A DNA stretch of 64,000 bases from Pisciglobus halotolerans (GTDB taxonomy: Bacteria; Bacillota; Bacilli; Lactobacillales; Carnobacteriaceae). A program made the translations under genes and the position numbers. Below the pieces are notes generated by a model. It made no database searches. It was not told the DNA's origin and was given only the letters and a program-made list of their open reading frames with translations. The stretch covers positions 62,001 through 126,000 of the forward strand of contig NZ_FOQE01000002.1 in NCBI RefSeq assembly GCF_900113675.1, written 5' to 3'. Positions 1 to 64,000 of the stretch are shown piece by piece; positions within the stretch are counted from its first letter, which is position 1; the number at the start of each line of letters is the position of its first letter.

Positions 1-187
1 ACCCCAATAAGAAATCTGCTTGGTCGAATTGAAAATTTGAAAATGCCCCATCCCACGCCCCTTCCACAAATCCTTCTTCTCTTGTTTCCACTTTTCTGCC
101 ATGTGACAGTTGCAATGCCAACGTTCCTTTTTCAAGCTTGGCACACCACGCTAAAGAGGCTATACCCTCTATTCTGGTTTCTTTCAC
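1..187 (-). CDS. asparagine-synthase-like protein, second paralog (partial, runs off window start)
   Basis: Only the N-terminal 62 codons are inside the window. The frame opens with GTG at 187-185, overlapping the TGA stop of the preceding gene by 4 nt (GTGA), and AAGGAGG stands 8 nt upstream of it, so this start is well supported and translation is probably coupled. The N-terminus is clearly homologous to that of the neighbouring gene: both share a VEGAW(D/E)GAF motif, an FDQADF motif and an L..AW..KLEK-like start. It is therefore a tandem paralog, with the ATP-pyrophosphatase domain outside the window. No Cys follows the start Met, so it would not be a canonical class II glutamine amidotransferase. 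It is the distal known gene of the operon that begins near 4446. Confidence 0.8.
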   Translation of the reverse strand, partial: MKETRIEGIASLAWCAKLEKGTLALQLSHGRKVETREEGFVEGAWDGAFSNFQFDQADFLLG

Positions 188-1827
188 TCTCTACTCCTCC
201 TTCCGATCTCAGCCATGATTTCTTCTGAATACGGACTGCGCTCTTCGCTTAAAACTGCGCTTGAACGATTATTTTCGTTTTGCAGCAAATTAAGGTATTT
301 TTTATACTTTCTTTCAAATGCATTTCGGTAACGCTTCTGCATCTCTTGAACGCCCCAGTGGATCAAATATGCCGGTGCTCCTGGGTTGGTCTCACTTTCT
401 GCATTCGGCATCGTCAAATTGCTTTCGATCCCAAGCTTGCGCAGCGCAACATGAAGATAAACATTTTTTGTATCGAATAGATAACGCAGCCATCTTTGGA
501 AATGCTCTCGATCAAATTTGCGGTAATGTTTATAATATTGCTGATAAGAATGAAAGGATGCTTTGGACATGCGTTCTTTTAACCGCGAAAAACTATCGTA
601 ACGATAATTGATCCCCACACCTTTTTTGTTCATACCAAATGCCTCTCTAGGGATTCCTGCTGTTTCCACGATCCTTCTTGGAATTGGCCGATCGTACGAC
701 CCGCCGATAGAATACGGTTGCATTTCTGGAGAATTGCTCAGTTTCCATAAACTTTTCCATTGCACGCCGCCAAAAGTCGGAAGCGGTGTAAAAATATACC
801 CAACGCGTAAGCGATGTTCAATCATCGATACTCCTGCCATAACATCATCCGGAAAACGAAATCCGTCATTAGCGTCTGAACGATCCTTGCCCCAGAACTC
901 ATCGCCTTCTTCACCAAAAATCACGATATTATCTGCCATCTCTTCTTCAAATGATGTGTAAACGACACCGCTGCCCAACTCACCAGTGGAAACAAATGCT
1001 GTCTCGATCAGCTGCTCATTATCTAAGTACTTTTGAGCATCTTTTAATATAATCGATGAATAGCCCAACTGCTGTGCAATAGATAAGCCGCAATCTTCCG
1101 CATAGTGTTCCGGCCGATCGAAGGACAACGCTGTATCGCAGCCGGCTTCTTTGGCCAAAACGGCACATGCCGCTGAATCATAACCATTTGAAATGGTCGT
1201 TACGATACCATAGGGTTGTTTTCTCAATGGGTCTTTAGCGTTTTCGATAAACTGTTTCAGTGTGCAGCTCAATATTTGCCGGTAATGTTCATAATGTTCA
1301 AAAGGAGCGATTTCCATTTTTTTCTCTTTTTCGATATTGAGGTGTTTATCGATCACTAAGTTGCAATAATAATGCAAATAAAGCTTCTTCTGTCCTTTTA
1401 ATGGGATCCAATCCTTATAGCGATAGATTCCCTTTAAAATCGAATTTAAGTCTTTTTCATAATCAAGATATCGAGGATTCAGTCTGGCATGAGCCAGATG
1501 CAGCGCAAATGGCATGGAATTAGAAACGATCAACTTGTTTTTTAAACGAATCGTATGCAGCCGATCCAGCGTATGGCTAGCGGTAGAAAACATAAACGTT
1601 CTTTTGTATTTTTTTTGCTTGATTCTTCCACCAGATCCATTAAAGAAATCAGCTTGATCAAACCGTCCTTTTGCAAATGCTCCTTCCCAAGCCCCTTCAA
1701 CGAAAAAATCTTTTTGTGTTTCGACATTTTTACCATGATACACAGTCACGTGAAGAGAGTCTTTTTCAACGATCGCCCCCCAAGCCATTTTTGGCAGCTG
1801 ATGCATTTCGATATAACTGATTTTCAT
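184..1827 (-). CDS. asparagine-synthase-like ATP-pyrophosphatase (547 aa)
   Basis: The protein has the architecture of the asparagine synthetase B family. An N-terminal domain of about 170 residues is followed by a PP-loop ATP-pyrophosphatase domain with SNGYDSAA near residue 215, a variant of the SGGxDS loop, and FGEEGDEFWGK near 307, matching the family's SGxGxDExFGG segment. The N-terminus starts MKISYIEM and lacks the nucleophilic Cys2, so glutamine hydrolysis is unlikely; such proteins usually adenylate a carboxylate and form an amide with another amine donor. The ATG at 1827 has AGGAGT about 8 nt upstream even though it lies 62 nt inside the preceding gene. Neighbours (PLP enzyme, FemAB-like transferase, sugar transferase) suggest a role in amidating or aminoacylating a surface polymer. 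The exact substrate cannot be read from the sequence. Confidence 0.75.
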   Translation of the reverse strand: MKISYIEMHQLPKMAWGAIVEKDSLHVTVYHGKNVETQKDFFVEGAWEGAFAKGRFDQADFFNGSGGRIKQKKYKRTFMFSTASHTLDRLHTIRLKNKLIVSNSMPFALHLAHARLNPRYLDYEKDLNSILKGIYRYKDWIPLKGQKKLYLHYYCNLVIDKHLNIEKEKKMEIAPFEHYEHYRQILSCTLKQFIENAKDPLRKQPYGIVTTISNGYDSAACAVLAKEAGCDTALSFDRPEHYAEDCGLSIAQQLGYSSIILKDAQKYLDNEQLIETAFVSTGELGSGVVYTSFEEEMADNIVIFGEEGDEFWGKDRSDANDGFRFPDDVMAGVSMIEHRLRVGYIFTPLPTFGGVQWKSLWKLSNSPEMQPYSIGGSYDRPIPRRIVETAGIPREAFGMNKKGVGINYRYDSFSRLKERMSKASFHSYQQYYKHYRKFDREHFQRWLRYLFDTKNVYLHVALRKLGIESNLTMPNAESETNPGAPAYLIHWGVQEMQKRYRNAFERKYKKYLNLLQNENNRSSAVLSEERSPYSEEIMAEIGRRSRE

Positions 1828-2779
1828 TTCTCACACTCCTTGTATGGCGATACTTTTGCAACTGATCAAAGAAAAGTGGACTACTGCCGGTATGCAAAAA
1901 TAAGATAGTTTGGTTTTCGACCTGATGTTTTTTAAGGTATTGCATCATTCCCCAATAGGCTTTTCCCGTGTATGTGGGGTCAAATACAATTCCTTCACGA
2001 ATAAAAATTTTTTGTACCATTTCAATGATAGACTCATCAAATTGCCCATAACCGCCAGCAAGATAATGATCGTCAAATAGAATGGCTTCGTTGGCAAGAG
2101 GCGGCAATAACAGTTTTTCCAAATAATCATTGACGGATTCCAGCACGACGGGAAGCCCTTTTTCAGCCACTCTTGCGATACTGATCCCGACGATTTTTTT
2201 GGTATCATTGCTTAAATGATTTCCGCAAATTAGACCAGCTTGAGTGGTTCCTGTTCCAGAAGCATGAAAAATAAAATCAAAAGAAAGATGCTGTTCTTCT
2301 TCGACTACCTTGATTTCTTGGTAAGCATCAACATAAGCTTGAGTGCCATGAGGACCATGACCGCCTCCTGGAATAAAATATGGATGCAAGCCACTTTTTT
2401 TCAGTTGGTTGATAGTTTGTTGAATGGTTTCCCTGACTTGGGATAGTGGGGTGAAAATCAACTCTGCATTGAGGGTCTCAACGAGTTGTTGATTGATCGT
2501 TGGTGTATTTTGTGAAGAGGGAGAGATGATCAGACACGGGATATTTTTTGTTGCTGCTATGGCTGCGATCACACGACAATGGTTGGAACTGCTGCTGCCA
2601 TAAGTGACGAGACAATCAGCTCGTTCCTTTTCGATGTCTTGCAAAAAGTAATACGCTTTACGCGCTTTGTTGCCGCCGAAGGACAACGGGATCAAGTCTT
2701 CCCTTTTGATGTAAAATCGGTTGTGCTGAAACGTTTCTTTTAAAGGATGGATCGGTGTTGGCGCAAAAAAAGGTTTCAT
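1766..2779 (-). CDS. PLP-dependent enzyme of the ACC deaminase / D-cysteine desulfhydrase family
   Basis: A 337-residue protein, the normal length for this branch of the tryptophan-synthase-beta-like fold. The expected Schiff-base lysine lies in FGGNKARKA near residue 38, followed by the serine-rich TYGSSSSNHCR loop that holds the carboxylate. SGTGTTQAGL near 175 is the phosphate-binding glycine-rich loop. The start ATG has GAGGTG 7 nt upstream. It begins 15 nt after the previous gene and its end overlaps the next one by 62 nt. Family members break down D-cysteine or ACC, but several are biosynthetic in clusters. Here it probably makes or modifies an amino acid used by the co-transcribed transferase and ligase genes; that is inference. 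Confidence 0.75.
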   Translation of the reverse strand: MKPFFAPTPIHPLKETFQHNRFYIKREDLIPLSFGGNKARKAYYFLQDIEKERADCLVTYGSSSSNHCRVIAAIAATKNIPCLIISPSSQNTPTINQQLVETLNAELIFTPLSQVRETIQQTINQLKKSGLHPYFIPGGGHGPHGTQAYVDAYQEIKVVEEEQHLSFDFIFHASGTGTTQAGLICGNHLSNDTKKIVGISIARVAEKGLPVVLESVNDYLEKLLLPPLANEAILFDDHYLAGGYGQFDESIIEMVQKIFIREGIVFDPTYTGKAYWGMMQYLKKHQVENQTILFLHTGSSPLFFDQLQKYRHTRSVRNENQLYRNASAAKNGLGGDR

Positions 2780-2794
2780 CTGCTCTCACCTCAT

Positions 2795-3760
2795 TTATTT
2801 GCGGTAAGCTGGGAAGTAATCTTTATACGAACCTCCCGCCTGTTCAACCAAAGATTCGTAAATATCAGCATTGCGTATTTTGGTCCCTCGGTAAAATGGA
2901 TAACTTTTTGATTTCGCAGTAAATTGTTTTTTATATTGTTCCAAGCTGCTGCCGGCTTTAGCAGAACCAAGATCAAATAATCGTTTGCCGTAAGCCTCTG
3001 CATAACTTGCTGCTTCATAGATCAACAAGCTGTTCGGCTGGATACTCTTATATGCTGGATCAGTTGCCGCAAAGTGATAGTGAACGATGTCTTCTCCTAA
3101 CAACAACAATGCTGCAGAAATAACTTTTTCATCCAGCAATGCAACCGCGAATAGGACTTTATCCGGATAAAAATCAAGGTAACGCTGCAGAAATGCTTTA
3201 TCTAATTGATAATAATCGCCAAACTGATGCTGATCAGCTGTTCGTTGATACAACTTTAGAAACTCGTCAATAAAATCTGGATCATCTGTAAAGCGGATAA
3301 TGACATTATTTTTTATGGCCCTTCTGATCTGCTGACGCAAACCGGAACTAAAAGCATCCTTAAAAAAATCCATTCTTAAATCAATACAGTAAACTTCTCC
3401 AAAATAAGAAAGATCATATTCGTCTTCGAACCAATGTGCCTGTTTCAGCCAAGGACTGAAACGAATATATTCCGCAACGATCTTTTCTTGTGCACAATAG
3501 TCGCCAAAAACTTGACTAAACTCTTGAATGAGCACTTTTTCTTTGCCTTCCTGAATGTGTTCGAGCCAAATTCCGCCTTGTCCACGTGGAGTAACGATGT
3601 CATAGTATTGAACATTGTCGACTTTTCCAGCTGGTCTTTTGATAAAAGGATAAACGATCCGTCCTTCTTCTCTTTCAAAAAGATAATGAAGCGATTCGCC
3701 ACCTTCTTTCGTCTGCTGAAGAACGCCCCAGCCTTTGTCCATGTAGAAACTTTTGATCAT
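2795..3760 (-). CDS. FemAB/GNAT-fold acyl- or aminoacyl-transferase
   Basis: This 321-residue protein resembles the FemAB / CelD-BcsL type double-GNAT family (Acetyltransf_6). Typical signs are SGLRQQIRRAIK near residue 140, a basic helix preceding the second GNAT lobe, then HYHFAATDPAYKSIQPN and the conserved terminal FDLGSAKAGSSLEQYKKQF segment. FemX/FemAB proteins transfer amino acids from aminoacyl-tRNA to lipid-linked muropeptides; BcsL-like relatives acylate polysaccharides. No membrane segment is present, so it should act in the cytoplasm on a lipid-linked intermediate. Its ATG overlaps the sugar transferase stop (ATGA), a sign of translational coupling. Whether the donor is aminoacyl-tRNA or acyl-CoA cannot be decided here. 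Confidence 0.7.
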   Translation of the reverse strand: MIKSFYMDKGWGVLQQTKEGGESLHYLFEREEGRIVYPFIKRPAGKVDNVQYYDIVTPRGQGGIWLEHIQEGKEKVLIQEFSQVFGDYCAQEKIVAEYIRFSPWLKQAHWFEDEYDLSYFGEVYCIDLRMDFFKDAFSSGLRQQIRRAIKNNVIIRFTDDPDFIDEFLKLYQRTADQHQFGDYYQLDKAFLQRYLDFYPDKVLFAVALLDEKVISAALLLLGEDIVHYHFAATDPAYKSIQPNSLLIYEAASYAEAYGKRLFDLGSAKAGSSLEQYKKQFTAKSKSYPFYRGTKIRNADIYESLVEQAGGSYKDYFPAYRK

Positions 3761-4446
3761 TTGACAACCTCCTTATCTTTTTCCTGATGCCCTTCGTCCC
3801 ATTCTTCAGCTAATTCTTGTGTGGGTTCAGTCTCAATAAATTTAGCTGCTGTTTTGAATAAGAGCGTCAAGTCTGTCTTAAACGATAGTGTCTCCAAGTA
3901 ACGGATATCTTCAGCTATCCGTTGATCCCATTCCACGCGGTTACGGTATTTAATTTGAGCGGATCCGGTCAAACCTGGTTTGATCAAAAAACGCTTTTTT
4001 GCCCATTCGGGATAAGCAGCATAGCCAGGATACGGCGAATAAATAACCGGTGGTCGAGGTCCCACCAAAGACATATCTCCTTTTAAAATATTGATCAATT
4101 GCGGCAGCTCATCCAAACTCGTTCTTCGCAACACCAAGCCCACCTTGGTGATCCGTTGATCTTTAAAACTGTGGATCTGTAGACCATCGCCCATTTGCTC
4201 CGCACCGACAATCATGGTTCGGAACTTGATAATGCGAAAAACTTTGCCATGCTGTCCGATCCGCTCTTGCAAAAAGAAAATCGGACCTTCAGAATCTAAC
4301 CTGATCAAACAAGCCATCAAAATAAGCGGCAACGACAATACAGTTAAACCTATGAGGGAGAAAAAGATATCAATGAGGCGTTTGACATAGCGAGCATACA
4401 TCGACAAGTGATTTTGGTTCCAAGGAGACTTTTCTTCCATGACCAT
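3757..4446 (-). CDS. undecaprenyl-phosphate sugar phosphotransferase (initiating transferase)
   Basis: The protein belongs to the bacterial sugar transferase family (PF02397). One membrane-spanning helix (residues about 20-45) is followed by a cytoplasmic catalytic part with FRTM, DELPQLINIL and GDMSLVGPRP, the signature motifs of PglC/WbaP-type enzymes. These transfer a sugar-1-phosphate to undecaprenyl phosphate at the inner membrane leaflet and start synthesis of a repeat unit. An open frame begins at a GTG at 4458, but the ATG at 4446 has AAAGGTG about 9 nt upstream and gives 229 residues, so I prefer it. It is the first gene of the operon. A PglC-only form without the large N-terminal WbaP membrane domain fits this short length. 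Confidence 0.88.
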   Translation of the reverse strand: MVMEEKSPWNQNHLSMYARYVKRLIDIFFSLIGLTVLSLPLILMACLIRLDSEGPIFFLQERIGQHGKVFRIIKFRTMIVGAEQMGDGLQIHSFKDQRITKVGLVLRRTSLDELPQLINILKGDMSLVGPRPPVIYSPYPGYAAYPEWAKKRFLIKPGLTGSAQIKYRNRVEWDQRIAEDIRYLETLSFKTDLTLLFKTAAKFIETEPTQELAEEWDEGHQEKDKEVVK

Positions 4447-4789
4447 AAGCACACACACCTTTAGATAGTATTTTTTAAATTGGAAAAAAACAAAAAGGAT
4501 GAGATGAACTGAACAATAGATATCCTTCTTTGAGTGAGGTTTTTAAGCTGAAATCTCCGCTAAAAAATAAATATTGAGGAAAAGTAAATATGAGGTAAAT
4601 GAACCCAAAGAAGGCATCTGAGGAAAAAAAGGAGACTTCAAAAAAGAGGTAAACAAATGAAGTATAAAAAATCAAAAGGAAATATCCGGAATGGATAAGG
4701 AATGTAAACGTCGTCTTGTAGAAGACAACGAGATGAATTAAATGAGGGAAAAATGATAAAATTATCATTTTCAACTTGACCAAAGTATA
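4447..4789 (-). promoter_or_regulatory. promoter and long leader of the glycoconjugate operon
   Basis: On the minus strand a TGATATACT box (-10 at 4784-4789) is the best promoter candidate; its -35 (TTCAAT, 17 bp away) is weak. This gives a leader of about 330 nt before the ATG at 4446. The leader is pyrimidine-rich and contains a 9-bp stem with CGTTGTCTT/AAGACGACG (about 4708-4731). A second possible stem, AAGGAT/ATCCTT, is followed by a T-rich run near 4485-4535 and might act as an attenuator. No known riboswitch was recognised. A 102-codon reading frame in this stretch looks like a by-product of the T-rich composition. Confidence 0.35.
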
Positions 4790-4830
4790 TCATGCTTTAT
4801 TTTATAATTGAAAGCTATTACATTGCTAGC

Positions 4831-4864
4831 CACTATTTTGTCATAAAGTTGTGACAAAATAGTG
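4831..4864. promoter_or_regulatory. 13-bp perfect inverted repeat upstream of the glycoconjugate operon
   Basis: CACTATTTTGTCA at 4831-4843 and TGACAAAATAGTG at 4852-4864 are exact inverted copies separated by 8 bp. The site lies about 42-75 bp upstream of the putative -10 box, where an activator, or a repressor acting at a distance, would bind. A further TGACAAA follows directly, adding a direct repeat of the half-site. The arms have no T-run on either side, so an operator is more likely than a terminator. The binding protein is unknown. Confidence 0.5.
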
Positions 4865-5007
4865 ACAAACGTTATTTGAAGATTTTTTTACTTGAAAAGA
4901 GGCCCTCTACTCCAGCAAACCTTCTTTTCTTCGTTATTACCTGAACGTAACACAAATGATCGAACCAATTGACTAGCGTCATCATTCCCCTACGTTATCC
5001 TTTGAAA

Positions 5008-5099
5008 AAGTGAAAACACTCAGTATCGATACTGACCCTAAAAGTTACATTCTGCTCTAACTTTTGAGAATTGGTACCATTCACCCAGTGTTTTCACTT
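5008..5099. repeat. multi-hairpin structured element downstream of the esterase gene
   Basis: A 13-bp perfect outer stem (AAGTGAAAACACT 5008-5020 with AGTGTTTTCACTT 5087-5099) encloses a 14-bp palindrome CAGTATCGATACTG (5021-5034), an 8-bp hairpin AAAAGTTA/TAACTTTT (5040-5065) and a palindromic TGGTACCA. T-rich sequence follows on both strands. It could be a bidirectional terminator serving the esterase gene (minus strand, stop at 5226), or a mobile repeat with a cruciform-like core. The rest of the 4865-5225 gap shows nothing else that I can name. Confidence 0.45.
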
Positions 5100-5225
5100 A
5101 TTTTTATTCAATTTTTAGGACCAGCACTAAACCAGCATTTTTTTATAATCTGGATCTAGCCAATACTTTAGCGTTCCATCACAACACGCTCAAAAAGTTG
5201 ATGTTGTCTCAAACCAATCCGCTGA

Positions 5226-5990
5226 TTAAAAGCGATCAGATGTTCCTTTTAGCATACCTTCGATCCATTCCAGCACATCTTGGATCCTCTTGTCCCAAAA
5301 GTCCCAATCATGTCCACCTGAACCTTCAATAAAAGTATAATCGATATTCATTTGTTCAATCAACCCTTTAAAAATTAAATTATCTTTGTACAAAAAGTCT
5401 TCAGTGCCGCAAATTTGTAAGACAGCTGGCAACGGTTCTTTTTCTTTGGCAGCTTCTAAAACGGCAAGCAAGTCATTTGCAGAATCCTTCAGTTCATCTT
5501 TAGAACCAAAAATGGCTGAAAAACTCTTTTCTCGTGAAGCATCTCTTTCCCAGAGACCAAAGACATCCGTTGCAGCAGATAATGTAGCTATACCGGCTAC
5601 CTGATCAGGGTAGCTCAAGCCCCATTTAAGTGCGCCATAACCGCCCATTGACAAGCCGGCTACAAAAGTTTCTGCCGGAGATGTACTGATATGAAATTGA
5701 TGCTTCATCTTTTTTGGGAATTCTTCCGTTAAGAAAGTCCAGTAATCCCCTCCAATTTTCATGTCCGTATAATAACTCAAATGTACTTGCGGCATAATGA
5801 TCGCCAATTTTTTGCTAGCGGCATAACGTACTAATGAGATATTGTACAGCCAAGCTTTATCGTCATCAGAACGTCCATGCAGCAAATACAAAACCGGATA
5901 AGGTCCACTCAACTGTTCTGGCAAAATAGCTGTATAGTTCATCTTCATTCCTAATATTTCAGAAGACATATTTCCTGTGATCACGCCCAT
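5226..5990 (-). CDS. estA: alpha/beta-hydrolase esterase (tributyrin esterase / S-formylglutathione hydrolase type)
   Basis: A 254-residue esterase of the EstA/esterase D family. The catalytic serine is in GLSMGGYGAL near residue 129, the oxyanion region is LLHGRSDD near 37, the acid is Asp in CGTEDFLY near 198, and the catalytic His is in GSGGHDWDFW near 230. There is no signal peptide, so it is cytoplasmic. EstA homologs of lactic acid bacteria hydrolyse short-chain acyl esters such as tributyrin. The start ATG has GGAGGAG at a good distance. It stands alone as a single-gene unit; no substrate-specific context is visible. Confidence 0.85.
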   Translation of the reverse strand: MGVITGNMSSEILGMKMNYTAILPEQLSGPYPVLYLLHGRSDDDKAWLYNISLVRYAASKKLAIIMPQVHLSYYTDMKIGGDYWTFLTEEFPKKMKHQFHISTSPAETFVAGLSMGGYGALKWGLSYPDQVAGIATLSAATDVFGLWERDASREKSFSAIFGSKDELKDSANDLLAVLEAAKEKEPLPAVLQICGTEDFLYKDNLIFKGLIEQMNIDYTFIEGSGGHDWDFWDKRIQDVLEWIEGMLKGTSDRF

Positions 5991-6228
5991 TCCATTCTCC
6001 TCCTACCCTGCTTAAAATCATTTTTCTTCGCCCTTGATTATCCATTTATTTACGTAAAATCTTAATCCCAAATCGAAAAGCTCATTAACAAGCAACGAAG
6101 CGTGTTTCTCAAAATTGTTATTTCTTATTTTCTTTGCATTCTACTGTAATCCATTTTCGCTTATCTTTATTCGAAAGACAAACAAAACCGTTCTGGATAG
6201 CATTTTTCACTATGAAAAAAGTCTTCTA

Positions 6229-6237
6229 TGTTATAAT
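6229..6237 (+). promoter_or_regulatory. extended -10 promoter of the YeiH-like gene
   Basis: TGTTATAAT at 6229-6237 combines a perfect -10 hexamer with the upstream TG of an extended -10 element. No good -35 is seen 17 bp upstream, which fits an extended -10 promoter. Transcription would start near 6244, about 26 nt before the ATG at 6270. Confidence 0.6.
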
Positions 6238-6269
6238 AATCGCAGTACAAAAAAGGAAGGTTGTTACAT

Positions 6270-7259
6270 ATGATGGAAAATTTGAAGAAACGCTTGCCAG
6301 GTATTTTGTTGGCTATTCTGATCGCGATCCCCGCTTGGTATATAGGAAAGTTGGTACCTGTGATCGGCGGCCCTGTTTTAGGGATTTTATTTGGAATGGT
6401 ATTAGCTTTTTGGAAACGCCCTGCTATCTTTCAACCTGGCATTCAATTTACCGGAAAAAAAGTGTTACAATATGCTATTATTTTGATCGGCTTTGAAATG
6501 AACTTATACAATATCTTAGCAACTGGCAGCCAAACGCTGGTTTTGATGCTGTTCACATTGACCGCTGCATTTTTAACGGCTTATATCGCTGGAAAAATGT
6601 TACATATCAATGGTAATACGACAATCTTGATCGGTGTCGGCTCTGCCATTTGCGGCGGTTCTGCTATTGCTGCCACTGCGCCAGTTATTGGTGCCGAAGA
6701 TGATGAAGTGGCGCATGCCATCTCGACGATTTTCTTATTCAATGTGCTGGCTGCATTTCTTTTCCCAGCAATCGGACATTTGCTGCAAATGAGTGACACG
6801 CAATTTGGTTTATGGGCTGGTACTGCCGTCAACGACACTTCTTCCGTTGTAGCAGCAGGCTATTCTTATAGCGAAGTAGCCGGTAATTTAGCTGTTGTTG
6901 TTAAATTGACGCGTACGCTTTTTATTATCCCGATCACTTTCGCTTTAGCGCTTGCTAACACCCGCAAATCAAAACAACAAGCTGCTGCACAATTCAGTTT
7001 GGCTAAAATCTTTCCATGGTTTGTTTTAGGATTTTTACTCACTGCTATATTAAATACTTTTCTGCCGATACCAGAAGCTGTCACCAACTTTTTGAGCCAA
7101 GCCGGTAAGTTTTTGATCAGTGCTGCGATGGCTGCTATTGGATTGAACACCAATATCATCAAACTCTTAAAAAATGGCATCCGCCCTATTTTGCTCGGCT
7201 TTTTGTGCTGGGTCGTTTTAGCTGTGACTTCATTGATTGCACAGGGCATTTTATACTAA
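6270..7259 (+). CDS. yeiH: YeiH/UPF0324 family membrane protein, putative sulfate-type exporter
   Basis: About ten hydrophobic segments fill this 329-residue protein, with the family hallmarks IGVGSAICGGSAIAATAP near residue 115 and GTAVNDTSSVVAAGYSYS near 185. The family (PF03601) is annotated as putative sulfate exporters, but its substrate has rarely been tested. ATG at 6270 is preferred over the upstream TTG at 6261 because AAGGAAGG ends 9 nt before it. The gene is monocistronic, with its own promoter and a terminator shared with the convergent mtlD. Confidence 0.85.
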   Translation: MMENLKKRLPGILLAILIAIPAWYIGKLVPVIGGPVLGILFGMVLAFWKRPAIFQPGIQFTGKKVLQYAIILIGFEMNLYNILATGSQTLVLMLFTLTAAFLTAYIAGKMLHINGNTTILIGVGSAICGGSAIAATAPVIGAEDDEVAHAISTIFLFNVLAAFLFPAIGHLLQMSDTQFGLWAGTAVNDTSSVVAAGYSYSEVAGNLAVVVKLTRTLFIIPITFALALANTRKSKQQAAAQFSLAKIFPWFVLGFLLTAILNTFLPIPEAVTNFLSQAGKFLISAAMAAIGLNTNIIKLLKNGIRPILLGFLCWVVLAVTSLIAQGILY

Positions 7260-7388
7260 ATCAGTGATTGAAAAATTTTTTATAATGACCCTTAAATTCT
7301 GCGTAATCTTTTTTAACAAAACGTTTTACTGAATATTCACCTATTAAAATTTCAAAGATAATATTTGCTCCACATAACTCAAAATGCC

Positions 7389-7430
7389 AAAAACAGCTTT
7401 TCCTTTTTTAAATAGGAAAGGCTGTTTTTT
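7389..7430. terminator. bidirectional terminator between yeiH and mtlD
   Basis: AAAAACAGC-TTTTCCT pairs with AGGAAAG-GCTGTTTTTT around a short A/T loop. A T-run follows on both strands, so it can end the plus-strand yeiH transcript and the minus-strand mtl operon. Confidence 0.85.
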
Positions 7431-7542
7431 AATGCTGATTCCCCTTCAAAATAACGATCAGGCTAAAAAGAAAGAGGATTTTCACAGAAATAAATCAAGT
7501 AAAATGGCTCAGTAAATAGCCTCAATTTAAATGTAAAGCATC

Positions 7543-8709
7543 TCACTGAGGCAAGTATGATTGAGAATCTAGATGATGATAGGCAGCAGCAATTTGGCCG
7601 ATCAGTTCTTGATCTGTTAATTCGGTCACTTGACAGATAACTTCTTTTGTACCTTTTTCTTTCAATAACCTAGCAAGTTCTTGACTTTCTTCATCATTTT
7701 CATCTCGGTAAGCCATTATTTTAGCAACAGTTCGTATGAGACCATCAACGACTAAATCACGTTCATATGCTTCACGCATGGGGCGAATAAACCGTTCATT
7801 ATATCCTAATTTGCGAATTGGAGTCCGACCAACTCTTGTTAATTCATCAGAAATATAAGGATTACTGAACCGAGATAAAATTTTATCAATATATTTTTGA
7901 TGTTCTTCTGGAAGAAACTTCCATTTTTCAATCATCAATGCTCCTGTCTCACTAAGCACTTCTTTAACTTCTGCTAGAACAGATTCGTCTCTCAAAGCTT
8001 CATCGATTAGCTGATATCCGGCATATCTGCCATTATAAGCTGTTGTGGCATGTCCTGTATTAACTGTGAATAACTTTCTTTCTATAAAAGGCTCAAGATC
8101 TTCAGCATAATGAACACCTTCTAAGCGAAGCGCTTTATTCTTTGATTGACTTTGATCAATGACCCATTCTTTGTAGGGTTCAACAGTCACTCTTAATATA
8201 TCGTTATGGTGCTGAAGCGGTACGATGCGGTCTACTGCAGCATTTGGGAAACCGATGTACTGTTCTAGATATGATTCATCTCCTGATTCTAGATGTTTTT
8301 GCACCTCTTCTTTCAAAAAACTACTACCGTTGATCATATTTTCGCAAGCAATAATATCTAAAGGTTCAAAAATACCAGCTGCTTTTCGTTTTTGTATCCC
8401 CTGTGCAATCAAAGGAGCGATATAAGGCAAAATCTTAGGACCAATAGCTGTCGTTACAATATCAACTTTTTCAAAAGCGGATACAACTGCTTCAGGATCT
8501 TCTCCATTATTAATTCCACAAACTCGATTAACAAGAACTTCTGGCTTTCCCTCTTCAGCTAATTCAATCGTATAACCTTTCTTTTCATTCAATGCATCGA
8601 TAATTGCTACATTGACATCTACAAAAGCAATGTCAAAATCATTTTGATTTAAAACTTCTCCTATAAATCCGCGACCTATGTTGCCGCCTCCAAAATGTAT
8701 AGCTTGCAT
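7543..8709 (-). CDS. mtlD: mannitol-1-phosphate 5-dehydrogenase
   Basis: Oxidises mannitol 1-phosphate to fructose 6-phosphate with NAD+, feeding imported mannitol into glycolysis. The N-terminus MQAIHFGGGNIGRGFIG is the Rossmann nucleotide-binding loop of this family, and VNTGHATTAYNGRYAG near residue 225 carries the conserved catalytic segment. The length of 388 is typical. The ATG directly follows the mtlF stop, with GGGGGGATT about 8 nt upstream inside the mtlF end, so the two are translationally linked. It is the last gene of the mannitol operon and is followed by a terminator. Confidence 0.97.
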   Translation of the reverse strand: MQAIHFGGGNIGRGFIGEVLNQNDFDIAFVDVNVAIIDALNEKKGYTIELAEEGKPEVLVNRVCGINNGEDPEAVVSAFEKVDIVTTAIGPKILPYIAPLIAQGIQKRKAAGIFEPLDIIACENMINGSSFLKEEVQKHLESGDESYLEQYIGFPNAAVDRIVPLQHHNDILRVTVEPYKEWVIDQSQSKNKALRLEGVHYAEDLEPFIERKLFTVNTGHATTAYNGRYAGYQLIDEALRDESVLAEVKEVLSETGALMIEKWKFLPEEHQKYIDKILSRFSNPYISDELTRVGRTPIRKLGYNERFIRPMREAYERDLVVDGLIRTVAKIMAYRDENDEESQELARLLKEKGTKEVICQVTELTDQELIGQIAAAYHHLDSQSYLPQ

Positions 8710-9150
8710 TTATTCAATCCCCCCTAATAAATCGATGATTTCTTCTTCAGATTTAGCATCTGCTAATCTAACAACGTTTTCTATTTCAGAACAATAAACA
8801 GCAATTTGGGACAAAATATCTAAATGTTCGTTGCCCACACCCGCAATGCCAAAAACGACTGTAACTAATTTGTCTTCCCCTGCTTCACCAAAGTTGACAC
8901 CATCAGGGACTTGTAAAACTGAGATACCAGAAGCTTTGATCAATTCTTTAGATTCATCTGTACCATGAGGAATAGCAATGAAGTTTCCCATATAAGTAGA
9001 AACTTTGCTCTCTCTTTCAAGCATTGAATCAACATAACTTTGATCTGCGTAACCATTATTGACCAATAATTGGCCTGCTGCTCGTATGGCTTCTTCTTTT
9101 GTTTGGAATGATTGATTTAACTGAATGTTTTTCTTTTCTAATATGTTCAT
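8710..9150 (-). CDS. mtlF: mannitol-specific PTS enzyme IIA
   Basis: A 146-residue free-standing EIIA of the fructose-mannitol family. The phosphorylated histidine is in FIAIPHGTDES near residue 63. It takes phosphate from HPr and passes it to the EIIB domain of MtlA in the cytoplasm. It lies between mtlR and mtlD, the same order seen in other Firmicutes with a split mannitol PTS (mtlA-mtlR-mtlF-mtlD). The gap to mtlR is only 15 nt, so co-transcription is expected. Confidence 0.96.
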   Translation of the reverse strand: MNILEKKNIQLNQSFQTKEEAIRAAGQLLVNNGYADQSYVDSMLERESKVSTYMGNFIAIPHGTDESKELIKASGISVLQVPDGVNFGEAGEDKLVTVVFGIAGVGNEHLDILSQIAVYCSEIENVVRLADAKSEEEIIDLLGGIE

Positions 9151-9165
9151 TTAAGTTTCCTCGCT

Positions 9166-11244
9166 TTAATTTTTTATTCTTTCAAGAAATAGCTGACTTA
9201 GAAAGCCATGGATGAGTTCTTTTGTTCCATTATTGAATAATTTTGTATTCACTGGATTCTCTACAATAGCCGAACTAATGCCACCTAATATTTCTTGTGT
9301 TGTTTCGCTTAATGGATCTGGTCCTAACATCATTAAAATTCGTTCCATTTGTATTAGCTTATGATCAATTGCTTCAATCGAAATTGGTTGATCCAATTCA
9401 TAAATTGCAAAATATGGTTTCACTACACTTTCATCAACACTGTGGAACAACGCCATGTTAGTTTCAGGAAGACCAATAGGAGCAAGTTGCATCCTTTTTT
9501 CTAACTTCTTTTCGACTTGTTCTGGATTTGTTAGAATGGTTCCTTCAAGCTGCTGACATATTTTTTTCAAAATTGCTGTCAACTCGGTCTCGTCTGTTAT
9601 TTTCACAATGTCAAAGTAATCTAATACAATATTAGCTTCACTGATTTTTTCGTAAAAATCTTTAAAGTCTTCTTCTGTTTGGTCAAATAGTTCTTCCACT
9701 TTCCTTGGTTGCTTTTTATTTTTCCTTTTTGAAGAAATTTGTCTAACATACAATTTGATGCTTTTGACTTCATCTTCCATCAATAAAGGTGTAACAACTT
9801 TATATTCCGTTTTAAAACCTTGCAGAAAAACAGTTGATAAAATTAAATCATAACGGTCGAATTTAACTTGGGGTAATTGTGAAATGCGAGAGATTTGAAC
9901 ATCAGTGATTTCTGGAATATATTTGCGCAAGCGACTCTCTAAAATTTTTGCTGTTCCTACTCCGCTCGAGCAAATGACTAAAACTGAAAGTTTTTCTTTA
10001 TAAGGATTTCTTTCATAAGCAGAGGCAAAATGAATCACAATATAAATGACTTCATTTGATAAAAAATGTGTTTTTGGAAAAATCTCTTTTAATCTCTGTT
10101 TCACAACAAAACTAAGTTCTGGATATTCATCATAAATTTTATCGAGTAAAAAGTTACTACTTTCCGGCATAGGTGCTTTAGCTCGATTCAAAGCAGCTGA
10201 CAGATGAACAAGTAAGTCTCTAAAAAGAGTTTCATCATGATAAAAATTCCATCCCATATCGTTCGATACTAAACGAATTAACTGACGAACTTCATAATCT
10301 AAGGTCATGTCATAGTCATCTGCAAATTCATTTTGCAGATGAACACTAAGTCCCTGAATTTGAATGGCGAAAAAGAAAACTTCAGCAGAAAGAAAATCTT
10401 CAATGCTATCAGTAATTTGCAAATTCATCAAAACTTCTTTTCCAATTTTCAGGTTTTCTTCTCGCAATCCAACTCTTACCTCATCATCCATCATCAAGTT
10501 TGAGATGTACTGTCCTTTTCTCATACGATTAATGGATAAACTTAATAAAATCACGAGGCGTTGATATTGTGTGTCTGTTACTTCCTCAAAATAACGATTT
10601 GAGAAGTCCCTGACTACTTGATAAGCTCTTTCTAAGTCTTCAGCTGATAAAAGACGAAGAAAAGGATTGGTAGATCGTTCAAAACGTTCTTTTTTTATCT
10701 TTCCTTCTTTTGTAAACAATTGAAAAAAGTCATATTCGTTGATTTCACTGGTAATTAGGCCACTAATAATCAGGCGACGATTCGTTTCAAGCGCAATGGC
10801 CTTGATTCCTTTGGCTTTCTTTCTTACGATTTCAATTTGATAAGCTTCAAATATTTCCGCTATCGATTGAAGATCAGATTGAATGGTGCTCACACTGACA
10901 TTTAAGTCATAAGCAAGAGCTTCCATTTTTATCTCTTGCTCTTCCCTCAATAACATGATCACAAGCAAGCTTTGTCTTTGTTGAACTGTCAACTCTTCTG
11001 GAGACTGATAGATTTGCTGCTTAAGTTCCTCCATCATTCCTTTTGTTCCAACTAAACGATAGCCTTCTGCTTCACGCAAAAGCTTAATTTGAAAGTGAGC
11101 TAACGAGCTTTCTAAGCTGGACATTTCTCGATAAATCGTTCGGTTACTGACATTTAGCCTTTCACTCAAGTAATCAATCGTCACACCACTTTTCTGTTCT
11201 ATCAGGATTTGGATGATATTTTTTTCCCGACTAGATATGAACAA
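9166..11244 (-). CDS. mtlR: mannitol operon transcriptional activator with PRD, EIIB-like and EIIA-like domains
   Basis: A 692-residue PTS-controlled activator. In order it has an N-terminal helix-turn-helix (about 1-75), a second winged HTH, two PRD domains (roughly 190-405) with regulatory histidines, an EIIB(Gat)-like domain with the phosphorylatable Cys in VICSSGVGTAK near 425, and an EIIA(Mtl)-like domain at the C-terminus with LFHSVDES. In Bacillus and Geobacillus, phosphorylation of PRD2 by HPr activates MtlR, whereas phosphorylation of the EIIB/EIIA-like domains by the mannitol PTS inactivates it. It sits inside the operon it controls, between mtlA and mtlF. A likely operator is at 12866-12887. 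Confidence 0.95.
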   Translation of the reverse strand: MFISSREKNIIQILIEQKSGVTIDYLSERLNVSNRTIYREMSSLESSLAHFQIKLLREAEGYRLVGTKGMMEELKQQIYQSPEELTVQQRQSLLVIMLLREEQEIKMEALAYDLNVSVSTIQSDLQSIAEIFEAYQIEIVRKKAKGIKAIALETNRRLIISGLITSEINEYDFFQLFTKEGKIKKERFERSTNPFLRLLSAEDLERAYQVVRDFSNRYFEEVTDTQYQRLVILLSLSINRMRKGQYISNLMMDDEVRVGLREENLKIGKEVLMNLQITDSIEDFLSAEVFFFAIQIQGLSVHLQNEFADDYDMTLDYEVRQLIRLVSNDMGWNFYHDETLFRDLLVHLSAALNRAKAPMPESSNFLLDKIYDEYPELSFVVKQRLKEIFPKTHFLSNEVIYIVIHFASAYERNPYKEKLSVLVICSSGVGTAKILESRLRKYIPEITDVQISRISQLPQVKFDRYDLILSTVFLQGFKTEYKVVTPLLMEDEVKSIKLYVRQISSKRKNKKQPRKVEELFDQTEEDFKDFYEKISEANIVLDYFDIVKITDETELTAILKKICQQLEGTILTNPEQVEKKLEKRMQLAPIGLPETNMALFHSVDESVVKPYFAIYELDQPISIEAIDHKLIQMERILMMLGPDPLSETTQEILGGISSAIVENPVNTKLFNNGTKELIHGFLSQLFLERIKN

Positions 11245-11293
11245 TTGTTTAGCCTCCTTTCTAATCTAGATAAAATTTAAATGCCAACACAGA

Positions 11294-11318
11294 AAAGCAG
11301 TGAAGCTGCCACTGCTTT
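11294..11318 (-). terminator. mtlA-mtlR intercistronic hairpin
   Basis: AAAGCAGTG and CACTGCTTT form a perfect 9-bp stem with a 7-nt loop in the mtlA-mtlR gap. Only a short T-rich stretch follows on the minus strand, so it is more likely a partial terminator or an RNA-stabilising end that lowers mtlR expression relative to mtlA than a full stop. Confidence 0.6.
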
Positions 11319-11334
11319 CCCTTTGGTTAGCTTT

Positions 11335-12777
11335 TTATTGTTCGTCTTTCAATTGATCAATGATTTCATTGTATTTTGGACTGCTTAAAAAGTTATCGAC
11401 AGATACATGAACCGCACTTGGCGTCTTTTGTTTTGCTCTTTCTGTTAGTTCTTCTTGAGTAATGACTAATAAACCTTCTTCGTTTTTCAAGTTATTGATT
11501 GAGGAGTTAGATACTGAAATATCTAATCCAGCTTCTTGTACCTTTTTCCGCATCAAAGAAGCACCCATGGCACTAGAACCCATTCCAGCATCACAAGCAA
11601 AAATGATTTTTGAAACATCTTCATTTACATTTGGAGCTGCTTCGACGGCTGTTTGTCCTGTTGCTGATACAGCTTGTCCTTTGGATTCAGCTTTAGCAGC
11701 TTGAGATTGTTGAACAGAGGCTTCAAATTCATCATTTGTCACTTCAGATTTATCCATTTTTAGGATCAACATAGCAACTAAGAAAGATACAAGTCCCCCA
11801 ACTAATACACCTAAGATTACACCGAGATAACTACCTTTAGCCGTCATTGCCAATACAGCTAGAATAGATCCAGGTGAAGCAGCTGCGACTAAGCCTGATC
11901 CTAGCAACACATTCGTAAATGTTCCTGAAATACCACCTGCAATGACTGCAAGGAACATAGATGGTTTCATTAAAACGTATGGGAAATAAATTTCATGAAT
12001 TCCACCAATCAAATGAATAAAAGAAGCTCCAACAGCAGAAGATTTCGCTGAACCTTTTCCAAATAAGACATAGGCCATTAAAAGGCCAAAACCAGGACCA
12101 GGATTTGCTTCTAGTAAGAATAGAACAGATTTACCTGCCTCAGCAGCTTGTTCAATTCCAAGAGGTGTTAGGATCCCATGGTTGATTGCGTTGTTCAAGA
12201 ATAAGATTTTTGCAGGTTCGATAAAGATATTAGCTAAAGGTAACAGACCCGCATTCATAATCCATTCCACTCCTCTAGCTAACAAATGTGTCAAGCCAGA
12301 TACAAACGGACCAACTGCATAGAAAGCAATAATCGCTAAAATGAAACCAATGATACCGCTCGAAAAATTATTAACTAACATTTCCATACCGGTTTTGATA
12401 TGTTTCCCAAATAGGTCATCAAATTTTTTGATACAGTATCCGCCTAATGGACCAAGCGCCATTGCGCCAATCAACATGGGGACATCCGACCCCATAATGA
12501 CTCCTATTGTTGCAATTGTCCCTACGACTGCTCCTCGCTGACCATAAACCATTGAACCACCTTGATACGCAATCAGTACCGGTAAAAGATACTTCAGCAT
12601 AGGGTCGACCATAGTAGCTAAAGCCTCATTTGGAAGCCAACCGTCTGGTATAAACAATGCCGTGATTAATCCCCATGCAATAAATGCACCGATATTTGGC
12701 ATCACCATCCCGCTCAAGTAACTTCCCAAACGCTGAACAGTAGATTTGCCTCCCTTTTTAACCATTGTTTGTTCCAC
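11335..12777 (-). CDS. mtlA: mannitol-specific PTS enzyme IICB
   Basis: Imports mannitol and phosphorylates it to mannitol 1-phosphate. Residues 1 to about 345 form the multi-helix EIIC membrane domain, with GGIHEIYFPY near 258 (the GIHE motif of the sugar site). After a linker, the EIIB domain carries its Cys in IIFACDAGMGSSAMGAS near residue 390. The EIIA function is on the separate mtlF. Translation starts at GTG (12777) with AAGGAGG 7 nt upstream. It is first in the operon and transcribed from a sigma-A-like promoter with an upstream palindrome. Confidence 0.96.
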   Translation of the reverse strand: MEQTMVKKGGKSTVQRLGSYLSGMVMPNIGAFIAWGLITALFIPDGWLPNEALATMVDPMLKYLLPVLIAYQGGSMVYGQRGAVVGTIATIGVIMGSDVPMLIGAMALGPLGGYCIKKFDDLFGKHIKTGMEMLVNNFSSGIIGFILAIIAFYAVGPFVSGLTHLLARGVEWIMNAGLLPLANIFIEPAKILFLNNAINHGILTPLGIEQAAEAGKSVLFLLEANPGPGFGLLMAYVLFGKGSAKSSAVGASFIHLIGGIHEIYFPYVLMKPSMFLAVIAGGISGTFTNVLLGSGLVAAASPGSILAVLAMTAKGSYLGVILGVLVGGLVSFLVAMLILKMDKSEVTNDEFEASVQQSQAAKAESKGQAVSATGQTAVEAAPNVNEDVSKIIFACDAGMGSSAMGASLMRKKVQEAGLDISVSNSSINNLKNEEGLLVITQEELTERAKQKTPSAVHVSVDNFLSSPKYNEIIDQLKDEQ

Positions 12778-12818
12778 AATAATTCCTCCTTAACACCTAT
12801 TGTTTTAAATTCATCTTT

Positions 12819-12847
12819 ATCATAAGAATTTATGAATACGATTTCAA
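12819..12847 (-). promoter_or_regulatory. mtl operon promoter
   Basis: On the minus strand TTGAAA (12847-12842), a 17-bp spacer and TATGAT (12824-12819) make a good vegetative promoter, about 35 nt upstream of the mtlA ribosome binding site. The palindrome at 12866-12887 lies about 19 bp upstream of the -35 box. Confidence 0.75.
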
Positions 12848-12865
12848 TATTAGCTAGTGCTGATT

Positions 12866-12887
12866 TTGTCAGCGCTTCTTTTGACAA
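12866..12887. promoter_or_regulatory. probable MtlR operator upstream of mtlA
   Basis: TTGTCA (12866-12871) and TGACAA (12882-12887) form a perfect inverted repeat with a 10-bp spacer. The outer half-sites match the TTGNCA...TGNCAA arms reported for Bacillus MtlR operators, although the spacing here is about 2 bp longer. The centre is roughly 30 bp upstream of the mtlA -35 box, a typical activator position. The spacer contains AGCGCTT, the core of a weak cre-like sequence, so CcpA could also bind here. Confidence 0.6.
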
Positions 12888-12989
12888 CACTACTTTTTAC
12901 CATTTTTCTTTTGAATCACTTATTTTAAATTTTAATTTCTCTTCACCTACACAACATATACCAATAATATATTTTTTATTTCGTTTTTG

Positions 12990-13018
12990 TTGACAAAGCT
13001 TATTTATTGCATTATGAT
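12990..13018 (+). promoter_or_regulatory. glmS promoter
   Basis: TTGACA (12990-12995), exactly 17 bp, then TATGAT (13013-13018) make a near-consensus promoter about 165 bp before the glmS start. The leader between them is AT-rich. I could not find the conserved core of the glmS ribozyme in it. The rest of the 12888-12989 stretch shows no gene. Confidence 0.8.
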
Positions 13019-13182
13019 GTTCCTGTTCGCGAATAAACTAACAAGAAAACAGTCTATACCAATTCATCTATTTATTTTTTGTTTTTCTTTAAGAGGTTCT
13101 TCATTTGAAAAAATTATTTATAAGATGAGCTACATCATTTACTGGTTGATCCAGAATACTTTTATAAAGGCAGGCGTTTAAG

Positions 13183-14991
13183 ATGTGTGGAATCGTAGGC
13201 TATATCGGCAATAAAGATGCCAAAGAAATATTATTGAATGGATTAAATACATTAGAATATCGAGGGTATGATTCTGCTGGAATTTATGTCACAGATGACC
13301 AGCAGAAAGGACATTTATTTAAAGCAAAAGGACGGATCGCTACTTTACGCGAATCTGTGGATGATCAGGTAGCAGCACACTCTGGTATTGGGCATACGCG
13401 CTGGGCGACCCATGGTGTACCAAGTGTTGAAAATGCACATCCTCATCAATCTAATAGCAGCCGTTTCACGATTGTACATAACGGGGTCATCGAAAATTTT
13501 GCTGAACTACGAGATCTTTATTTGACGGATGTTTCCCTGCATAGTGACACTGACACCGAAATTATCGTGCAACTCATTGAAAAATTGACTGAAACAGAAA
13601 ATCTTTCTACACTTGAAGCGTTCAAAAAGACACTTTCCTTTTTGAAGGGCTCTTATGCACTAGCCTTAGTCGATAATCAAGAACCTGACGTTTTATATGC
13701 AGCTAAAAACAAAAGTCCGCTGTTGTTAGGAACAGGCGCTGGATTTAATGTGATCTGCAGTGATGCGATGGCGATGATCAAAGAAACCAAACACTTCATC
13801 GAGCTGATGGACGGTGAAGTGGCGGTTTTAACTGAAGAGGAGATCACCATTCAAAATTCAGAAGGCAAAACGATTGAACGTGCATCCTATACAGCTGAAT
13901 TGGATGCTGACGATATCGGCAAGGGAACTTATCCTCACTATATGGCAAAAGAAATAGACGAACAGCCTGCTGTGATGCGTAAAATCGTGCAACATTACCA
14001 AAATGAACAAGGCAAGCTAGAAATCGATCCAGAAATTTTAGACACTTTGCTGCAAAGTGACCGCATTTACATCGTAGCTTGCGGCACTAGTTATAATGCT
14101 GGATGGGTGGGCAAGCAATTATTTGAAAAATTGGCTCATATCCCGACTGAAGTCCATTTGGCTAGTGAGTTCGGCTATAATATGCCACTTCTGACAGAAA
14201 AGCCCTTCTTTATCTTCCTATCGCAAAGTGGCGAAACTGCTGACAGCCGACAAGTATTGGTGCAGATCAATGAAATGAACTACCCTTCCCTTACATTGAC
14301 CAATGTCCCGGGCTCTACGCTTTCTCGTGAAGCTCGTTACACTTTGTTGCTGCAGGCTGGTCCTGAGATCGCTGTTGCTTCAACCAAAGCTTACACAGCG
14401 CAAATCGCAGTAATGGCGATCATAGCTGAATTAGCAGCAAAAGCTGATGGTTTGGCCGCTGACACCGACATGATGCACGAATTAGGGATCGTCGCATCTG
14501 CTATTGAATCAGTCATTGACGACCGAGACTTTTTTGAACAACTATCACTTGACCACCTCAGCACTAGTCGCAATGCTTTTTATATCGGTCGCGGAATAGA
14601 CTACTATCTCGTAATGGAAGCTTGCTTGAAGCTAAAAGAAGTTTCTTATGTTCAAACGGAAGGTTTCGCTGCCGGTGAATTGAAACACGGAACGATCGCT
14701 TTGATTGAAGAAAATACACCGGTCATTTCAGTGATCACGGAAGAAAAAACTGGTGGACATACACGCGGTAATGCTCATGAAGTTGTTTCACGCGGCGCTG
14801 ACAGTCTGATTATTTCAATGGAAGGCTTGGATCAGCCTGAAGACGCTTATGTCTTACCGAAAGTCCATCCACTGTTAACACCTTTAGTGAGTGTCGTTCC
14901 AACACAACTTCTGGCTTACTACACAAGTCTTCATCGCGGTAATGACGTTGACAAACCTCGAAACTTAGCCAAAAGCGTCACAGTAGAATAA
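13183..14991 (+). CDS. glmS: glutamine--fructose-6-phosphate aminotransferase (isomerizing)
   Basis: Makes glucosamine 6-phosphate from fructose 6-phosphate and glutamine, the first step towards UDP-GlcNAc for peptidoglycan. The N-terminal class II amidotransferase domain starts with the nucleophile in [10 protein letters not shown]. Two SIS domains follow, with [12 protein letters not shown] and [13 protein letters not shown] marking sugar-phosphate loops, and the C-terminus ends in the conserved [13 protein letters not shown]. The length of 602 is standard. It is a single-gene unit with a strong terminator. It is transcribed away from the mannitol operon, and both supply or use fructose 6-phosphate. 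Confidence 0.98.
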
Positions 14992-14998
14992 AATAAAA

Positions 14999-15032
14999 AG
15001 GCTGCTTGATTTATTTCAAGCAGCCTCTTTTT
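14999..15032 (+). terminator. glmS terminator
   Basis: AGGCTGCTTGA (14999-15009) pairs perfectly with TCAAGCAGCCT (15016-15026) around a 6-nt loop, followed by CTTTTTG. Confidence 0.93.
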
Positions 15033-15044
15033 GTGTGCTTTGAA

Positions 15045-15430
15045 AGTTCTATAAATAATGCTTGCTGAATAAAGAAAAAATGTACTGCTGTCAATGTTTT
15101 CAGCTACTTTATTTGGTAGTAACTGCAAGCTTTTAGAGCGATTTGCACAAAAACCTTGCAGTTTTGAAGTGATTCAGTCCCAACGTGATAGGAACCAAGC
15201 AAGACCGAGAACGAATTAGCCTTTGTTGCAATTCGAAACGAATACTTACAAAGGCTTTAAGGTCGAGCTTGAGGAGACTGCTGGCTCCTCAAGTTTGTCT
15301 GGTTCCCTTCACGCCTTGGGACTGAAAAAGCGGGAATAACTGCATGGTCTATTATTTAGCAGCCATTAAATAGGATTCTAACGGGTTTAGCATTAATTTT
15401 TTGCTGACCAACGTTAAATATTATAGAACC
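15045..15430 (-). mobile_element. MITE-like element A (one end shared with elements B and C, different core)
   Basis: Read on the minus strand from 15430, the first 65 bases or so (GGTTCTATAATATTTAACG, then AATGCTAA, CGTTAGAATCCTATTT) match the left end of the elements at 27677 and 32225. The other end starts AGTTCTATAAATA at 15045 and is a weaker inverted copy. The interior is unrelated: a 9-bp hairpin (15121-15163) and a branched structure with outer stem TTCAGTCCCAA / TTGGGACTGAA (15173-15326). That structure encloses AGCCTTTGT/ACAAAGGCT (15218-15256) and CTTGAGGAG/CTCCTCAAG (15268-15293). No reading frame is present. I see no target duplication, and the left boundary is uncertain. Confidence 0.6.
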
Positions 15431-15513
15431 AGAGTACTGGGCTCCAGTGCATTCACTCATTAGAACAATGTAAATTCATCTATTATGGAAAGTTGTTTCT
15501 CCTATTTTTATCA

Positions 15514-15560
15514 AATATCAATATATTTTTATTGATATTCGATAAATAGGGTGCTAGAAT
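15514..15560 (+). promoter_or_regulatory. promoter and operator of the DUF2975/Xre pair
   Basis: TTGATA (15532-15537), a 17-bp spacer and TAGAAT (15555-15560, with an upstream TG) form a promoter. The perfect 10-bp inverted repeat AATATCAATA (15514-15523) / TATTGATATT (15530-15539) overlaps the -35 box, as expected for a repressor site. The Xre protein encoded downstream is the obvious candidate to bind it. Confidence 0.65.
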
Positions 15561-15595
15561 CTTATTGTAAATAAAAAACCAACGAGGTGTTTTCA

Positions 15596-16087
15596 TTGAA
15601 AAAAGGATCTACACTCTTCTTAAAGGTAGTCACTACGATGATCAGTACTCCTGTTCTTGCGCTTAGTATCTTCGTATTGCCAAAAATAGCTGTAACCGCC
15701 ATTGTAAAATTGCAGACAGGATCAGAATTGGCCTATATCGTATTAGGTTTGCTGCTGATCATGTACCTTTCATCGATTCCCTTCTACTTTGCACTATACC
15801 AAGCCATCCAGTTGCTGCGTTATATCGATCAAAGCCAGGCTTTCTCAATGCTCTCTGTCATTGCACTCAAAAAAATAAAGAATTGCGCCCTTATGATCAG
15901 CGGATTGTATGTAATAGCCTTACCTTTGATCTTCGTTGTGGCACAATGGGACGATGCACCAGGTCTTGTTGCGATCGGAATGGTCATTCTAGGTGCTTCG
16001 TTAGTGGTGGTTGTCTTTGCCGCTGTTCTTCAGAGACTGCTAGAAGAAGCCATTCAAATAAAATCAGAAAATGATTTAACGATTTGA
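15596..16087 (+). CDS. DUF2975 family membrane protein
   Basis: A 163-residue protein with four hydrophobic segments (about 8-30, 40-65, 98-120, 125-150), fitting the DUF2975 family. The frame opens at a GTG at 15587, but the TTG at 15596 has GAGGTG 6 nt upstream and gives the sensible start MKKGSTLFLK, so I prefer it. DUF2975 genes are regularly paired with a small YozG-type Xre regulator, exactly as here (10 nt gap). The biochemical role is unknown; a membrane sensor or regulator partner of the Xre protein is the usual guess. Confidence 0.75.
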   Translation: MKKGSTLFLKVVTTMISTPVLALSIFVLPKIAVTAIVKLQTGSELAYIVLGLLLIMYLSSIPFYFALYQAIQLLRYIDQSQAFSMLSVIALKKIKNCALMISGLYVIALPLIFVVAQWDDAPGLVAIGMVILGASLVVVVFAAVLQRLLEEAIQIKSENDLTI

Positions 16088-16097
16088 GGTGAATTAG

Positions 16098-16322
16098 ATG
16101 GCAATAATCGTAAATATTGATGTGATGTTAGCAAAAAGAAAAATGAGCGTGACTGAGCTTTCGGAAAAAGTCGGCATTACAATGGCTAATCTTTCTATAT
16201 TAAAAAATGGCAAAGCAAAAGCCATTAGATTTTCTACTTTGGCAGCCATATGCAAAGCATTAGACTGCCAGCCAGGAGACATTTTAGCTTATCAAACAGA
16301 ACAAACAGATGAAGAATCTTAA
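16098..16322 (+). CDS. small Xre/YozG-type HTH transcriptional regulator
   Basis: At 74 residues this is little more than one helix-turn-helix: LSEKVGITMANLSILKNGKA (residues about 21-40) is the recognition part, and AICKALDCQPGDILAY is the conserved tail of this short Cro/C1 subfamily. GAGGTG lies 7 nt before the ATG. It is co-transcribed with the DUF2975 gene and probably autoregulates through the palindrome at 15514-15539. Confidence 0.85.
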   Translation: MAIIVNIDVMLAKRKMSVTELSEKVGITMANLSILKNGKAKAIRFSTLAAICKALDCQPGDILAYQTEQTDEES

Positions 16323-16550
16323 CGAGATCATGAAGCTGTCTCGCCTATTCTGGTCAGTAACATTTGACTTCAGTTTAAACAGTTCAGAGAAATATGGATA
16401 TTGCAACTTTACTTGTGGATCCTGATCAACATCCGCTTTAAAAAAACAAATTCTATTATTTGCTATAACCTTTCTGTTTTTTTGGTAAAATAGACCTAAA
16501 GCATATGGACCAACAAAAGCCAGCAGACGAAGACTTTAGGAGGAAATAAG

Positions 16551-17345
16551 ATGATAAAATTAGTTTTGACAGACATGGATGGAACTTTTTTGCATCAAAA
16601 TGGAGATTTTAATCGTGAGTTGTATAAAGATGTGAAAAAACGAATGGATGAAAAAGAGGTCGTCTTTGCCCCAGTCACTGGAAAACAATGTGAACGGATC
16701 GAGGAACTATTTGGCGAGGAAGCTGAAGACCTATGGATTTTAGGAGACAGTGCTACGCGTATCAAACACCAAGGAGAGTTTGTTTACGAATCTCTGCTCA
16801 GCAATAAAGTTGGCTTAGAGATCATTTATCTGCTTGAGCAAATCAGTTCAGAGCATACCATCATTGTCTGTACAAAAAATGGAGCTGTAACAAAAGATCA
16901 TCTATCCCCTGAAGAAGCTGCTATTGTCCGAGGTTCTTATGCTCAAGTCAGACAAGTTGCTGATTTCAAAGAATTAACAGAAGATTTCGTTAAAATCACG
17001 ATTCACGATCCTGCTCTCAATTGTTATGAAACAAGAGAAAAGTTATCGCGCTTTTTTGAGTCTGCTTATATCGTTGCTTCTGAAGCAGCATGGATCGACA
17101 TCGCTAATGCTCATGTACATAAAGGCACAACAGTTGAATATTTGCAAAACTTGCTGAATGTGACACCTGCAGAAACCATGGCATTTGGCGACGGTTATAA
17201 CGATTTAGAATTAATGGCTCGGGCAGACTATAGCTTTGCTGTCCAAAACGCCATGCCAGAGCTAAAAAAAGCAGCAAATTATATTACCAGCCGTACTAAC
17301 AATGAAGATGCTGTTTTGAAAACCATTCAGCAACAATTAGCATGA
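16551..17345 (+). CDS. Cof-type HAD-IIB family sugar/nucleotide phosphatase
   Basis: A 264-residue hydrolase with the HAD motifs in order: DMDGTF (residues 8-13, nucleophile Asp and general acid), TGK near 44, the C2B cap in the middle, and GDGYNDLEL near 213. HAD-IIB members dephosphorylate sugar phosphates or FMN/PLP-type substrates in the cytoplasm; sequence alone does not give the substrate. It has its own promoter region (TGGTAAAAT at about 16481-16489) and AGGAGG before the ATG, and a terminator follows. Confidence 0.85.
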   Translation: MIKLVLTDMDGTFLHQNGDFNRELYKDVKKRMDEKEVVFAPVTGKQCERIEELFGEEAEDLWILGDSATRIKHQGEFVYESLLSNKVGLEIIYLLEQISSEHTIIVCTKNGAVTKDHLSPEEAAIVRGSYAQVRQVADFKELTEDFVKITIHDPALNCYETREKLSRFFESAYIVASEAAWIDIANAHVHKGTTVEYLQNLLNVTPAETMAFGDGYNDLELMARADYSFAVQNAMPELKKAANYITSRTNNEDAVLKTIQQQLA

Positions 17346-17375
17346 CACCCACAGTGGAAAAAATAGAATAATGAT

Positions 17376-17412
17376 AAACACCTCCTTTTGTTCCAAATAA
17401 AAGAAGGTGTTT
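17376..17412 (+). terminator. terminator of the HAD phosphatase gene
   Basis: AAACACCT-CCTTTT pairs with AAAAG-AGGTGTTT (one mismatch) around a 9-nt loop and is followed by ATTTGTTAT. Confidence 0.75.
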
Positions 17413-17513
17413 ATTTGTTATATGAGGTTTGTTTAGGTTCAACAAATTCGTTCACATTGACCGCTCAAACGCATTTTCAATTTCGAGCCGTCATGCTGTT
17501 TGCCTGTCCTAAA

Positions 17514-17909
17514 TCAAAATAGTAATGGATCAAGAGCATAAGTCCCTGGTCCTGTAAGAATAACCGCGATACATACAGCAATGATCAACACGTTGTATTC
17601 CGCACCCCCTTCAGGAGACCAATACCCTTTTTTGCCTGAAACGGTTAAGATTGCGACCAACATTGTCACTACGATAACACCCGCGGACAAATTGGTTAAA
17701 AAACCAAGCATGAAAAAGAGACCACTCAACACCTCTGCAAGTGCTGAAACACTGGCCATCAATCTGGCTGGTTGAATATTAAGGGTTCTGAAAAGTTCAG
17801 TGGTTTTTTTCAGACCTTCACCGCCAAACCATCCCCATAACTTTTGTGTACCATGGCCAAAAAAAGTAAAACCAACCACACAACGCAGTAACAATAATGC
17901 TAGATCCAT
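17514..17909 (-). CDS. DoxX family membrane protein
   Basis: Four predicted membrane helices in 131 residues, with GHGTQKLWGWFGG near residue 20 and AEVLSGLFFMLGF near 60, typical of DoxX/YphA-like proteins. The open frame reaches 17942, but the ATG at 17909 follows AAGGAGG by 7 nt and is the likely start. DoxX-type proteins are linked to redox and oxidative-stress functions in some bacteria; no specific role can be given here. It is a single-gene unit. Confidence 0.8.
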   Translation of the reverse strand: MDLALLLLRCVVGFTFFGHGTQKLWGWFGGEGLKKTTELFRTLNIQPARLMASVSALAEVLSGLFFMLGFLTNLSAGVIVVTMLVAILTVSGKKGYWSPEGGAEYNVLIIAVCIAVILTGPGTYALDPLLF

Positions 17910-18156
17910 ATGAACCTCCTTCTCGTTTCTTTCTTCATTCAAACAATTTTTTTATTTATCAGCATTTTTTTAAGAGACATCAGTAGAAAGCCTTTTGTGT
18001 TGATGAAATAAGCGGGTGCAAGACACGAAGGCTCCTGTGGAAAGCAAAGTACTTGCCTTACAACTATCATCGCTCATTTAAAAAAATAAACATAAGGCTA
18101 GTGATTTTTCATCATCATCGCTAAAAAAGATAGTCTCTTTTGTTAACACAAAAAAT

Positions 18157-18185
18157 AGCAGGTACAGTTATAAACTGCACCTGCT
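18157..18185 (-). terminator. terminator of the ytxH-like gene
   Basis: AGCAGGTACAGTT and AACTGCACCTGCT form a 13-bp stem with one mismatch, followed on the minus strand by ATTTTTTG. Confidence 0.9.
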
Positions 18186-18202
18186 TGAGAACAAACGACT
18201 CA

Positions 18203-18703
18203 TTATTTATTGTTGTGTTTGTTCTTATTTTGGTTCTTATTTTGGTTTTTGTTTTGGTCCAATTTGATATTCTTTTTTGCTTCTTCTTTATGCTGATGCA
18301 TTTTATCTTTTGCTTCTTCTTTATCTTGATTCATTTTATCTTTTACTTCTTGGTTCTTGTCTTCAACGTCTGATTTTGCTTCTTTAGCGGTATCTTTCAT
18401 ATCACTTTTAGCAGAATCCATTTCGTCTTTCACTTGAGAACCAACTTCCATAGCTTGATCTTTCATGTCGCCATAAGAATCTTTCACTACGCCCTTGATA
18501 TCTTGAGCGCTATCTTTTGCGACACTTTGGATATCAGATGCAGCGTCTTTGACTGTACCTTTATAGTCATTCGCTGTATCCATCAAATCATCTCTTTTTT
18601 TCATTAAATCTTTCCGCAATTCTCTTCCTGATTTAGGTGCAAATAATAAACCTAGTGCAGCCCCAATCACAATACCTTTTACAAATCCTGGTCCTTTCAT
18701 CAT
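18203..18703 (-). CDS. ytxH: YtxH-domain general stress protein with long charged tail
   Basis: The N-terminal 35 residues carry the YtxH signature: a glycine-rich hydrophobic segment FVKGIVIGAALGLLFAPKSG followed by RELRKDL. The remaining 130 residues are highly charged, helical and repetitive (VKD/AKD/DMKD repeats with an 11-residue-like rhythm, as in LEA-type proteins). They end in a low-complexity KNQNKNQNKN tail encoded by a CTTATTTTGGTT repeat near 18232-18255. Such proteins are usually membrane-anchored stress proteins. TATAAT (18778-18773, minus strand) is a good -10. The tail length may vary between strains through slippage. Confidence 0.8.
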   Translation of the reverse strand: MMKGPGFVKGIVIGAALGLLFAPKSGRELRKDLMKKRDDLMDTANDYKGTVKDAASDIQSVAKDSAQDIKGVVKDSYGDMKDQAMEVGSQVKDEMDSAKSDMKDTAKEAKSDVEDKNQEVKDKMNQDKEEAKDKMHQHKEEAKKNIKLDQNKNQNKNQNKNKHNNK

Positions 18704-18843
18704 TGCTTCTCCTCTTTTCTAAATAAGTATTTTTTGCCCTTCCAAAAAAGCAAGAGCAATATTGATACTTTTATTATACCGGATTTTTATCAGAACTTGA
18801 AATGAAAAGCCTTTACTGATATTTATTTCACTATTAAAATCAT

Positions 18844-19053
18844 TTATCGCTTGTCAAAAAAGCCGGCATCTTTGATATTCCCTAATTCCATACTGCCCAG
18901 CATTCCTTTGGCAGCTTGAAGCAGATCTTGCTGTTCAGCCTTGTCAATCTTACCATCTTCATAAGCTTGCTTAATTTCTTCCACTAATTTTCCAGATTCA
19001 GCTTTGCTTGTATCTTGTAACTTCGCTTTTAGAGCATCATAATGCTGCCTCAT
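18844..19053 (-). CDS. small charged helical protein of unknown function (69 aa)
   Basis: I do not recognise a family. The protein is soluble, charged and likely all-helical, with DGKIDKAEQQDLLQ in the middle resembling an EF-hand-like or helical-bundle turn. GAAGGTG stands 7 nt before the ATG, which supports it as a real gene. It lies upstream of the ytxH-like gene on the same strand (140 bp away) and may belong to the same stress response. Confidence 0.6.
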   Translation of the reverse strand: MRQHYDALKAKLQDTSKAESGKLVEEIKQAYEDGKIDKAEQQDLLQAAKGMLGSMELGNIKDAGFFDKR

Positions 19054-19296
19054 TTCAACACCTTCTTTTCTGTATCTTTTTTTGTACCTATAGCTTAAAG
19101 AAAATAAAGATACAGTACAAATAAAAACAACTGAGAAATAAAAAAGATGAGTTTATTTTTTTGACCTCTCGTTTCTTAAAGAAAGACTACCAAAACATTT
19201 TTTTATTAAAAACTGCCCTTTTCGAAAGTGATAATTGCATGTTATTTGCTTATATTTCACACATGTTATTTTAACGAAAACATCATCTGCTTCACG

Positions 19297-19324
19297 TTTA
19301 GAAAGCGATTACAAAAGTTATAAT
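19297..19324 (+). promoter_or_regulatory. promoter with overlapping cre site before the ComK-like gene
   Basis: TATAAT (19319-19324) with TTTAGA 16 bp upstream is a plausible promoter. AGAAAGCGATTACA (19300-19313) in the spacer differs from the CcpA consensus TGWAANCGNTNWCA only at its first base. CcpA bound there would block transcription, so the gene is probably repressed in glucose. The rest of 19054-19296 is AT-rich with nothing else recognised. Confidence 0.5.
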
Positions 19325-19365
19325 AACGAAGTAAATTAAATATTTTTATATAAAGGAGTTTTGGT

Positions 19366-20295
19366 ATGAAAGACTTTTTTAGTGAAGAATACAAACAGTA
19401 TTTAAATCGGTTGAGAAAGGAGTGTGACCTCTCTTCGATAGAGGCGCAAAAGGATGTGCCCTTTATTCACTCTGACCATGTTTTTGAAAGAGATGCTTCT
19501 TATACATCTAAATATCCGGCCTTTCACCTCGATCCGCTAAGAATGTCTTTTAATGAATTGCAGGAATTACTAGATATCAGCTTTGAACATCAGAACATTC
19601 ATATTGATGAGCAAACCTTTTACATTATGGACTTGAGTCACCAGAAACAAACACCGTTCAATTCATTGGTATTTCAATTAGATCAAGTTCCGATGAAATC
19701 AAAAGAAAGTACCTTTAAAATTACTTCCCGTTATTTTGCAGAGAAAAATGTTCCTTATTCGTATATCCAATATATTGGCAAAGCTTTCGGCATCAAAAAA
19801 CGTTGCCCTTATATTTGCGGCGATCAACTATTCGTTCCTGAAAAAGGCGCTGGCAACAATAAGAATGCCAGTTGGATCGGATTGCATCATGTTCTTCATT
19901 ATAATATCAATAAAAAGACCGATTTTACTTACCTTTATTTTCGTAACCAGCACCAAATGATTGCTCCGATCAGTTCTGACTCTTTTAAAGAGCAATTGAA
20001 ACGTTCCGCCACTCTTTACCATGCTCAACATTTAGCCATTTCTCATTTTTTGGATGAAGCCCACTATTCTTACCGACAGCCATTGCATGTCGAATTAAAT
20101 ATTGTTCAGCAAAAGTTGCGCAATTCTTCTCCGCCTTTCAAGCCATATTCTTTTCATGAACTCATAAAATATTTTATCTTTTTCTCAGCGCAAGAATCTT
20201 TGATCAAAGTATTCAAGAAAGATAATCCGTATCTTGATGATTTGCGAAAAACTTTTAAAATTCCAAGCTTTGATGAGACCAATTTAAATGAGTGA
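19366..20295 (+). CDS. ComK-like transcription regulator
   Basis: The 309-residue protein shows distant resemblance to ComK, the competence transcription factor. A central stretch of roughly residues 120-185 contains a sequence like S(Y)IQYIGKAFGIKKRCPY followed by VPEK and WIGLHHVLHY, matching the order of the ComK core (FG..Y..R....ITHKPPI...P......WI..HHV). The protein is about 1.5 times longer than Bacillus ComK because of N- and C-terminal extensions. GGAGTTTTGGT precedes the ATG. If real, it would be a regulator under CcpA control; the assignment rests on motif pattern only, so an unrelated regulator remains possible. Confidence 0.45.
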   Translation: MKDFFSEEYKQYLNRLRKECDLSSIEAQKDVPFIHSDHVFERDASYTSKYPAFHLDPLRMSFNELQELLDISFEHQNIHIDEQTFYIMDLSHQKQTPFNSLVFQLDQVPMKSKESTFKITSRYFAEKNVPYSYIQYIGKAFGIKKRCPYICGDQLFVPEKGAGNNKNASWIGLHHVLHYNINKKTDFTYLYFRNQHQMIAPISSDSFKEQLKRSATLYHAQHLAISHFLDEAHYSYRQPLHVELNIVQQKLRNSSPPFKPYSFHELIKYFIFFSAQESLIKVFKKDNPYLDDLRKTFKIPSFDETNLNE

Positions 20296-20326
20296 TGCTT
20301 CCCTATTTTAAAAGACAATAAAAAAG

Positions 20327-20416
20327 CTCTTGTTTGATGATCATGGTAACGGCATCCAAAAGTTAAACCAAAAAGCTAACTTTTGGGTGTCATTGCACCT
20401 TGTCATCTGACAAGAG
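20327..20416. terminator. nested bidirectional terminator between convergent genes
   Basis: CTCTTGT (20327-20333) pairs with ACAAGAG (20410-20416), enclosing a 13-bp hairpin CATCCAAAAGTTA (20353-20365) / TAACTTTTGGGTG (20377-20389). AAAAA and TTTTT flank it on either side, so it can terminate both the ComK-like and the SGNH hydrolase transcripts. Its two-level fold is more elaborate than a simple terminator. Confidence 0.7.
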
Positions 20417-20431
20417 TTTTTATCTTCTATC

Positions 20432-21232
20432 TTATCTTAAAGTCCGCAAAGGCTTATCTAACCGTTCTTCCAATAAGTCGTACCATAACCGATAACCATC
20501 CCCATTTGGATGGACATGATCATTCAAAAGCCGCTCAACTTTGGCATCATTTTGCTCAATTCGCTCATTCATCAGTTCGTAAATATCAATATAATTCCAA
20601 TCATTTGCACGAACAAAACGAGTGACTTCTTTATTGTATTGATCGTAGGTCACTTTTCCATCAGCTAAAATCACATCATTATAAATCGTTGGATTGGCCG
20701 ACTGCAGTAAAACCAACGTATTGGGCAGTTTATCTTGAAATGTTTGCATGATCGAACTGATGTCCGCTTTAGTTTGTTCAATCGAATTTTGTGGATAGCG
20801 ATTATTGTTAATCAGACAAAGTTCAAAAATAATGATATCAGGTTTAGCTTTAAGGACGTGGCTAATTTTATTTTTGGCCAGCAAATCAGCTGTACTGTAT
20901 CCGCTATACCCCATGTTGATTACTTGAGTCTGAATGCCTTCTAATTGATTTAAATGATTCTCTAGTAAGGTTCCCCAAACGGGTTGAGCATCTGTTGCCC
21001 CTAACCCTAATGTTACACTGCTTCCTAAAACGACGATATTTACTTTCCCGTCGCGCTTGGTTACTGAACGTGCGCGATCTAGAAAACTTTCATCTTTAAC
21101 TTGGTCAGATGCGCGGTAGCTTTCTCGGCTACTGGCAAATAAAGGATCTTGTTTAGCCATCACAACAATAAATATCACCAGGATTCCAAACAACCCCACA
21201 TATGTTGTACGTCTTTTTCTTTTTTTACTCAT
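20432..21232 (-). CDS. membrane-anchored SGNH/GDSL hydrolase
   Basis: Block I with the nucleophile is VLGSSVTLGLG near residue 73. GYSGYSTADLL near 110 and INNNR near 147 provide oxyanion-hole residues, and DHVHPNGDGYRLW near 240 holds the catalytic Asp and His. An N-terminal signal-anchor follows a very basic MSKKRKRRTTY, so the catalytic part faces the outside. An ORF extends to 21343, but ATG at 21232 has GGAGGGAATCTA before it. TGCTATACT at about 21268-21276 (minus) is an extended -10. Extracellular SGNH enzymes often deacetylate or esterify wall polymers; the substrate is unknown. Confidence 0.85.
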   Translation of the reverse strand: MSKKRKRRTTYVGLFGILVIFIVVMAKQDPLFASSRESYRASDQVKDESFLDRARSVTKRDGKVNIVVLGSSVTLGLGATDAQPVWGTLLENHLNQLEGIQTQVINMGYSGYSTADLLAKNKISHVLKAKPDIIIFELCLINNNRYPQNSIEQTKADISSIMQTFQDKLPNTLVLLQSANPTIYNDVILADGKVTYDQYNKEVTRFVRANDWNYIDIYELMNERIEQNDAKVERLLNDHVHPNGDGYRLWYDLLEERLDKPLRTLR

Positions 21233-21497
21233 TAGATTCCCTCCAAGGTCCCCTCTTATTCGAAGGTAGTATAGCACAAAGAAGCAATTAAAAATGAGAC
21301 AATTTTTCAACAAATGTTGCTTATGAACAAAAATAGTGTTCAAAAAAATTTCTGTTGAACAAATAAAGAATTCCTTATCCTACCAGTTCTAGGAGGTTTG
21401 ATCCTTACCAATTTAACGAGCATCTTTTGGAGCAATTCTCACTAAAAATGATTCCTAGAAAGACATTCACTAATAGAACGTAACAGTATGATGAGCA

Positions 21498-22721
21498 TTA
21501 AATTTTTTCGGATGTTTCATGAGGGAAAAGACTTTTATTTTTTTTAATGGGCATTTTATCGACAAAAGAAGGCGATAGACTGTCGTTAGATGCAGCCTTT
21601 TTTTCCCGTTCCTGCTGTTTTGGCCTTTTTTCATCAAGGTCTCTGACGATAAGTTGATTTCTTCCTTGTTCTTTGGCTTGATATAATGCCTGATCAGCCA
21701 AGCGGTATAAGTTCTTCATGTCTTTTTCGTTAGCTGAAGAAGCTAAACCGATCGAAACGGTCAAATGGATCGTGTGGAAATTTTCAAGCATAAAAGGTTT
21801 TTCTTCTACTGTTCTGCGAATATCTTCGGCTATTTGCTGCTGTTCGGCACACGAAAGGTTATTCAACAAGATACAAAATTCTTCGCCGCCTACTCGATAA
21901 ACGTGTTGAGGGTCTGAAGAATGTTGAAGCAACAATTCGGCAACTTGCCGCAACACCAAGTCTCCATTTACATGACCATATTGATCATTGATACATTTGA
22001 AATAATCGATATCTAGCATCAGAACAGCCGTTTGAACGACTTCAGGGTCTTCTTGGATCAACTGCCATTGTTGGCTGAAGATGCACCTGTTGTATAGACC
22101 GGTCAAGTAATCGCGTTGGGCACGTTCCATTTCATCTAGAAAACATTGTACATTTGTAAGCATATCTTCAATAAACATCACTTCAAAAATCAGGCAAACA
22201 CTAGAGATCAAAAAGTTGCTCAAAGAAATAAGAAAAACGCGCTGCAGTTCATCATAAATATAGAACAAGTTGATCGAGGAAGCGATCGTGTAAATCGTAT
22301 TTAAAATCAGCACAGTAAAATAACTATTAAAGTGCTTAGCTAACCATTTGTTGATCAACGGCAATGTTACACCCAAAGCAATATACAAAATGAAGGTGAA
22401 AATAGCTGCTTCATAAATCCCCCAGCTTAACCGCAATACAGCCGTTAAAAAAGTTGTCGGAATAGAAATAACCGGCCCAAAGTAATAGAGCAATAAAATC
22501 AGTACATTGTATCGCAAGTCGATCTTAACATGTTGCGGCAAATCAACCGAAAAAGACATCAAGACAAAGGTCGTCACACAGGAAATCAGAATAATGATAC
22601 ACTGCTGCCAAACCGTCAATGTATAGACTCTTTTTTTAGGAATGATTTGGACCACCAAATAAGATACTAAAGTTGAAATAGCGATATTGGCGATCGTACT
22701 TAATAAAATGTCGGTTACCAT
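21498..22721 (-). CDS. membrane diguanylate cyclase (GGDEF)
   Basis: Six hydrophobic segments in residues 1-200 form a 5TMR-LYT-like sensor region. The cytoplasmic GGDEF domain follows, with DYLTGLYNRCIF near 222, LDIDYFKCINDQYGHVNGD and the active-site loop YRVGGEEFCILL near 315, so it should make c-di-GMP from GTP. The usual RxxD inhibitory site five residues before GGEEF is missing (the region reads SSDPQHVYRV), so product inhibition is not expected. It ends with a basic, disordered tail. It lies 43 bp downstream of the phosphodiesterase gene and near the polysaccharide synthase operon that its product probably controls. Confidence 0.93.
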   Translation of the reverse strand: MVTDILLSTIANIAISTLVSYLVVQIIPKKRVYTLTVWQQCIIILISCVTTFVLMSFSVDLPQHVKIDLRYNVLILLLYYFGPVISIPTTFLTAVLRLSWGIYEAAIFTFILYIALGVTLPLINKWLAKHFNSYFTVLILNTIYTIASSINLFYIYDELQRVFLISLSNFLISSVCLIFEVMFIEDMLTNVQCFLDEMERAQRDYLTGLYNRCIFSQQWQLIQEDPEVVQTAVLMLDIDYFKCINDQYGHVNGDLVLRQVAELLLQHSSDPQHVYRVGGEEFCILLNNLSCAEQQQIAEDIRRTVEEKPFMLENFHTIHLTVSIGLASSANEKDMKNLYRLADQALYQAKEQGRNQLIVRDLDEKRPKQQEREKKAASNDSLSPSFVDKMPIKKNKSLFPHETSEKI

Positions 22722-22764
22722 AAGCCTTCCTTTCTGACTTTTACCTACCGAAAAGTCCCCTCTT

Positions 22765-23490
22765 TTAATGCTGCAGTTTCAGCTCAGCTGCCGGTCTGCC
22801 AAAATAATATCCTTGCTGCAAGTGTAAACCAGCATTTTTCAGCATGTCACTTGTCGCTTGGTCTTCAATTCCTTCAATGATCACATCGATTTGATTTTCC
22901 TTGGCAAATTGCTGCCAAGCTTTTAAAAATGATGCAATCGTTTCATGTGAAGCTTGTTGATGAACACATTTGATAATAGAAAACTTGATTTGTTGAAGAT
23001 AACCCACATAATTTAGCGCACGATCTAAAGAATTCTGTCCAGAGCCTACATCATCCAATGCGATCGCATAACCTTGTTGCTTGATAAAAGCTAGTGTCTC
23101 TTCAATTTCATGTTCCAGCTGCTGTGAATCGTTTTCTTCTGTTAACTCCAGCAAAGGTACATCTTCTGTAACTTCGATCATCAGTTGTACTGCATGCGTC
23201 CGCATCTGCTGAAAAAACAGTTTTGTCTCAGGATACAAAAGCTGCCGAGGCGCAAAATTGATTGATAATGAAATATTTGGATACATTTGAAACAACTGAT
23301 CTAGCTCTTGTTGCAGCCATTTCAAAAACACAGCATTTTTCTTTTGATCATGATACACTCTTTCCATCTTAGCTGCTGGATAGCAGGGTTGTACCTCTTT
23401 ATTTCGGAGCAAAACTTCATAACCAATGATCGTTTTTTCTGTCACATTGATTTTAGGTTGAAAATAAAGCTGTAAACACGCTTTTGTCAT
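22765..23490 (-). CDS. c-di-GMP phosphodiesterase (stand-alone EAL domain)
   Basis: A single EAL domain of 241 residues with the catalytic set apparently intact. EVLLRNKE replaces EAL-LR; Asn is in INFAPRQL; Glu in IEVTEDVPLL; the Asp pair in ALDDVGSG; Lys in QIKFS; Glu in IIEGIED; and the final GYYFGRP is present. Loop 6 is DDVGSGQ instead of DDFGTG. It would hydrolyse c-di-GMP to pGpG and oppose the adjacent cyclase. ATG at 23490 has AAAGGAGTG upstream and is preferred over the GTG at 23514. The 270 bp upstream contain no gene, then the 52-bp repeat array begins. Confidence 0.9.
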   Translation of the reverse strand: MTKACLQLYFQPKINVTEKTIIGYEVLLRNKEVQPCYPAAKMERVYHDQKKNAVFLKWLQQELDQLFQMYPNISLSINFAPRQLLYPETKLFFQQMRTHAVQLMIEVTEDVPLLELTEENDSQQLEHEIEETLAFIKQQGYAIALDDVGSGQNSLDRALNYVGYLQQIKFSIIKCVHQQASHETIASFLKAWQQFAKENQIDVIIEGIEDQATSDMLKNAGLHLQQGYYFGRPAAELKLQH

Positions 23491-23778
23491 AGCAATCACT
23501 CCTTTCCTACTCATTCAATCGGAATTGTTGCACTAAAAAATAATAGGCCTTTCGTTCTTTTTTCATTTTCACTATTTTTATTTATTCAGCAGTCCTTAAT
23601 ACAACAACGAACATCATAAATGATCTATGAATGCCTACTATGTGTATAGGCTATGCGGTTATTTCCGCTTCTTCTGTCTTTTTGTATAAAAGGCATTTTG
23701 ATCCTTAAACTTTAGCGTTGACAAATGTATACCTATCTAACCCCTTAAATCTCTCATTCGATAAAGCACTCGAGTTGC

Positions 23779-23809
23779 GCAGCCATTCGAACTGTTTTTG
23801 AATGGCTGC
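23779..23809. repeat. 10-bp perfect hairpin at the edge of array 1
   Basis: GCAGCCATTC (23779-23788) and GAATGGCTGC (23800-23809) are perfect inverted copies with an 11-nt loop, directly abutting the first 52-bp unit. No T-run follows on the minus strand, so its role as a terminator is doubtful. Confidence 0.6.
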
Positions 23810-23811
23810 AC

Positions 23812-24252
23812 TTATTGACCAGCTCAAACTTGACGCAGCTCCTGAGTTTGTCATTAACGCCTCTTATTGACCAACTCAAACTCAGTACAGCACTCGAGTT
23901 TGTCATTAACGCCTCTTATTAACCAACTCAAACTAGTTGCAGCTCCTGAGTTTGTCATTAATGCCTCTTATTGACCAACTCAAACTAGTTATGGCTCTCG
24001 AGTTGGTTATTAACGCTACTTATTGACTAACTCAAACTAATTGCAGCTCCTGAGTTTGTCATTAACGTCTCTTATTGACCAACTCAAACTCAATACGGCT
24101 CTCGAGTTTGTCATTAATGCCTCTTATTGACCAGCTAAAACTAGTTGCAGCTCCTGAGTTTGTCATTAACGTCTCTTATTGACCAACTCAAACTAGTTAT
24201 GGTTCTTGAGTTAGTTATTAACGCCTCTTATTAACCAACTCAAACTGATGGC
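23812..24252 (+). repeat. 52-bp palindromic tandem array 1 (8 units plus a partial ninth)
   Basis: GACC/AACC anchors recur at 23817, 23869, 23921, 23973, 24025, 24077, 24129, 24181 and 24233, exactly 52 bp apart with no insertion or deletion. Each unit reads TTATTGACCAACTCAAACT, a variable 10-12 bp, GAGTTTGTCATTAA and CGCCTC. The TGACCAACTC and GAGTTTGTCA parts pair as a hairpin. Odd units carry GCAGCTCCTGAG, even units TATGGCTCTCGAG or close variants, so the true higher-order repeat is 104 bp. It lies downstream of the GH8-like gene and upstream of the c-di-GMP phosphodiesterase gene. The 24253-24408 stretch after it holds nothing else I recognise. Confidence 0.95.
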
Positions 24253-24408
24253 AGTCTTCGTATACAAAAATTTCAAAAGGAAATATCTTCTATTGAAAGC
24301 AGCTTACATCGTAAACAATGTCTCCATGCAGATCAAAAATCATCCATTTAGAAAGAGAAAACTGCTGTCTAAAGTTCGTTCGCTGTAGTGTTAAACATTC
24401 TCTTTTGT

Positions 24409-25428
24409 CTATCGTTGTTTCATTTGTTCCGCAGCTGTTTGCGCTAGTATATAATCAAAGAAATGAACAGATCCGTAATCATGGGCCACATCGAATGGCG
24501 GTTGTTCTAATAACGTGTGCTCGATCTCTTCGGCGAAAGATTCCTCTCCTGTTGCTAGAAAATATTGCACAGCCAACGCATAAACCGCACTCGATTCATA
24601 AGAGACATTTGGAACAATATGATTTCTTTGATATTGTCCAAATATTTTCTGTTGAGTTTGCCATTCATTTTTCAGCCATTGATCGAAGGCAGCTGGCTTT
24701 TCTTTCTTGCCTTTTACATATTGGATCGCAATCAACAACTGGTCGATCAAATTCACTTCTTTTTCGCTAGCAGGTGCAAAAGTTTGCGTTTCGATTTGCC
24801 AAACTTCTTTGAAAAATGGTGTTTGTTCTTCTACAGCGCCTTGCAACATTTGGACATATTTTGTTTCATCAATCGCCGGCATCTCTTTGAAGGCTGCAAA
24901 GTCAATATAAGATAAATGCACTTCTCGGCTTTCTTCTCCAAGCTCCCAATCATAAAAATCAGTTAGTATACCATTGGTCAGCTGATGATCGATCAAGCTC
25001 TTTTCTAGTTTCTGAGCAAGCTCAGCATATTCAGGTTGGTGAAAGATTCGGCTGCCTTCTTTTAGTGTTCGAATGATGCGCAAGTCATCAATTGAAGCGT
25101 TTGTTGAGACTGTTGCACCCAGTTGCCATTTGATAAAGACATCCTCCTTCTTCTTTACCAAAAAGTGCTCTTGCAGCAATTCACTCTGTTCTTGAAAAGT
25201 TTTTTCGTCTTTGATCAGCAGCAAATAAGCCATATATTGACCGATGCTTTCCGATAAGACTTCTACATGTTGCGCTTTGCCGTAAGTCCTAATCAAACCT
25301 TTTTCGTTTACGTAATTCTGTTCCACTGTTTGTTGCACGCCATCCTTTTTTTGAGTCATCGTTAAAACACCAAGCAAAACGAACAAGAGGATGCAGCCGC
25401 TTATGACCACTAAGAAATTTTTTTTCAT
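24409..25428 (-). CDS. membrane-anchored GH8-like glycoside hydrolase of the exopolysaccharide operon
   Basis: After an N-terminal membrane anchor (residues about 5-27) the protein resembles family 8 glycosidases. GLIRTYGKA is followed by VLSESIGQYMAY near residue 60, with the Glu in the family's SEGxGYGM position, and ASIDDLRIIRTL near 110 carries the Asp of the DADxxxA segment. GH8 relatives such as BcsZ, and PssZ of Listeria, trim the polymer made by the partner synthase. Its ATG overlaps the stop of the synthase gene by 4 nt, so the three genes 27424-24409 form one coupled operon. It probably acts outside the membrane on the nascent polysaccharide. Confidence 0.75.
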   Translation of the reverse strand: MKKNFLVVISGCILLFVLLGVLTMTQKKDGVQQTVEQNYVNEKGLIRTYGKAQHVEVLSESIGQYMAYLLLIKDEKTFQEQSELLQEHFLVKKKEDVFIKWQLGATVSTNASIDDLRIIRTLKEGSRIFHQPEYAELAQKLEKSLIDHQLTNGILTDFYDWELGEESREVHLSYIDFAAFKEMPAIDETKYVQMLQGAVEEQTPFFKEVWQIETQTFAPASEKEVNLIDQLLIAIQYVKGKKEKPAAFDQWLKNEWQTQQKIFGQYQRNHIVPNVSYESSAVYALAVQYFLATGEESFAEEIEHTLLEQPPFDVAHDYGSVHFFDYILAQTAAEQMKQR

Positions 25429-26657
25429 AGTGTTTCACCTTTTTTGAATCGTTTCGTTTTATCCCACGAAATCGTTGTTTTTGTGATCCGGCTCCACAAG
25501 TATTGACTGCCGCTCTTCAACAGCAAGATCAAAAATAATTGTGCATAGGTAAAATACATGATCATTCCGACAAATACATTAAACGGCGTGATCGCATTTT
25601 CTAGCACCATTGCACTGAGGATCTGCGCGGTATATACCACGTAACTCAAAAACCAGAGCAACAGCAACGGCGTTTCAAAATAAGGAACCGTAAAGCCCAG
25701 CAAACCTAAGACAAACCAGTAATTGGACAATAGGAGCAGCACAACAAAAAAGAAATACGTTAAGACATGCTGCATGCTGTAAATGAATGTTTTCCCATTC
25801 CAATAACTCCATTCATGCAACGATTTTTCTAACAAATATAAGTTTCCCGTCAGCCATCTCGTCCGCTGTTTAATGAATGTCTTCATGGTTTCAGGTTCCT
25901 GCTCCCATGTATGGGAGTGATGGACAACTGGCAATGTCTTTTTCATCGCCGTGATCCGAACAGTCAGCTCAGCATCTTCTGCCAGTGCGTACGGATCATA
26001 ACCACCTGCTGCTTCCAAAACGCTTCTTTTCAACAACATATTGGTGCCAGCTAAGGAGCCGGCTTTGAAAACTTTCCAGCGACCACTTTGCATCAACAGC
26101 TGGAATACTTGAAATTCAATCGCGATCATTCGCGTTAACAAATTTTGGTCAGCATTGATCGTTTTAACATAGCCGACTGCCCCAGCAGCATCTTTGGTCG
26201 TTTCTGCCGCATGCATCAGCTCGATCACTGCATCCGGTTCTGGCTGATTATCTGCGTCAAAAACCAGAAAGTAATCCGACTCTGTGATCGACAAACCGTA
26301 GTTCAAGACACGTGATTTGCCTGTTGGTTTGCCAGGTGGGACACTAACATAGTGGATACGTGCAAATAACGAACTGAAGGATTGAATGATCGACGCTGTT
26401 TCATCTTCAGAATGATCATCCAACACATATACATTCAATTCGCCAGGATAACGCAATTTCGTCATCGCCTCTAGCGTATCTTTCATGACCACTCCTTCGT
26501 TATGTGCCGGAATCAATATCGCGATCGATGGATAGTGATCAAGTATGACTGATTTTCTTTTGCTTGAACGTTGGATCACCCCAGCTAATGTCAAAAGTGA
26601 ATAAAACAAGAGCATCGCCCAAAAAAAGACGATCACAACAATCATTAATGGTCTCAT
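25425..26657 (-). CDS. processive GT2 polysaccharide synthase (BcsA/IcaA-like)
   Basis: A 410-residue membrane glycosyltransferase: N-terminal helix (3-25), cytoplasmic GT-A domain with DDHSEDET near 80, DADNQ near 131, a TED-like AEDAEL near 224 and QRTRWLTGN near 261 (the QxxRW motif), then four or so C-terminal helices that would form the export channel. This is the plan of cellulose and poly-GlcNAc synthases. It lacks a PilZ domain, so c-di-GMP control would have to come from the partner protein encoded just upstream, whose gene overlaps by 4 nt. The sugar polymerised is not evident. Confidence 0.88.
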   Translation of the reverse strand: MRPLMIVVIVFFWAMLLFYSLLTLAGVIQRSSKRKSVILDHYPSIAILIPAHNEGVVMKDTLEAMTKLRYPGELNVYVLDDHSEDETASIIQSFSSLFARIHYVSVPPGKPTGKSRVLNYGLSITESDYFLVFDADNQPEPDAVIELMHAAETTKDAAGAVGYVKTINADQNLLTRMIAIEFQVFQLLMQSGRWKVFKAGSLAGTNMLLKRSVLEAAGGYDPYALAEDAELTVRITAMKKTLPVVHHSHTWEQEPETMKTFIKQRTRWLTGNLYLLEKSLHEWSYWNGKTFIYSMQHVLTYFFFVVLLLLSNYWFVLGLLGFTVPYFETPLLLLWFLSYVVYTAQILSAMVLENAITPFNVFVGMIMYFTYAQLFLILLLKSGSQYLWSRITKTTISWDKTKRFKKGETL

Positions 26658-27424
26658 CGAACCACTGCTCCTTCTTGGGGAAAATCAACGAACTCTACAG
26701 CTTCTTTTTCATTTAATACATCTACTTCAACTGGAAGATCGTCTGTTTCCAGCTTAGTTTTCAATGTGCTGAAGAACCGCTCCAATACAATCATACAGCC
26801 AGCTTTTTCAGTATGTTGCAAAAAGACTAAGTAAGAATCATCTGCTAACTTGGTCACTAAGTCAAAACGCGTCCGCACAGTCGCCAACAACGTTTCGCAA
26901 AACAAGGCGTCAAAAGCGGTTTGTGTAATAGCAGGCGCCTTTAGATGAAAATGCAAATAATAATTGGCTTCTCCTCTTCTTTTTGTTCCGGTCGTGATCA
27001 CATCTACACGATTGACAAACTCTGTATAGGTCAATAGATCAGAAGAACCGATATACTTTTCCAATTCTTTGGCATGTGCCTGTGCGGCCTTTACTTGAGC
27101 ATCCGCTTTTTTCATCTCGCCAAACAGCAGCCACATGATGATCAAAGTAGTGACCAGGAAGGTATAAGATTCGATCAACTCAAGCTGAGTCGCAATCGAA
27201 GCATCGGTTAAAAACAGCATTCCAAAACCAACTCCTAAAGTCACGGCCAACAGCCAAATAAAATTTTTAGCAGAAGACAACAGCTGCATAGCAATCGCAG
27301 AAATCATCAGCAAACCAAAACTGATTGCACGATACTCGCTGGCGGAAAACTGAAACAGTAGCAATAGACTGACCAGCAATAAAGTGATCAACAGTGACAA
27401 ATGAGAAGACCGTTTTTTCTTCAT
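26654..27424 (-). CDS. membrane protein with degenerate GGDEF-like domain, probable c-di-GMP effector of the synthase
   Basis: Four hydrophobic segments (residues about 10-95) are followed by a short coiled region and a GGDEF-like fold. SSDLLTYTEFVNRVD matches the D-xLT-x-NR start of a GGDEF domain and KLADDSYLVFLQH stands in place of ARYGGDEF, so the cyclase site is dead. The layout recalls PelD and Listeria PssE, catalytically inactive GGDEF receptors that switch on a synthase. The inhibitory-site motif is imperfect here (RTRFD rather than RxxD at the exact spacing), so c-di-GMP binding is plausible but unproven. ATG at 27424 has GAGGT 8 nt upstream. It is first in the three-gene operon. 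Confidence 0.7.
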   Translation of the reverse strand: MKKKRSSHLSLLITLLLVSLLLLFQFSASEYRAISFGLLMISAIAMQLLSSAKNFIWLLAVTLGVGFGMLFLTDASIATQLELIESYTFLVTTLIIMWLLFGEMKKADAQVKAAQAHAKELEKYIGSSDLLTYTEFVNRVDVITTGTKRRGEANYYLHFHLKAPAITQTAFDALFCETLLATVRTRFDLVTKLADDSYLVFLQHTEKAGCMIVLERFFSTLKTKLETDDLPVEVDVLNEKEAVEFVDFPQEGAVVR

Positions 27425-27676
27425 GTTTATGTACCTCATAGTAGAATAGTTTTTGTTCTTTTATTTTTAGCATATCGCCACACCAAAAGCTATTCATTTT
27501 GGACGTGGCTTCCTATATTTTTTCCGTTTTTGACAAGTCTGTTCACAAATGCTTGGCAAAGAGAGTTCCCCCCCTTTCAAAAGAATCAAGATGAATGGGC
27601 ATTTAATTCATTGGCATTCATTCACCTCGCCATGCTGACTCAACAGGTTGCTATACCGGTGTTCATCAACTTTTTT

Positions 27677-27956
27677 GGTTCTACAATATTTAACGTTGAT
27701 CTGTAAAAATCAATTTTTTAATGCTAAGCTCGTTAGAATCCTATTTCTAGAAATTTCAGGAGGCGCATAGGGCTACTGATAGCCATGAAAAAAGATGCAA
27801 TGTGAATTACTTAGTGTTAAGCTTTAGCCGTTACACTAAGTTTGAAGCTTGCAAGCATTGAGAGGCGATTTTCGGCTCAATGTGTTCTCATGGCTTTCCA
27901 TCAGTAGCCCATCGACCATAGAAAATTTCTTTACCAACGTTAAAAGAGGAAGAACC
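27677..27956 (+). mobile_element. MITE-like element B, 280 bp
   Basis: It begins GGTTCTACAATATTTAACG and ends AACGTTAAAAGAGGAAGAACC minus one base; the outer GGTTCT/AGAACC are inverted. The flanking 8-mers ACTTTTTT (27669-27676) and TCTTTTTT (27957-27964) match at 7 of 8 places, compatible with an 8-bp target duplication. Inside, GGGCTACTGAT-AGCCATGA (27770-27788) pairs with TCATGGCT-ttcc-ATCAGTAGCCC (27888-27910), enclosing ACTTAGTGT/ACACTAAGT (27809-27841) and CATTGAG/CTCAATG (27856-27882). There is no reading frame of note. It differs from element C at only about a dozen positions by eye. The rest of the gap 27425-27676 shows nothing recognisable. Confidence 0.85.
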
Positions 27957-27975
27957 TCTTTTTTATGCAGACAAA

Positions 27976-28002
27976 AAACCGGATCGTCGATTGATCCGGT
28001 TT
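27976..28002 (-). terminator. popT terminator
   Basis: AAACCGGATC pairs perfectly with GATCCGGTTT around a 7-nt loop, followed on the minus strand by TTTTTTG. The end of element B (AAAAGAGG/CCTCTTTT, 27944-27963) forms a second terminator-like hairpin pointing along the plus strand. Confidence 0.92.
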
Positions 28003-28010
28003 GCTGATTT

Positions 28011-28901
28011 CTATTCTTTTTCGCCTAATCTGTAAGTGGCTATATATCCTAAAACCATCAAGACCAGACCTGCGATCACATAAAGCCAAGCCATAGAGGC
28101 ATGTAAGTCTCCTAAAGCGTGCGTATTGTAAATAATCGCAAATGGTGATGCGATGACCAGTCCTAAAATGGCTGCATAAGTATAAGAACTGTAATGTTGG
28201 AACAAAAATTCAATCGCTTTGCTGATCAAAAAGATACCTAGCAACACACCTATTCCAAAGACAAATAATAAAAAGAAAGTATCAAATAAAATAGCGGTAT
28301 CCCAATTTCTCAAAGCTGATAAGAAAACGGTGATGGTATTTAAGACGCCATAGTAGTAACCTAAAATCATTAAGACCAAAGAACCGCTGATGCCAGGAAT
28401 CACCATTGTAGCTGCTGTGATCACACCTACTAAGAATAGTTTGATCAAACTACCTGCATTCAGCTCAAAAGCAGTTAAGGAAGCTTCTGAACCTTGCAAC
28501 ATTGGCAAAACAACCACTATAGCAAAGAAAATAACGAATAGCAAAATATGTACCAAAGACAAGTGCTCTTGGTTATCCTTTAAGCTTTTCCCTAAAGAGC
28601 GAAACAAAATCGGTAAACCGCCTAAGATCATGCCGATAAAAGCCATTGCTGTCGTCAAGGTGTAATTGGCTAACAAAAACTCGATGACATAAGTAAAACC
28701 GACAATACCGATCCCTGCTCCCAGCAGTAAAGGAACCAAGATTTTCAAACTCATCTTCCAGTTTTTAAATAGATGCGTGATCGAATAGATCATTTTATCG
28801 TAAATACCCAAAGATACTGCCATCGTTCCGCCGCTCACGCCTGGAATAATATTCGCGATCCCGATCATAGCACCTTTGATCAAATCAAATAAGTAATGCA
28901 T
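28011..28901 (-). CDS. popT: DUF368 undecaprenyl-phosphate flippase
   Basis: A polytopic membrane protein of 296 residues with the DUF368 signature GIANIIPGVSGGTMAVSLGI near residue 15 and its internal repeat MVIPGISGSLVLMILGYYYG near 180. DUF368 proteins (PopT) were shown to recycle undecaprenyl phosphate across the membrane in Gram-positive and Gram-negative bacteria. The frame extends to 28955, but the ATG at 28901 has GAGGAGATTGTT upstream. It fits the wall- and polymer-related genes around it, since all polymers here depend on that lipid carrier. Confidence 0.88.
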   Translation of the reverse strand: MHYLFDLIKGAMIGIANIIPGVSGGTMAVSLGIYDKMIYSITHLFKNWKMSLKILVPLLLGAGIGIVGFTYVIEFLLANYTLTTAMAFIGMILGGLPILFRSLGKSLKDNQEHLSLVHILLFVIFFAIVVVLPMLQGSEASLTAFELNAGSLIKLFLVGVITAATMVIPGISGSLVLMILGYYYGVLNTITVFLSALRNWDTAILFDTFFLLFVFGIGVLLGIFLISKAIEFLFQHYSSYTYAAILGLVIASPFAIIYNTHALGDLHASMAWLYVIAGLVLMVLGYIATYRLGEKE

Positions 28902-29055
28902 AACAATCTCCTCTTCTTTGAACGCAACTTCATTCTGATGTACGTTTTTTAACAATCACAAGCGTATCACATTCTTGCAGCTCTGTAAATCAGACTTTTG
29001 GCCAAAAAAAGGTTGATTAGACACACTATCGCTAGATGCGGGAATGCTCCTATTC

Positions 29056-29075
29056 GTTATTTAGTACTAAATAAC
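29056..29075. repeat. 20-bp perfect palindrome
   Basis: GTTATTTAGTACTAAATAAC is its own reverse complement over all 20 bases. It sits in the popT-mscS gap immediately before the two-unit 52-bp mini-array. It may be a protein site or a relic of a further repeat unit. Confidence 0.7.
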
Positions 29076-29080
29076 TTTAT

Positions 29081-29175
29081 AATGACAGCTCGATTTCATT
29101 TTGATTTTCAAGCTGTCACTATCTATCTTTATAGTGACAGCTCAAACCCACTTTGGGCGAGTTATCATTATCTCA
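29081..29175 (-). repeat. two-unit mini-array with 52-bp period (array 5)
   Basis: TGACAGCTC occurs at 29083 and again at 29135, 52 bp apart. Unit 1 closes as a hairpin with AAGCTGTCA (29110-29118), unit 2 with the weaker GAGTTATCATTAT. The pair ends at the stop codon of the MscS gene (29177). The sequence differs from arrays 1, 2 and 4, but the period and the hairpin layout are the same. Confidence 0.65.
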
Positions 29176-29176
29176 C

Positions 29177-30094
29177 TCAATCAATTGGCTGATGATTTCT
29201 TTTTTCTCTATCAGCTGTGTTAGATGTTCTGATGACTTCGATGGTGTCAGCTGCGATTTGTATCTTATCGCCTGCTGCTTTGAAACGCTTCAAGATCTCC
29301 ATTGAAAGCTTGTCTTTGACCGCGCGGCGCTCTTTGTAATCAACAATATAACGCAAACTCATTTCGATCCAATTTTCATTGAAGGTAACATAAACTTGAG
29401 TGCGCAAAGAAGCATCTTTTAATTGATACTTGCGCTGCATTTTTTTCCATTCTTTAGTCGCCGGAGCGTTATAGTTGCCGATTTGGTGATCTGCAAGGTC
29501 TAAAAGAATGTTTCTTGCTTCTTCTATATCGCTGCTAAAACGAATCGGAATATGGATCTCATCCCATAAATAATCAAAATCAGCGGTATAATTATAGACC
29601 GGAGAATTGAAAATATAACTATTTGCAACACGGACAAATCGGCCGGTATATTGATCACCCTCGACCCATTCTCCGATCTCCATCAACGTTGTGCGCAAAA
29701 CGCCGATGTCAACGACATCTCCTTTGATACCGCCGAGCAGCACACGTTCACCCGTTTTGAAGAAATCGCCAAACATGATCGCGAACCAGCCTGCAAAACT
29801 AACGATCACTTCGCGCAAAGCATAGGTAATGCCGGCACTTGCCAGTCCTAACGTTGTTGAAAGGCCCGTCAACTTGTCATTGAATACAAATAAAAAGATA
29901 AAAAAGATCGCCAAATTGTTGATCCACCGAGCTACTTTACGAGTGACATACCAATTTCCCGTATCTTTCAAACGCGGATAAAGCCGATTTAAGAGAAAGC
30001 GGGTCAATGCATATAGCACAATAGAAAATAACAAGGCCCACAAAAAATTGGAAAGAATAGGAAATTTTTCTGAGAACTTTTGGATCACTCCCAT
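29177..30094 (-). CDS. small-conductance mechanosensitive channel (MscS family)
   Basis: A 305-residue protein with three N-terminal membrane helices. The third, glycine- and alanine-rich, TM3-like helix is LGLASAGITYALREVIVSFAGWF near residue 80, followed by the beta domain signature KTGERVLLGGIKGDVVDIG and the alpha/beta C-terminal vestibule. The length is typical of minimal MscS proteins. It relieves turgor on hypo-osmotic shock. GGAGG lies 11 nt before the ATG. It is a single gene, upstream of popT on the same strand. Confidence 0.88.
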   Translation of the reverse strand: MGVIQKFSEKFPILSNFLWALLFSIVLYALTRFLLNRLYPRLKDTGNWYVTRKVARWINNLAIFFIFLFVFNDKLTGLSTTLGLASAGITYALREVIVSFAGWFAIMFGDFFKTGERVLLGGIKGDVVDIGVLRTTLMEIGEWVEGDQYTGRFVRVANSYIFNSPVYNYTADFDYLWDEIHIPIRFSSDIEEARNILLDLADHQIGNYNAPATKEWKKMQRKYQLKDASLRTQVYVTFNENWIEMSLRYIVDYKERRAVKDKLSMEILKRFKAAGDKIQIAADTIEVIRTSNTADREKRNHQPID

Positions 30095-30208
30095 TGGTCC
30101 ATTAACCTCCTTTCGATCAGATGTCTAAATAGGATACCTATCATTATCTTAACAGTTTTTATCTTATTCGCCGAAAGAAGCGGCTCAGCAAAGATTCTAC
30201 GTACTTGT

Positions 30209-31288
30209 TTAATGCAACGAGGAAAATCTCATGATCAGTTCTAACACACGATCCGTTTCATTCAGAAAAGCCGCTTCCGTTTCATAACCAGTTAACGACT
30301 GAAGATTTTCTTTGATCGTTTCCATGTCTAATTGACGCAACGCTTTTTCTTCCAGAGAGATCGCCACTTTTCGTTTTTCCAATGCTCTAATATTGGCCGT
30401 ATCTTCCAGCACGCCCGGTCTTTCGATCAATAGCATTTTTTTGCCAGACGTGACAGCTTCGGCTATAGTACCCCAGCCAGCTTTCGCGATCACTAAGCGG
30501 CTAGCCGCAACATAGTTTTGTGTATCCAATAAATCGGACGGCAGTTGAACAACGTTGCCGCTTCCGCTGACTTCTACGCCGCTGGTTGCGAAAATCGTTC
30601 CGTCAAAATTTTTCACTTCTATTTTGTCCAAATTGACCGACTTTCCGCAAGAAATAAATAGACTCTCTCCGTAAGTCTCGCGAATCTTTTGTATTTTTTT
30701 GGCATTCTGTTGACGTGCAACAAAACCGATATCGCTTCTTGGACAGCTGATTTCCAGCTGGAGCAAGGCTAATGCATAAGCAATGAAATGGGTCAAATGG
30801 GCATAAGCCGCTTGAAACTGCTGCACCACTTGAGGGTCGATCCCATAATGTTCATATTGTTCTGCCCAAGTGAAATTAGAAATACCAATCGTCGGGACAC
30901 CCAACTTTCCGCCGACTAAAGCCCCGATCGGACTAATATCTGTTACCACACAACGAATGGATAAAGGCTGCAGTTGTTTCACTTCTTCAGCAACAATATT
31001 TTCCCATTTTGCGGTAAAAGCTTGCAGCTGTCTTTCAGTTTCAACCTGGTCGATTTTCAATCCATTTTGAAAAGCGACTAGACCAACATCTGTTTGCAAA
31101 TCTTTATAGATCACGCGATCTTGATAAGGCTTCAAGTAGTGCCGGGCAAAATCATTTTGAAATGCGCCGCCTGCCAAGTAAATCAATTGGTCTGTTTGTT
31201 CCAGCATCGCTTCGATGAGTGCTAAACATCGTGTCATATGACCAAATCCATGTGATGAAATATAAAAAGCTGTTCCTCTTCGTTTCAT
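30209..31288 (-). CDS. MurG-like (GT28-type) glycosyltransferase
   Basis: The N-terminus YISSHGFGHMTRCLALIEAM carries the glycine-rich HGxGH loop of GT-B enzymes of the MurG/UDP-glycosyltransferase class. The C-terminal domain has VIAKAGWGTIAEAVTSGKKM near residue 270, the donor-binding KAGWGT motif. No membrane segment is present. It is about the length of MurG, but the acceptor and donor are unknown. Relatives of this type are found in glycolipid and surface-polymer synthesis. It lies about 140 bp after the VanZ-like gene on the same strand; a promoter of its own is not obvious. Confidence 0.75.
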   Translation of the reverse strand: MKRRGTAFYISSHGFGHMTRCLALIEAMLEQTDQLIYLAGGAFQNDFARHYLKPYQDRVIYKDLQTDVGLVAFQNGLKIDQVETERQLQAFTAKWENIVAEEVKQLQPLSIRCVVTDISPIGALVGGKLGVPTIGISNFTWAEQYEHYGIDPQVVQQFQAAYAHLTHFIAYALALLQLEISCPRSDIGFVARQQNAKKIQKIRETYGESLFISCGKSVNLDKIEVKNFDGTIFATSGVEVSGSGNVVQLPSDLLDTQNYVAASRLVIAKAGWGTIAEAVTSGKKMLLIERPGVLEDTANIRALEKRKVAISLEEKALRQLDMETIKENLQSLTGYETEAAFLNETDRVLELIMRFSSLH

Positions 31289-31410
31289 TTTGTACCTCCT
31301 GTGCTGCTCGTTCCATTTTTTCCGATATCTTTATCATACAAGCTCCTTGAGCAAATAGAAACTCAAAAAAGAGCTTCTTTCTTTAAAGCGCCTGCGTTAG
31401 TTGCTCAAAT

Positions 31411-31446
31411 AAAAAAAGCGTCTGCAGGTTTTAGTTGCTGACGCTT
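31411..31446 (-). terminator. terminator overlapping the end of the VanZ-like gene
   Basis: AAGCGTC-GCA and TGC-GACGCTT (31416-31446) form an 11-bp stem with one mismatch. TTTTTTT follows on the minus strand. The stem includes the last codons of the gene. Confidence 0.85.
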
Positions 31447-32063
31447 CGCTTTTGAACTTTTTTAGACCGTATTCTTCGCTGAAGCAGCCATTGCCCTACA
31501 CTGTGCAGCAATATCCCTAGACTGGCTCCCGCTGTATCGATCCCTACGTCTGACACCAATCCTCCTCTTCCAGGTACAAATAATTGGTGGAATTCATCTG
31601 TCGCTGCGTAACCAGCGCAGATCAATAAAGTGAAAACAACAGCCTTGAACCCAAGAACGCCACTTTTTTTGAAAGCATGTTTGACGAGGACACCTAATAT
31701 AAGGTAAATAAAAAAGTGAGCATTTTTGCGCAAAAAATGGTGCAAGTGAACAGGCGCCAATACTTGCCTCAGTTGAACCGACAATAGATAAAGGATGAGT
31801 AAACCCACAACCAGCAGCAGTACTTCTTTTAGGCCGATTTGCACACCCTTTTTTTTCATAAAAACAAGTACTCCTCCTGCTAAGAGCAGAAAGAAGAGAA
31901 CTTGCAGTACTTTGACAGCGGGGACAAACAGTTGCAAGGCTTCATAACTTAGATTCCAAGAATCATCAACCGGCTGACTTGAGAAGAAAAAAATCAGCAG
32001 CATCCATAGCCTGACTGGTATCCAATAAAGGAAGCGGCTATTTTTATTCATTTGTTTGTTCAT
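31431..32063 (-). CDS. VanZ-like family membrane protein
   Basis: About five hydrophobic segments with the VanZ motifs RKNAHFFIYLILGVL and DEFHQLFVPGRGGLVSDVGI, each holding conserved polar residues (K/H and EFHQ...D). VanZ raises teicoplanin resistance in Tn1546 by an unknown mechanism, but chromosomal VanZ-like proteins are common and do not imply resistance. The ATG at 32108 would lie almost on the transcription start implied by the promoter at 32120-32148. The ATG at 32063, with AAAGG 9-10 nt upstream, is therefore the better start. Confidence 0.8.
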   Translation of the reverse strand: MNKQMNKNSRFLYWIPVRLWMLLIFFFSSQPVDDSWNLSYEALQLFVPAVKVLQVLFFLLLAGGVLVFMKKKGVQIGLKEVLLLVVGLLILYLLSVQLRQVLAPVHLHHFLRKNAHFFIYLILGVLVKHAFKKSGVLGFKAVVFTLLICAGYAATDEFHQLFVPGRGGLVSDVGIDTAGASLGILLHSVGQWLLQRRIRSKKVQKRSVSN

Positions 32064-32119
32064 ATTGACCACAACCTTTTCATCGATCTCATTTTTCGTT
32101 CTTTTCATGATTGTTTTTG

Positions 32120-32148
32120 ATTATAAAGAGAATGAGGAAGGAGTGCAA
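32120..32148 (-). promoter_or_regulatory. promoter of the VanZ-like gene
   Basis: On the minus strand TTGCAC (32148-32143), 17 bp and a perfect TATAAT (32125-32120). The predicted start of transcription is near 32113, which argues against use of the upstream ATG at 32108. Confidence 0.7.
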
Positions 32149-32224
32149 TCATTTTGTTTTCAATGCATTTTCATTAACTGCTGTAAAAATTGGTTGTATT
32201 GTTCATAGGCTGGCTTACTATCCG

Positions 32225-32504
32225 GGTTCTACAATATTTAACGTTGGTCTGTAAAAAAGCAATTTTTTTAATGCTAAGCTCGTTAGATCCTATTTCTAGA
32301 AATTTCAGGAGGCGCATAGGGCTACTGATAGCCATGAAAAAAGATGCAATGTGAATCACTTAGTGTTAGGCTTTAGCCGTTACACTAAGTTTGAAGCTTG
32401 CAAGCATTGAGACGCGATTTTCGACTCAATGTGTTCTCATGGCTTTCCATCAGTAGCCCATCGACCGTAGGAAATTTCTTTACCAAAGTTAAAGAGGAAG
32501 AACC
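32225..32504 (+). mobile_element. MITE-like element C, 280 bp, with 8-bp target duplication
   Basis: Same orientation, ends and internal fold as element B, about 95% identical by eye. The flanks are ACTATCCG (32217-32224) and ACTATCTG (32505-32512), a 7-of-8 match that looks like a target-site duplication. On the minus strand the sequence after the element reads as a short C-terminal-like coding tail (DSKPAYEQYNQFLQQLMKMH then stop at about 32166), so it may have landed in an old gene. The 32513-32699 stretch holds no gene I can support. Confidence 0.9.
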
Positions 32505-32699
32505 ACTATCTGAAAATATGAGCGGACAAATCAAAGTGGGGGAGCCTGAAGAAGAGATGCAGGGAGGGAGGTCACTTTGCTTTCAAGATAGCAAACCCTT
32601 ATTCCCTTGTCAAAGAAGAACCTTCTGCTGTTCATTCTATGAATCTCGTCGCTTTGTTTTAAGCGCTTAGCGAAGCGTTTTGACCTAAGCTAAATGTCA

Positions 32700-32740
32700 A
32701 AAAAGCCTCTCATGTGTCAATGATCAACACAGAGAGGCTT
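32700..32740 (-). terminator. terminator of the small membrane protein gene
   Basis: AAGCCTCT (32703-32710) pairs with AGAGGCTT (32733-32740), with an inner GTGT/ACAC stem, followed by TTTTTT on the minus strand. Confidence 0.9.
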
Positions 32741-32756
32741 AAGTTTCTTTTGGAAA

Positions 32757-32843
32757 TCAGTCTAGTTCTAATTGTTCGCGTAGCAAGTTGGACACGCGAT
32801 CGATTTCTTGGTCGCTCATCATTTCGTAGTAGATGCCGTCCAT
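32757..32843 (-). CDS. 28-codon overlapping ORF or frameshifted C-terminal part of the small membrane protein
   Basis: An ATG at 32843 opens a frame of 28 codons (starting MDGIYYEMMSDQEID, ending LEL-D) that overlaps the end of the gene at 32819-33031. It starts just after an AAAAAA run in the -1 frame of that gene, with AAAAGGTG as a possible ribosome binding site. It ends directly before the terminator. The composition (acidic, helical, regular) looks more protein-like than the WTASTTK tail of the upstream frame. It may be a separate micro-protein, a -1 frameshift product, or the result of an indel. Confidence 0.4.
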   Translation of the reverse strand: MDGIYYEMMSDQEIDRVSNLLREQLELD

Positions 32844-33031
32844 TTTTTCACCTTTTCTGATTCCACGTTTTGAAACATTTTTTTCGTTGTGCCATGAATG
32901 TCACTATAAATTTTCCAGCCCACTGTCCCCAGCGCAGCTAACAAAAGGAGACTCAGTAAACCGCAACCGAGCTTTTTTCCACTTCGCTTCTTTTTTCTTT
33001 CCTTATGTATATCTGAACGCGTCTCTGGCAT
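32819..33031 (-). CDS. small single-pass membrane protein (70 aa)
   Basis: A strongly basic N-terminus (KERKKKRSGKK) precedes one membrane helix (CGLLSLLLLAALGTVGWKIY, residues about 23-42), followed by a short extracytoplasmic tail. The start is preceded by GGAAGGGAT. I do not recognise a family. Its 3' end overlaps the ORF at 32757-32843, and together they could encode one protein of about 90 residues if the A6 run is a frameshift site. Confidence 0.55.
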   Translation of the reverse strand: MPETRSDIHKERKKKRSGKKLGCGLLSLLLLAALGTVGWKIYSDIHGTTKKMFQNVESEKVKKWTASTTK

Positions 33032-33253
33032 CCTTATCCCTTCCTTTCTTTTTTAATAACAAATCTAATGTGCCACTCAGAGCCATGCTAACATACCTAT
33101 TTGAGGAAAGATAGGAGAATTCTTTTATCCCTCTATTTCCTAGCCCTTGCTAAACTTTCTACTATTTTTTAGTTATTGATCGTTTGTTACCCATACGCTT
33201 TTTGTACAAATAGAAACAAAATGATTCTTCAGATCATGTGCAATCTTTATAGG

Positions 33254-33669
33254 TTATTGACTAACTCAAATTCTATTCTATTCCTGAGCTTTTCATTAAC
33301 GCTCTTTTATGACCCACTCAAATTCTATCCTGATCCTGAGTTCGTCATTAACACTCTTTTATGACAAACTCAGACTCTATCTTACTCTTGAGTTGGTCAT
33401 TAACGCTCTTTTATAACAAACTCAAACTCTATCTTGCTCCTGAGTTGGTCATTAACGCTCTTTTATAACAAACTCAAGTTCTATTCTGCTCTTGAGTTGG
33501 TCATTAAGTCTCTTTTATGACAAACTCAAATTCTATTCTGCTCCTGAGTTGGTCATTAACGCTCTTTTATCACCAACTCAAACTCTATCGTGCTCTTGAG
33601 TTTGTCATTAAGTCTCTTTTATCACCAACTCAAATCACATTATGTTCCTGAGTTTGTCATTAAGGTTTA
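33254..33669 (+). repeat. 52-bp palindromic tandem array 2 (8 units)
   Basis: The ACTCA anchor occurs at 33264, 33316, 33368, 33420, 33472, 33524, 33576 and 33628, a constant 52 bp. A unit reads TTATGACAAACTCAAATTC, TATTCTGCTC, CTGAGTTGGTCATTAACG, CTCTT. From unit 2 to unit 8 the sequences CCTGAG and CTTGAG alternate strictly, again a 104-bp dimer. It is the same family and orientation as array 1. It lies beyond the terminator of the alpha-mannosidase gene. The remaining parts of 33032-33911 hold only the mannosidase terminator. Confidence 0.95.
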
Positions 33670-33845
33670 TCTTGTGCCAACTTTAATACAATACAGGAGC
33701 GTATTTGTTAAAATGATGGCTTTCGTTTAAAGATGGGCTAGTCTGAGGAGCATTGCAAGCGAGAAGCTGTCCTTCATTTGTAAGATCTAACATCGTATTT
33801 GATCATCAAACAATAGTCATTTGCATAAAAAGTGTTTCCCTAAAT

Positions 33846-33891
33846 AAAAAAGCTAAGACCTTTATGCATTTAAGCACTTAGGTCTTTAGCT
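33846..33891 (-). terminator. terminator of the mannosidase operon
   Basis: AGCTAAGACCT (33851-33861) pairs with AGGTCTTTAGCT (33880-33891, one bulged base), followed by TTTTTTAT on the minus strand. Confidence 0.85.
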
Positions 33892-33911
33892 CATATTTCA
33901 AAAAATTTCAT

Positions 33912-36614
33912 TTAATTTTTTTGCCAAGATTGTGTGACGATCTCAAATGGTTCAACAACTGAAGGGTTGGCTGTCTTTTCTGGTTCTTCCAGTAAGTTGC
34001 AATTTTGAGCTTCATGACCCATCACTTTCAAGTCAAGCGAAACTTCTTCATTTGCCAAGTTATAGAGACGTGTGACAATTTGGTTATTTTCTTTGTTGCG
34101 TTTGAATGCAGTCAAAGCTAAACGCTCATCTGTTTGCGCGATGAATTGTGTATCAGGTTTAAGCGAACCGCTGTGAACAGAAGTTTGATAAACACTGAAT
34201 GGCACTTGAACATTCATCGCTTCTTGGTAAGTCCGTTCGATGCCTTTTTGACCGTGGAAGGACAATGCATACGTCATCGTGTACGTATCCAAGCATTGCG
34301 CTTCTGGTGTTGGGAAGTAGCCCCAGTCGCCTAGCTCGCCAACTGAACGCAGCAATGTAACGGCAATCGTTTGTTGATCGTTTTGAGCCAGCACTTCATA
34401 TTCGTTTAATCCCACAGTAGCGACAGTCATGCCGTTTTCAGCATCATGCAAGTTGACAAATGCATGTGTATGCTGAGGATTCGTTGGGTTTTGCCAGTCT
34501 TTATTGACTTTGTTTGGACGTTCAACGACTTCAAAAATACTGTCTGCAAAGTGGGTGTCCGTTTGCAAGCTCGTTGGGAACAAGACGCGTAGACGATGAT
34601 CTTTGCTGTTATTGACGATCTTCGTTGCAAATTTCAATTGGCGGCTGTCTTTTTCCAATGTTACAGTCGTTTTGACGACCATCGTTGTGGTTTCTTTTGA
34701 TCGTTGAGCTTCCCGATAACGGAACTCGATCATGCTTCTTTGTTCTTCTTCTAAGCGTTCATCTGCAGAGACAGGAATCTCCATATTGGCAGTGATTTCA
34801 ATTGCAGCAGCCAACTCAGTATTCTTGACCGTTTGCACTTCGATGTCGCTGTCCATTGAATAGATTGGACGTTCGTTTTCAGGTTGTTTGAAAATGTATT
34901 CATTTCCAATATCCCCTACATCTTCAAATTGCAGCAAGTTTTCATAGACTTTTCCAGTATCTTTATTTTCAACGGTTAAGGTACCGTTGTCTTTGATTTC
35001 AGCTTTCAGCCAGCGGTTTTCCAACACACGGCCATTGGATGAAGCGATGTTTGCTTCGGTAGACGCGGCCTTTTTCTCAGCAGCTGGCGCCAGCAAGAAT
35101 GTTTGCCAAGATAAGCCAGGCACATCCGTCATCAACAGTTCAACTTGAACGTAGCGCGCTACGAATGGTTGACGGAATTTGTCTTTAGGCAAGTCATAAT
35201 GGAAGTCTACTTTATCTGCAATGATATGAGATGGAACGACTTCTCCTTGCGCATTTTTGACTTCAAAGTCTAGTCCTTTTCTTTCTTTAAGACGTGCATA
35301 AAGTTCTTGCGGCATGCCTTCTGAGAAAGGCAAACGTTCTACTTCTACCCAAGTCGTTACCGATCCTGTTTTTTCAGAACCGCTTGTATTGAATACAACG
35401 AATGGATAACCATTTGATCCTTCTTCGCTTAATGAAGCGGTATCGATATTTTTGATCAATTGTGCAGCTGCTTCGTCAGCAAGATATTTGCCGACTTCAT
35501 TCGCTTTTTCAAAACGAGTAACATTTTCGCGATGGACTTCATCAACACTACAGCCGCAAATGCTGTCGTGCGGGTGGTTTTGCATCAATGTTTTCCAAGC
35601 ATACGTCAATTGGTCATGCGGATATTCGCCTGTTTCTTCATAAGCCATGGTAGCTAAAGGTTCCGCAATGTTTTCTAACTGTCTAGAAACGCGAGCATTC
35701 CATTGTTTCAAATACATTCTAGAAGAAGCTGTGTTGGCCAACGTGTACCAGCCATCCGTTTCTTGCGACGTCAATTCACCGGTAACCGTATTTAAGTTTT
35801 TCGGCAAATCTTTTTCTAAGGCAGCCAAGTATTCGTCAAAGCTGGCATGAATAAACGTCACATCTGGATAAAGTTCATTTGCCAAGCGGATCGCTTTAGA
35901 TAAGTTTTTCTGAACCGGTTGGTGGTCGCAGCCATTCATCATCAGCAAGTGATCGGTTGAAGCATATTGTTCAGCGTCTGCTAATTTTTGATCCCAAAAA
36001 GCTTTGGCTTCTTCCGGTGTATCCGGTACTTCATTCCCATTACTGTACCAGTTGGCAAATAATAACCCTAAGATCTCAGAACCATCTGGACCTTTCCACC
36101 ACATTTCTGAAAATTGAGAAGCATATTTTTCATCATCCACTACTGCGTTATTAAAGCCAGTCGTTTTAACGCCGCGGCCAAAAGCAGCTGTTTTGAAACC
36201 AACTTGTCTCATCAACTGAGGGGTTTGTCCCATATTGCCAAAGGTATCAGGGAAATAGCCGACTTCTACAGGCGCGCCCCATTTGCGACTGTCTTCGATC
36301 CCAATCAGCATATTGCGCACGTTTGATTCGCTGCTCGTTAAGAAAGCATCTTGCAAGATATAGAAAGGTCCGATCTTCAATTTGCCATTTTCAATATGTT
36401 TGCGCAGCAATGCTTCTTTTTCAGGACGAACTTGCAAGTAATCTTCTAAAATAATCGTTTGTCCATCAAGATGGAAGCTTTTAAATTCTGGGTCGGTTTC
36501 AAATAATGCTAATACATCATCAATCAATTCCACTAGACGCATATGGTGTTGCTCGTAAGGCAAATACCATTCGCGGTCCCAGTGACTATGAGAGAGAATA
36601 TAAACTTTTTTCAT
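33912..36614 (-). CDS. mngB: GH38 alpha-mannosidase
   Basis: A 900-residue cytoplasmic enzyme. HSHWDREWY (residues 9-17) provides the metal-binding His and Asp of family 38, GYFPDTFGNMGQ near 120 holds the nucleophile Asp region, NGCDHQP near 208 another metal ligand, and the long C-terminal beta-sandwich domain (about 400-900) completes the family plan. E. coli MngB cleaves 2-O-(6-phospho-mannosyl)-glycerate; streptococcal GH38 enzymes trim alpha-1,3-mannose of N-glycans. With GH125 next to it, breakdown of host-type mannosides is likely. It is expressed with the GH125 gene 109 bp upstream. Confidence 0.93.
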   Translation of the reverse strand: MKKVYILSHSHWDREWYLPYEQHHMRLVELIDDVLALFETDPEFKSFHLDGQTIILEDYLQVRPEKEALLRKHIENGKLKIGPFYILQDAFLTSSESNVRNMLIGIEDSRKWGAPVEVGYFPDTFGNMGQTPQLMRQVGFKTAAFGRGVKTTGFNNAVVDDEKYASQFSEMWWKGPDGSEILGLLFANWYSNGNEVPDTPEEAKAFWDQKLADAEQYASTDHLLMMNGCDHQPVQKNLSKAIRLANELYPDVTFIHASFDEYLAALEKDLPKNLNTVTGELTSQETDGWYTLANTASSRMYLKQWNARVSRQLENIAEPLATMAYEETGEYPHDQLTYAWKTLMQNHPHDSICGCSVDEVHRENVTRFEKANEVGKYLADEAAAQLIKNIDTASLSEEGSNGYPFVVFNTSGSEKTGSVTTWVEVERLPFSEGMPQELYARLKERKGLDFEVKNAQGEVVPSHIIADKVDFHYDLPKDKFRQPFVARYVQVELLMTDVPGLSWQTFLLAPAAEKKAASTEANIASSNGRVLENRWLKAEIKDNGTLTVENKDTGKVYENLLQFEDVGDIGNEYIFKQPENERPIYSMDSDIEVQTVKNTELAAAIEITANMEIPVSADERLEEEQRSMIEFRYREAQRSKETTTMVVKTTVTLEKDSRQLKFATKIVNNSKDHRLRVLFPTSLQTDTHFADSIFEVVERPNKVNKDWQNPTNPQHTHAFVNLHDAENGMTVATVGLNEYEVLAQNDQQTIAVTLLRSVGELGDWGYFPTPEAQCLDTYTMTYALSFHGQKGIERTYQEAMNVQVPFSVYQTSVHSGSLKPDTQFIAQTDERLALTAFKRNKENNQIVTRLYNLANEEVSLDLKVMGHEAQNCNLLEEPEKTANPSVVEPFEIVTQSWQKN

Positions 36615-36723
36615 GATTTTTAATCCTTCTTTGTGTTTTATTTTTATTTTTGCTTTTTTTAAATAAAGAACGATAATCGCTGGGCAGACACTTCATTTTT
36701 TGCATGCCCAACACTATCTTTAC

Positions 36724-38040
36724 TTATCTTGCAATGCGAATATCAAAGTAATCCATGACCAATTCGCAGAATAACATGTTTGGCCAAGAGAACCATTCTC
36801 TTGTATATTGTGTTGGGTCATTTACGTCAAACCCTTCATGCATCAAGTTGGTTCCAGCATCGCAAGCTACCATCAGGTCAAGAATGCGTGCTTTTTCAGC
36901 TTTATCTGAAGTCGTCAATCCTTCGATAGCCAATGCGATTGGCCAAATATAATTTTCAGGTGTATGCGAACTGCCGATTCCTTTTGCATGAGATCCTTCA
37001 TAAAAATAAGGATTTTCTTTGCTTAATAACGTTTTGCGTGTTGCCAAGTAAGTTTCATCTTCTGGTGAGCAATAGCCCAAGTAAGGTGCAGACAATAAGC
37101 TCGGCACATTGGCATCGTCCATGATCGAATAGTTGCCTTTTCCATCCACTTCATAAGCATAAACCGTTTCGCCGGCTTTATTTTGTACGCGTGCATGAGT
37201 TTCGATACCTTGTTGGATCTCTTCTTTCAATCCGCGAATCGTTTCTAGCAATTGTGTTTCCTTCAAAATATTTTCGTAAATGTCTTCCATGTAGTTTAAG
37301 ACAACGACGGCAAACATGTTAGAAGGGACTAAATAATGATAGATACAGCGGTCATCACTTGGACGGAAACCTGACCAAGTCATGCCCGTTTCAGCAACAG
37401 GTGAACCTAGTCCATCATTCGTCAATGTATCTTCTTCACGGGTTGTATCACGTGTGAAACGATAAGGAGAATTTTCATGCTGTTGTTCTGTTTTCCAAAC
37501 TTCTAGAATTTTTTGCACCGCTTCTTTAAAGGTTTCATTGAATTGATCTGTACGACCAGTTTCTTTATACAGCAAGTAACTCAATTGAATCGGATAGCAA
37601 AGTGAATCGATTTCATATTTGCGCTCCCAGATCCAAGGATTCATTTCAGTATGGTCATCTTGGTGTCCAGCATTGTTTGCTCCTTCATTAAAAGCGTTTG
37701 CATAAGGGTCCAACACAATAGACCGTAATTGTCTTTCAACTAATCCTGCGATCATATCTGAGATTTCTTGATCATTTTTAGCGATCGATAAATAAGGACG
37801 GATTTGAGCTGTAGAATCGCGCAGCCACATAGCGGGAATATCACCTGTTAACAAGAAGGTTGTACCATCTGGTTGTTTTTTAACGGTCGTTTGTAAGGTA
37901 TTTGCAAAGCAAGCATTGAAATTTTCAGCCCAGTGCGGATGTTCTTCACATTTAGCCGTAATGTCTTTCATAAAAGCTTTAACAGCTTCTGGGATCTCTT
38001 TAAAATCTTTTTGAATAATTGGTTTATTGGTAGTCGACAT
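36724..38040 (-). CDS. GH125 exo-alpha-1,6-mannosidase (metal-independent)
   Basis: A 438-residue protein of family GH125 (formerly DUF1237). Recognisable blocks are TGDIPAMWLRDSTAQIRPYL near residue 65, GMTWSGFRPSDD near 220, NVPSLLSAPYLGY near 318 and the C-terminal TNLMHEGFDVNDPTQYTREWFSWPN. Characterised GH125 enzymes of Streptococcus and Clostridium remove alpha-1,6-linked mannose by inversion. There is no signal peptide, so substrate must be imported first; no transporter is encoded next to it. It is first in the operon with the GH38 gene and transcribed away from a GntR/LacI-type regulator. Confidence 0.93.
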   Translation of the reverse strand: MSTTNKPIIQKDFKEIPEAVKAFMKDITAKCEEHPHWAENFNACFANTLQTTVKKQPDGTTFLLTGDIPAMWLRDSTAQIRPYLSIAKNDQEISDMIAGLVERQLRSIVLDPYANAFNEGANNAGHQDDHTEMNPWIWERKYEIDSLCYPIQLSYLLYKETGRTDQFNETFKEAVQKILEVWKTEQQHENSPYRFTRDTTREEDTLTNDGLGSPVAETGMTWSGFRPSDDRCIYHYLVPSNMFAVVVLNYMEDIYENILKETQLLETIRGLKEEIQQGIETHARVQNKAGETVYAYEVDGKGNYSIMDDANVPSLLSAPYLGYCSPEDETYLATRKTLLSKENPYFYEGSHAKGIGSSHTPENYIWPIALAIEGLTTSDKAEKARILDLMVACDAGTNLMHEGFDVNDPTQYTREWFSWPNMLFCELVMDYFDIRIAR

Positions 38041-38169
38041 GTGATTGCTCCATTTCTTTTTGTATTTCTATCTAGACTATAATGCAGTTTGTTTTTAATG
38101 GCTATACTTTATTTCGATCGTCTTTAATTTGTAGAGAAACCTCTAAAAAAATTTATTTTCCTTCAAGGT

Positions 38170-38202
38170 AATGATATAATTCAGTTAATGAAATATATCA
38201 TT
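38170..38202. promoter_or_regulatory. operator in the GH125 / GntR-LacI divergent region
   Basis: ATGATATAATTCA (38171-38183) and TGAAATATATCAT (38189-38201) are inverted copies with one mismatch and a 5-bp spacer; one more base pairs on either side. The left arm contains TATAAT, which is likely the -10 box of the regulator gene, so binding would autorepress it. The divergent GH125 promoter may be the TATAGT box near 38078-38083. Confidence 0.65.
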
Positions 38203-38218
38203 TGAAGGAGTACGACCA

Positions 38219-39307
38219 TTGAAAAAAGTTCCTGCTTATCAAAAAATTTATTTAGATTTAAAAAATCAGATTTTTCAAGGTGTTTATCCATACAACAGCC
38301 GTATCCCGACTGAAAAAGAATTAGCTGACTATTATCAAGTCAGTCGTATCACCAGCAAACGCGCAGTAGATGAATTGGCGAACGAGCATTGGTTGCGGCG
38401 CTATCCTGGTAAAGGCAGCTTTGTAACCTACCGCTCGCGCGAAAAACAAAGTCTTCAGATCGGTTTGGTTTTGAATTTTTCGACCAACCATGGTTTGAAA
38501 GAGTATTTGGCAGGCATTCAAAAAGGTTTAACCGATTCTTCCTATAGTATTAAAGCTTATTATGCCAATCAAACAGGTTTTTCATTTGAAACATTGCTGT
38601 CGGCAGCTGAACGAAATGAATTAGCCGGTTTGATTTTGCAGGCGCCTATCCCGACTGCTTTTCTTAGTCGCTTGGTTCAGTTATTTTATAAAGGTTTTCC
38701 AGTCATTCTACTCAATCAAGAAATGGATGGTCTTCCTTTTTCTGCAGTGATCTCACAAGACTTTTTAGGCGGATACCAAGCAACCCGACACGCGATCGAA
38801 AAAGGACATGAAAAAATTTATTTTGTTGCTCAAACGCCGATCTATTCAGATGCTGTCGTGCGCCAGCGTTACTTGGGCTATCTCAAAGCAGTCACTGAAA
38901 AAAATCTATCCTTGCCAAAGGTGCCTTACTTGCCGTCCTTTGATCGACCAACGATCGACACACCTTTTATGCAAGATTGTTTACGGGAATGGGAAAAACA
39001 TGATCTCAGCTGCCTCGTCTTTGAAAATGATGTGCTGGCCATCGAATTTCTCTCGGCAGCCAATACATTAGGTTGGGACTTGCCGCATGATTTGTCTTTT
39101 ATTGGTTTCGATGATATTCCTCTCGCACAATTGATCGAACCACATTTGACTACGATCCGGCAAAACTTTTATGAATTGGGTGTTCAAGCTGCTTTGTGTT
39201 TGTTAGAGCAGCTGATCCCTTTTAAAGAAACACACGAAGATCCATCGCAAAAAAGAATAGAGATCCCAGTTGCCTTAGTCGAGCGCTCCTCAGTTGCTGC
39301 ACGCTGA
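38219..39307 (+). CDS. GntR-LacI hybrid transcriptional regulator (AraR type)
   Basis: Residues 1-70 form a GntR winged helix (RIPTEKELADYYQVSRITSKRAVDEL, listed here in part), and residues from about 78 onward a LacI-type periplasmic-binding-protein fold (LVLNFSTNH..., FIGFDDIPLAQLIEPHLTTI near 300). This is the plan of AraR. Translation starts at TTG (38219) with GAAGGAG upstream. It is divergent from the GH125-GH38 operon, so it probably represses the mannosidases until a mannose-containing effector binds. It is likely autoregulated through the palindrome at 38170-38202. Confidence 0.88.
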   Translation: MKKVPAYQKIYLDLKNQIFQGVYPYNSRIPTEKELADYYQVSRITSKRAVDELANEHWLRRYPGKGSFVTYRSREKQSLQIGLVLNFSTNHGLKEYLAGIQKGLTDSSYSIKAYYANQTGFSFETLLSAAERNELAGLILQAPIPTAFLSRLVQLFYKGFPVILLNQEMDGLPFSAVISQDFLGGYQATRHAIEKGHEKIYFVAQTPIYSDAVVRQRYLGYLKAVTEKNLSLPKVPYLPSFDRPTIDTPFMQDCLREWEKHDLSCLVFENDVLAIEFLSAANTLGWDLPHDLSFIGFDDIPLAQLIEPHLTTIRQNFYELGVQAALCLLEQLIPFKETHEDPSQKRIEIPVALVERSSVAAR

Positions 39308-39342
39308 TCAAGAAAGGAATGCAGCGTATATAGTAGAAATAC

Positions 39343-39395
39343 AAAAAAATACCGGACAAAGTAGGATTCTTCAACCTCTTTGTCTGGTATTTTTT
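39343..39395. terminator. bidirectional terminator
   Basis: AAATACC-GGACAAAG pairs with CTTTGTC-TGGTATTT (one wobble) and is flanked by A7 and T6. It ends both the GntR/LacI gene and the convergent response-regulator gene. Confidence 0.92.
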
Positions 39396-39404
39396 AAGTT
39401 AACA

Positions 39405-40919
39405 TCAATCGTCTTTCATGCTTTCTTCCTTATGATAGACGACATTTGTCGCCACTTCTTTTCTAAAACGTTCTCGGTATTCACGCGGCGAATGTTCCAA
39501 GTATTGTTTGAATATTTTATAAAAGTAGCCTTGATTCTGATAGCCGACTTGATAAGCGATGTCGCTGATCGGCTGATTTGAACGGATCAGCAGCTCTTTG
39601 GCTAAGTCGATCCGGTATTCATTCAAATAATGAGAAAAACTTTTTCCTGTTTCTTTTTTAAAGACTTGTCCTAAATACATCGCATTCACATGCATACCTA
39701 AAGCCACTTTTTTCAATTTCAAATCTTGCTGGTAGTCTTGCTGGATCACTTCGATAGCTTGACGTGTGAGTTCGCTGTACTTCACTTGTTTAGAATGAGC
39801 TTGGATCGGCAAAATATTTTCCTCGAGCAATCGTCTCAATTCGCTGAAGGTTTGAACGGAAAAAATGTCTTTGGCTGTCTCTTTAAAATCAGGACTGTTC
39901 AGCGAATCAAAAACAAGATAGCCATTGATCAAGATCATATAGACTTGCCAGCGCGCTAAATCAGGCGCAACTTCATTTGTTTCCAGCATTTGAGCAAATT
40001 GCTTTAGCTTTAAGGAGATCTGCGAAACGTCTCGCGATAAAATGTGTTGATTGACCTCACCCATTTGCTTATCCATTTCTTCTTGGAATGGATCGCGGTC
40101 TGTATACCAATTGACCCTTTCAGTGTGTTGATAGAAAGCAGCACGTTCTTTCATTTCTTTTAAAGAAGCAAAGCTTTCTGGCACCGTTTTTATGCTAAAA
40201 ACAGGTTGTCCGACAAAAAAGATTGTTTCATCACCCGTTTCTTCCGTCAAATAGTGAATGACAGCTTCGATCGCAGCTTGCTCTGTACTCATGATGATCA
40301 CATACGCTTCATCTGTTCCAGTGGTGAAAGCATAATAAAAAGCTTGTTCTTTTGCCCACTTTTTCCATTCCTCAGGTCCAGCTGACCGACTCAGTTGAAC
40401 AGACAACACTGTAAACGCCTGGCCGCTCAGTTGACGTTGCTGCCCCAGTTTATCCTGCAGTTCAGATAGCATATCTTCTCCTTGCAGCCATTGATACAAA
40501 AGCTGGCTAATGACAAATTGGTTGGTTTGTTCATACCGCTTTTCTGCTTTGATTTCATTGGTGATTTTAGCTAAAGCATGTTCCAATTCTTTTTTATCGA
40601 TCGGTTTTAGCAAGTAGTTTGCTGCGCCAAGTTGCAGACTTTTTTGAGCATATTCAAATTTTTGATAACCGGAAAGAACGATAAACTTAAAATGATAGCC
40701 CCGTTTGATGGCTTCGTATACAAAATCGATCCCAGATAGTAACGGCATGGTCACATCTGTGATCACGATATCGACAGGGTTTGCCTCCACAAAGTCCAGT
40801 GCTTCTTTGCCATTTTGAGCAGTTCCAGCGATCGTGATGTCAAATTTTTCCCAATCAATGATTTTCTTTAACCCTTCTAAGATCATGTATTCATCATCCA
40901 CCAGCAAAGCTTGGTACAC
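39405..40919 (-). CDS. YesN-type response regulator with AraC DNA-binding domain (orphan)
   Basis: The N-terminal receiver domain has the acidic pair in LLVDDEYMI (residues 6-13), the phosphorylated Asp in IVITDVTMPLLSG near 55, and Lys in YLLKPIDKKE near 105. The middle of about 250 residues is the variable YesN region. The C-terminal AraC domain carries two HTH units (VALGMHVNAMYLGQVFKKET and ISDIAYQVGYQNQGYFYKIF). Start is GTG at 40919 with GGAGGGG upstream. Proteins of this kind pair with YesM-like sensor kinases and switch on glycan utilisation. No kinase gene is adjacent, so the partner is elsewhere or lost. Confidence 0.9.
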   Translation of the reverse strand: MYQALLVDDEYMILEGLKKIIDWEKFDITIAGTAQNGKEALDFVEANPVDIVITDVTMPLLSGIDFVYEAIKRGYHFKFIVLSGYQKFEYAQKSLQLGAANYLLKPIDKKELEHALAKITNEIKAEKRYEQTNQFVISQLLYQWLQGEDMLSELQDKLGQQRQLSGQAFTVLSVQLSRSAGPEEWKKWAKEQAFYYAFTTGTDEAYVIIMSTEQAAIEAVIHYLTEETGDETIFFVGQPVFSIKTVPESFASLKEMKERAAFYQHTERVNWYTDRDPFQEEMDKQMGEVNQHILSRDVSQISLKLKQFAQMLETNEVAPDLARWQVYMILINGYLVFDSLNSPDFKETAKDIFSVQTFSELRRLLEENILPIQAHSKQVKYSELTRQAIEVIQQDYQQDLKLKKVALGMHVNAMYLGQVFKKETGKSFSHYLNEYRIDLAKELLIRSNQPISDIAYQVGYQNQGYFYKIFKQYLEHSPREYRERFRKEVATNVVYHKEESMKDD

Positions 40920-41034
40920 TCTTTCCCCTCCTTCTAACGTCTTATGGCGATCAGTTTAGCACTTCTATTCTTACTGCCCTATCATTCACCATAAATAGAG
41001 TTCTGCTTCTTTTCGAATTCTCAACTCATCGCTA

Positions 41035-41063
41035 TTGACGAATAGATTCATTCGTATTATACA
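41035..41063 (+). promoter_or_regulatory. promoter of the APC permease gene
   Basis: TTGACG (41035-41040), 17 bp, TATACA (41058-41063). The leader to the TTG start at 41291 is about 220 nt. I looked for T-box and other riboswitch signatures in it and found none. The remaining part of 40920-41034 shows nothing. Confidence 0.6.
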
Positions 41064-41290
41064 AAAAATACAAGTGAATTTGTATAGTGAATTAAACCTG
41101 GTCTTTTGCTCATGATTATATTTTCTGTTTTTCTATTCATTTCATCCTTTCCTAGTGCTCCTGAAACGTGTAAAATAAACAGTATTGCTGCCAATATGTT
41201 TTGGCCGTTCAGAAATCGAAGCCGTTCGTTTTTCTCATTTGATACTGCCATAAAAAAGGGAGAAAACGACGACGAATGTGAGGAATACTA

Positions 41291-42637
41291 TTGGAAAATC
41301 ATGAAACATCTACTGGATTAAAAAGAGAAATTTCCTTTTTCACTGCATTGACTGTGGTGATGGGAACCGTTATTGGATCAGGTGTGTTTTTTAAACCTGA
41401 AGCTGTCTACTCTGCTACTGGAACAGCTGGTCTAGGCTTATTGGCATGGATCATTGGTGGCTTAATCACGATCTGCGGCGGACTGACGACAGCGGAACTT
41501 TCAGCTGCTATCCCAAAAACAGGCGGCATGGTCGTTTATTTGCAACGCGCTTATGGGCCGCTTGTCGGCTACCTATTAGGCTGGGCTCAGACCATTATTT
41601 ATTTTCCGGCAAACATTGCCGCTTTATCGATCATCTTTGCTACCCAAGCGGTCAATTTGATGGGGTTACAGGAAACAGCTACGATTCCGATCGCGATCGC
41701 CGCAGCCTTTTTGATCATCTTTATCAATTTGCTAGGCACTAAAAAAGCCGGTCGTTTGCAGTCCGTTGCTACTGTTGCCAAAATGGTCCCGCTCCTGTTG
41801 ATCATTGTCTTTGGCTTATTCAACAAAGGTGACGTGCAGGTTCAACTTTTACCCAGCAGCATGACATCAGGATCTGCGATTTCCAAGTTAGGTTCTGGTT
41901 TAGTTGCGACCCTTTTTGCCTATGACGGTTGGATCAATGTCGGGGCGATCGCTGGCGAAATGAAGAACCCTAAAAAAGATTTGCCAAAAGCGATCGTATT
42001 TGGCCTATCAGCCGTAATGGGTGTTTACGTCTTGATCAACTTGGCTTATCTCAGTGTTATGCCGGCTGCTTCTCTGGGCGCAACGCCTACTCCGGCCGCA
42101 GAAGTCGCTCAATTGTTATTTGGCAATGCTGGCGGAAAAATCGTCACTATCGGCATCCTTGTTTCTGTCTTCGGCACCATCAATGGGTATGCCATGACGG
42201 GAATTCGTGTTCCATTTGCCATGGCATTGAACAATGAACTCCCTTTCAGCCGCTGGTTTCAAAAGCTGAACAAACACCAAGTGCCGGTCAACAGTGCCCT
42301 GACTTTATTCATCATTGCGTTGGTGATGATCTTTACGGGACAATACAACCAATTGACAGACTTGCTAATTTTTGTGATCTGGATTTTTTATACGCTCGTG
42401 TTCATCGCGGTCTTTATTTTACGCAAACGAGAACCAGACTTGATCCGTCCTTACAAAGTGCCATTGTATCCAATCGTGCCCATCATCGCGATTGCTGGCG
42501 GACTCTTCATTGTATTGAACACGCTGCTGACACAGCCAATCAATACAGCCCTCGGCATCTTTTTGACTGCGATCGGACTCCCAATCTACTTTTACAAAAA
42601 AAGAAAAAGAATCCATTCAACAATCGAAAAAAACTGA
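41291..42637 (+). CDS. APC-family amino acid exchanger, SteT-like
   Basis: Twelve hydrophobic segments in 448 residues. TVVMGTVIGSGVFFKPE in helix 1 is the unwound G-S/A-G substrate-binding motif of the APC superfamily, and GGMVVYLQRAYGPLVGYLLGW follows helix 3 as in the LAT/SteT branch. SteT of Bacillus exchanges serine and threonine. Translation starts at TTG with GAGG 8 nt upstream; no nearer ATG fits. It is a single-gene unit closed by a terminator. Confidence 0.82.
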   Translation: MENHETSTGLKREISFFTALTVVMGTVIGSGVFFKPEAVYSATGTAGLGLLAWIIGGLITICGGLTTAELSAAIPKTGGMVVYLQRAYGPLVGYLLGWAQTIIYFPANIAALSIIFATQAVNLMGLQETATIPIAIAAAFLIIFINLLGTKKAGRLQSVATVAKMVPLLLIIVFGLFNKGDVQVQLLPSSMTSGSAISKLGSGLVATLFAYDGWINVGAIAGEMKNPKKDLPKAIVFGLSAVMGVYVLINLAYLSVMPAASLGATPTPAAEVAQLLFGNAGGKIVTIGILVSVFGTINGYAMTGIRVPFAMALNNELPFSRWFQKLNKHQVPVNSALTLFIIALVMIFTGQYNQLTDLLIFVIWIFYTLVFIAVFILRKREPDLIRPYKVPLYPIVPIIAIAGGLFIVLNTLLTQPINTALGIFLTAIGLPIYFYKKRKRIHSTIEKN

Positions 42638-42656
42638 TATGAATCATTGTGAAATA

Positions 42657-42712
42657 AAACAGGCGCCTCTGCTATTTTTGATTATCAATAGCGGGAGCGT
42701 CTGTTTGCTGAT
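42657..42712 (+). terminator. terminator of the APC permease gene
   Basis: ACAGGCGC (42659-42666) pairs with GCGTCTGT (42697-42704, one wobble), with the inner stem GCTATT/AATAGC. ATTTTTG follows. Confidence 0.8.
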
Positions 42713-42794
42713 TTTTGCTCAAACAGCAAATTTTTGTCCTGTGATTTATCTTCTGCTTCCCTAAACTTATCCTTGTTTATTCGATAATCAAGGG

Positions 42795-43146
42795 CTTATC
42801 TCACACTCAAATCCATTTAAAACACTGAGTATGCAATAAACAAGCTTTTATCTCACACTCAAATCCATTTCAACCTTTGAGTATGCGATAAACAAGCTTT
42901 TATCTCACACTCAAACTCATTTAGAATACAGAGTATGCAATAAACAAGCTTTTATCACGCACTCAAACTCATTTGGAACACTGAGTATGCGATAAATAAG
43001 CTTTTATCACACACTCAAACTTATTTAGGCCACTGAGTATGCGATAAGCGAGCCTTTATCTCACACTCAAATCCATTTCAACCTTTGAGTATGCGATAAA
43101 CAAGCTTTTATCTCACACTCAAACTCATTTGGAACACTGAGTATGC
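42795..43146 (+). repeat. 52-bp palindromic tandem array 3 (7 units, divergent sequence)
   Basis: ACTCA anchors at 42805, 42857, 42909, 42961, 43013, 43065 and 43117 are spaced exactly 52 bp. The unit is TTTTATCTCACACTCAAATC, CATTTCAACCTT, TGAGTATGCGATAAACAAGC. The arms TTATCNCANACTC and GAGTATGCGATAA pair over 13 positions. Only the CTCAAA...TGAG core and the 52-bp period are shared with arrays 1, 2 and 4. Units 2 and 6 are nearly identical, as are the cores of 4 and 7, which suggests copying in blocks. It lies between the terminators of two convergent genes. Confidence 0.95.
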
Positions 43147-43176
43147 CTGAAGCAAACGCGATGAAAAACAAACAGC

Positions 43177-43220
43177 AAAATGACGCCCCTTTCTAATGAT
43201 AGAAAGTGAGCGTCATTTTT
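43177..43220. terminator. terminator of the ABC exporter operon
   Basis: AAAATGACGC (43177-43186) and GCGTCATTTT (43210-43219) pair perfectly, with an inner TTTCT/AGAAA stem. T-runs are present on both strands. Confidence 0.9.
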
Positions 43221-43262
43221 GTTCCTTTTGAAAAAACCTTGATCGTTTAAACATCTCTTTTG

Positions 43263-44864
43263 CTAATCAGGAAGAATATCACGTTTGCGGTAACCGACAT
43301 CCCCTAGCCCAGCGAGTAGAAAGGCTGCCACAGTCAAGACAATGAGCGGCAACCACGATAAGGTATCTGAATAAGCAGCCGGTACAAAATAAAAGGCGGA
43401 AAAAGAGCGGACCCACTCAGGGAATTTCAACAATTCGCCCAAATAAACATCAGCAAAGACAAAACCGATATACGCCCATACCAAAACTGTTCCTTTCGGC
43501 ATTGCACCGACCAGTAACGCTGTTAACCCAATCAGCACCCAAATGGCCGGCAAATAAGCTAATCCCGCCGAAACCGTTTTGGAAAAACTGATCGGTTGCT
43601 CCATCAAGGACTGCGCCGTTCCCCAATAACTCAGCACCATCAACAATTGAATGAGATTACTAGCCATCCACGCCACAAATAAGCGGATCGATAATTGTCG
43701 ACTCCGAGAAACTGTCCGACTGTAAACATTGTCCAAATAGCCGCGCTTCTCTTCCTTCTTCAACTTCAGCAAAACCATCACTGCCGGAACTGCTGTAAAA
43801 ACAGATAAGATCGCAAAGAGCAGCTCAATAAATTGGCTCGTCATTTGCTCTCCCTCGCCGCCTAAAAAGGCTTGGATGAAGGTAGTTTCCGTCAAGTAAG
43901 TTTCCAGTTCGTTCATGACAGCACCAAACGAAGCGGCCATCAAAATGGTCCCCGTACCCCATGCCAGCAAACTACCTTTTTCTAAGCGCAGCGTTAAGCC
44001 GAGGGGCGATAGCAAGAAAGAAGATGCCTGCCGTTTCCCTTTTCGATCTGAAAGCAAGCCGGCGCATAAGTCACGGTTTCTATTCCAAAAGAAGGCCAAA
44101 CAGAATAATAACAGCGCTATTCCCACCAAAATAAAAACAGGCTGCCAATGATTTTGATCGAATACGTTGGCGCGAACAGTCCAGCCTAAAGGAGAAAAAT
44201 ATGACAGAGTCTCATTCAATACGTCTCCAATGGATCTGATCAAATAAAAGAACAACATCACGGCAAATGAACCGATCGTCACTCCGCGCGTCGTTTCAAA
44301 TATTTGCGAAAGGACCGCCGTCAATGCACCAAATAACCAGCCGGTACTTGCAATCAGCGCGCCATACAACAAGCTGCTGTTCCAGTCCATTCCATCTAAT
44401 CCTAGAAATCCTAAACTCAACCCAGTCATCACGGCAAGCAACACATCGATTAACGTGACGATTAAACTTCCAGCAGCTAAATAAGCAAAACGCCCAACAG
44501 GAAGAGAGCGGATCAATTCTAAGCGTCCTTCTTCTTCATCATGGCGTGTAAAAGAACTAACGAGCAGGATATTCATCACAGCCGCTGCGATAGCCGTAAA
44601 CAGCAACATCTCATTGGCAAACTGAGCCGCTAAAGTATACCGCTCCACTGGATAAGCTGGGCCCAACATCGCTACCATAGCAGGGTTCTGCATCACCGCA
44701 GCGATGCCCAACAGCTCTATCCCTGTTTGCGACAACCCTTCAAATGCAGCCGCTGCCGCAGCAGATGCACCGACCAAGCTTACTAGCCAAACAACGGCTT
44801 GCACACGATGTTGCCGAACCAATACAGTCATCGCCAGCTTCGTTCCTTTAAATGATCGCTTCAT
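43263..44864 (-). CDS. ABC-2 type exporter permease
   Basis: About twelve hydrophobic segments in 533 residues, arranged as two similar halves; this is the fused permease type seen in tetronasin/daunorubicin-like exporters (EccC/TnrB family). SSFTRHDEEEGRLELIRSLPVGR near 104 and KLKKEEKRGYLDNVYSRTVSR near 372 are the equivalent cytoplasmic coupling loops of the halves. It begins 4 nt after the ATPase stop, so the two make one transporter. The substrate is unknown; export of a drug-like compound or bacteriocin-type peptide is possible. Confidence 0.82.
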   Translation of the reverse strand: MKRSFKGTKLAMTVLVRQHRVQAVVWLVSLVGASAAAAAAFEGLSQTGIELLGIAAVMQNPAMVAMLGPAYPVERYTLAAQFANEMLLFTAIAAAVMNILLVSSFTRHDEEEGRLELIRSLPVGRFAYLAAGSLIVTLIDVLLAVMTGLSLGFLGLDGMDWNSSLLYGALIASTGWLFGALTAVLSQIFETTRGVTIGSFAVMLFFYLIRSIGDVLNETLSYFSPLGWTVRANVFDQNHWQPVFILVGIALLLFCLAFFWNRNRDLCAGLLSDRKGKRQASSFLLSPLGLTLRLEKGSLLAWGTGTILMAASFGAVMNELETYLTETTFIQAFLGGEGEQMTSQFIELLFAILSVFTAVPAVMVLLKLKKEEKRGYLDNVYSRTVSRSRQLSIRLFVAWMASNLIQLLMVLSYWGTAQSLMEQPISFSKTVSAGLAYLPAIWVLIGLTALLVGAMPKGTVLVWAYIGFVFADVYLGELLKFPEWVRSFSAFYFVPAAYSDTLSWLPLIVLTVAAFLLAGLGDVGYRKRDILPD

Positions 44865-44867
44865 CCT

Positions 44868-45770
44868 TTACACCTCCTCATCAGAGGCTTGAACAGGATC
44901 ATAATGTCGAAGAAATAGGTCTTCTAAAGAAGGCGGCGTACTTTCCAATTTCAAAATGCCGCGTGAACTGAGCTTGCGCATAACGGTATCCAAGTGTATG
45001 GCATCGAGATAGAAAGTCCAAGTATTCTCCGACCGTTTGCTGTCATGAACCCCTTCCCATTCTGGCAAATCTGTTAAAGGCTCGCGCGTTTCGACAATCA
45101 ATTTCATGCGTGTCAAATGTCGCATTTCTTCTAAAGAACCCTTTTCAATGATTTTTCCTTGTCGAATAATTGCGACGCGATCACATACTTTTTCGACCTC
45201 AGCTAATAAATGACTTGAGAGCAAAATCGTCTTTCCTTCCTTCTTCAATTCCAAAAGAATCTCTTGAAAAACACGCTCCATCAATGGATCCAAACCAGCT
45301 GTCGGTTCATCTAAAATAAATAAGTCAGCATCTGAAGCAAATGCAGCGATCAATGCTACCTTTTGCCGATTCCCTTTTGAATAAGAACGAGCTTTCTTAG
45401 TCGGATCCAAATCAAAACGTTTGATCAACGCTTCTTTTTTAGCTGAAGGTTTGATATCTTGCATGCTTAAAAGCAAATCGATCGTCTCGCCGCCAGTCAA
45501 GTTTGGCCATAAGTTGACATCACCAGGAACATAAGCCAGGCGCTGGTGAATGGTGACCGCATCTTTCCATGCATCTTTTTCAAATAGTTGGATCTGTCCG
45601 AATGTCGGCTTTAATAGACCTAGCATCGTGCGAATAGTCGTTGATTTCCCTGCTCCATTTGGCCCAATGAACCCAAAAATCTCGCCAGCTTCCACTGACA
45701 AAGAAATGTCATCCAATGCTTTAAAGTCCCCAAACATTTTTGTCACCTGTTGAACTTTTATGACACTCAT
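44868..45770 (-). CDS. ABC transporter ATP-binding protein of the exporter
   Basis: Complete ABC ATPase: Walker A GPNGAGKSTT near residue 38, signature YSKGNRQKVAL (an SKG variant of LSGGQ) near 131, Walker B LFILDEPTAGLD near 153 and the switch SSHLL near 186. A C-terminal regulatory extension of about 80 residues follows, as in drug-exporter ATPases. The open frame reaches 45803, but ATG at 45770 with AAGGGGCTGGAG upstream gives the normal start MSVIKVQQV. Works with the permease encoded directly downstream. Confidence 0.9.
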   Translation of the reverse strand: MSVIKVQQVTKMFGDFKALDDISLSVEAGEIFGFIGPNGAGKSTTIRTMLGLLKPTFGQIQLFEKDAWKDAVTIHQRLAYVPGDVNLWPNLTGGETIDLLLSMQDIKPSAKKEALIKRFDLDPTKKARSYSKGNRQKVALIAAFASDADLFILDEPTAGLDPLMERVFQEILLELKKEGKTILLSSHLLAEVEKVCDRVAIIRQGKIIEKGSLEEMRHLTRMKLIVETREPLTDLPEWEGVHDSKRSENTWTFYLDAIHLDTVMRKLSSRGILKLESTPPSLEDLFLRHYDPVQASDEEV

Positions 45771-45810
45771 CTTCTCCAGCCCCTTTAAAAAAATGAAAAG
45801 CATCTTCTCT

Positions 45811-46557
45811 TTAGTTAGTGCTCAGCCAATCCAATAATAATTTCACCAATTGGTCTTGCTGCTCTTTATTTGTGATCGTCGCAGCCTGATCTCCCTTTTG
45901 AAAGCCATAATCACCAAAACCCGCATGATTGCCGCCATCGATCTCCTTAAACACCGTTTGCGCAGGCAGCCACTGTTTAGCGTTTTGACTGCTTTCCTGA
46001 CTCACTACACCATCATTACTGCCGTTGACAGACAATACTTTGCCCTCAAACGATAACAGACTGCCTTTTTCATCCGGATAGCTGGCCAAATAGAACACAC
46101 CTTTCAATCCTGCATCTTTCAAGTGCTCATTTGCATAACGGCTTGCCATCACTCCACCCAAAGAATGACCGCCGACCACATACTCAGCGATGCCTTCTTC
46201 TTGAACCATTTCTGCCACATCGACTGTCGAAAGAACCGCCAAATTGAGTGGATGGTGCAAAAGATAGACAGGATAGCCCGCTGCCGCCAACTGACGCGCC
46301 CAATAACTATAACTTGCTTCTTCTACCAAAGCTCCTTGATAAAAAACAACAGCTTCTTCCTTAACAGGCTCGGTCGGTTGGAATAACAATCCCTCATCGA
46401 TTCGTTCCACTTTTACCTGCGGATCCGACACCTGTGCTTCCATCGCCAAGCTTTTCGGTTCATACGTACCTGCGCGGATCCACAACAAGACCGCCGCTAC
46501 CAGAACGATCAAAACCAATCCAATCGACAACCCGACTCTTTTAACTGTTTTACTCAG
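45811..46557 (-). CDS. membrane-anchored alpha/beta hydrolase, probable CTG start
   Basis: The catalytic Ser is in VVGGHSLGGVMA near residue 130, the acid in VNGSNDGVV, and the His in GGNHAGFGDYG near 205. An N-terminal helix anchors it outside. A TTG at 46530 opens a frame that lacks a ribosome binding site. Reading back 9 codons gives a CTG at 46557 with AGGAGAGG 5 nt upstream and the basic stretch SKTVKRVGL before the helix, a normal signal-anchor start. No ATG, GTG or TTG fits that site. It precedes the ABC exporter operon by 40 bp on the same strand. The substrate is unknown. Confidence 0.7.
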   Translation of the reverse strand: MSKTVKRVGLSIGLVLIVLVAAVLLWIRAGTYEPKSLAMEAQVSDPQVKVERIDEGLLFQPTEPVKEEAVVFYQGALVEEASYSYWARQLAAAGYPVYLLHHPLNLAVLSTVDVAEMVQEEGIAEYVVGGHSLGGVMASRYANEHLKDAGLKGVFYLASYPDEKGSLLSFEGKVLSVNGSNDGVVSQESSQNAKQWLPAQTVFKEIDGGNHAGFGDYGFQKGDQAATITNKEQQDQLVKLLLDWLSTN

Positions 46558-46625
46558 TTCAACCTCTCCTTTTTCTGCTGCTAAAACAAAAAGCCATGAG
46601 TTTTATCCCATAGCTTTTATGTATC

Positions 46626-46805
46626 TTACCCTAACAATTTTCCGCCCATACCATAATCCGTCTTCTTCATCTCATTAATAATGACATGAACACGTTCCTT
46701 TGGTACATCCGCATTCTTCACAACCGCTTCCGTAATATCCTTCACCAGACCCGCTTTTTGCTCAGCAGTCCGCCCCTCAACCAACTCAACATGAATAAAT
46801 GGCAT
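46626..46805 (-). CDS. 4-oxalocrotonate tautomerase family enzyme
   Basis: A 59-residue protein beginning [12 protein letters not shown]; the Pro after the removed Met is the catalytic base of the family, and an Arg occurs at the expected position near residue 11 and again near 38. These proteins form hexamers and catalyse keto-enol tautomerisation; natural substrates in lactic acid bacteria are unclear. GAGGAGG lies 8 nt upstream of the ATG at 46805; a GTG directly before it is in frame but would spoil the N-terminal Pro. Confidence 0.9.
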
Positions 46806-47042
46806 CACAATTCCTCCTCTTAATCTTAAAACTTCTCTTTCATTTTAACGATACCTCTGCCAGAATACAATCTTTTTTCATCATTTCCCTTTTCGCAAAA
46901 ACACCTGTCATCCGGTCTGACAAAAACAGCACCGCACACATTCTTGTGCTATCAACTCCCGCATTCAAACCTCAGCCCCAGTTGACTCAACCCAAGCACA
47001 AACCGTCATCATCTGCCCCTTTGGAACAAAGAACCCCTAATG

Positions 47043-47436
47043 GCTAACTCAAGAATAAAGTTTGTGCCGAGCTTGTAAAAAAAACGCTGCTTATTGACTA
47101 AATTCTATGTCGACTTTGTAAAAAAACGCTGCTCATTGACTAACTCAAGAGTAAGATAGAATTTGAGTTGGTCATAAAAGAGCATTAATGACTAACTCAA
47201 GAGCCATATTATGTTTGAGTTTGTCAATAACAAGACTTAATGACCAACTCAGAAGCAGGATGGCATTTGAGTTTGTTATAAAAGAGCGTTAATGACCAAC
47301 TCGAGAGCCATATTGTGTTTGAGTTTGTCAATAACAAGACTTAATGACCAACTCAGAAGTAGGATGGCATTTGAGTTTGTAAAAAAGACTGCTTATTGAC
47401 CAACTCAATAGTAAAGCTCATGCTGAGTTCGTAAAA
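47043..47436 (-). repeat. 52-bp palindromic tandem array 4 (6 units in register plus degenerate ones)
   Basis: TGAC anchors occur at 47137, 47189, 47241, 47293, 47345 and 47397, always 52 bp apart; before that there are two decayed copies out of register. The reverse complement of a unit (for example TATTGACAAACTCAAAC, CTCTCGAGTTGGTCATTAA) closely matches arrays 1 and 2, so this is the same family in inverted orientation. Units with GAGCCATATT alternate with units with AGGATGGCAT, a 104-bp dimer. It lies between the beta-galactosidase terminator and the tautomerase gene. The stretch 46806-47042 holds nothing recognised. Confidence 0.93.
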
Positions 47437-47448
47437 TATAAATAGGAA

Positions 47449-47491
47449 AACATTCAGCTCCCTGAGTGCAAGACTCTAGGAGCTGAATGTT
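47449..47491 (-). terminator. terminator of the permease-lacZ operon
   Basis: AACATTCAGCTCC (47449-47461) pairs perfectly with GGAGCTGAATGTT (47479-47491), with an inner TGAG/CTC stem. T-rich sequence follows on the minus strand. Confidence 0.9.
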
Positions 47492-47505
47492 CTTATTATA
47501 TAAAC

Positions 47506-52018
<4,513 letters not shown>

Positions 52019-52072
52019 AAAAAAGCCTCCTTATCGTTTTTGTTGTGCGTTGATCCATGATCGAAGGTTAAA

Positions 52073-52119
52073 AATATTCAGCGCTGAATATTGACTACGC
52101 TTTCATTTTAGGATAAAGT
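52073..52119. promoter_or_regulatory. divergent control region of the lacZ operon: 20-bp palindrome, cre site and araC promoter
   Basis: AATATTCAGCGCTGAATATT at 52073-52092 is a perfect 20-bp palindrome. TGACTACGCTTTCA at 52092-52105, read on the minus strand as TGAAAGCGTAGTCA, matches the CcpA cre consensus at all but one base. On the plus strand TTGACT (52091-52096), 17 bp, TAAAGT (52114-52119) is a promoter for the AraC gene. The palindrome is not the direct-repeat form usual for AraC proteins, so a second regulator may bind it. Confidence 0.7.
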
Positions 52120-52184
52120 TTGCTCATAGTGAATTATTGAATGTTGCTGAAGTTTGACATTTTGTTGCTTTCAGGAGGAAAAAT

Positions 52185-53033
52185 ATGTTTAACGCTGTCG
52201 GAACGTTTTTAACAGAAAAAGAATTAAACAAAGAGTTTTATGTCTATGAATGCGGCTATGAAGACGTAAAACCAAGAGAACCTTACCAATATGAGCCGAT
52301 CGATTATTACTTGATCCACTTTATCTTAAAAGGAAGAGGACACTTTTTTATCAATGACGAACATATCGTTTTAGAAAAAAATCAAGGCTTCCTTATTCCG
52401 CCCAACACGAAAAACAATTATTATCCTGCGCCAGAAGATCCTTGGAGCTACCGATGGATCGGTTTCAAAGGCGAAGCTTGCGAAAAGATTTTTCAAGAAT
52501 GCGGCTTGCTGCTTCCTGAACACCACGATCTCGTTTCAAATTATACTTATCAATTTTCTGATTCTTTTCAAATGGACCAGCATTTCAAGCTCATTTTCGA
52601 TTTTTCGCAAGAGCATAACGCTTATGCAGCTTTAGGAGAAGCTTACAAAGTGATCAGCTTGCTGTCTTTACAATATCACGAAGAAATGACGCACAATTTA
52701 AGTGAAGCGGAAAAGTATGTCGAGCAAGCCTTATCCTTGATCCAACAACACTACCATGACCCAACTTTCAATATCGAACGCCTAGCCGCTGCCGTCCAAA
52801 TTGAACGCACCTATTTGTTTCGGCTATTTAAACGGCAAAAACATATCAGTCCTAAAGTTTATTTGGTCCAATACCGCTTAAACAAATCTGCCGAACTGCT
52901 GCGAAAAACAAGCAACTCCATTGAAGAAATCGCCTATTTAGTTGGCTTTAATCACGCAACACATTTTTCAAGACAATTCACTCGTTACAAAGGACAATCC
53001 CCTTCTCATTATCGTGCCCAATTTTATGCATAA
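52185..53033 (+). CDS. AraC-family regulator with cupin sensor domain
   Basis: Residues 1-160 form an AraC-type cupin (YYLIHFILKGRGHFFIND, GFLIPPNTKNNYYP). Residues 185-282 hold the two HTH motifs (IERLAAAVQIERTYLFRLFK and IEEIAYLVGFNHATHFSRQF). This is the RafR/MsmR-like plan of sugar-operon activators. AGGAGGAAAA precedes the ATG. It is divergent from the permease-lacZ operon and very likely activates it in response to a galactoside or other glycoside. Confidence 0.9.
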   Translation: MFNAVGTFLTEKELNKEFYVYECGYEDVKPREPYQYEPIDYYLIHFILKGRGHFFINDEHIVLEKNQGFLIPPNTKNNYYPAPEDPWSYRWIGFKGEACEKIFQECGLLLPEHHDLVSNYTYQFSDSFQMDQHFKLIFDFSQEHNAYAALGEAYKVISLLSLQYHEEMTHNLSEAEKYVEQALSLIQQHYHDPTFNIERLAAAVQIERTYLFRLFKRQKHISPKVYLVQYRLNKSAELLRKTSNSIEEIAYLVGFNHATHFSRQFTRYKGQSPSHYRAQFYA

Positions 53034-53090
53034 GAAGGTTTTTGATGTTTCACTCAATGTACTAGATTGATCAACTTTAAAAAAAACTTG

Positions 53091-53126
53091 AAAAAAAGCT
53101 GTAGCTACTTTTTACGCAGCTACAAC
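53091..53126 (-). terminator. terminator of the MurNAc recovery operon
   Basis: GCTGTAGCT (53098-53106) pairs with AGCTACAAC (53118-53126, one wobble), followed on the minus strand by TTTTTTT (53097-53091). It also faces the end of the convergent AraC gene. Confidence 0.88.
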
Positions 53127-53143
53127 TTTTTAAGGTTAATTTT

Positions 53144-54001
53144 CTAAAAATTACTTTTATATCGATTGATTTCTTCACGAGTATGCTTAATTTTCTTCAT
53201 TGATTGGTGGTAATCTTTCATAACAAAATAATAAAATAATAAATCAGTTGCAATAAATTGAGCATGTAAAGAACTAGTTGCCGCACTTCTATTTCGAGAT
53301 TCGTGAGGTTTCATGGTTTGTAAAACAAAATCAACTTGATTTGTTAGTGTATTATTTCCAAATTTCGTTAATCCAACTGTTTTAATGTGATGTTTTTTGG
53401 CAACACTAACTAATTCAATTATTTCTTTTGTTTCTCCTGAATTTGAAACACTAAAAAAAACAGAAGCTTTTGGTGTAGAAGCCATCATAGTTATTAATCC
53501 ATGAGCATCAGTAGGACATATACATGTTTTTCCTATCCTGCTCCATTTCTGAGCAATATTTTCAGCCACTAAATGAGAAGCTCCAATTCCATATATATAT
53601 ATAATTGAAGCTTTAGATAAGACTTCTGTGACATTCTCAAGAATCTGTTCATTAATTAAAGACAATGTTTCTTCCATTGATTTAAATGCATTTCCTAATA
53701 GTTTACCCTTTATATCTTCCATTGTTTCTTCCGATTGAATATCTGCATATTCTATCTTCTCTTCTGAAACAATTTCAGCAGAAAGATCGACTTTTAATTT
53801 TGTAAATCCATTAACGCCAATACGACTGCAAAGGCGAATTACAGCAGGAGAATTTGATTGTGCAGCCTCTCCTAACTGAGCAGTTGTCATTTTTATAGTC
53901 TTTTCTGGATGATGTAAAATAAACTCTCCAATTTTTTTTTCAGATTTTGGCAGTTCGTCCATTACACTTCTTATTCTGCCTAAAATATTATTTCCAAGCA
54001 T
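53144..54001 (-). CDS. murR: MurR/RpiR-family regulator with SIS domain
   Basis: An N-terminal RpiR helix-turn-helix (TTAQLGEAAQSNSPAVIRLC near residue 38) is followed by a SIS domain (about 115-255) with IYIYGIGASHLVAENIAQKW and FFSVSNSGETKEIIELV, the phosphosugar-binding loops. In E. coli MurR represses murQP and responds to MurNAc 6-phosphate. Here it is the last gene of the operon, 56 bp after anmK. The role as MurNAc-6P sensor is inferred from the neighbouring MupG and AnmK genes. Confidence 0.85.
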   Translation of the reverse strand: MLGNNILGRIRSVMDELPKSEKKIGEFILHHPEKTIKMTTAQLGEAAQSNSPAVIRLCSRIGVNGFTKLKVDLSAEIVSEEKIEYADIQSEETMEDIKGKLLGNAFKSMEETLSLINEQILENVTEVLSKASIIYIYGIGASHLVAENIAQKWSRIGKTCICPTDAHGLITMMASTPKASVFFSVSNSGETKEIIELVSVAKKHHIKTVGLTKFGNNTLTNQVDFVLQTMKPHESRNRSAATSSLHAQFIATDLLFYYFVMKDYHQSMKKIKHTREEINRYKSNF

Positions 54002-54057
54002 GTATGTTTCACCTCACATCACCAAAAAGAATACAGCAGTTCAATCTAATAATCAAT

Positions 54058-55194
54058 TCAATCGTAATAAGTTATTTTTCCAAGTATAGCAGGTTTGTCA
54101 GCTCCGGTTGCATTAGGAACATTACTTGGTAAATGATGTAAAGTCTGATTCCCTAATATTACCATTGCGATAGCTTCTTTTGCTTCTGATGAGAACCCTA
54201 CTTCTTCTTGTATCTTAACTAGCACATTTGGGATCTGCTTTTGAATCATTCTCACCAATGTTTTATTATAACTTCCACCGCCACCAATAATGAAATCAGT
54301 TTGATCATCGATAAATGGTTTTGCATTTTCAACAATAGATTTTGCAGTAAACATCGTTGCAGTAGCAACAAAGTCCTTTGGTTCAATTTTATCTTGCCAT
54401 TTTTCTAGCAAGGTTTCTGTGTATTCACTTCCAAATTCTTCTCTTCCTGTTGTCTTAGGATATTTTTTTCTAATAAATGGATGATCCATCATTTCCTTTA
54501 AGAGGTTTTCATTCACTTTTCCATTCGCAGCATGTTGTCCGTCTTTGTCATATTTTTGCTCATAAAATTTTTCGCATAAAGCATTAATAATCATATTTCC
54601 AGGACCTGTATCAAATGCCACTACATTTTCTAATTTTGCATTTGGCGGAATAATAGTAATGTTTCCTATCCCGCCAATATTTTGAAGCAACCGTATCCGA
54701 TTAGTATCTTGGTATAAAACAAATTCAGAGTACGGAACAATAGGTGCGCCTTGTCCATTTAGAGCCATGTCTCTTGTGCGAAAATCAGATATCACAGTAG
54801 TTTTAGTCATTTCACAAATAATAGCTGACTCTCCAATTTGAAGAGTCGAAGCAAATTGGCTTTTTTCAGGAGATGGTAAATGATAAATTGTTTGTCCATG
54901 AGAAGCAACAAAATTTAAATCTTTTATGGAAAAATCAGCTTTCTTACAAACCTCTTTTACTGCATTACCAAATAAATAACCTAGTTCAAAATTTAAACTG
55001 CATATTTTTTCAACTGAAGAAGTTTTAATAGAAAAAACATCTTTTATCTTATCGATTGTTTTTTTAGTAAATGGATAAGTGATAAACTCCACTAATTTTA
55101 CTTTAGTTTTTGTCCCGGTGCCTTCGATTTCTACCAGAGCTGCATCAATTCCATCTAAGGATGTTCCAGACATCAATCCTACTGCAAACACCAT
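54058..55194 (-). CDS. anmK: anhydro-N-acetylmuramic acid kinase
   Basis: A 378-residue kinase with the AnmK hallmarks VGLMSGTSLDGIDAALVEI at the N-terminus, ASHGQTIYH near 95, NIGGIGNIT near 178, AFDTGPGNMIIN near 195 and IIGGGGSYNKTLV near 300. It cleaves the 1,6-anhydro ring of anhydroMurNAc and phosphorylates it to MurNAc 6-phosphate, recycling products of lytic transglycosylases. ATP-dependent and cytoplasmic. It shares the operon with MupG, which produces the same MurNAc 6-phosphate from imported disaccharide. Confidence 0.96.
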   Translation of the reverse strand: MVFAVGLMSGTSLDGIDAALVEIEGTGTKTKVKLVEFITYPFTKKTIDKIKDVFSIKTSSVEKICSLNFELGYLFGNAVKEVCKKADFSIKDLNFVASHGQTIYHLPSPEKSQFASTLQIGESAIICEMTKTTVISDFRTRDMALNGQGAPIVPYSEFVLYQDTNRIRLLQNIGGIGNITIIPPNAKLENVVAFDTGPGNMIINALCEKFYEQKYDKDGQHAANGKVNENLLKEMMDHPFIRKKYPKTTGREEFGSEYTETLLEKWQDKIEPKDFVATATMFTAKSIVENAKPFIDDQTDFIIGGGGSYNKTLVRMIQKQIPNVLVKIQEEVGFSSEAKEAIAMVILGNQTLHHLPSNVPNATGADKPAILGKITYYD

Positions 55195-55203
55195 ATTTCC
55201 ACC

Positions 55204-55524
55204 TCATTCTCTTAGTGTATTTATTTCTTTCTGCATTTCAATCATCTGCTGAATCAGTGTTTGTTCTGTCATAGAAGTCATTAATTGATCTTGAGCATGA
55301 ATCAATAAAAGGCTGATTTTAACATCTTCTCCTCTAACTTCATCTTGAACTAACTTTGTCTGTGTATTATGGGCAAGAGTCATCTCTTCTTTACACTCAT
55401 TCATTAATCTATCTATTTCTTTATATTCACCGCTGCGTGCTTTTTCTAGGGCATCATATGCTAAAGCTCGTGCGTTACCGCTGTGAATAATAATATCAAA
55501 TATAATTGTCTCTAAATCTTCCAT
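55204..55524 (-). CDS. lactose/cellobiose-type PTS enzyme IIA
   Basis: A 106-residue all-helical EIIA of the Lac family. The phosphorylated His is in SLLLIHAQDQLMTSM near residue 76, and the N-terminal IIFDIIIHSGNARALAYDAL is characteristic. It forms a trimer that relays phosphate from HPr to the EIIB at 60517-60822. It lies between mupG and anmK rather than beside the other PTS genes, but in the same transcription unit. Confidence 0.93.
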   Translation of the reverse strand: MEDLETIIFDIIIHSGNARALAYDALEKARSGEYKEIDRLMNECKEEMTLAHNTQTKLVQDEVRGEDVKISLLLIHAQDQLMTSMTEQTLIQQMIEMQKEINTLRE

Positions 55525-55540
55525 TTTCCAAAAACTCCTT

Positions 55541-56632
55541 TTATTTCTTCTTTAGATTAAATTTAAATTTCTGCCAAGGCTTGATTTGGTTCAGTAGAAA
55601 AAGTTCTTCTTCTGCTACTCGTCCAACAATATTAGTTTTCCCAGAATTTTTCATAGGCTGTAAAGCAATTTGCAGCTCTCCTGCATAATGAGCATAAAGC
55701 GAAGTTTCTACAATGATGTCGCCTCGTTTGATATCAGGTGTATTAAACGGCTTAAATTCATGTCCTTTATATTTCACTCGGCTTTGTGTGGAACGAATTA
55801 CATAATCAGAAACATCTCCACGATTAAAATGGAATTCTTCTAAAACAATTTTCTTTTCTATACTTGGAATATCTCCTCTCAATTCACAGTTCAACGTTAA
55901 TTGATAAGGATCAATTTCACTCAAAGCTTTTAATTCACCTTCTGCGGCAAATGCATTTGCGATAATAACATCATCAATAACCTCAGTTGCCCATAAATGT
56001 TTAGCTTGAACTTCGATGGGTAGCTCACGATGTTGCTCTAATGTACATAACCCTTCATCAACAGGCCAAGGCCCTATGTGAGCGGAAGGAGAATTAATGA
56101 AAGCAGCTGTTGTGATTCCTCGCTCTTTATACTGCTTGCTTGTCGTAATAAAATGTTCATAATTTAAACCGGTATAACGATGTGGATAAAAGTTATGACA
56201 GCCCATTAAGTAATCAGCATTTGCTTGATAACTTAAGATGTTTTCTAAATATTTGGTTCCGCTACTAATATTCAATTCTATTTTCAGATCTTGCGGATTA
56301 AAAGTCATAATAGATTCTTCATTCCCTGTAAATCCCATATCTAATCGAATTCCATCTGCTCCGATATTTTTAAAGAAGGTCAAGTCATTGTAACTAATTT
56401 CTAATTCGTTAAATATCTTTGGGTTAACGTCCGCGATAACTTCCATTTCTTTATTTTTTGCAAATGATATAACTTCTGTAAACTCTTTTACTATTTGTTC
56501 TTTATCGCCTTCTACGCTTAGTAAACATGTAAAAACCCGTTTAAAGTTATATTTTGCTGCGAGTTCAATATATTCTTTTATTTCTTCAAGCTTACTGTGG
56601 TTTGGATAAACCGATATTCCTAATCTTCTCAT
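55541..56632 (-). CDS. mupG: MupG family 6-phospho-N-acetylmuramidase (DUF871)
   Basis: A 363-residue TIM-barrel protein of the DUF871/MupG family: RRLGISVYPNHSKLEEIKEY at the start, DVNPKIFNELEIS near 98, IGADGIRLDMGFTGNEE near 118, NFYPHRYTGLNYEHF near 175, and a C-terminal cyclophilin-like domain (about 240-363). S. aureus MupG cleaves imported MurNAc6P-GlcNAc into MurNAc 6-phosphate and GlcNAc in the cytoplasm (GH170). Its presence defines the operon as a muropeptide/disaccharide recovery system. No murQ etherase gene follows here. Confidence 0.92.
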   Translation of the reverse strand: MRRLGISVYPNHSKLEEIKEYIELAAKYNFKRVFTCLLSVEGDKEQIVKEFTEVISFAKNKEMEVIADVNPKIFNELEISYNDLTFFKNIGADGIRLDMGFTGNEESIMTFNPQDLKIELNISSGTKYLENILSYQANADYLMGCHNFYPHRYTGLNYEHFITTSKQYKERGITTAAFINSPSAHIGPWPVDEGLCTLEQHRELPIEVQAKHLWATEVIDDVIIANAFAAEGELKALSEIDPYQLTLNCELRGDIPSIEKKIVLEEFHFNRGDVSDYVIRSTQSRVKYKGHEFKPFNTPDIKRGDIIVETSLYAHYAGELQIALQPMKNSGKTNIVGRVAEEELFLLNQIKPWQKFKFNLKKK

Positions 56633-56658
56633 GGTTTATTCTCCATTTCTTTTATTGA

Positions 56659-57825
56659 TCAAAAGTGACCGTAGAATTGTGGTTTTTCTGCTGGAACAGC
56701 TTTTGCCCAGCCTGCTAGAACTTCTTTTGTAGCCACCGCTTTATTTTGATAATGATACCAATTAATATCATGATAACCAACTAAGAAAGAAGACAAACTC
56801 GTAATGTCCATCTGCAAACAAGCATCTTGTTCTTTTTCAGCTATTTTTGTTGTTTTTTGATTCTCTATTTTGTAAACACCTTGGTTCCACGGCGCAAAAT
56901 GATCTGTTACTTTCAGATAAAGCGTTTTTTCTAGGGCATTAAAAGGATAGGCCGATAAAAATTTTTCAACGTCTACGATTCGAACCATCTTGTCTTGAAT
57001 AACTTTTTTTTCAAATTGAGGGTTTTCCCAGGTACTTCCAAAAGATTCATGTGCTGCAGCTGATCCCCTAACAGTCGAAACATTAGATTGATGAACATAA
57101 ATGTACTGCCATAGTTTTTGCTCGGCATCAATATTCAAAGCTATAAAATCTAATAATATAAAATCCATGTCTTGTATAAGATAACGAATATATCCTTCTG
57201 CTTCTCCTTCTTCATTCAGCACAACTGCAAACATAGCTTTAGGCTGCCTCATCTTTAAGCGTTTCCACCATTTTTCATCACGCTGCATCATTCCATTTGT
57301 TTTTAGTGCGTATTTCTCATAAACTTCTTTTACCATTAATATGTTATTATCCATATAAGAATAATCAAAACGGATAATGCCATTTAAATTTTTTTTGTCT
57401 ACATGGATCTTTTCGATTGGCAAGTTATAGTTTAATCGATCAAAAAACACTTCCCATCCAAAATAACGATAAAATGCTACTGAGAATGGACCTAAAATAG
57501 AAATTGTTTGTCCTCTGTTTTTCATTTCCTTTAAAGAATGAATAATCAGTTGTTTCATGACTCCGCTATTACGATACTCAGGATAAGTTGCGACAAAACC
57601 AATCCCTCCCATATCATAAATTTGACCATGTAAATTTATCTGTAGAGGTAAGATCATCAATTGACCTACGAGTCTTTCTTTATTGAACGCTCCGATAGTT
57701 GTGCTAATTTCAATCCAATTTCGAAAATCTTCTAATGTTTCTCCTTCATAAGCGTGTCGAAAGCAATAGTCTCTAATATCTATAATCAGATCAGTTTCCT
57801 TTTTAGTCATGATCCTATAGTCCAA
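56659..57825 (-). CDS. Eis-like GNAT N-acetyltransferase with SCP2-like C-terminus
   Basis: Residues 1-145 form a GNAT domain with GGIGFVATYPEYRNSGVMKQL near 73 (the V-x-x-x-x-R/Q-x-x-G-x-G/A acetyl-CoA loop, here RNSGV). A second GNAT-like lobe and a C-terminal sterol-carrier-like domain (about 290-388) complete the Eis plan; the C-terminal carboxylate is on Phe. Eis enzymes acetylate amino groups of aminoglycosides and lysines. In this operon it could re-N-acetylate amino sugars from deacetylated peptidoglycan; that is a hypothesis. It ends 26 nt before mupG. Confidence 0.8.
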   Translation of the reverse strand: MDYRIMTKKETDLIIDIRDYCFRHAYEGETLEDFRNWIEISTTIGAFNKERLVGQLMILPLQINLHGQIYDMGGIGFVATYPEYRNSGVMKQLIIHSLKEMKNRGQTISILGPFSVAFYRYFGWEVFFDRLNYNLPIEKIHVDKKNLNGIIRFDYSYMDNNILMVKEVYEKYALKTNGMMQRDEKWWKRLKMRQPKAMFAVVLNEEGEAEGYIRYLIQDMDFILLDFIALNIDAEQKLWQYIYVHQSNVSTVRGSAAAHESFGSTWENPQFEKKVIQDKMVRIVDVEKFLSAYPFNALEKTLYLKVTDHFAPWNQGVYKIENQKTTKIAEKEQDACLQMDITSLSSFLVGYHDINWYHYQNKAVATKEVLAGWAKAVPAEKPQFYGHF

Positions 57826-57829
57826 CGTT

Positions 57830-58732
57830 TTATTCTCCTTCTGCTAAAGATTGCAAATAGTAATAAGCTCCAATTGAATTTGAAACTTCTTTTTTAATTA
57901 CTTCTATTTCTAAGGGCAACTCCTTAATATTAGAAAAAAATTGTTCAAATACAATTTGATTTTTTTCTAAGACGCTACCGGTAACTGCAATGCTTAATTG
58001 ATTTTGAAAAGCCATTTTTTCTATCAGTTCTTTCACAAGCAAGGCTAAGTCCTGCCCAGCAGATCTTAGAATAGCAATAGCTTCAGCATCTTGCTGATCA
58101 GCGGCCTTGACTACTACTTTTGCTAGTGCTGCAACTTCATCTTTTTTGTGCTGATATACAAACTGAACGACCTCAAAAATTGTTTTAGCATGTAATTCAT
58201 TCAAAAGTTCTCTATTCAGAAAAGAAATAGAGGACTTTCCTTTGTCATAAGCAATCAAAGAATTTTTAATCATTTGAAGTGCAATCGCATAAGCACTTCC
58301 TTCATCACCGAGTAAATTTCCCCAGCCACCAGCACGATACTTTCTTCCATCTTTTATCCCCATTGCAATAGAACCTGTTCCTGAGATAACCAAAATACCT
58401 TCTTTGTTTTGAAGTAAAGCAAAGTAGGCAAGCCAAGCATCATTCAAAAAAGTTATAGAAGAGTCATACTTTTGGAAATGGCCTTCAAGTTCCTCTTTAA
58501 AATTTCCAGAATCTAGACCTGCCAATCCAAATATAATATGACTGCAATTTTTTCTTCCTAATTTTTTGAAAATGTCTTCAATTGCTTTTTCCAAATGTTC
58601 AATTGCTTTTTCTTTATTAATTAACGGGTTTCCAAAACCAGTTTTAGCAGTTGCGAGGGCTTTACCATCTTTGTCATATGCTGCTGCTTCTGTACTTGTT
58701 CCTCCGCTATCTATACCAATAATATACTGCAT
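57830..58732 (-). CDS. BadF/BadG-family amino-sugar kinase (MurK/GlcNAc kinase-like)
   Basis: An ASKHA-fold kinase of 300 residues. The phosphate-1 loop is GIDSGGTSTEAAAYD at the N-terminus, ILVISGTGSIAMGI near 115 the phosphate-2 loop, and GGWGNLLGDEGSAYAI near 138 the conserved block of GlcNAc kinases. The adenosine motif is AVTGSVLEKN near 255. It would phosphorylate the GlcNAc set free by MupG, or MurNAc/GlcNAc as MurK of Clostridium does. The open frame reaches 58771, but ATG at 58732 with AAAGG upstream is the family start. Confidence 0.88.
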   Translation of the reverse strand: MQYIIGIDSGGTSTEAAAYDKDGKALATAKTGFGNPLINKEKAIEHLEKAIEDIFKKLGRKNCSHIIFGLAGLDSGNFKEELEGHFQKYDSSITFLNDAWLAYFALLQNKEGILVISGTGSIAMGIKDGRKYRAGGWGNLLGDEGSAYAIALQMIKNSLIAYDKGKSSISFLNRELLNELHAKTIFEVVQFVYQHKKDEVAALAKVVVKAADQQDAEAIAILRSAGQDLALLVKELIEKMAFQNQLSIAVTGSVLEKNQIVFEQFFSNIKELPLEIEVIKKEVSNSIGAYYYLQSLAEGE

Positions 58733-58736
58733 TTTT

Positions 58737-59039
58737 TCAGCCTTTCTTTGCTTTACTGAATTGTTCTGCACGAACGATTCCTTTCACTTCATTTCTTTCT
58801 AACATTAAACGGCCTGTTTCAAAAAACATGACTGCAAATAATCCAGAAAGAATATAAGTTATCGTTTTAATCAGTTGAGGTAAATCATTAAATAATAAAG
58901 CAGGTATCAGTACAATCAAAAAAGCCAACAACCCAAATATCCATCGATTAATAAAAATTCCTTTTTTTTGTAAGAAATGAACCATTCCTACACCTGATAG
59001 CACAAATAGAATAAACAATACAATTATGATAAATTTCAA
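58737..59039 (-). CDS. small membrane protein in the MurNAc operon (100 aa)
   Basis: Three hydrophobic helices (about 2-20, 32-50, 58-78) and a basic tail; no family recognised. It lies between the EIIC and the kinase gene, 4 bp before the kinase ATG, so it is part of the operon. It has no PTS motifs. It may help the transporter or be a membrane chaperone; nothing in the sequence decides this. Confidence 0.7.
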   Translation of the reverse strand: MKFIIIVLFILFVLSGVGMVHFLQKKGIFINRWIFGLLAFLIVLIPALLFNDLPQLIKTITYILSGLFAVMFFETGRLMLERNEVKGIVRAEQFSKAKKG

Positions 59040-59128
59040 GATTCCTTACCTCTTTTCCTTACTAAAACTACAATCAAAGCTAGATAAAAGGCTGAATAGT
59101 TTATACTAAACAGCCTTTCGCTTTTACG

Positions 59129-60445
59129 TTAAACCGTAACTGTTTCTCCTTCTTCTGTTCCTTGCTCTTGTGCATTTTCTTCTTCCAGCATTTTTTTGTC
59201 ATAAACTTTGACAAATGGATAATAAATAATTCCCGCTAAAATGATGTTGATAATAACCAAAGCAGCAGCTTTCCAGTCATTACTTGCTGATAAGAACGCT
59301 CCCACCGGTGCAGGCAGTGTCCACGGTGCATTAACAGAAAAGCCGTTTACAATGCCAAATTTCACTGCAAAGTAACTGATAGTAGTCGTTACTGTAGGTG
59401 CCAGCACAAAGGGAATAGCTAAAATTGGGTTCATTACGATTGGCGTACCAAAAATCAAAGGTTCATTGATATTAAACAAAGCAGGAACAATTGAAAAACG
59501 TCCGACTTGTTTTAGATATGCTGATTTTGCAAAAAGAAGCAACGCACATAACGAAAGGGTTGCTCCAGATCCACCAATCCAGACTAACCATTGGTAAAAT
59601 TGTTCCGGTGCAATATAAGGCAATTCATTTGGCTGAGCGCCATCGATCAAGGCTTGCCCGTTTGCCTCCAGCATAACAAGCCACATTGGTCTAACGATTG
59701 AACCAATCACACTTACACCGTGAACACCAGCTGCCCATAATAAAGTAATTAAAACAACTGGCAATAAAACACCTATCAAATTATTTCCTAGAATATTATT
59801 TAGTGGAGAGAAAATACTCATCAACATACTATTGATGTCAAAACCAAGCAATACACGAATAACCCATACAACAATAATTACAAAAGCACCTGGTATCAAA
59901 GCTTCAAAGCTACGAGCAACCGATTCTGGCACTTGTTCCGGCATTGTTATCATCATTTTTTTCTCTTTAAAGAAACGTAATACTTCTACTGCAAAAATCA
60001 TAGCTAAAATAGCAGAGAACATTCCAGATCCACCAAGATTTCCCATTGGAAGTACCCAACCGATTCCTTCACCCTCTGGCAAAGAAGCATCTACATTTAA
60101 GGGAATCGTCAGCATCAAGAAAGTAGCTAAAGATAAAACACCACCTGAAACGCCATCTAACTTATAAGATTTTGCTAAACTATAGCCCATTCCATACGCG
60201 GCATATAATGACATTAAGCCAGTCGTAATTCGAAAGGGTATCGTGATTTGATTAACGTATGGAGCAATAGCATCTGCCCAAGATTGAATTGGGGGATTAC
60301 CAATAACTAAAAAGAAACAACCAATGATAATTAAAGATAATGTAGAAATTACCCCGTCACGAACTGCTTTTAAATGTTTTTGTTCAGCAAGTTTAGCCAA
60401 AGGAGGCATAAATTTGTTTTCAATCCAATTTAAGAAATTTGTCAT
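59129..60445 (-). CDS. lactose/cellobiose-type PTS enzyme IIC, probable muropeptide-sugar importer
   Basis: A 438-residue EIIC of the CelB/LacE type. About ten membrane helices, with the conserved VPALFNINEPLIFGTPIV loop near residue 330 that includes the substrate-binding NINEP motif and the His in WAAGVHGVSV near 222. It transports and, with EIIA and EIIB, phosphorylates a disaccharide. By context the substrate is MurNAc-GlcNAc or a related wall sugar, although characterised MurNAc PTS importers (MurP) belong to the glucose family. It ends in an acidic tail (EEENAQEQGTEEGE). Confidence 0.9.
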   Translation of the reverse strand: MTNFLNWIENKFMPPLAKLAEQKHLKAVRDGVISTLSLIIIGCFFLVIGNPPIQSWADAIAPYVNQITIPFRITTGLMSLYAAYGMGYSLAKSYKLDGVSGGVLSLATFLMLTIPLNVDASLPEGEGIGWVLPMGNLGGSGMFSAILAMIFAVEVLRFFKEKKMMITMPEQVPESVARSFEALIPGAFVIIVVWVIRVLLGFDINSMLMSIFSPLNNILGNNLIGVLLPVVLITLLWAAGVHGVSVIGSIVRPMWLVMLEANGQALIDGAQPNELPYIAPEQFYQWLVWIGGSGATLSLCALLLFAKSAYLKQVGRFSIVPALFNINEPLIFGTPIVMNPILAIPFVLAPTVTTTISYFAVKFGIVNGFSVNAPWTLPAPVGAFLSASNDWKAAALVIINIILAGIIYYPFVKVYDKKMLEEENAQEQGTEEGETVTV

Positions 60446-60516
60446 TTTTCTTTTCTCCCTTTATTTCTTATTCTGACTAATTTGAATATATAATTAAAAA
60501 GACAGACAACTCTAAT

Positions 60517-60822
60517 CTACTTATATTTCTTAATAAGGTTTAATGTTTTTGGAGCTCCAATAGGTGTATAGCCCATTGGTTCAACTTTTTCAATTGGGAC
60601 ATTGTTTTCTTTCGCATAAGAAGCAAATGTATCAAACTGATGTTTGACTTGTGGAGCAACGAGTAGCAAATCGTATTGTCCATCTTTTAATTCATCTTCT
60701 ACTGAACCCGATCCCACAGCTTTTATATTCATATCTATTCCTTGCTTATCTGCTTCTTTTTTTATTGCTTTAACAACGATTGCACTTGACATACCACCTG
60801 AACACACCATTAATACATCCAT
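60517..60822 (-). CDS. lactose/cellobiose-type PTS enzyme IIB
   Basis: A 101-residue EIIB with the phosphorylated Cys in MVCSGGMSSAIVVKAI near residue 7, close to the usual CxxGMSS loop. It receives phosphate from the EIIA at 55204-55524. The frame extends to 60852, but the ATG at 60822 has GGAGGAAATAAG directly upstream and gives the family N-terminus MDVLMVCSGG. It is the first gene of the operon. Confidence 0.93.
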   Translation of the reverse strand: MDVLMVCSGGMSSAIVVKAIKKEADKQGIDMNIKAVGSGSVEDELKDGQYDLLLVAPQVKHQFDTFASYAKENNVPIEKVEPMGYTPIGAPKTLNLIKKYK

Positions 60823-60935
60823 CTTATTTCCTCCTAATAACTTGATTAACAACTAAACTATACCGACTAAAATAATTTATTAATAAAGAAGATAAGAAAC
60901 TAGTTGATCATTTATAAAGCAACCTTTCAAACTTT

Positions 60936-60949
60936 TTTAAACGCTTACA
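60936..60949 (-). promoter_or_regulatory. cre site upstream of the MurNAc operon
   Basis: On the minus strand TGTAAGCGTTTAAA matches TGWAANCGNTNWCA at all but one defined position. It lies about 115 bp upstream of the EIIB start, so CcpA would repress the operon in the presence of preferred sugars. The -10/-35 boxes are not clear in the AT-rich surroundings (candidates TTTATAAAT near 60911-60919). The rest of 60853-61153 shows no gene. Confidence 0.7.
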
Positions 60950-61153
60950 AAACATTTAATACTATGCGATTTTCTCTCTTGTTCTCCTTTCCTTATTACT
61001 TATTTATTAAATTAATTAGCTGTTACTTTAACCATCCATCAACTATGTAAGCACTTTCTAACCTTTCCTAACGTGAGTATAACTCAACTGATACATTATT
61101 TCAACTTAAAATATAAAATAGTGAAATAAAAAATCATAAATGATGTAAAATGA

Positions 61154-61180
61154 GTGCCCAGATACAAATTACCTGGACAC
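61154..61180 (-). terminator. possible sirtuin gene terminator
   Basis: GTGCCCAG (61154-61161) and CTGGACAC (61173-61180) form an 8-bp stem with one wobble on the minus-strand RNA. The T-tract (TCATTTTAC) is weak. Confidence 0.5.
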
Positions 61181-61228
61181 CCAATTGGATTCTTTTGCTT
61201 CTTTCTATTTACTTTTATACTTATCTCC

Positions 61229-61957
61229 TTATTTACTTTCCAGCTCTTTAATCACTTCATTGATGTCTTCATGCAGCACGATCGAGAATTCTCTATCCAA
61301 CGGTGTCGGTGCTTTAGTGATCAATACACTTAAGTCACCGTCAAAGTAGTTTGGCAATCCGGCAGCTGGGTAAACTTCCAAGCTAGTGCCGATGACAAGC
61401 AGAAGGCCGGCTTCTGCCACTGCCTTAATGCTTTTGAACAGCAAAGCTTCATCTAGCATTTCCCCGTATAAGACGATGTCCGGTCTGACCAGTTGTTCAT
61501 TATAATAAGGCTTTTCGTCTTGAACCTCGATCTCCTGATAGGATACCTTTTGGCCAGATGGCAAGCGAAAACGCAAGGCGCTGCCATGCAGTTCATACAC
61601 CGCTGAACTGCCGGCCTTTTGATGCAGACCATCGATATTTTGCGTAATAATCGTGACTTTGTGTCCTTCATCTTCCAACTTTTTCAAAAAGCGGTGTCCG
61701 TCATTTGGTTTTGCATTTGGATAATAAATGTGTTTCATGAAATTGTGATAAAACAAGTCCGGCTGAGAAGCTAAAAAGGTGTCGCTCAACGCCTCTGCTC
61801 CAGAGTAGTTGATGCCGCTCAGCTGATCGTACACACCGCCTGAAGATCGAAAGTCCGGTATCCCGCTGCCTGTTGAAATCCCAGCCCCCGTGATCACAGC
61901 GATTTTTTGTGCCGATTTCAAATACTGTTGTATCTTTTCTATTTTTTTTGTTTTCAT
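61229..61957 (-). CDS. Sir2-family NAD-dependent protein deacylase without zinc cysteines
   Basis: The Rossmann-fold sirtuin motifs are complete: ITGAGISTGSGIPDFR near residue 22, TQNIDGLHQKAG near 103, the catalytic His in YELHGS near 121, and IGTSLEVYPAAGLP near 190. The usual zinc ribbon after the catalytic His (two Cys pairs) is missing; residues 122-165 contain no Cys at all. The length of 242 is otherwise normal. It may therefore be structurally distinct or a lipoamidase/ADP-ribosyl type member. AGGATCAGGATCG precedes the ATG. It is a single gene, cytoplasmic. Confidence 0.88.
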   Translation of the reverse strand: MKTKKIEKIQQYLKSAQKIAVITGAGISTGSGIPDFRSSGGVYDQLSGINYSGAEALSDTFLASQPDLFYHNFMKHIYYPNAKPNDGHRFLKKLEDEGHKVTIITQNIDGLHQKAGSSAVYELHGSALRFRLPSGQKVSYQEIEVQDEKPYYNEQLVRPDIVLYGEMLDEALLFKSIKAVAEAGLLLVIGTSLEVYPAAGLPNYFDGDLSVLITKAPTPLDREFSIVLHEDINEVIKELESK

Positions 61958-62089
61958 ATACGATCCTGATCCTTTCTGACAATTGTGCTTAAAAAGCCTT
62001 CCATCTTCAATTTACCTCTTTTAAAAAGGTTTTGCCAATAACTTTGATCTTACTCTTCTTTTATTTTGGCTACTTTGAAATGGAGCCGA

Positions 62090-62295
62090 TCTTGACGTTA
62101 TGGGCTAACTTAAAACAACAAAATAATCCAAAAAACAAAAAAATTATTGACAATCAATCTGTATAAATAAATTAACAAGAAATACATCGAACGATACTTT
62201 TATTTTTTTATTTTTAGATTAAAAATTATATTTTTTTAAAAAATGTTGTTTTAATTAAAAAATATACATTATTGTGATAAAATAAAGAAAAGAGG
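62090..62295. other. very AT-rich stretch before the toxin-antitoxin pair
   Basis: Between about 62130 and 62290 the sequence is almost only A and T (runs such as TTTTTTATTTTTAG and ATATTTTTTTAAAAAATG). It must hold the promoter of the toxin-antitoxin genes; TGATAAAAT (62275-62283) is a possible extended -10. The composition contrasts with the neighbours and suggests an acquired segment. The rest of 61958-62305 holds no gene. Confidence 0.5.
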
Positions 62296-62305
62296 AGGAT
62301 TTAAA

Positions 62306-62563
62306 ATGGAACAATACATTAAAAAATCTAGGAAGACGAGAAAACAAGGAAATACCTATATTACTTCCATTCCAAAAGAAGTTATTGAAGCTCTTTCTCT
62401 TTCAGAAGGAGATCAATTAGAATTTACGATAAAAAATGATAGTGTCAGTCTCGACAAAAAATTGTTAGTAGACACGCAAAATATTCCTAAAACCTTTTAT
62501 GAAGAGATTGATTATTTTATGAATAAATATGATGAAACTTTTAAAAATTTGGTTGAAAGATAA
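62306..62563 (+). CDS. AbrB/MazE-like antitoxin
   Basis: An 85-residue protein. Residues 10-50 fit the SpoVT-AbrB swapped-hairpin DNA-binding domain: RKQGNTYITSIPKEVIEAL, then SEGDQLEFTI. The C-terminal part, rich in acidic and aromatic residues, would wrap the toxin. AGAGGAGG precedes the ATG. Its stop overlaps the start of the Doc gene by one base (TAATG). It probably neutralises Doc and represses the operon. Confidence 0.85.
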   Translation: MEQYIKKSRKTRKQGNTYITSIPKEVIEALSLSEGDQLEFTIKNDSVSLDKKLLVDTQNIPKTFYEEIDYFMNKYDETFKNLVER

Positions 62564-62955
62564 TGAACTATTTGACAATAGAAGAAATCATTGCAATGAA
62601 TTATGCCCTAATTAAACGTTACAGTCCAAGAGAAATGATAGGTGTAAAAGATAAAAGTGCCTTAGAAATGACCATAGCTCAGCCCAAACAAAACGTTTTC
62701 GATAAAGAACTTTATCCAACGGTTTATGACAAGGCGTATATTCTTTATTTTAATCTCATCAAAAAACACTGCTTTCATAACGCAAATAAACGTACAGCTG
62801 TATTGGCATTGCTCGTTTTTCTTAAAAGAAACGGTATCGAATTAATCGTAGATAAAGAAGAGTTAGAGGAAATGACTGTAGCGATCGCGATAGATGTTGT
62901 ATCCAAAGATGAAATCTCCGCTTGGATACAATCCTATGCTAAAAAAGTAACATGA
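62563..62955 (+). CDS. doc: Fic/Doc-family toxin
   Basis: A 130-residue Doc-type protein. The active-site motif is HCFHNANKRTAVLALLVFL near residue 69, i.e. HxFx(D/N)ANKR with Asn in the Asp position as in Doc of phage P1. Doc phosphorylates elongation factor EF-Tu and stops translation. Doc toxins are usually paired with Phd antitoxins; here an AbrB-type protein takes that place. It is coupled to the antitoxin and closed by a strong terminator. Confidence 0.92.
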   Translation: MNYLTIEEIIAMNYALIKRYSPREMIGVKDKSALEMTIAQPKQNVFDKELYPTVYDKAYILYFNLIKKHCFHNANKRTAVLALLVFLKRNGIELIVDKEELEEMTVAIAIDVVSKDEISAWIQSYAKKVT

Positions 62956-62959
62956 TAAT

Positions 62960-63006
62960 AAAAAAAGATTGCTGAAGAAGAATATTCTAGCAGCAATCTT
63001 TTTTCT
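62960..63006. terminator. bidirectional terminator between doc and the pRiA4b-like gene
   Basis: AAAAAAGATTGCTG (62961-62974) and CAGCAATCTTTTTT (62991-63004) are perfect inverted copies with a 16-nt loop; A- and T-runs flank both sides. Confidence 0.95.
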
Positions 63007-64000
63007 ATAGGTGTTTCAATCTGCTATTGATCTCTTTCAAACTTTGTTCCCCATACCTTTGCATATCTGCCCACTCTTTCATCTCTTCATACTCAGGGTC
63101 ATTAGGATTCTGTATAATTTTTAAAAAATCTTTATATCCATATACTCCGCCAACATCTTCTGGAGGCGTTTGTCCTTCCATTTTTGTACACATTGGATAA
63201 TTGACCGCTGTCTCATCTCGTATTTCCTTGACTTCAATCAGATGCTCCCAGTTATCGCCGAAATCATACGTATATAGAAACGCAGAGTAGAGCGGCAAAT
63301 AATCAGCCAATACCGCTTCAGTGTCTAGAACCATCGTAACACCTCCTCGAGCATAGAAAAAGGCTTCCTCATCATCAACGATTTCGACCTCTGGAAAGCC
63401 GTCTTTTCCGCGAAAAGTAAAATTGTGCAAGTGATAACCCTGCCAACCAAATGCAGCTTGCAGGATTTCATGCAGCTCTTGAAAAGTTTTTGATAACGGA
63501 ACAACTAACTGACGCATCACATTCAAACTTTCCCATTCGAGACGAACGGTTAATTCGATAACTGGAAGCTTATATACAGGCGTTCCATCATGCTGCTGAA
63601 ATGCCTCATACAAATGTTCACTCGGTTTTGTATATCCTCCAATCCTATCATTAAATGGATACTGACTAGCCCATACACCTATTTTTGTTTGAATCAATTG
63701 TTCTTGATCAATGAACTCCGATGCATTCTTTACAAAGTCACAAGCTTGATTCAATTTGCCTGTCATAGATCTATCTTTTGTTTTTCCAAATTCAACAGGC
63801 CCAGCCTCGCTTAAATATTGCTCTACTAATGCAGGATTGATTCCTTCTGCCAGAAAGGTTTGACGAATGGCTGTCTTTATCAAATCCTCAATCTGCTGAA
63901 GCTCTTTAGCCTTCACACCCCAAATGACAACAGCATAGCGGGTAGCATCATTCATCAATAAGATTGTTTTTCGACGATTCAATATAAAAAAATTAGCGTG
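63005..64000 (-). CDS. pRiA4b ORF-3-like protein with N-terminal DUF6933-type domain (partial, runs off window end)
   Basis: The frame stays open to the last base of the window and reads HANFFILNRRKTILLMNDAT before the first possible start codon (TTG, 63982), which has no ribosome binding site. The N-terminal part (RRKTILLMNDATRYAVVIWG, with FGKTKDRSMTGKLN further on) resembles an internal portion of DUF6933-like proteins, so the true start is outside. Residues from about 140 form the plasmid pRiA4b ORF-3-like domain (YKLPVIELTVRLEWES..., FGWQGYHLHNFTF, YDFGDNWEHLIEV, PPEDVGGVYGYKDFL). Its function is unknown; the family is widespread on plasmids and islands. Confidence 0.8.
   Translation of the reverse strand, partial: HANFFILNRRKTILLMNDATRYAVVIWGVKAKELQQIEDLIKTAIRQTFLAEGINPALVEQYLSEAGPVEFGKTKDRSMTGKLNQACDFVKNASEFIDQEQLIQTKIGVWASQYPFNDRIGGYTKPSEHLYEAFQQHDGTPVYKLPVIELTVRLEWESLNVMRQLVVPLSKTFQELHEILQAAFGWQGYHLHNFTFRGKDGFPEVEIVDDEEAFFYARGGVTMVLDTEAVLADYLPLYSAFLYTYDFGDNWEHLIEVKEIRDETAVNYPMCTKMEGQTPPEDVGGVYGYKDFLKIIQNPNDPEYEEMKEWADMQRYGEQSLKEINSRLKHL

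Follow-up and report, generated by a model that had tools for sequence, protein, structure and literature searches.

Three short elements in the window (the whole 64-kb stretch analysed here, C43:62001-126000 of the 2.44-Mb draft genome G000) have one end in common, and the locus raises the question of how element A came to share that end with elements B and C around a core that looks so different, and for what purpose any of these cores should fold. Our overall account, which we regard as probable, is that these are ISL3-moved MITEs with a conserved RNA module, A being a nested chimera.

Shared ends and mobilisation of the elements

Read on the minus strand from 15430, the first 63 bp of A (15368..15430) align with the left ends of B and C, in good agreement with the homology of about 65 bp given in the preliminary description; the outer 24 bp, GGTTCTATAATATTTAACGTTGGT, form the terminal inverted repeat and can be compared with ISL3 ends in related genomes (GGTTCTATAATATTTAGTGTTGGT). 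The sequence GGTTCTATAATATTTAACG has three copies within the 64-kb window against 0.02 expected, and more than 30 further places in the genome match the shared left end of A at 79-86% identity. With counts of family copies in this genome taken as lower bounds, the left-end repeat pattern has at least 91 occurrences (0 for the reversed control) and the right-end pattern at least 80. Once the ends are paired, the elements fall into size classes of 66, 99-100, 135-139, 202, 277-288 and 451 bp, and most paired-end elements are flanked by an exact 8-bp duplication of AT-rich sequence; target duplications are perfect over 8 bp in 40 of the 61 size-resolved copies of this genome, and match at seven or more of the eight positions in 48 of the 61, where 3.8 would be expected. 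The targets of A/B/C-type elements are AT-rich and mostly intergenic. Full B-type copies, at about 280 bp, are represented by at least 44 distinct sequences in the genome and are too short for a transposase gene. A, B and C are non-autonomous transposons (MITEs), and they share their ends because all three are MITEs. The numerous copies with target duplications uphold the modular mobile family that had been proposed, and they speak against the shared end being a common promoter or terminator sequence with no other copies.

Element B (27677..27956, plus strand) is a full MITE of 280 bp with ends GGTTCTACAATATTTAACGTTG and GGTTCTTCCTCTTTTAACGTTGGT, and its flanking 8-mers, ACTTTTTT / TCTTTTTT, are of the acttttttt type and 7/8 identical; element C (32225..32504, plus strand), also a full MITE of 280 bp, lies between actatccg and actatctg (7/8). 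The right end of B together with the downstream T-run (27940-27968) could fold as a small terminator-like hairpin (GAGGAAGAACCTCTTTTTT), which is not found in C. A search for sigma-70-like promoters inside the elements found none around B, and the sites near A fall outside A. The smaller size forms seem to have arisen by deletion: the one of 137 bp retains one arm of the outer stem of B, and the 202- and 100-bp forms show a deletion between short direct repeats. In one 137-bp MITE, L029 (G000:C45:50979-51115), a segment of about 21 bp between two GAAATTTC repeats is inverted relative to other copies, a sign that inversion may have taken place locally, at the palindromic repeats.

In related genomes, insertion sequences of the ISL3 family are bordered by 8-bp duplications and terminate in, for example, GGCTCTATAATATTTAGTGTTGGT / GGCTCTTTGACAAGTAGTGTTGGT, GGTTGTACAATATTTGACGTTGGTGAG / GGTTCTACGTCAACTGACGTTGGTAAAG and GGCTGTATAATTTTTGGTGTGGATG / GGCTCTACGTCAAATGGTGTGGATG; their left ends are identical to the element left ends at 21-22 of 24 positions, the latter being the counterpart of the IS end that lies upstream of the transposase gene. 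The ends also vary together by lineage: the ISL3 element of G010 has GGCTGTATAATTTTTGGTGTGGATG / GGCTCTACGTCAAATGGTGTGGATG and the RNA element L198, from the same genus (G015), has GGCTGTATAATTTTTGGTGTGGAT / GGTTCTAGGTCAAATG; structured elements of genus g3 have ends of the GGCTGTATAATTTTTGGTGTGGATG / GGCTCTACGTCAAATGGTGTGGATG type, and those of G008 and of this genome are nearer to the GGTTGTACAATATTTGACGTTGGTGAG / GGTTCTACGTCAACTGACGTTGGTAAAG type. Copies of the RNA element in other lineages are bordered by duplications as well, matching 8/8 in G015 and G016 and 7/8 in G009, G010 and G013. It is very probable that ISL3 transposases mobilise A/B/C-type elements in trans. A search of the draft genome for an autonomous ISL3 with exactly the element ends found none; the ISL3 element of the genome itself was rejected as the exact parent, since its ends differ (GGCTCTTTGACAAGTAGTGTTGGT), and the idea that the solo ends at C36 and C64 belong to autonomous elements interrupted by contig breaks was likewise dropped, given that rRNA/tRNA genes and an IS30-like fragment are found there.

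The left ends of ISL3 and of the RNA elements have TATAAT/TACAAT at positions 6-11, and the right ends of several lineages have TTGAC. A circle-junction promoter arrangement of the TTGAC/TATAAT type is used by other copy-out insertion sequences, and the end motifs could possibly build such a promoter on the circle junction; this idea is weakened because TTGAC is absent from the right end of B.

Fold of the module and the form under selection

The cores of B (27769..27910, plus strand; 148.7 bits, with covariation) and C (32318..32459, plus strand; 151.5 bits), scored with R1, a covariance model trained on 54 cores, have a three-way-junction, cloverleaf-like fold. The consensus from the 54-core alignment has 46 pairs, distributed over an outer stem P1, a 3-bp stem, a 5-bp stem bearing hairpin H1, and hairpin H2, and the junction contains nearly invariant GAATTA, UUUGA and GAGAC segments; the core of B was found in 11 of 18 genomes of the family at 70-85% identity. 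Among the 54 cores 94.3% of cells pair, compared with 30-43% in slid control versions. Compensatory changes affecting both sides are present in 29 of the 46 pairs, and the number of double-changed cells is 273, against 82.1 (sd 7.5) in shuffles. When the P1 arms of 28 copies, most of them from other genera, were paired with their own partners the average was -20.9 kcal/mol, and with the partners of others -9.6 kcal/mol. A fitted cross-family alignment, which is biased towards structure and includes two reverse-strand matches, agrees. The long stem enclosing two hairpins that had been described for A was confirmed, its sequence folding far better than shuffles (z -7.9; for B, z -6.1), and the suspicion that the fold matters is strengthened by a covariation signal far above both shuffles and slid controls. 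Selection on the fold is supported.

The preliminary description had left a structured RNA and a cruciform side by side. In changes inferred on the tree of the 54 cores, the inner helices went to G-U 49 times and to A-C 22 times on the sense strand, and transitions at unpaired sites were balanced (60 vs 63). Because G-U exceeds A-C on one strand of the inner helices, the data favour a single strand, either RNA or single-stranded DNA, over the cruciform as the selected form; the outer stem P1, with 19 G-U against 17 A-C, has no strand bias. We consider RNA, and not DNA, to be the likely selected form. That the fold would be selected as DNA, as a cruciform or single-stranded hairpin used for excision or target capture and never as RNA, is consistent with the mobility of the elements, with a structure that is strong on both strands and with the unbiased P1, and a single-stranded DNA hairpin could equally yield the bias of the inner helices; a double-stranded cruciform, however, predicts equal G-T and A-C, the conserved unpaired motifs appear RNA-like, and ISL3 DDE transposases are not known to require internal hairpins, all of which we count against a DNA fold and which leaves it an unlikely explanation.

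Distribution, placement and proposed role of the module

R1 has matches in 41 of 395 Lactobacillales genomes, representing 22 of 80 genera and six families, and carrier genomes often have at least eight copies of the module; carriers include Desemzia, Enterococcus rivorum, 'Candidatus Tetragenococcus pullicola' and Aerococcus tenax. With the same model, none was found in the sampled genomes of other orders of the class. Phage, plasmid and viral-contig sequences gave no matches outside a single Aerococcus tenax record, in which there are nine, and an origin in any of these was rejected since the matches are confined to that record. The record itself (CP127381.1, 591,691 bp, 'plasmid unnamed1', L336) contains rpoC and a ribonucleotide reductase gene along with the nine module copies, and looks like part of the chromosome rather than a plasmid.

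Beside the core in other families, for example in E. rivorum, where the copies terminate in other motifs, no ISL3-type ends were seen, and most of the module copies inspected outside the family of the window have different flanks with no visible ISL3-type ends. ISL3 is therefore probably not the sole carrier of the module.

Within this genome the picture differs from that given by the long-term covariation. Across 44 copies, divergence is 3.1% at paired and 2.6% at unpaired sites, and there are 40 G-U against 37 A-C; because paired and unpaired sites diverge alike and G-U is about as frequent as A-C, individual copies in this genome seem to decay neutrally, without being maintained for the sake of their fold. 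Within the genome the ends have nevertheless diverged further (4.6-5.0%) than the core (2.9%), and a degree of selection on copies is conceivable. By approximate, ORF-based assignment, copies lie mostly downstream of genes or at convergent sites, with one divergent case, and in 23 of 31 cases the sense strand of the RNA has the direction of the upstream gene, a mild bias on the same approximate basis. The neighbouring genes are mixed and both orientations occur, so that there is no riboswitch-like fixed position before one class of gene.

From the neutral decay of copies, the long-term covariation and the presence of the module on more than one transposon background, we infer, at roughly even chances, that the module serves the mobile element and not the host or the insertion site. 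A role in mobilisation is a tentative first guess at its activity. In the mechanism that we propose, ISL3-family DDE transposases would recognise the GGTTCT...GTTGGT ends and move A/B/C-type elements in trans, duplicating 8 bp of an AT-rich and mostly intergenic target, and each element would carry the module as an outer stem, a short covarying stem and two hairpins round a junction. The module would most likely be read as RNA on the sense strand, in the same orientation as the transposase gene of the related IS, with putative transcription from a circle-junction promoter (TTGAC in the right end, TATAAT/TACAAT in the left end), and would be retained by helping the element to multiply or persist, not by serving neighbour genes. 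A more specific form of this proposal, in which a transposon-borne RNA has a fold needed for propagation by DDE transposases and has moved between unrelated ends as a selfish RNA module on several transposon types, is speculative and somewhat improbable.

Alternatively, the module could be a trans-acting or cis-regulatory RNA useful to the host and spread by transposons, with redundancy masking selection on single copies. Its deep conservation, which spans 22 genera and several kinds of flanking sequence, the lower divergence of the core within the genome and the tendency of its sense to follow the upstream gene would all suit such an RNA; we nonetheless doubt it, given that neighbour genes differ and both orientations occur, that 354 of the 395 sampled genomes of the order are without a match, and that copies of one genome show no G-U bias. 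A fold that renders insertions harmless in transcripts, by stabilising or insulating 3' ends, so that structured elements are tolerated, would fit with the concentration of copies at convergent or downstream sites (one divergent) and with T-rich duplications that look like terminator tails, but an effect per insertion would preserve pairing, which the copies do not keep, and the preference for AT-rich targets accounts for their placement; we consider this explanation quite unlikely.

Element A and its comparison with known repeats

Element A (15042..15430, minus strand) is a truncated composite MITE whose left end is at 15430 and whose right ~57 bp are lost, as seen in an alignment to an intact 451-bp copy. 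This copy (G000:C39:60674-61124) is the sole close relative of the entire A and has both ends and an exact 8-bp duplication, gaataaaa; by the same alignment, the right end of A in the window is gone and the element adjoins the glmS terminator. A boundary of A at 15045 could not be maintained, as the C39 relative reaches both ends and in the window the right one is missing. The sequence AGTTCTATAAAT at 15045 was rejected as a terminal inverted repeat of A: it equals internal MITE sequence, and the empty site, GAAATTTCTATAAATAGGATTC, occurs elsewhere in the genome, in 137-bp MITEs. The insertion is an element of 309 bp, X (15058..15366, plus strand), with imperfect terminal inverted repeats ATGCTTGCTGAATAA / ATGGCTGCTAAATAA (12/15), and is flanked by the direct repeat TAAATA on the left (15052..15057; empty site in L103 and L018) and on the right (15367..15372). 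A is X, a second element, nested inside a MITE that subsequently lost one end; in the proposed sequence of events, X would have brought an inverted, divergent module into the MITE before that loss.

Older X-like copies without MITE ends are found elsewhere in the genome, several of them internally rearranged, and around the one older copy checked there is no clear target duplication. One X copy, L003 (G000:C51:20751-21054), lies within an operon between genes reading as sufU and sufB, its RNA sense strand being antisense to the operon. The X-like copies L010 (G000:C46:77619 region) and L006 (G000:C51:1340 region) harbour tandem arrays of a ~52-bp unit (GAACGAGTTGAAGCTTTTACACTCTGAACTTGATCACAGCAGCCTAGTCTGT), and structured repeats seem to grow inside X-like elements; another, L008 (G000:C73:51433 region), is followed by a fragment reading like a piece of an IS200/IS605 TnpB gene.

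The structured core of A (15176..15322) is on the plus strand, opposite to the shared end, and scores 29.7 bits with R1 (E 2.9e-6, cmsearch), where the cores of B and C reach ~150 bits. The same core is present in L001-L003, with R1 scores of 37.5 bits for L003 and 35.1 bits for L002, the C39 copy; a sequence-only model did not detect the core of A or these relatives. A 14-nt hairpin of the RNA family, GAGACTACAGGCTC, which only 11 of 336 fetched loci have, is present in the C39 and L003 copies, and GAATTA precedes H1 in X copies. Most probably, the core of A is related to the module of B, though inverted and very far diverged, and was brought by the nested X; this membership rests on a structure-aware score and short motifs. 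The cores had been described as unrelated in sequence, which is true of simple sequence comparison and fails with a model of sequence plus structure, and the R1 match on the plus strand speaks against the replacement of the core in A by an unrelated one. That the core of A is unrelated and its three-way shape convergent, perhaps as in streptococcal BOX, is highly improbable: the sequence-only model does miss A, and BOX has a similar gross shape with no detectable relationship, but the covariance-model E-values run from 3e-6 to 1e-8 and GAGACTACAGGCTC and GAATTA stand at the expected places in X copies.

In the Rfam comparison that had been proposed, none of the cores tested matched Rfam 15, permissive thresholds included, and the module adds to Lactobacillales annotation an RNA family that Rfam 15 lacks. 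Candidate RNAs of Lactobacillales in Rfam (Lacto-int, GOLLD, ROOL) are structured and from the same order, with no Rfam 15 match to the present cores. No description of the element was found in the literature, in which subscription papers were covered to a limited extent. Correia/NEMIS and ERIC are known from Proteobacteria. They are palindromic, probably mobile repeats with reported effects on transcripts (PMC3049150), and it is by this description, palindromic and probably mobile, that they can be likened to the present module. The BOX elements of Streptococcus are, like the present elements, small, intergenic, modular, probably mobile and present in many copies (PMC3049150). BOX shares with our module the gross shape of an outer stem around two hairpins, and differs in distribution and conserved motifs; BOX as the same family was rejected, since R1 detected none of 12 BOX loci (best 6.5 bits, unfiltered), and a BOX query (boxA/boxB/boxC modules) had no match in any genome of the family of the window. 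Structured repeats of the BOX and ERIC kind were described decades ago, with no clear explanation of why they fold, and the combination of compensatory change across genera, apparently more than one transposon background and neutral decay separates selection on a mobile lineage from selection at host loci. With ISL3 insertion sequences and their derived MITEs the present elements have in common the GG(T/C)TCT...GTTGGT ends, the 8-bp AT-rich duplications and the orientation of left and right ends; they differ in lacking a transposase gene and in an interior that is a conserved structured module and not leftover IS sequence.

Follow-up and report, generated by a model that had tools for sequence, protein, structure and literature searches.

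Our analysis suggests that array 1, a run of 52-bp units with inverted arms, is a bacterial satellite. Specifically, it lies within a 0.8-kb, noncoding, intergenic element that has imperfect 18-bp terminal inverted repeats and related copies elsewhere in the genome. We consider it probable that such arrays grow by random copying of blocks of units and, with less certainty, that the register of a bound protein keeps the period at 52 bp. Array 1 is found in a window, by which we mean the whole 64,000-nucleotide stretch of DNA that was analyzed, belonging to a 2.44-Mb draft of 88 contigs (Table 1).

Table 1. Coordinates of the repeat arrays, the enclosing element, and their parts within the window.
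Feature	Position	Strand	Description
Array 1	23812..24227	+	Eight units, each of exactly 52 bp, order O-E1-O-E2-O-E1-O-E2
Subtypes of array 1			O = AACTAGTTGCAGCTCC|TGAG spacer type; E1 = AACTCARTACRGC; E2 = AACTAGTTATGG
First tetramer of array 1, units 1-4	23812..24019	+	Copied as units 5-8
Second tetramer of array 1, units 5-8	24020..24227	+	
Last arm of array 1	24228..24242	+	TTATTAACCAACTCA; at the alpha-end boundary
Dyad example	23843..23878	.	Arm TGAGTTTGTCATTAA, spacer CGCCTC (6 bp), inverted arm TTATTGACCAACTCA; tight axis
Dispersed element	23596..24394	+	799 bp, noncoding, contains array 1; flanks common to six or seven other loci
Left terminal inverted repeat	23596..23613	+	TTAATACAACAACGAACA; 2 mismatches to TTAACACTACAACGAACA
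Right terminal inverted repeat	24377..24394	-	Minus-strand reading TTAACACTACAGCGAACG
Beta end of element	23596..23811	+	Common to the C31, C42, C65, C84, C46, and C41 copies
Alpha end of element	24243..24394	+	Common to the C65, C41 (two loci), C84, C42, and C46 copies
Array 2	33258..33664	+	~7.8 units; arm family as in array 1; whole units not alternating
Array 3	42778..43146	+	7.1 units; different arm, TGAGTATGCGATAAA; layout 15/6/15/16 unchanged
Array 4	47137..47413	+	5.3 units; alternating dimers, spacers AGAGCCATATTRTGTT / GAAGYAGGATGGCATT

The unit has a simple anatomy. It consists of two inverted 15-bp arms with spacers of 6 and 16 bp (15 + 6 + 15 + 16 = 52). In array 1, the units run head to tail within an intergenic gap and, together with a ninth arm, occupy 23812-24252; the dyad given as an example in Table 1 is followed by the 16-bp spacer and then by the next arm. 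Dyad symmetry is present in nearly all arrays, with a score of ~0.5 against an expected 0.25. The arms fall into four families, three of which (TGAGTTKGTCATTAA, TGAGTRTGCRATAAA, and TGAGTTGGAACGATA) are laid out as 15/6/15/16, placing arm centers 21 and 31 bp apart, or ~2 and ~3 helical turns. The fourth family, F3 (AACTCGTTCACAG/CTGTGATCAAGTT), has 13-bp arms and spacers of 9 and 17, so that the 2-turn/3-turn spacing is only approximate. Arms nearly always occur in arrays or in isolated pairs, and solitary arms are rare. Single dyads (arm, 6-bp spacer, arm) stand outside arrays at C50:19754-19789 and C75:43752-43787, and these are possible seeds of new arrays.

Within array 1, the strict odd/even alternation over eight units that was reported in a preliminary description is real. 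The odd units contain GCAGCTCCTGAG, and in the even units we find TACAGCACTCGAG, TATGGCTCTCGAG, TACGGCTCTCGAG, and TATGGTTCTTGAG (a ...CTCGAG-type core). Of all possible splits, odd versus even was the best (parity test, P = 0.029, the lowest value that eight units allow), and the contrast resides in the 16-bp spacer, where identity was 0.80 for units of the same parity and 0.64 for units of different parity; the arms hardly differ by parity. Furthermore, TRF scored a period of 208 bp (724) above 104 bp (653) and 52 bp (569), and identity was higher at lag 4 (0.90) than at lag 2 (0.86), which makes the higher-order unit a tetramer, O-E1-O-E2, and not merely a dimer. Unit by unit, the two tetramers are 87, 92, 90, and 90% identical. 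Such an order would arise if two units were duplicated first and then four (1-2-4-8). Growth by two-unit blocks, as first proposed, would then persist as one step in the history of array 1, with the four-unit copy after it, and fails as a rule. It is highly improbable that the number and order of the units are an artifact of short-read assembly. Runs of N do occur inside several arrays, such as the one at C31:11307, and other arrays reach contig ends or come close to them (C34, C84, C48, and C62), but the eight units of array 1 are all distinct in sequence, and the array is contiguous with both unique flanks present. Elsewhere in the draft, the runs of N inside arrays (C31:about 11460 and C69:34267-34820) and the contigs that end in arrays mean that unit counts may be underestimates.

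The other arrays of the window give a mixed picture. Array 4 alternates as had been described, with lag-2 identities of 98% and 88%, compared with 65-69% for lag 1, over only about five units. Its odd and even spacers offer a by-eye hint of complementarity, of which there is none in array 1. For array 2, the alternation of CCTGAG and CTTGAG in units 2-8 was likewise found, but it involves a single C/T site and does not extend to the whole unit (parity test, P = 0.71). Alternation was absent from array 3 (parity test, P = 0.20).

The period itself is strikingly uniform across the genome. When 1.09 Mb was scanned, in contigs selected for carrying matches, 61 segments were recovered at lag 52, with additional signal at multiples of that lag and no more than one array at any other, non-harmonic lag. 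After segmentation, there were 62 arrays with a period of exactly 52 bp, corresponding to ~388 units and 20 kb. Their density is uneven: the match-bearing 1.09 Mb held all 62, a further 0.63 Mb held six, and a 100-kb stretch of contig C86 held no 52-bp array. Based on simple hexamer-based gene calls made for this analysis, 60 of the 62 arrays are without called genes, while the remaining two overlap short, low-scoring open reading frames. The gaps that contain them are co-directional (33), divergent (12), or convergent (11), with 6 arrays at contig ends. A second dispersed intergenic repeat of ~260 bp occurs at ~20 places (C51:12287-12546, C75:30591-31219, C42:12-288, and many others); it sometimes adjoins 52-bp arrays and is often alone.

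Dimers, in contrast to what the preliminary description had claimed, do not run throughout the 52-bp arrays. Among 47 arrays, mean identity was no higher at lag 2 (0.859) than at lag 1 (0.860; Wilcoxon P = 0.31), and the parity test gave P < 0.05 in three, about the chance expectation for 47 tests. On inspection, alternation was convincing in array 1, C42:5038, and C61:26353. For the 40 arrays with at least five units, the best higher-order period was 1 in 19, 2 in 12, 3 in 4, 4 in 4, and 5 in 1, a spread that is expected from random block duplication. Alternation is a minority state genome-wide and only one among the patterns that random copying of blocks produces. Unequal exchange or slippage has probably added and removed blocks of one to ~five units at a time, always in the 52-bp register.

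Loci homologous to array 1 provide a second view of this process. Between shared boundaries, array 1 has 8 units and its homologs have 6, 6, 5, 7, and 1; an additional homolog with one recognized end has 6, and the C31 copy, which is interrupted by an assembly gap, contains no fewer than 11. Paralogs with 1, 5, 6, 6, 7, and 8 units exclude even-only changes among them. Even-numbered differences between strains had been anticipated from dimer-wise growth; our comparison was of paralogous loci rather than strains, and these fit single-unit changes. Together with best periods of 1, 3, 4, and 5, the unit counts rule out dimer-wise growth as the rule. The homologous elements have subtypes in common, ordered differently. 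Specifically, the E1 unit of array 1 occurs three times consecutively at C65:2100, O-type units form tandem runs at C31:11307, and E2 is the sole unit at C46:102375, so alternation is not required. We find it scarcely credible that alternation is functional in the sense suggested earlier, namely, that neighboring palindromes must differ to avoid pairing with one another. While arrays 1 and 4 do alternate strictly, both subtypes carry the same pairing arms and differ in the nonpalindromic 16-bp spacer. Identical neighbors are common in many arrays and homologous loci, and the E1 triplet and the O runs contradict the idea directly. Overall, identity at lag 1 is not lower than at lag 2, and adjacent units are on average no less similar than distant ones. 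The O/E dimer of array 1 appears to have no function as such and to reflect an ordinary satellite history.

The flanks of array 1 are common to other loci over ~175 bp on the left and 148 bp on the right. An imperfect 18-bp inverted repeat, TTAACACTACAACGAACA, bounds several copies at both ends, and the same termini also bound elements whose arms belong to the unrelated fourth family. Since ends were recognizable for only ~18 of the 62 arrays, dispersal within the element is established for a subset only. The C46 copy is flanked by CTAA at both ends, and other copies are without a clear target-site duplication. No transposase-bearing element with these termini was seen in the genome. At C73:16874-16959, a solitary beta-end fragment with the terminal repeat, flanked on one side by the end of a dUTPase-like gene and on the other by a terminator-like hairpin, resembles a deletion remnant of the element. 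A 183-bp element at C75:68847-69029, with near-perfect terminal repeats and only one arm-like motif, is possibly its smallest form. Array 1 itself is ~300 bp upstream of an EAL-domain gene, after which comes a GGDEF gene (window 21498-23514).

The constancy of the unit length calls for an explanation. Adjacent units differ at ~13% of sites (1,787 substitutions), and a register shift of ~1 bp was found in only about six arrays, in one case at an assembly gap. Loss of register also makes an array less easy to find. Most of the gaps counted within arrays cancel each other in pairs and are alignment noise. At the ends of the same elements, by contrast, the ratio is 0.16-0.20 indels per substitution. 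The scarcity of indels in arrays would be explained either by selection for 52 bp or by recombinational homogenization. If homogenizing recombination alone keeps the period, and an unknown transposase disperses the copies via their terminal repeats, then the arrays could be a neutral or selfish satellite with no host function. We regard this as possible, though unlikely. It is consistent with dispersed copies bounded by terminal inverted repeats, with unit numbers free to vary from 1 to at least 11, and with absence from relatives in the family, but it leaves unexplained why unrelated sequences of many Firmicutes share one 52-bp period and one dyad layout (PMC8161180). Under the explanation that we prefer, a satellite held in a protein register, 52 bp may have been retained since the arms are putative sites for an oligomerizing DNA-binding protein; arm centers 21 and 31 bp apart, or 2 and 3 helical turns, would put all sites on one side of the helix. 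Only tentatively do we suggest the more specific scenario in which an undescribed, fast-evolving DNA-binding protein polymerizes on arm sites 2 and 3 turns apart and thereby sets the 52 bp, while elements bounded by terminal inverted repeats seed arrays chromosome-wide. No DNA-binding protein for the arms was identified.

Alternatively, the arrays could be transcribed and act as RNA, with hairpins of a 15-bp stem and a 6-nt loop serving as structured 3' regions, sponges, or small RNAs. We find this doubtful. Folding of array 1 beats that of shuffled sequences on both strands (z = -4.7 and -3.5), but good folding is expected from any inverted repeat. Similarly, G-U outnumber A-C mismatches in the RNA sense (225 to 159), yet the excess counted by array (19 versus 11) is not significant. 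Transcription of 52-nt repeats has been published for B. coagulans (PMC8625621), and 26 of the 33 arrays in co-directional gaps are closer to the 3' end of the upstream gene. Nevertheless, divergent gaps are as rich in arrays (12/116) as convergent gaps (11/112), array 1 has neither an internal terminator-like site nor an excess of promoters, and no Rfam family was matched above its gathering score. Covariation was also absent at the level of the unit: within-unit arm changes comprised 7 compensated, 14 uncompensated double, and 228 single changes, and permutation revealed no compensatory change with either the tight partner (P = 0.47) or the wide partner (P = 0.26). The absence of compensatory change within units favors sites rather than stems, and we conclude with modest confidence that the arms are sites on DNA rather than stems in RNA.

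Comparisons with relatives yielded little. No homologous array was found in 17 other members of the family, and no period-52 array was found in the family sequence sampled. Among 295 other genomes of the order (the 17 from the family and 278 others), a search for homologs of the array or the element returned two chance-level matches only. The terminal repeats had mostly single, chance-level matches in other genomes of the order; a multicopy near-match in G282 and G020 (14 copies in G282) lies within a tnpB-like reading frame and was dismissed as coincidence. Empty sites were sought by comparison with relatives over a sample of 292 kb, which yielded no convincing pair of syntenic loci. A plasmid or phage origin was rejected, with no match in plasmid or phage records.

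Array 1 belongs to a class that is already known. The 52-nt tandem repeats of Bacillus and other Firmicutes are constant in size and variable in sequence, with no established function (Subirana and Messeguer, PMC8161180; PMC8625621), and short sequences and their reverse are frequently found in one repeat unit (PMC8161180). The arrays described here resemble them in having a 52-bp length across unrelated families of one genome, with other lengths rare, in being noncoding and intergenic (60/62), in carrying inverted arms of 15 bp (13 bp in one family), and in being species specific in sequence; they differ in their host, which appears to belong to the Lactobacillales. When the published consensuses of 22 Bacillus families of 51-53 nt (PMC8161180) were tested for inverted arms, 14 were significant at 0.05 and 12 at 0.01 (combined P = 8e-18), and the short spacer of the dyads was often 5-7 nt. 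We found no dyad layout set out explicitly in PMC8161180, and, as far as these papers show, the layout, the higher-order periods, and the element bounded by terminal inverted repeats that are reported here have not been described for the class.

Other repeat systems share some of these features. BIMEs and REPINs (PMC2817692, PMC3116915) are also inverted doublets of a short motif whose orientation alternates, with spacers of two lengths, one short and one long; they are intergenic and dispersed, and can be tandem. The arms reported here, however, are without a regular GTAG tag and without within-unit compensatory changes, and they keep a strict 52-bp period. A RAYT-driven REPIN was rejected: the Y1 transposase PF01797 had no match in the genome, while 5 of 14 control genomes were positive. 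Like bacterial MITEs, the enclosing element is short, noncoding, and intergenic, with 18-bp terminal inverted repeats and several copies. Unlike them, it has an internal, expandable satellite and imperfect, old repeats. Neither a consistent target-site duplication nor an autonomous partner was found. Eukaryotic alpha-satellite similarly acquires higher-order periodicity via block duplication and homogenization, but our arrays have fewer than 15 units each at many dispersed loci, and a centromere-like role is not known. In contrast to a CRISPR array, the whole unit repeats here, and spacer types are shared rather than unique.

The alternation is less interesting than three other facts: the unit is a strict 52-bp dyad, this unit recurs in unrelated Firmicutes repeats, and array 1 is contained in an element with terminal inverted repeats. 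In the literature, the 52-nt Firmicutes repeats stand as a puzzle, being constant in size and unconserved in sequence, with no known partner. The shared dyad layout on a five-turn unit and the enclosing element make this puzzle testable, and experiments can now address which protein binds the arms, whether the spacing or the pairing of arms is important, and how arrays move. If the protein-register reading is true, the sequence of these repeats would turn over freely while the dyad and the register stay.
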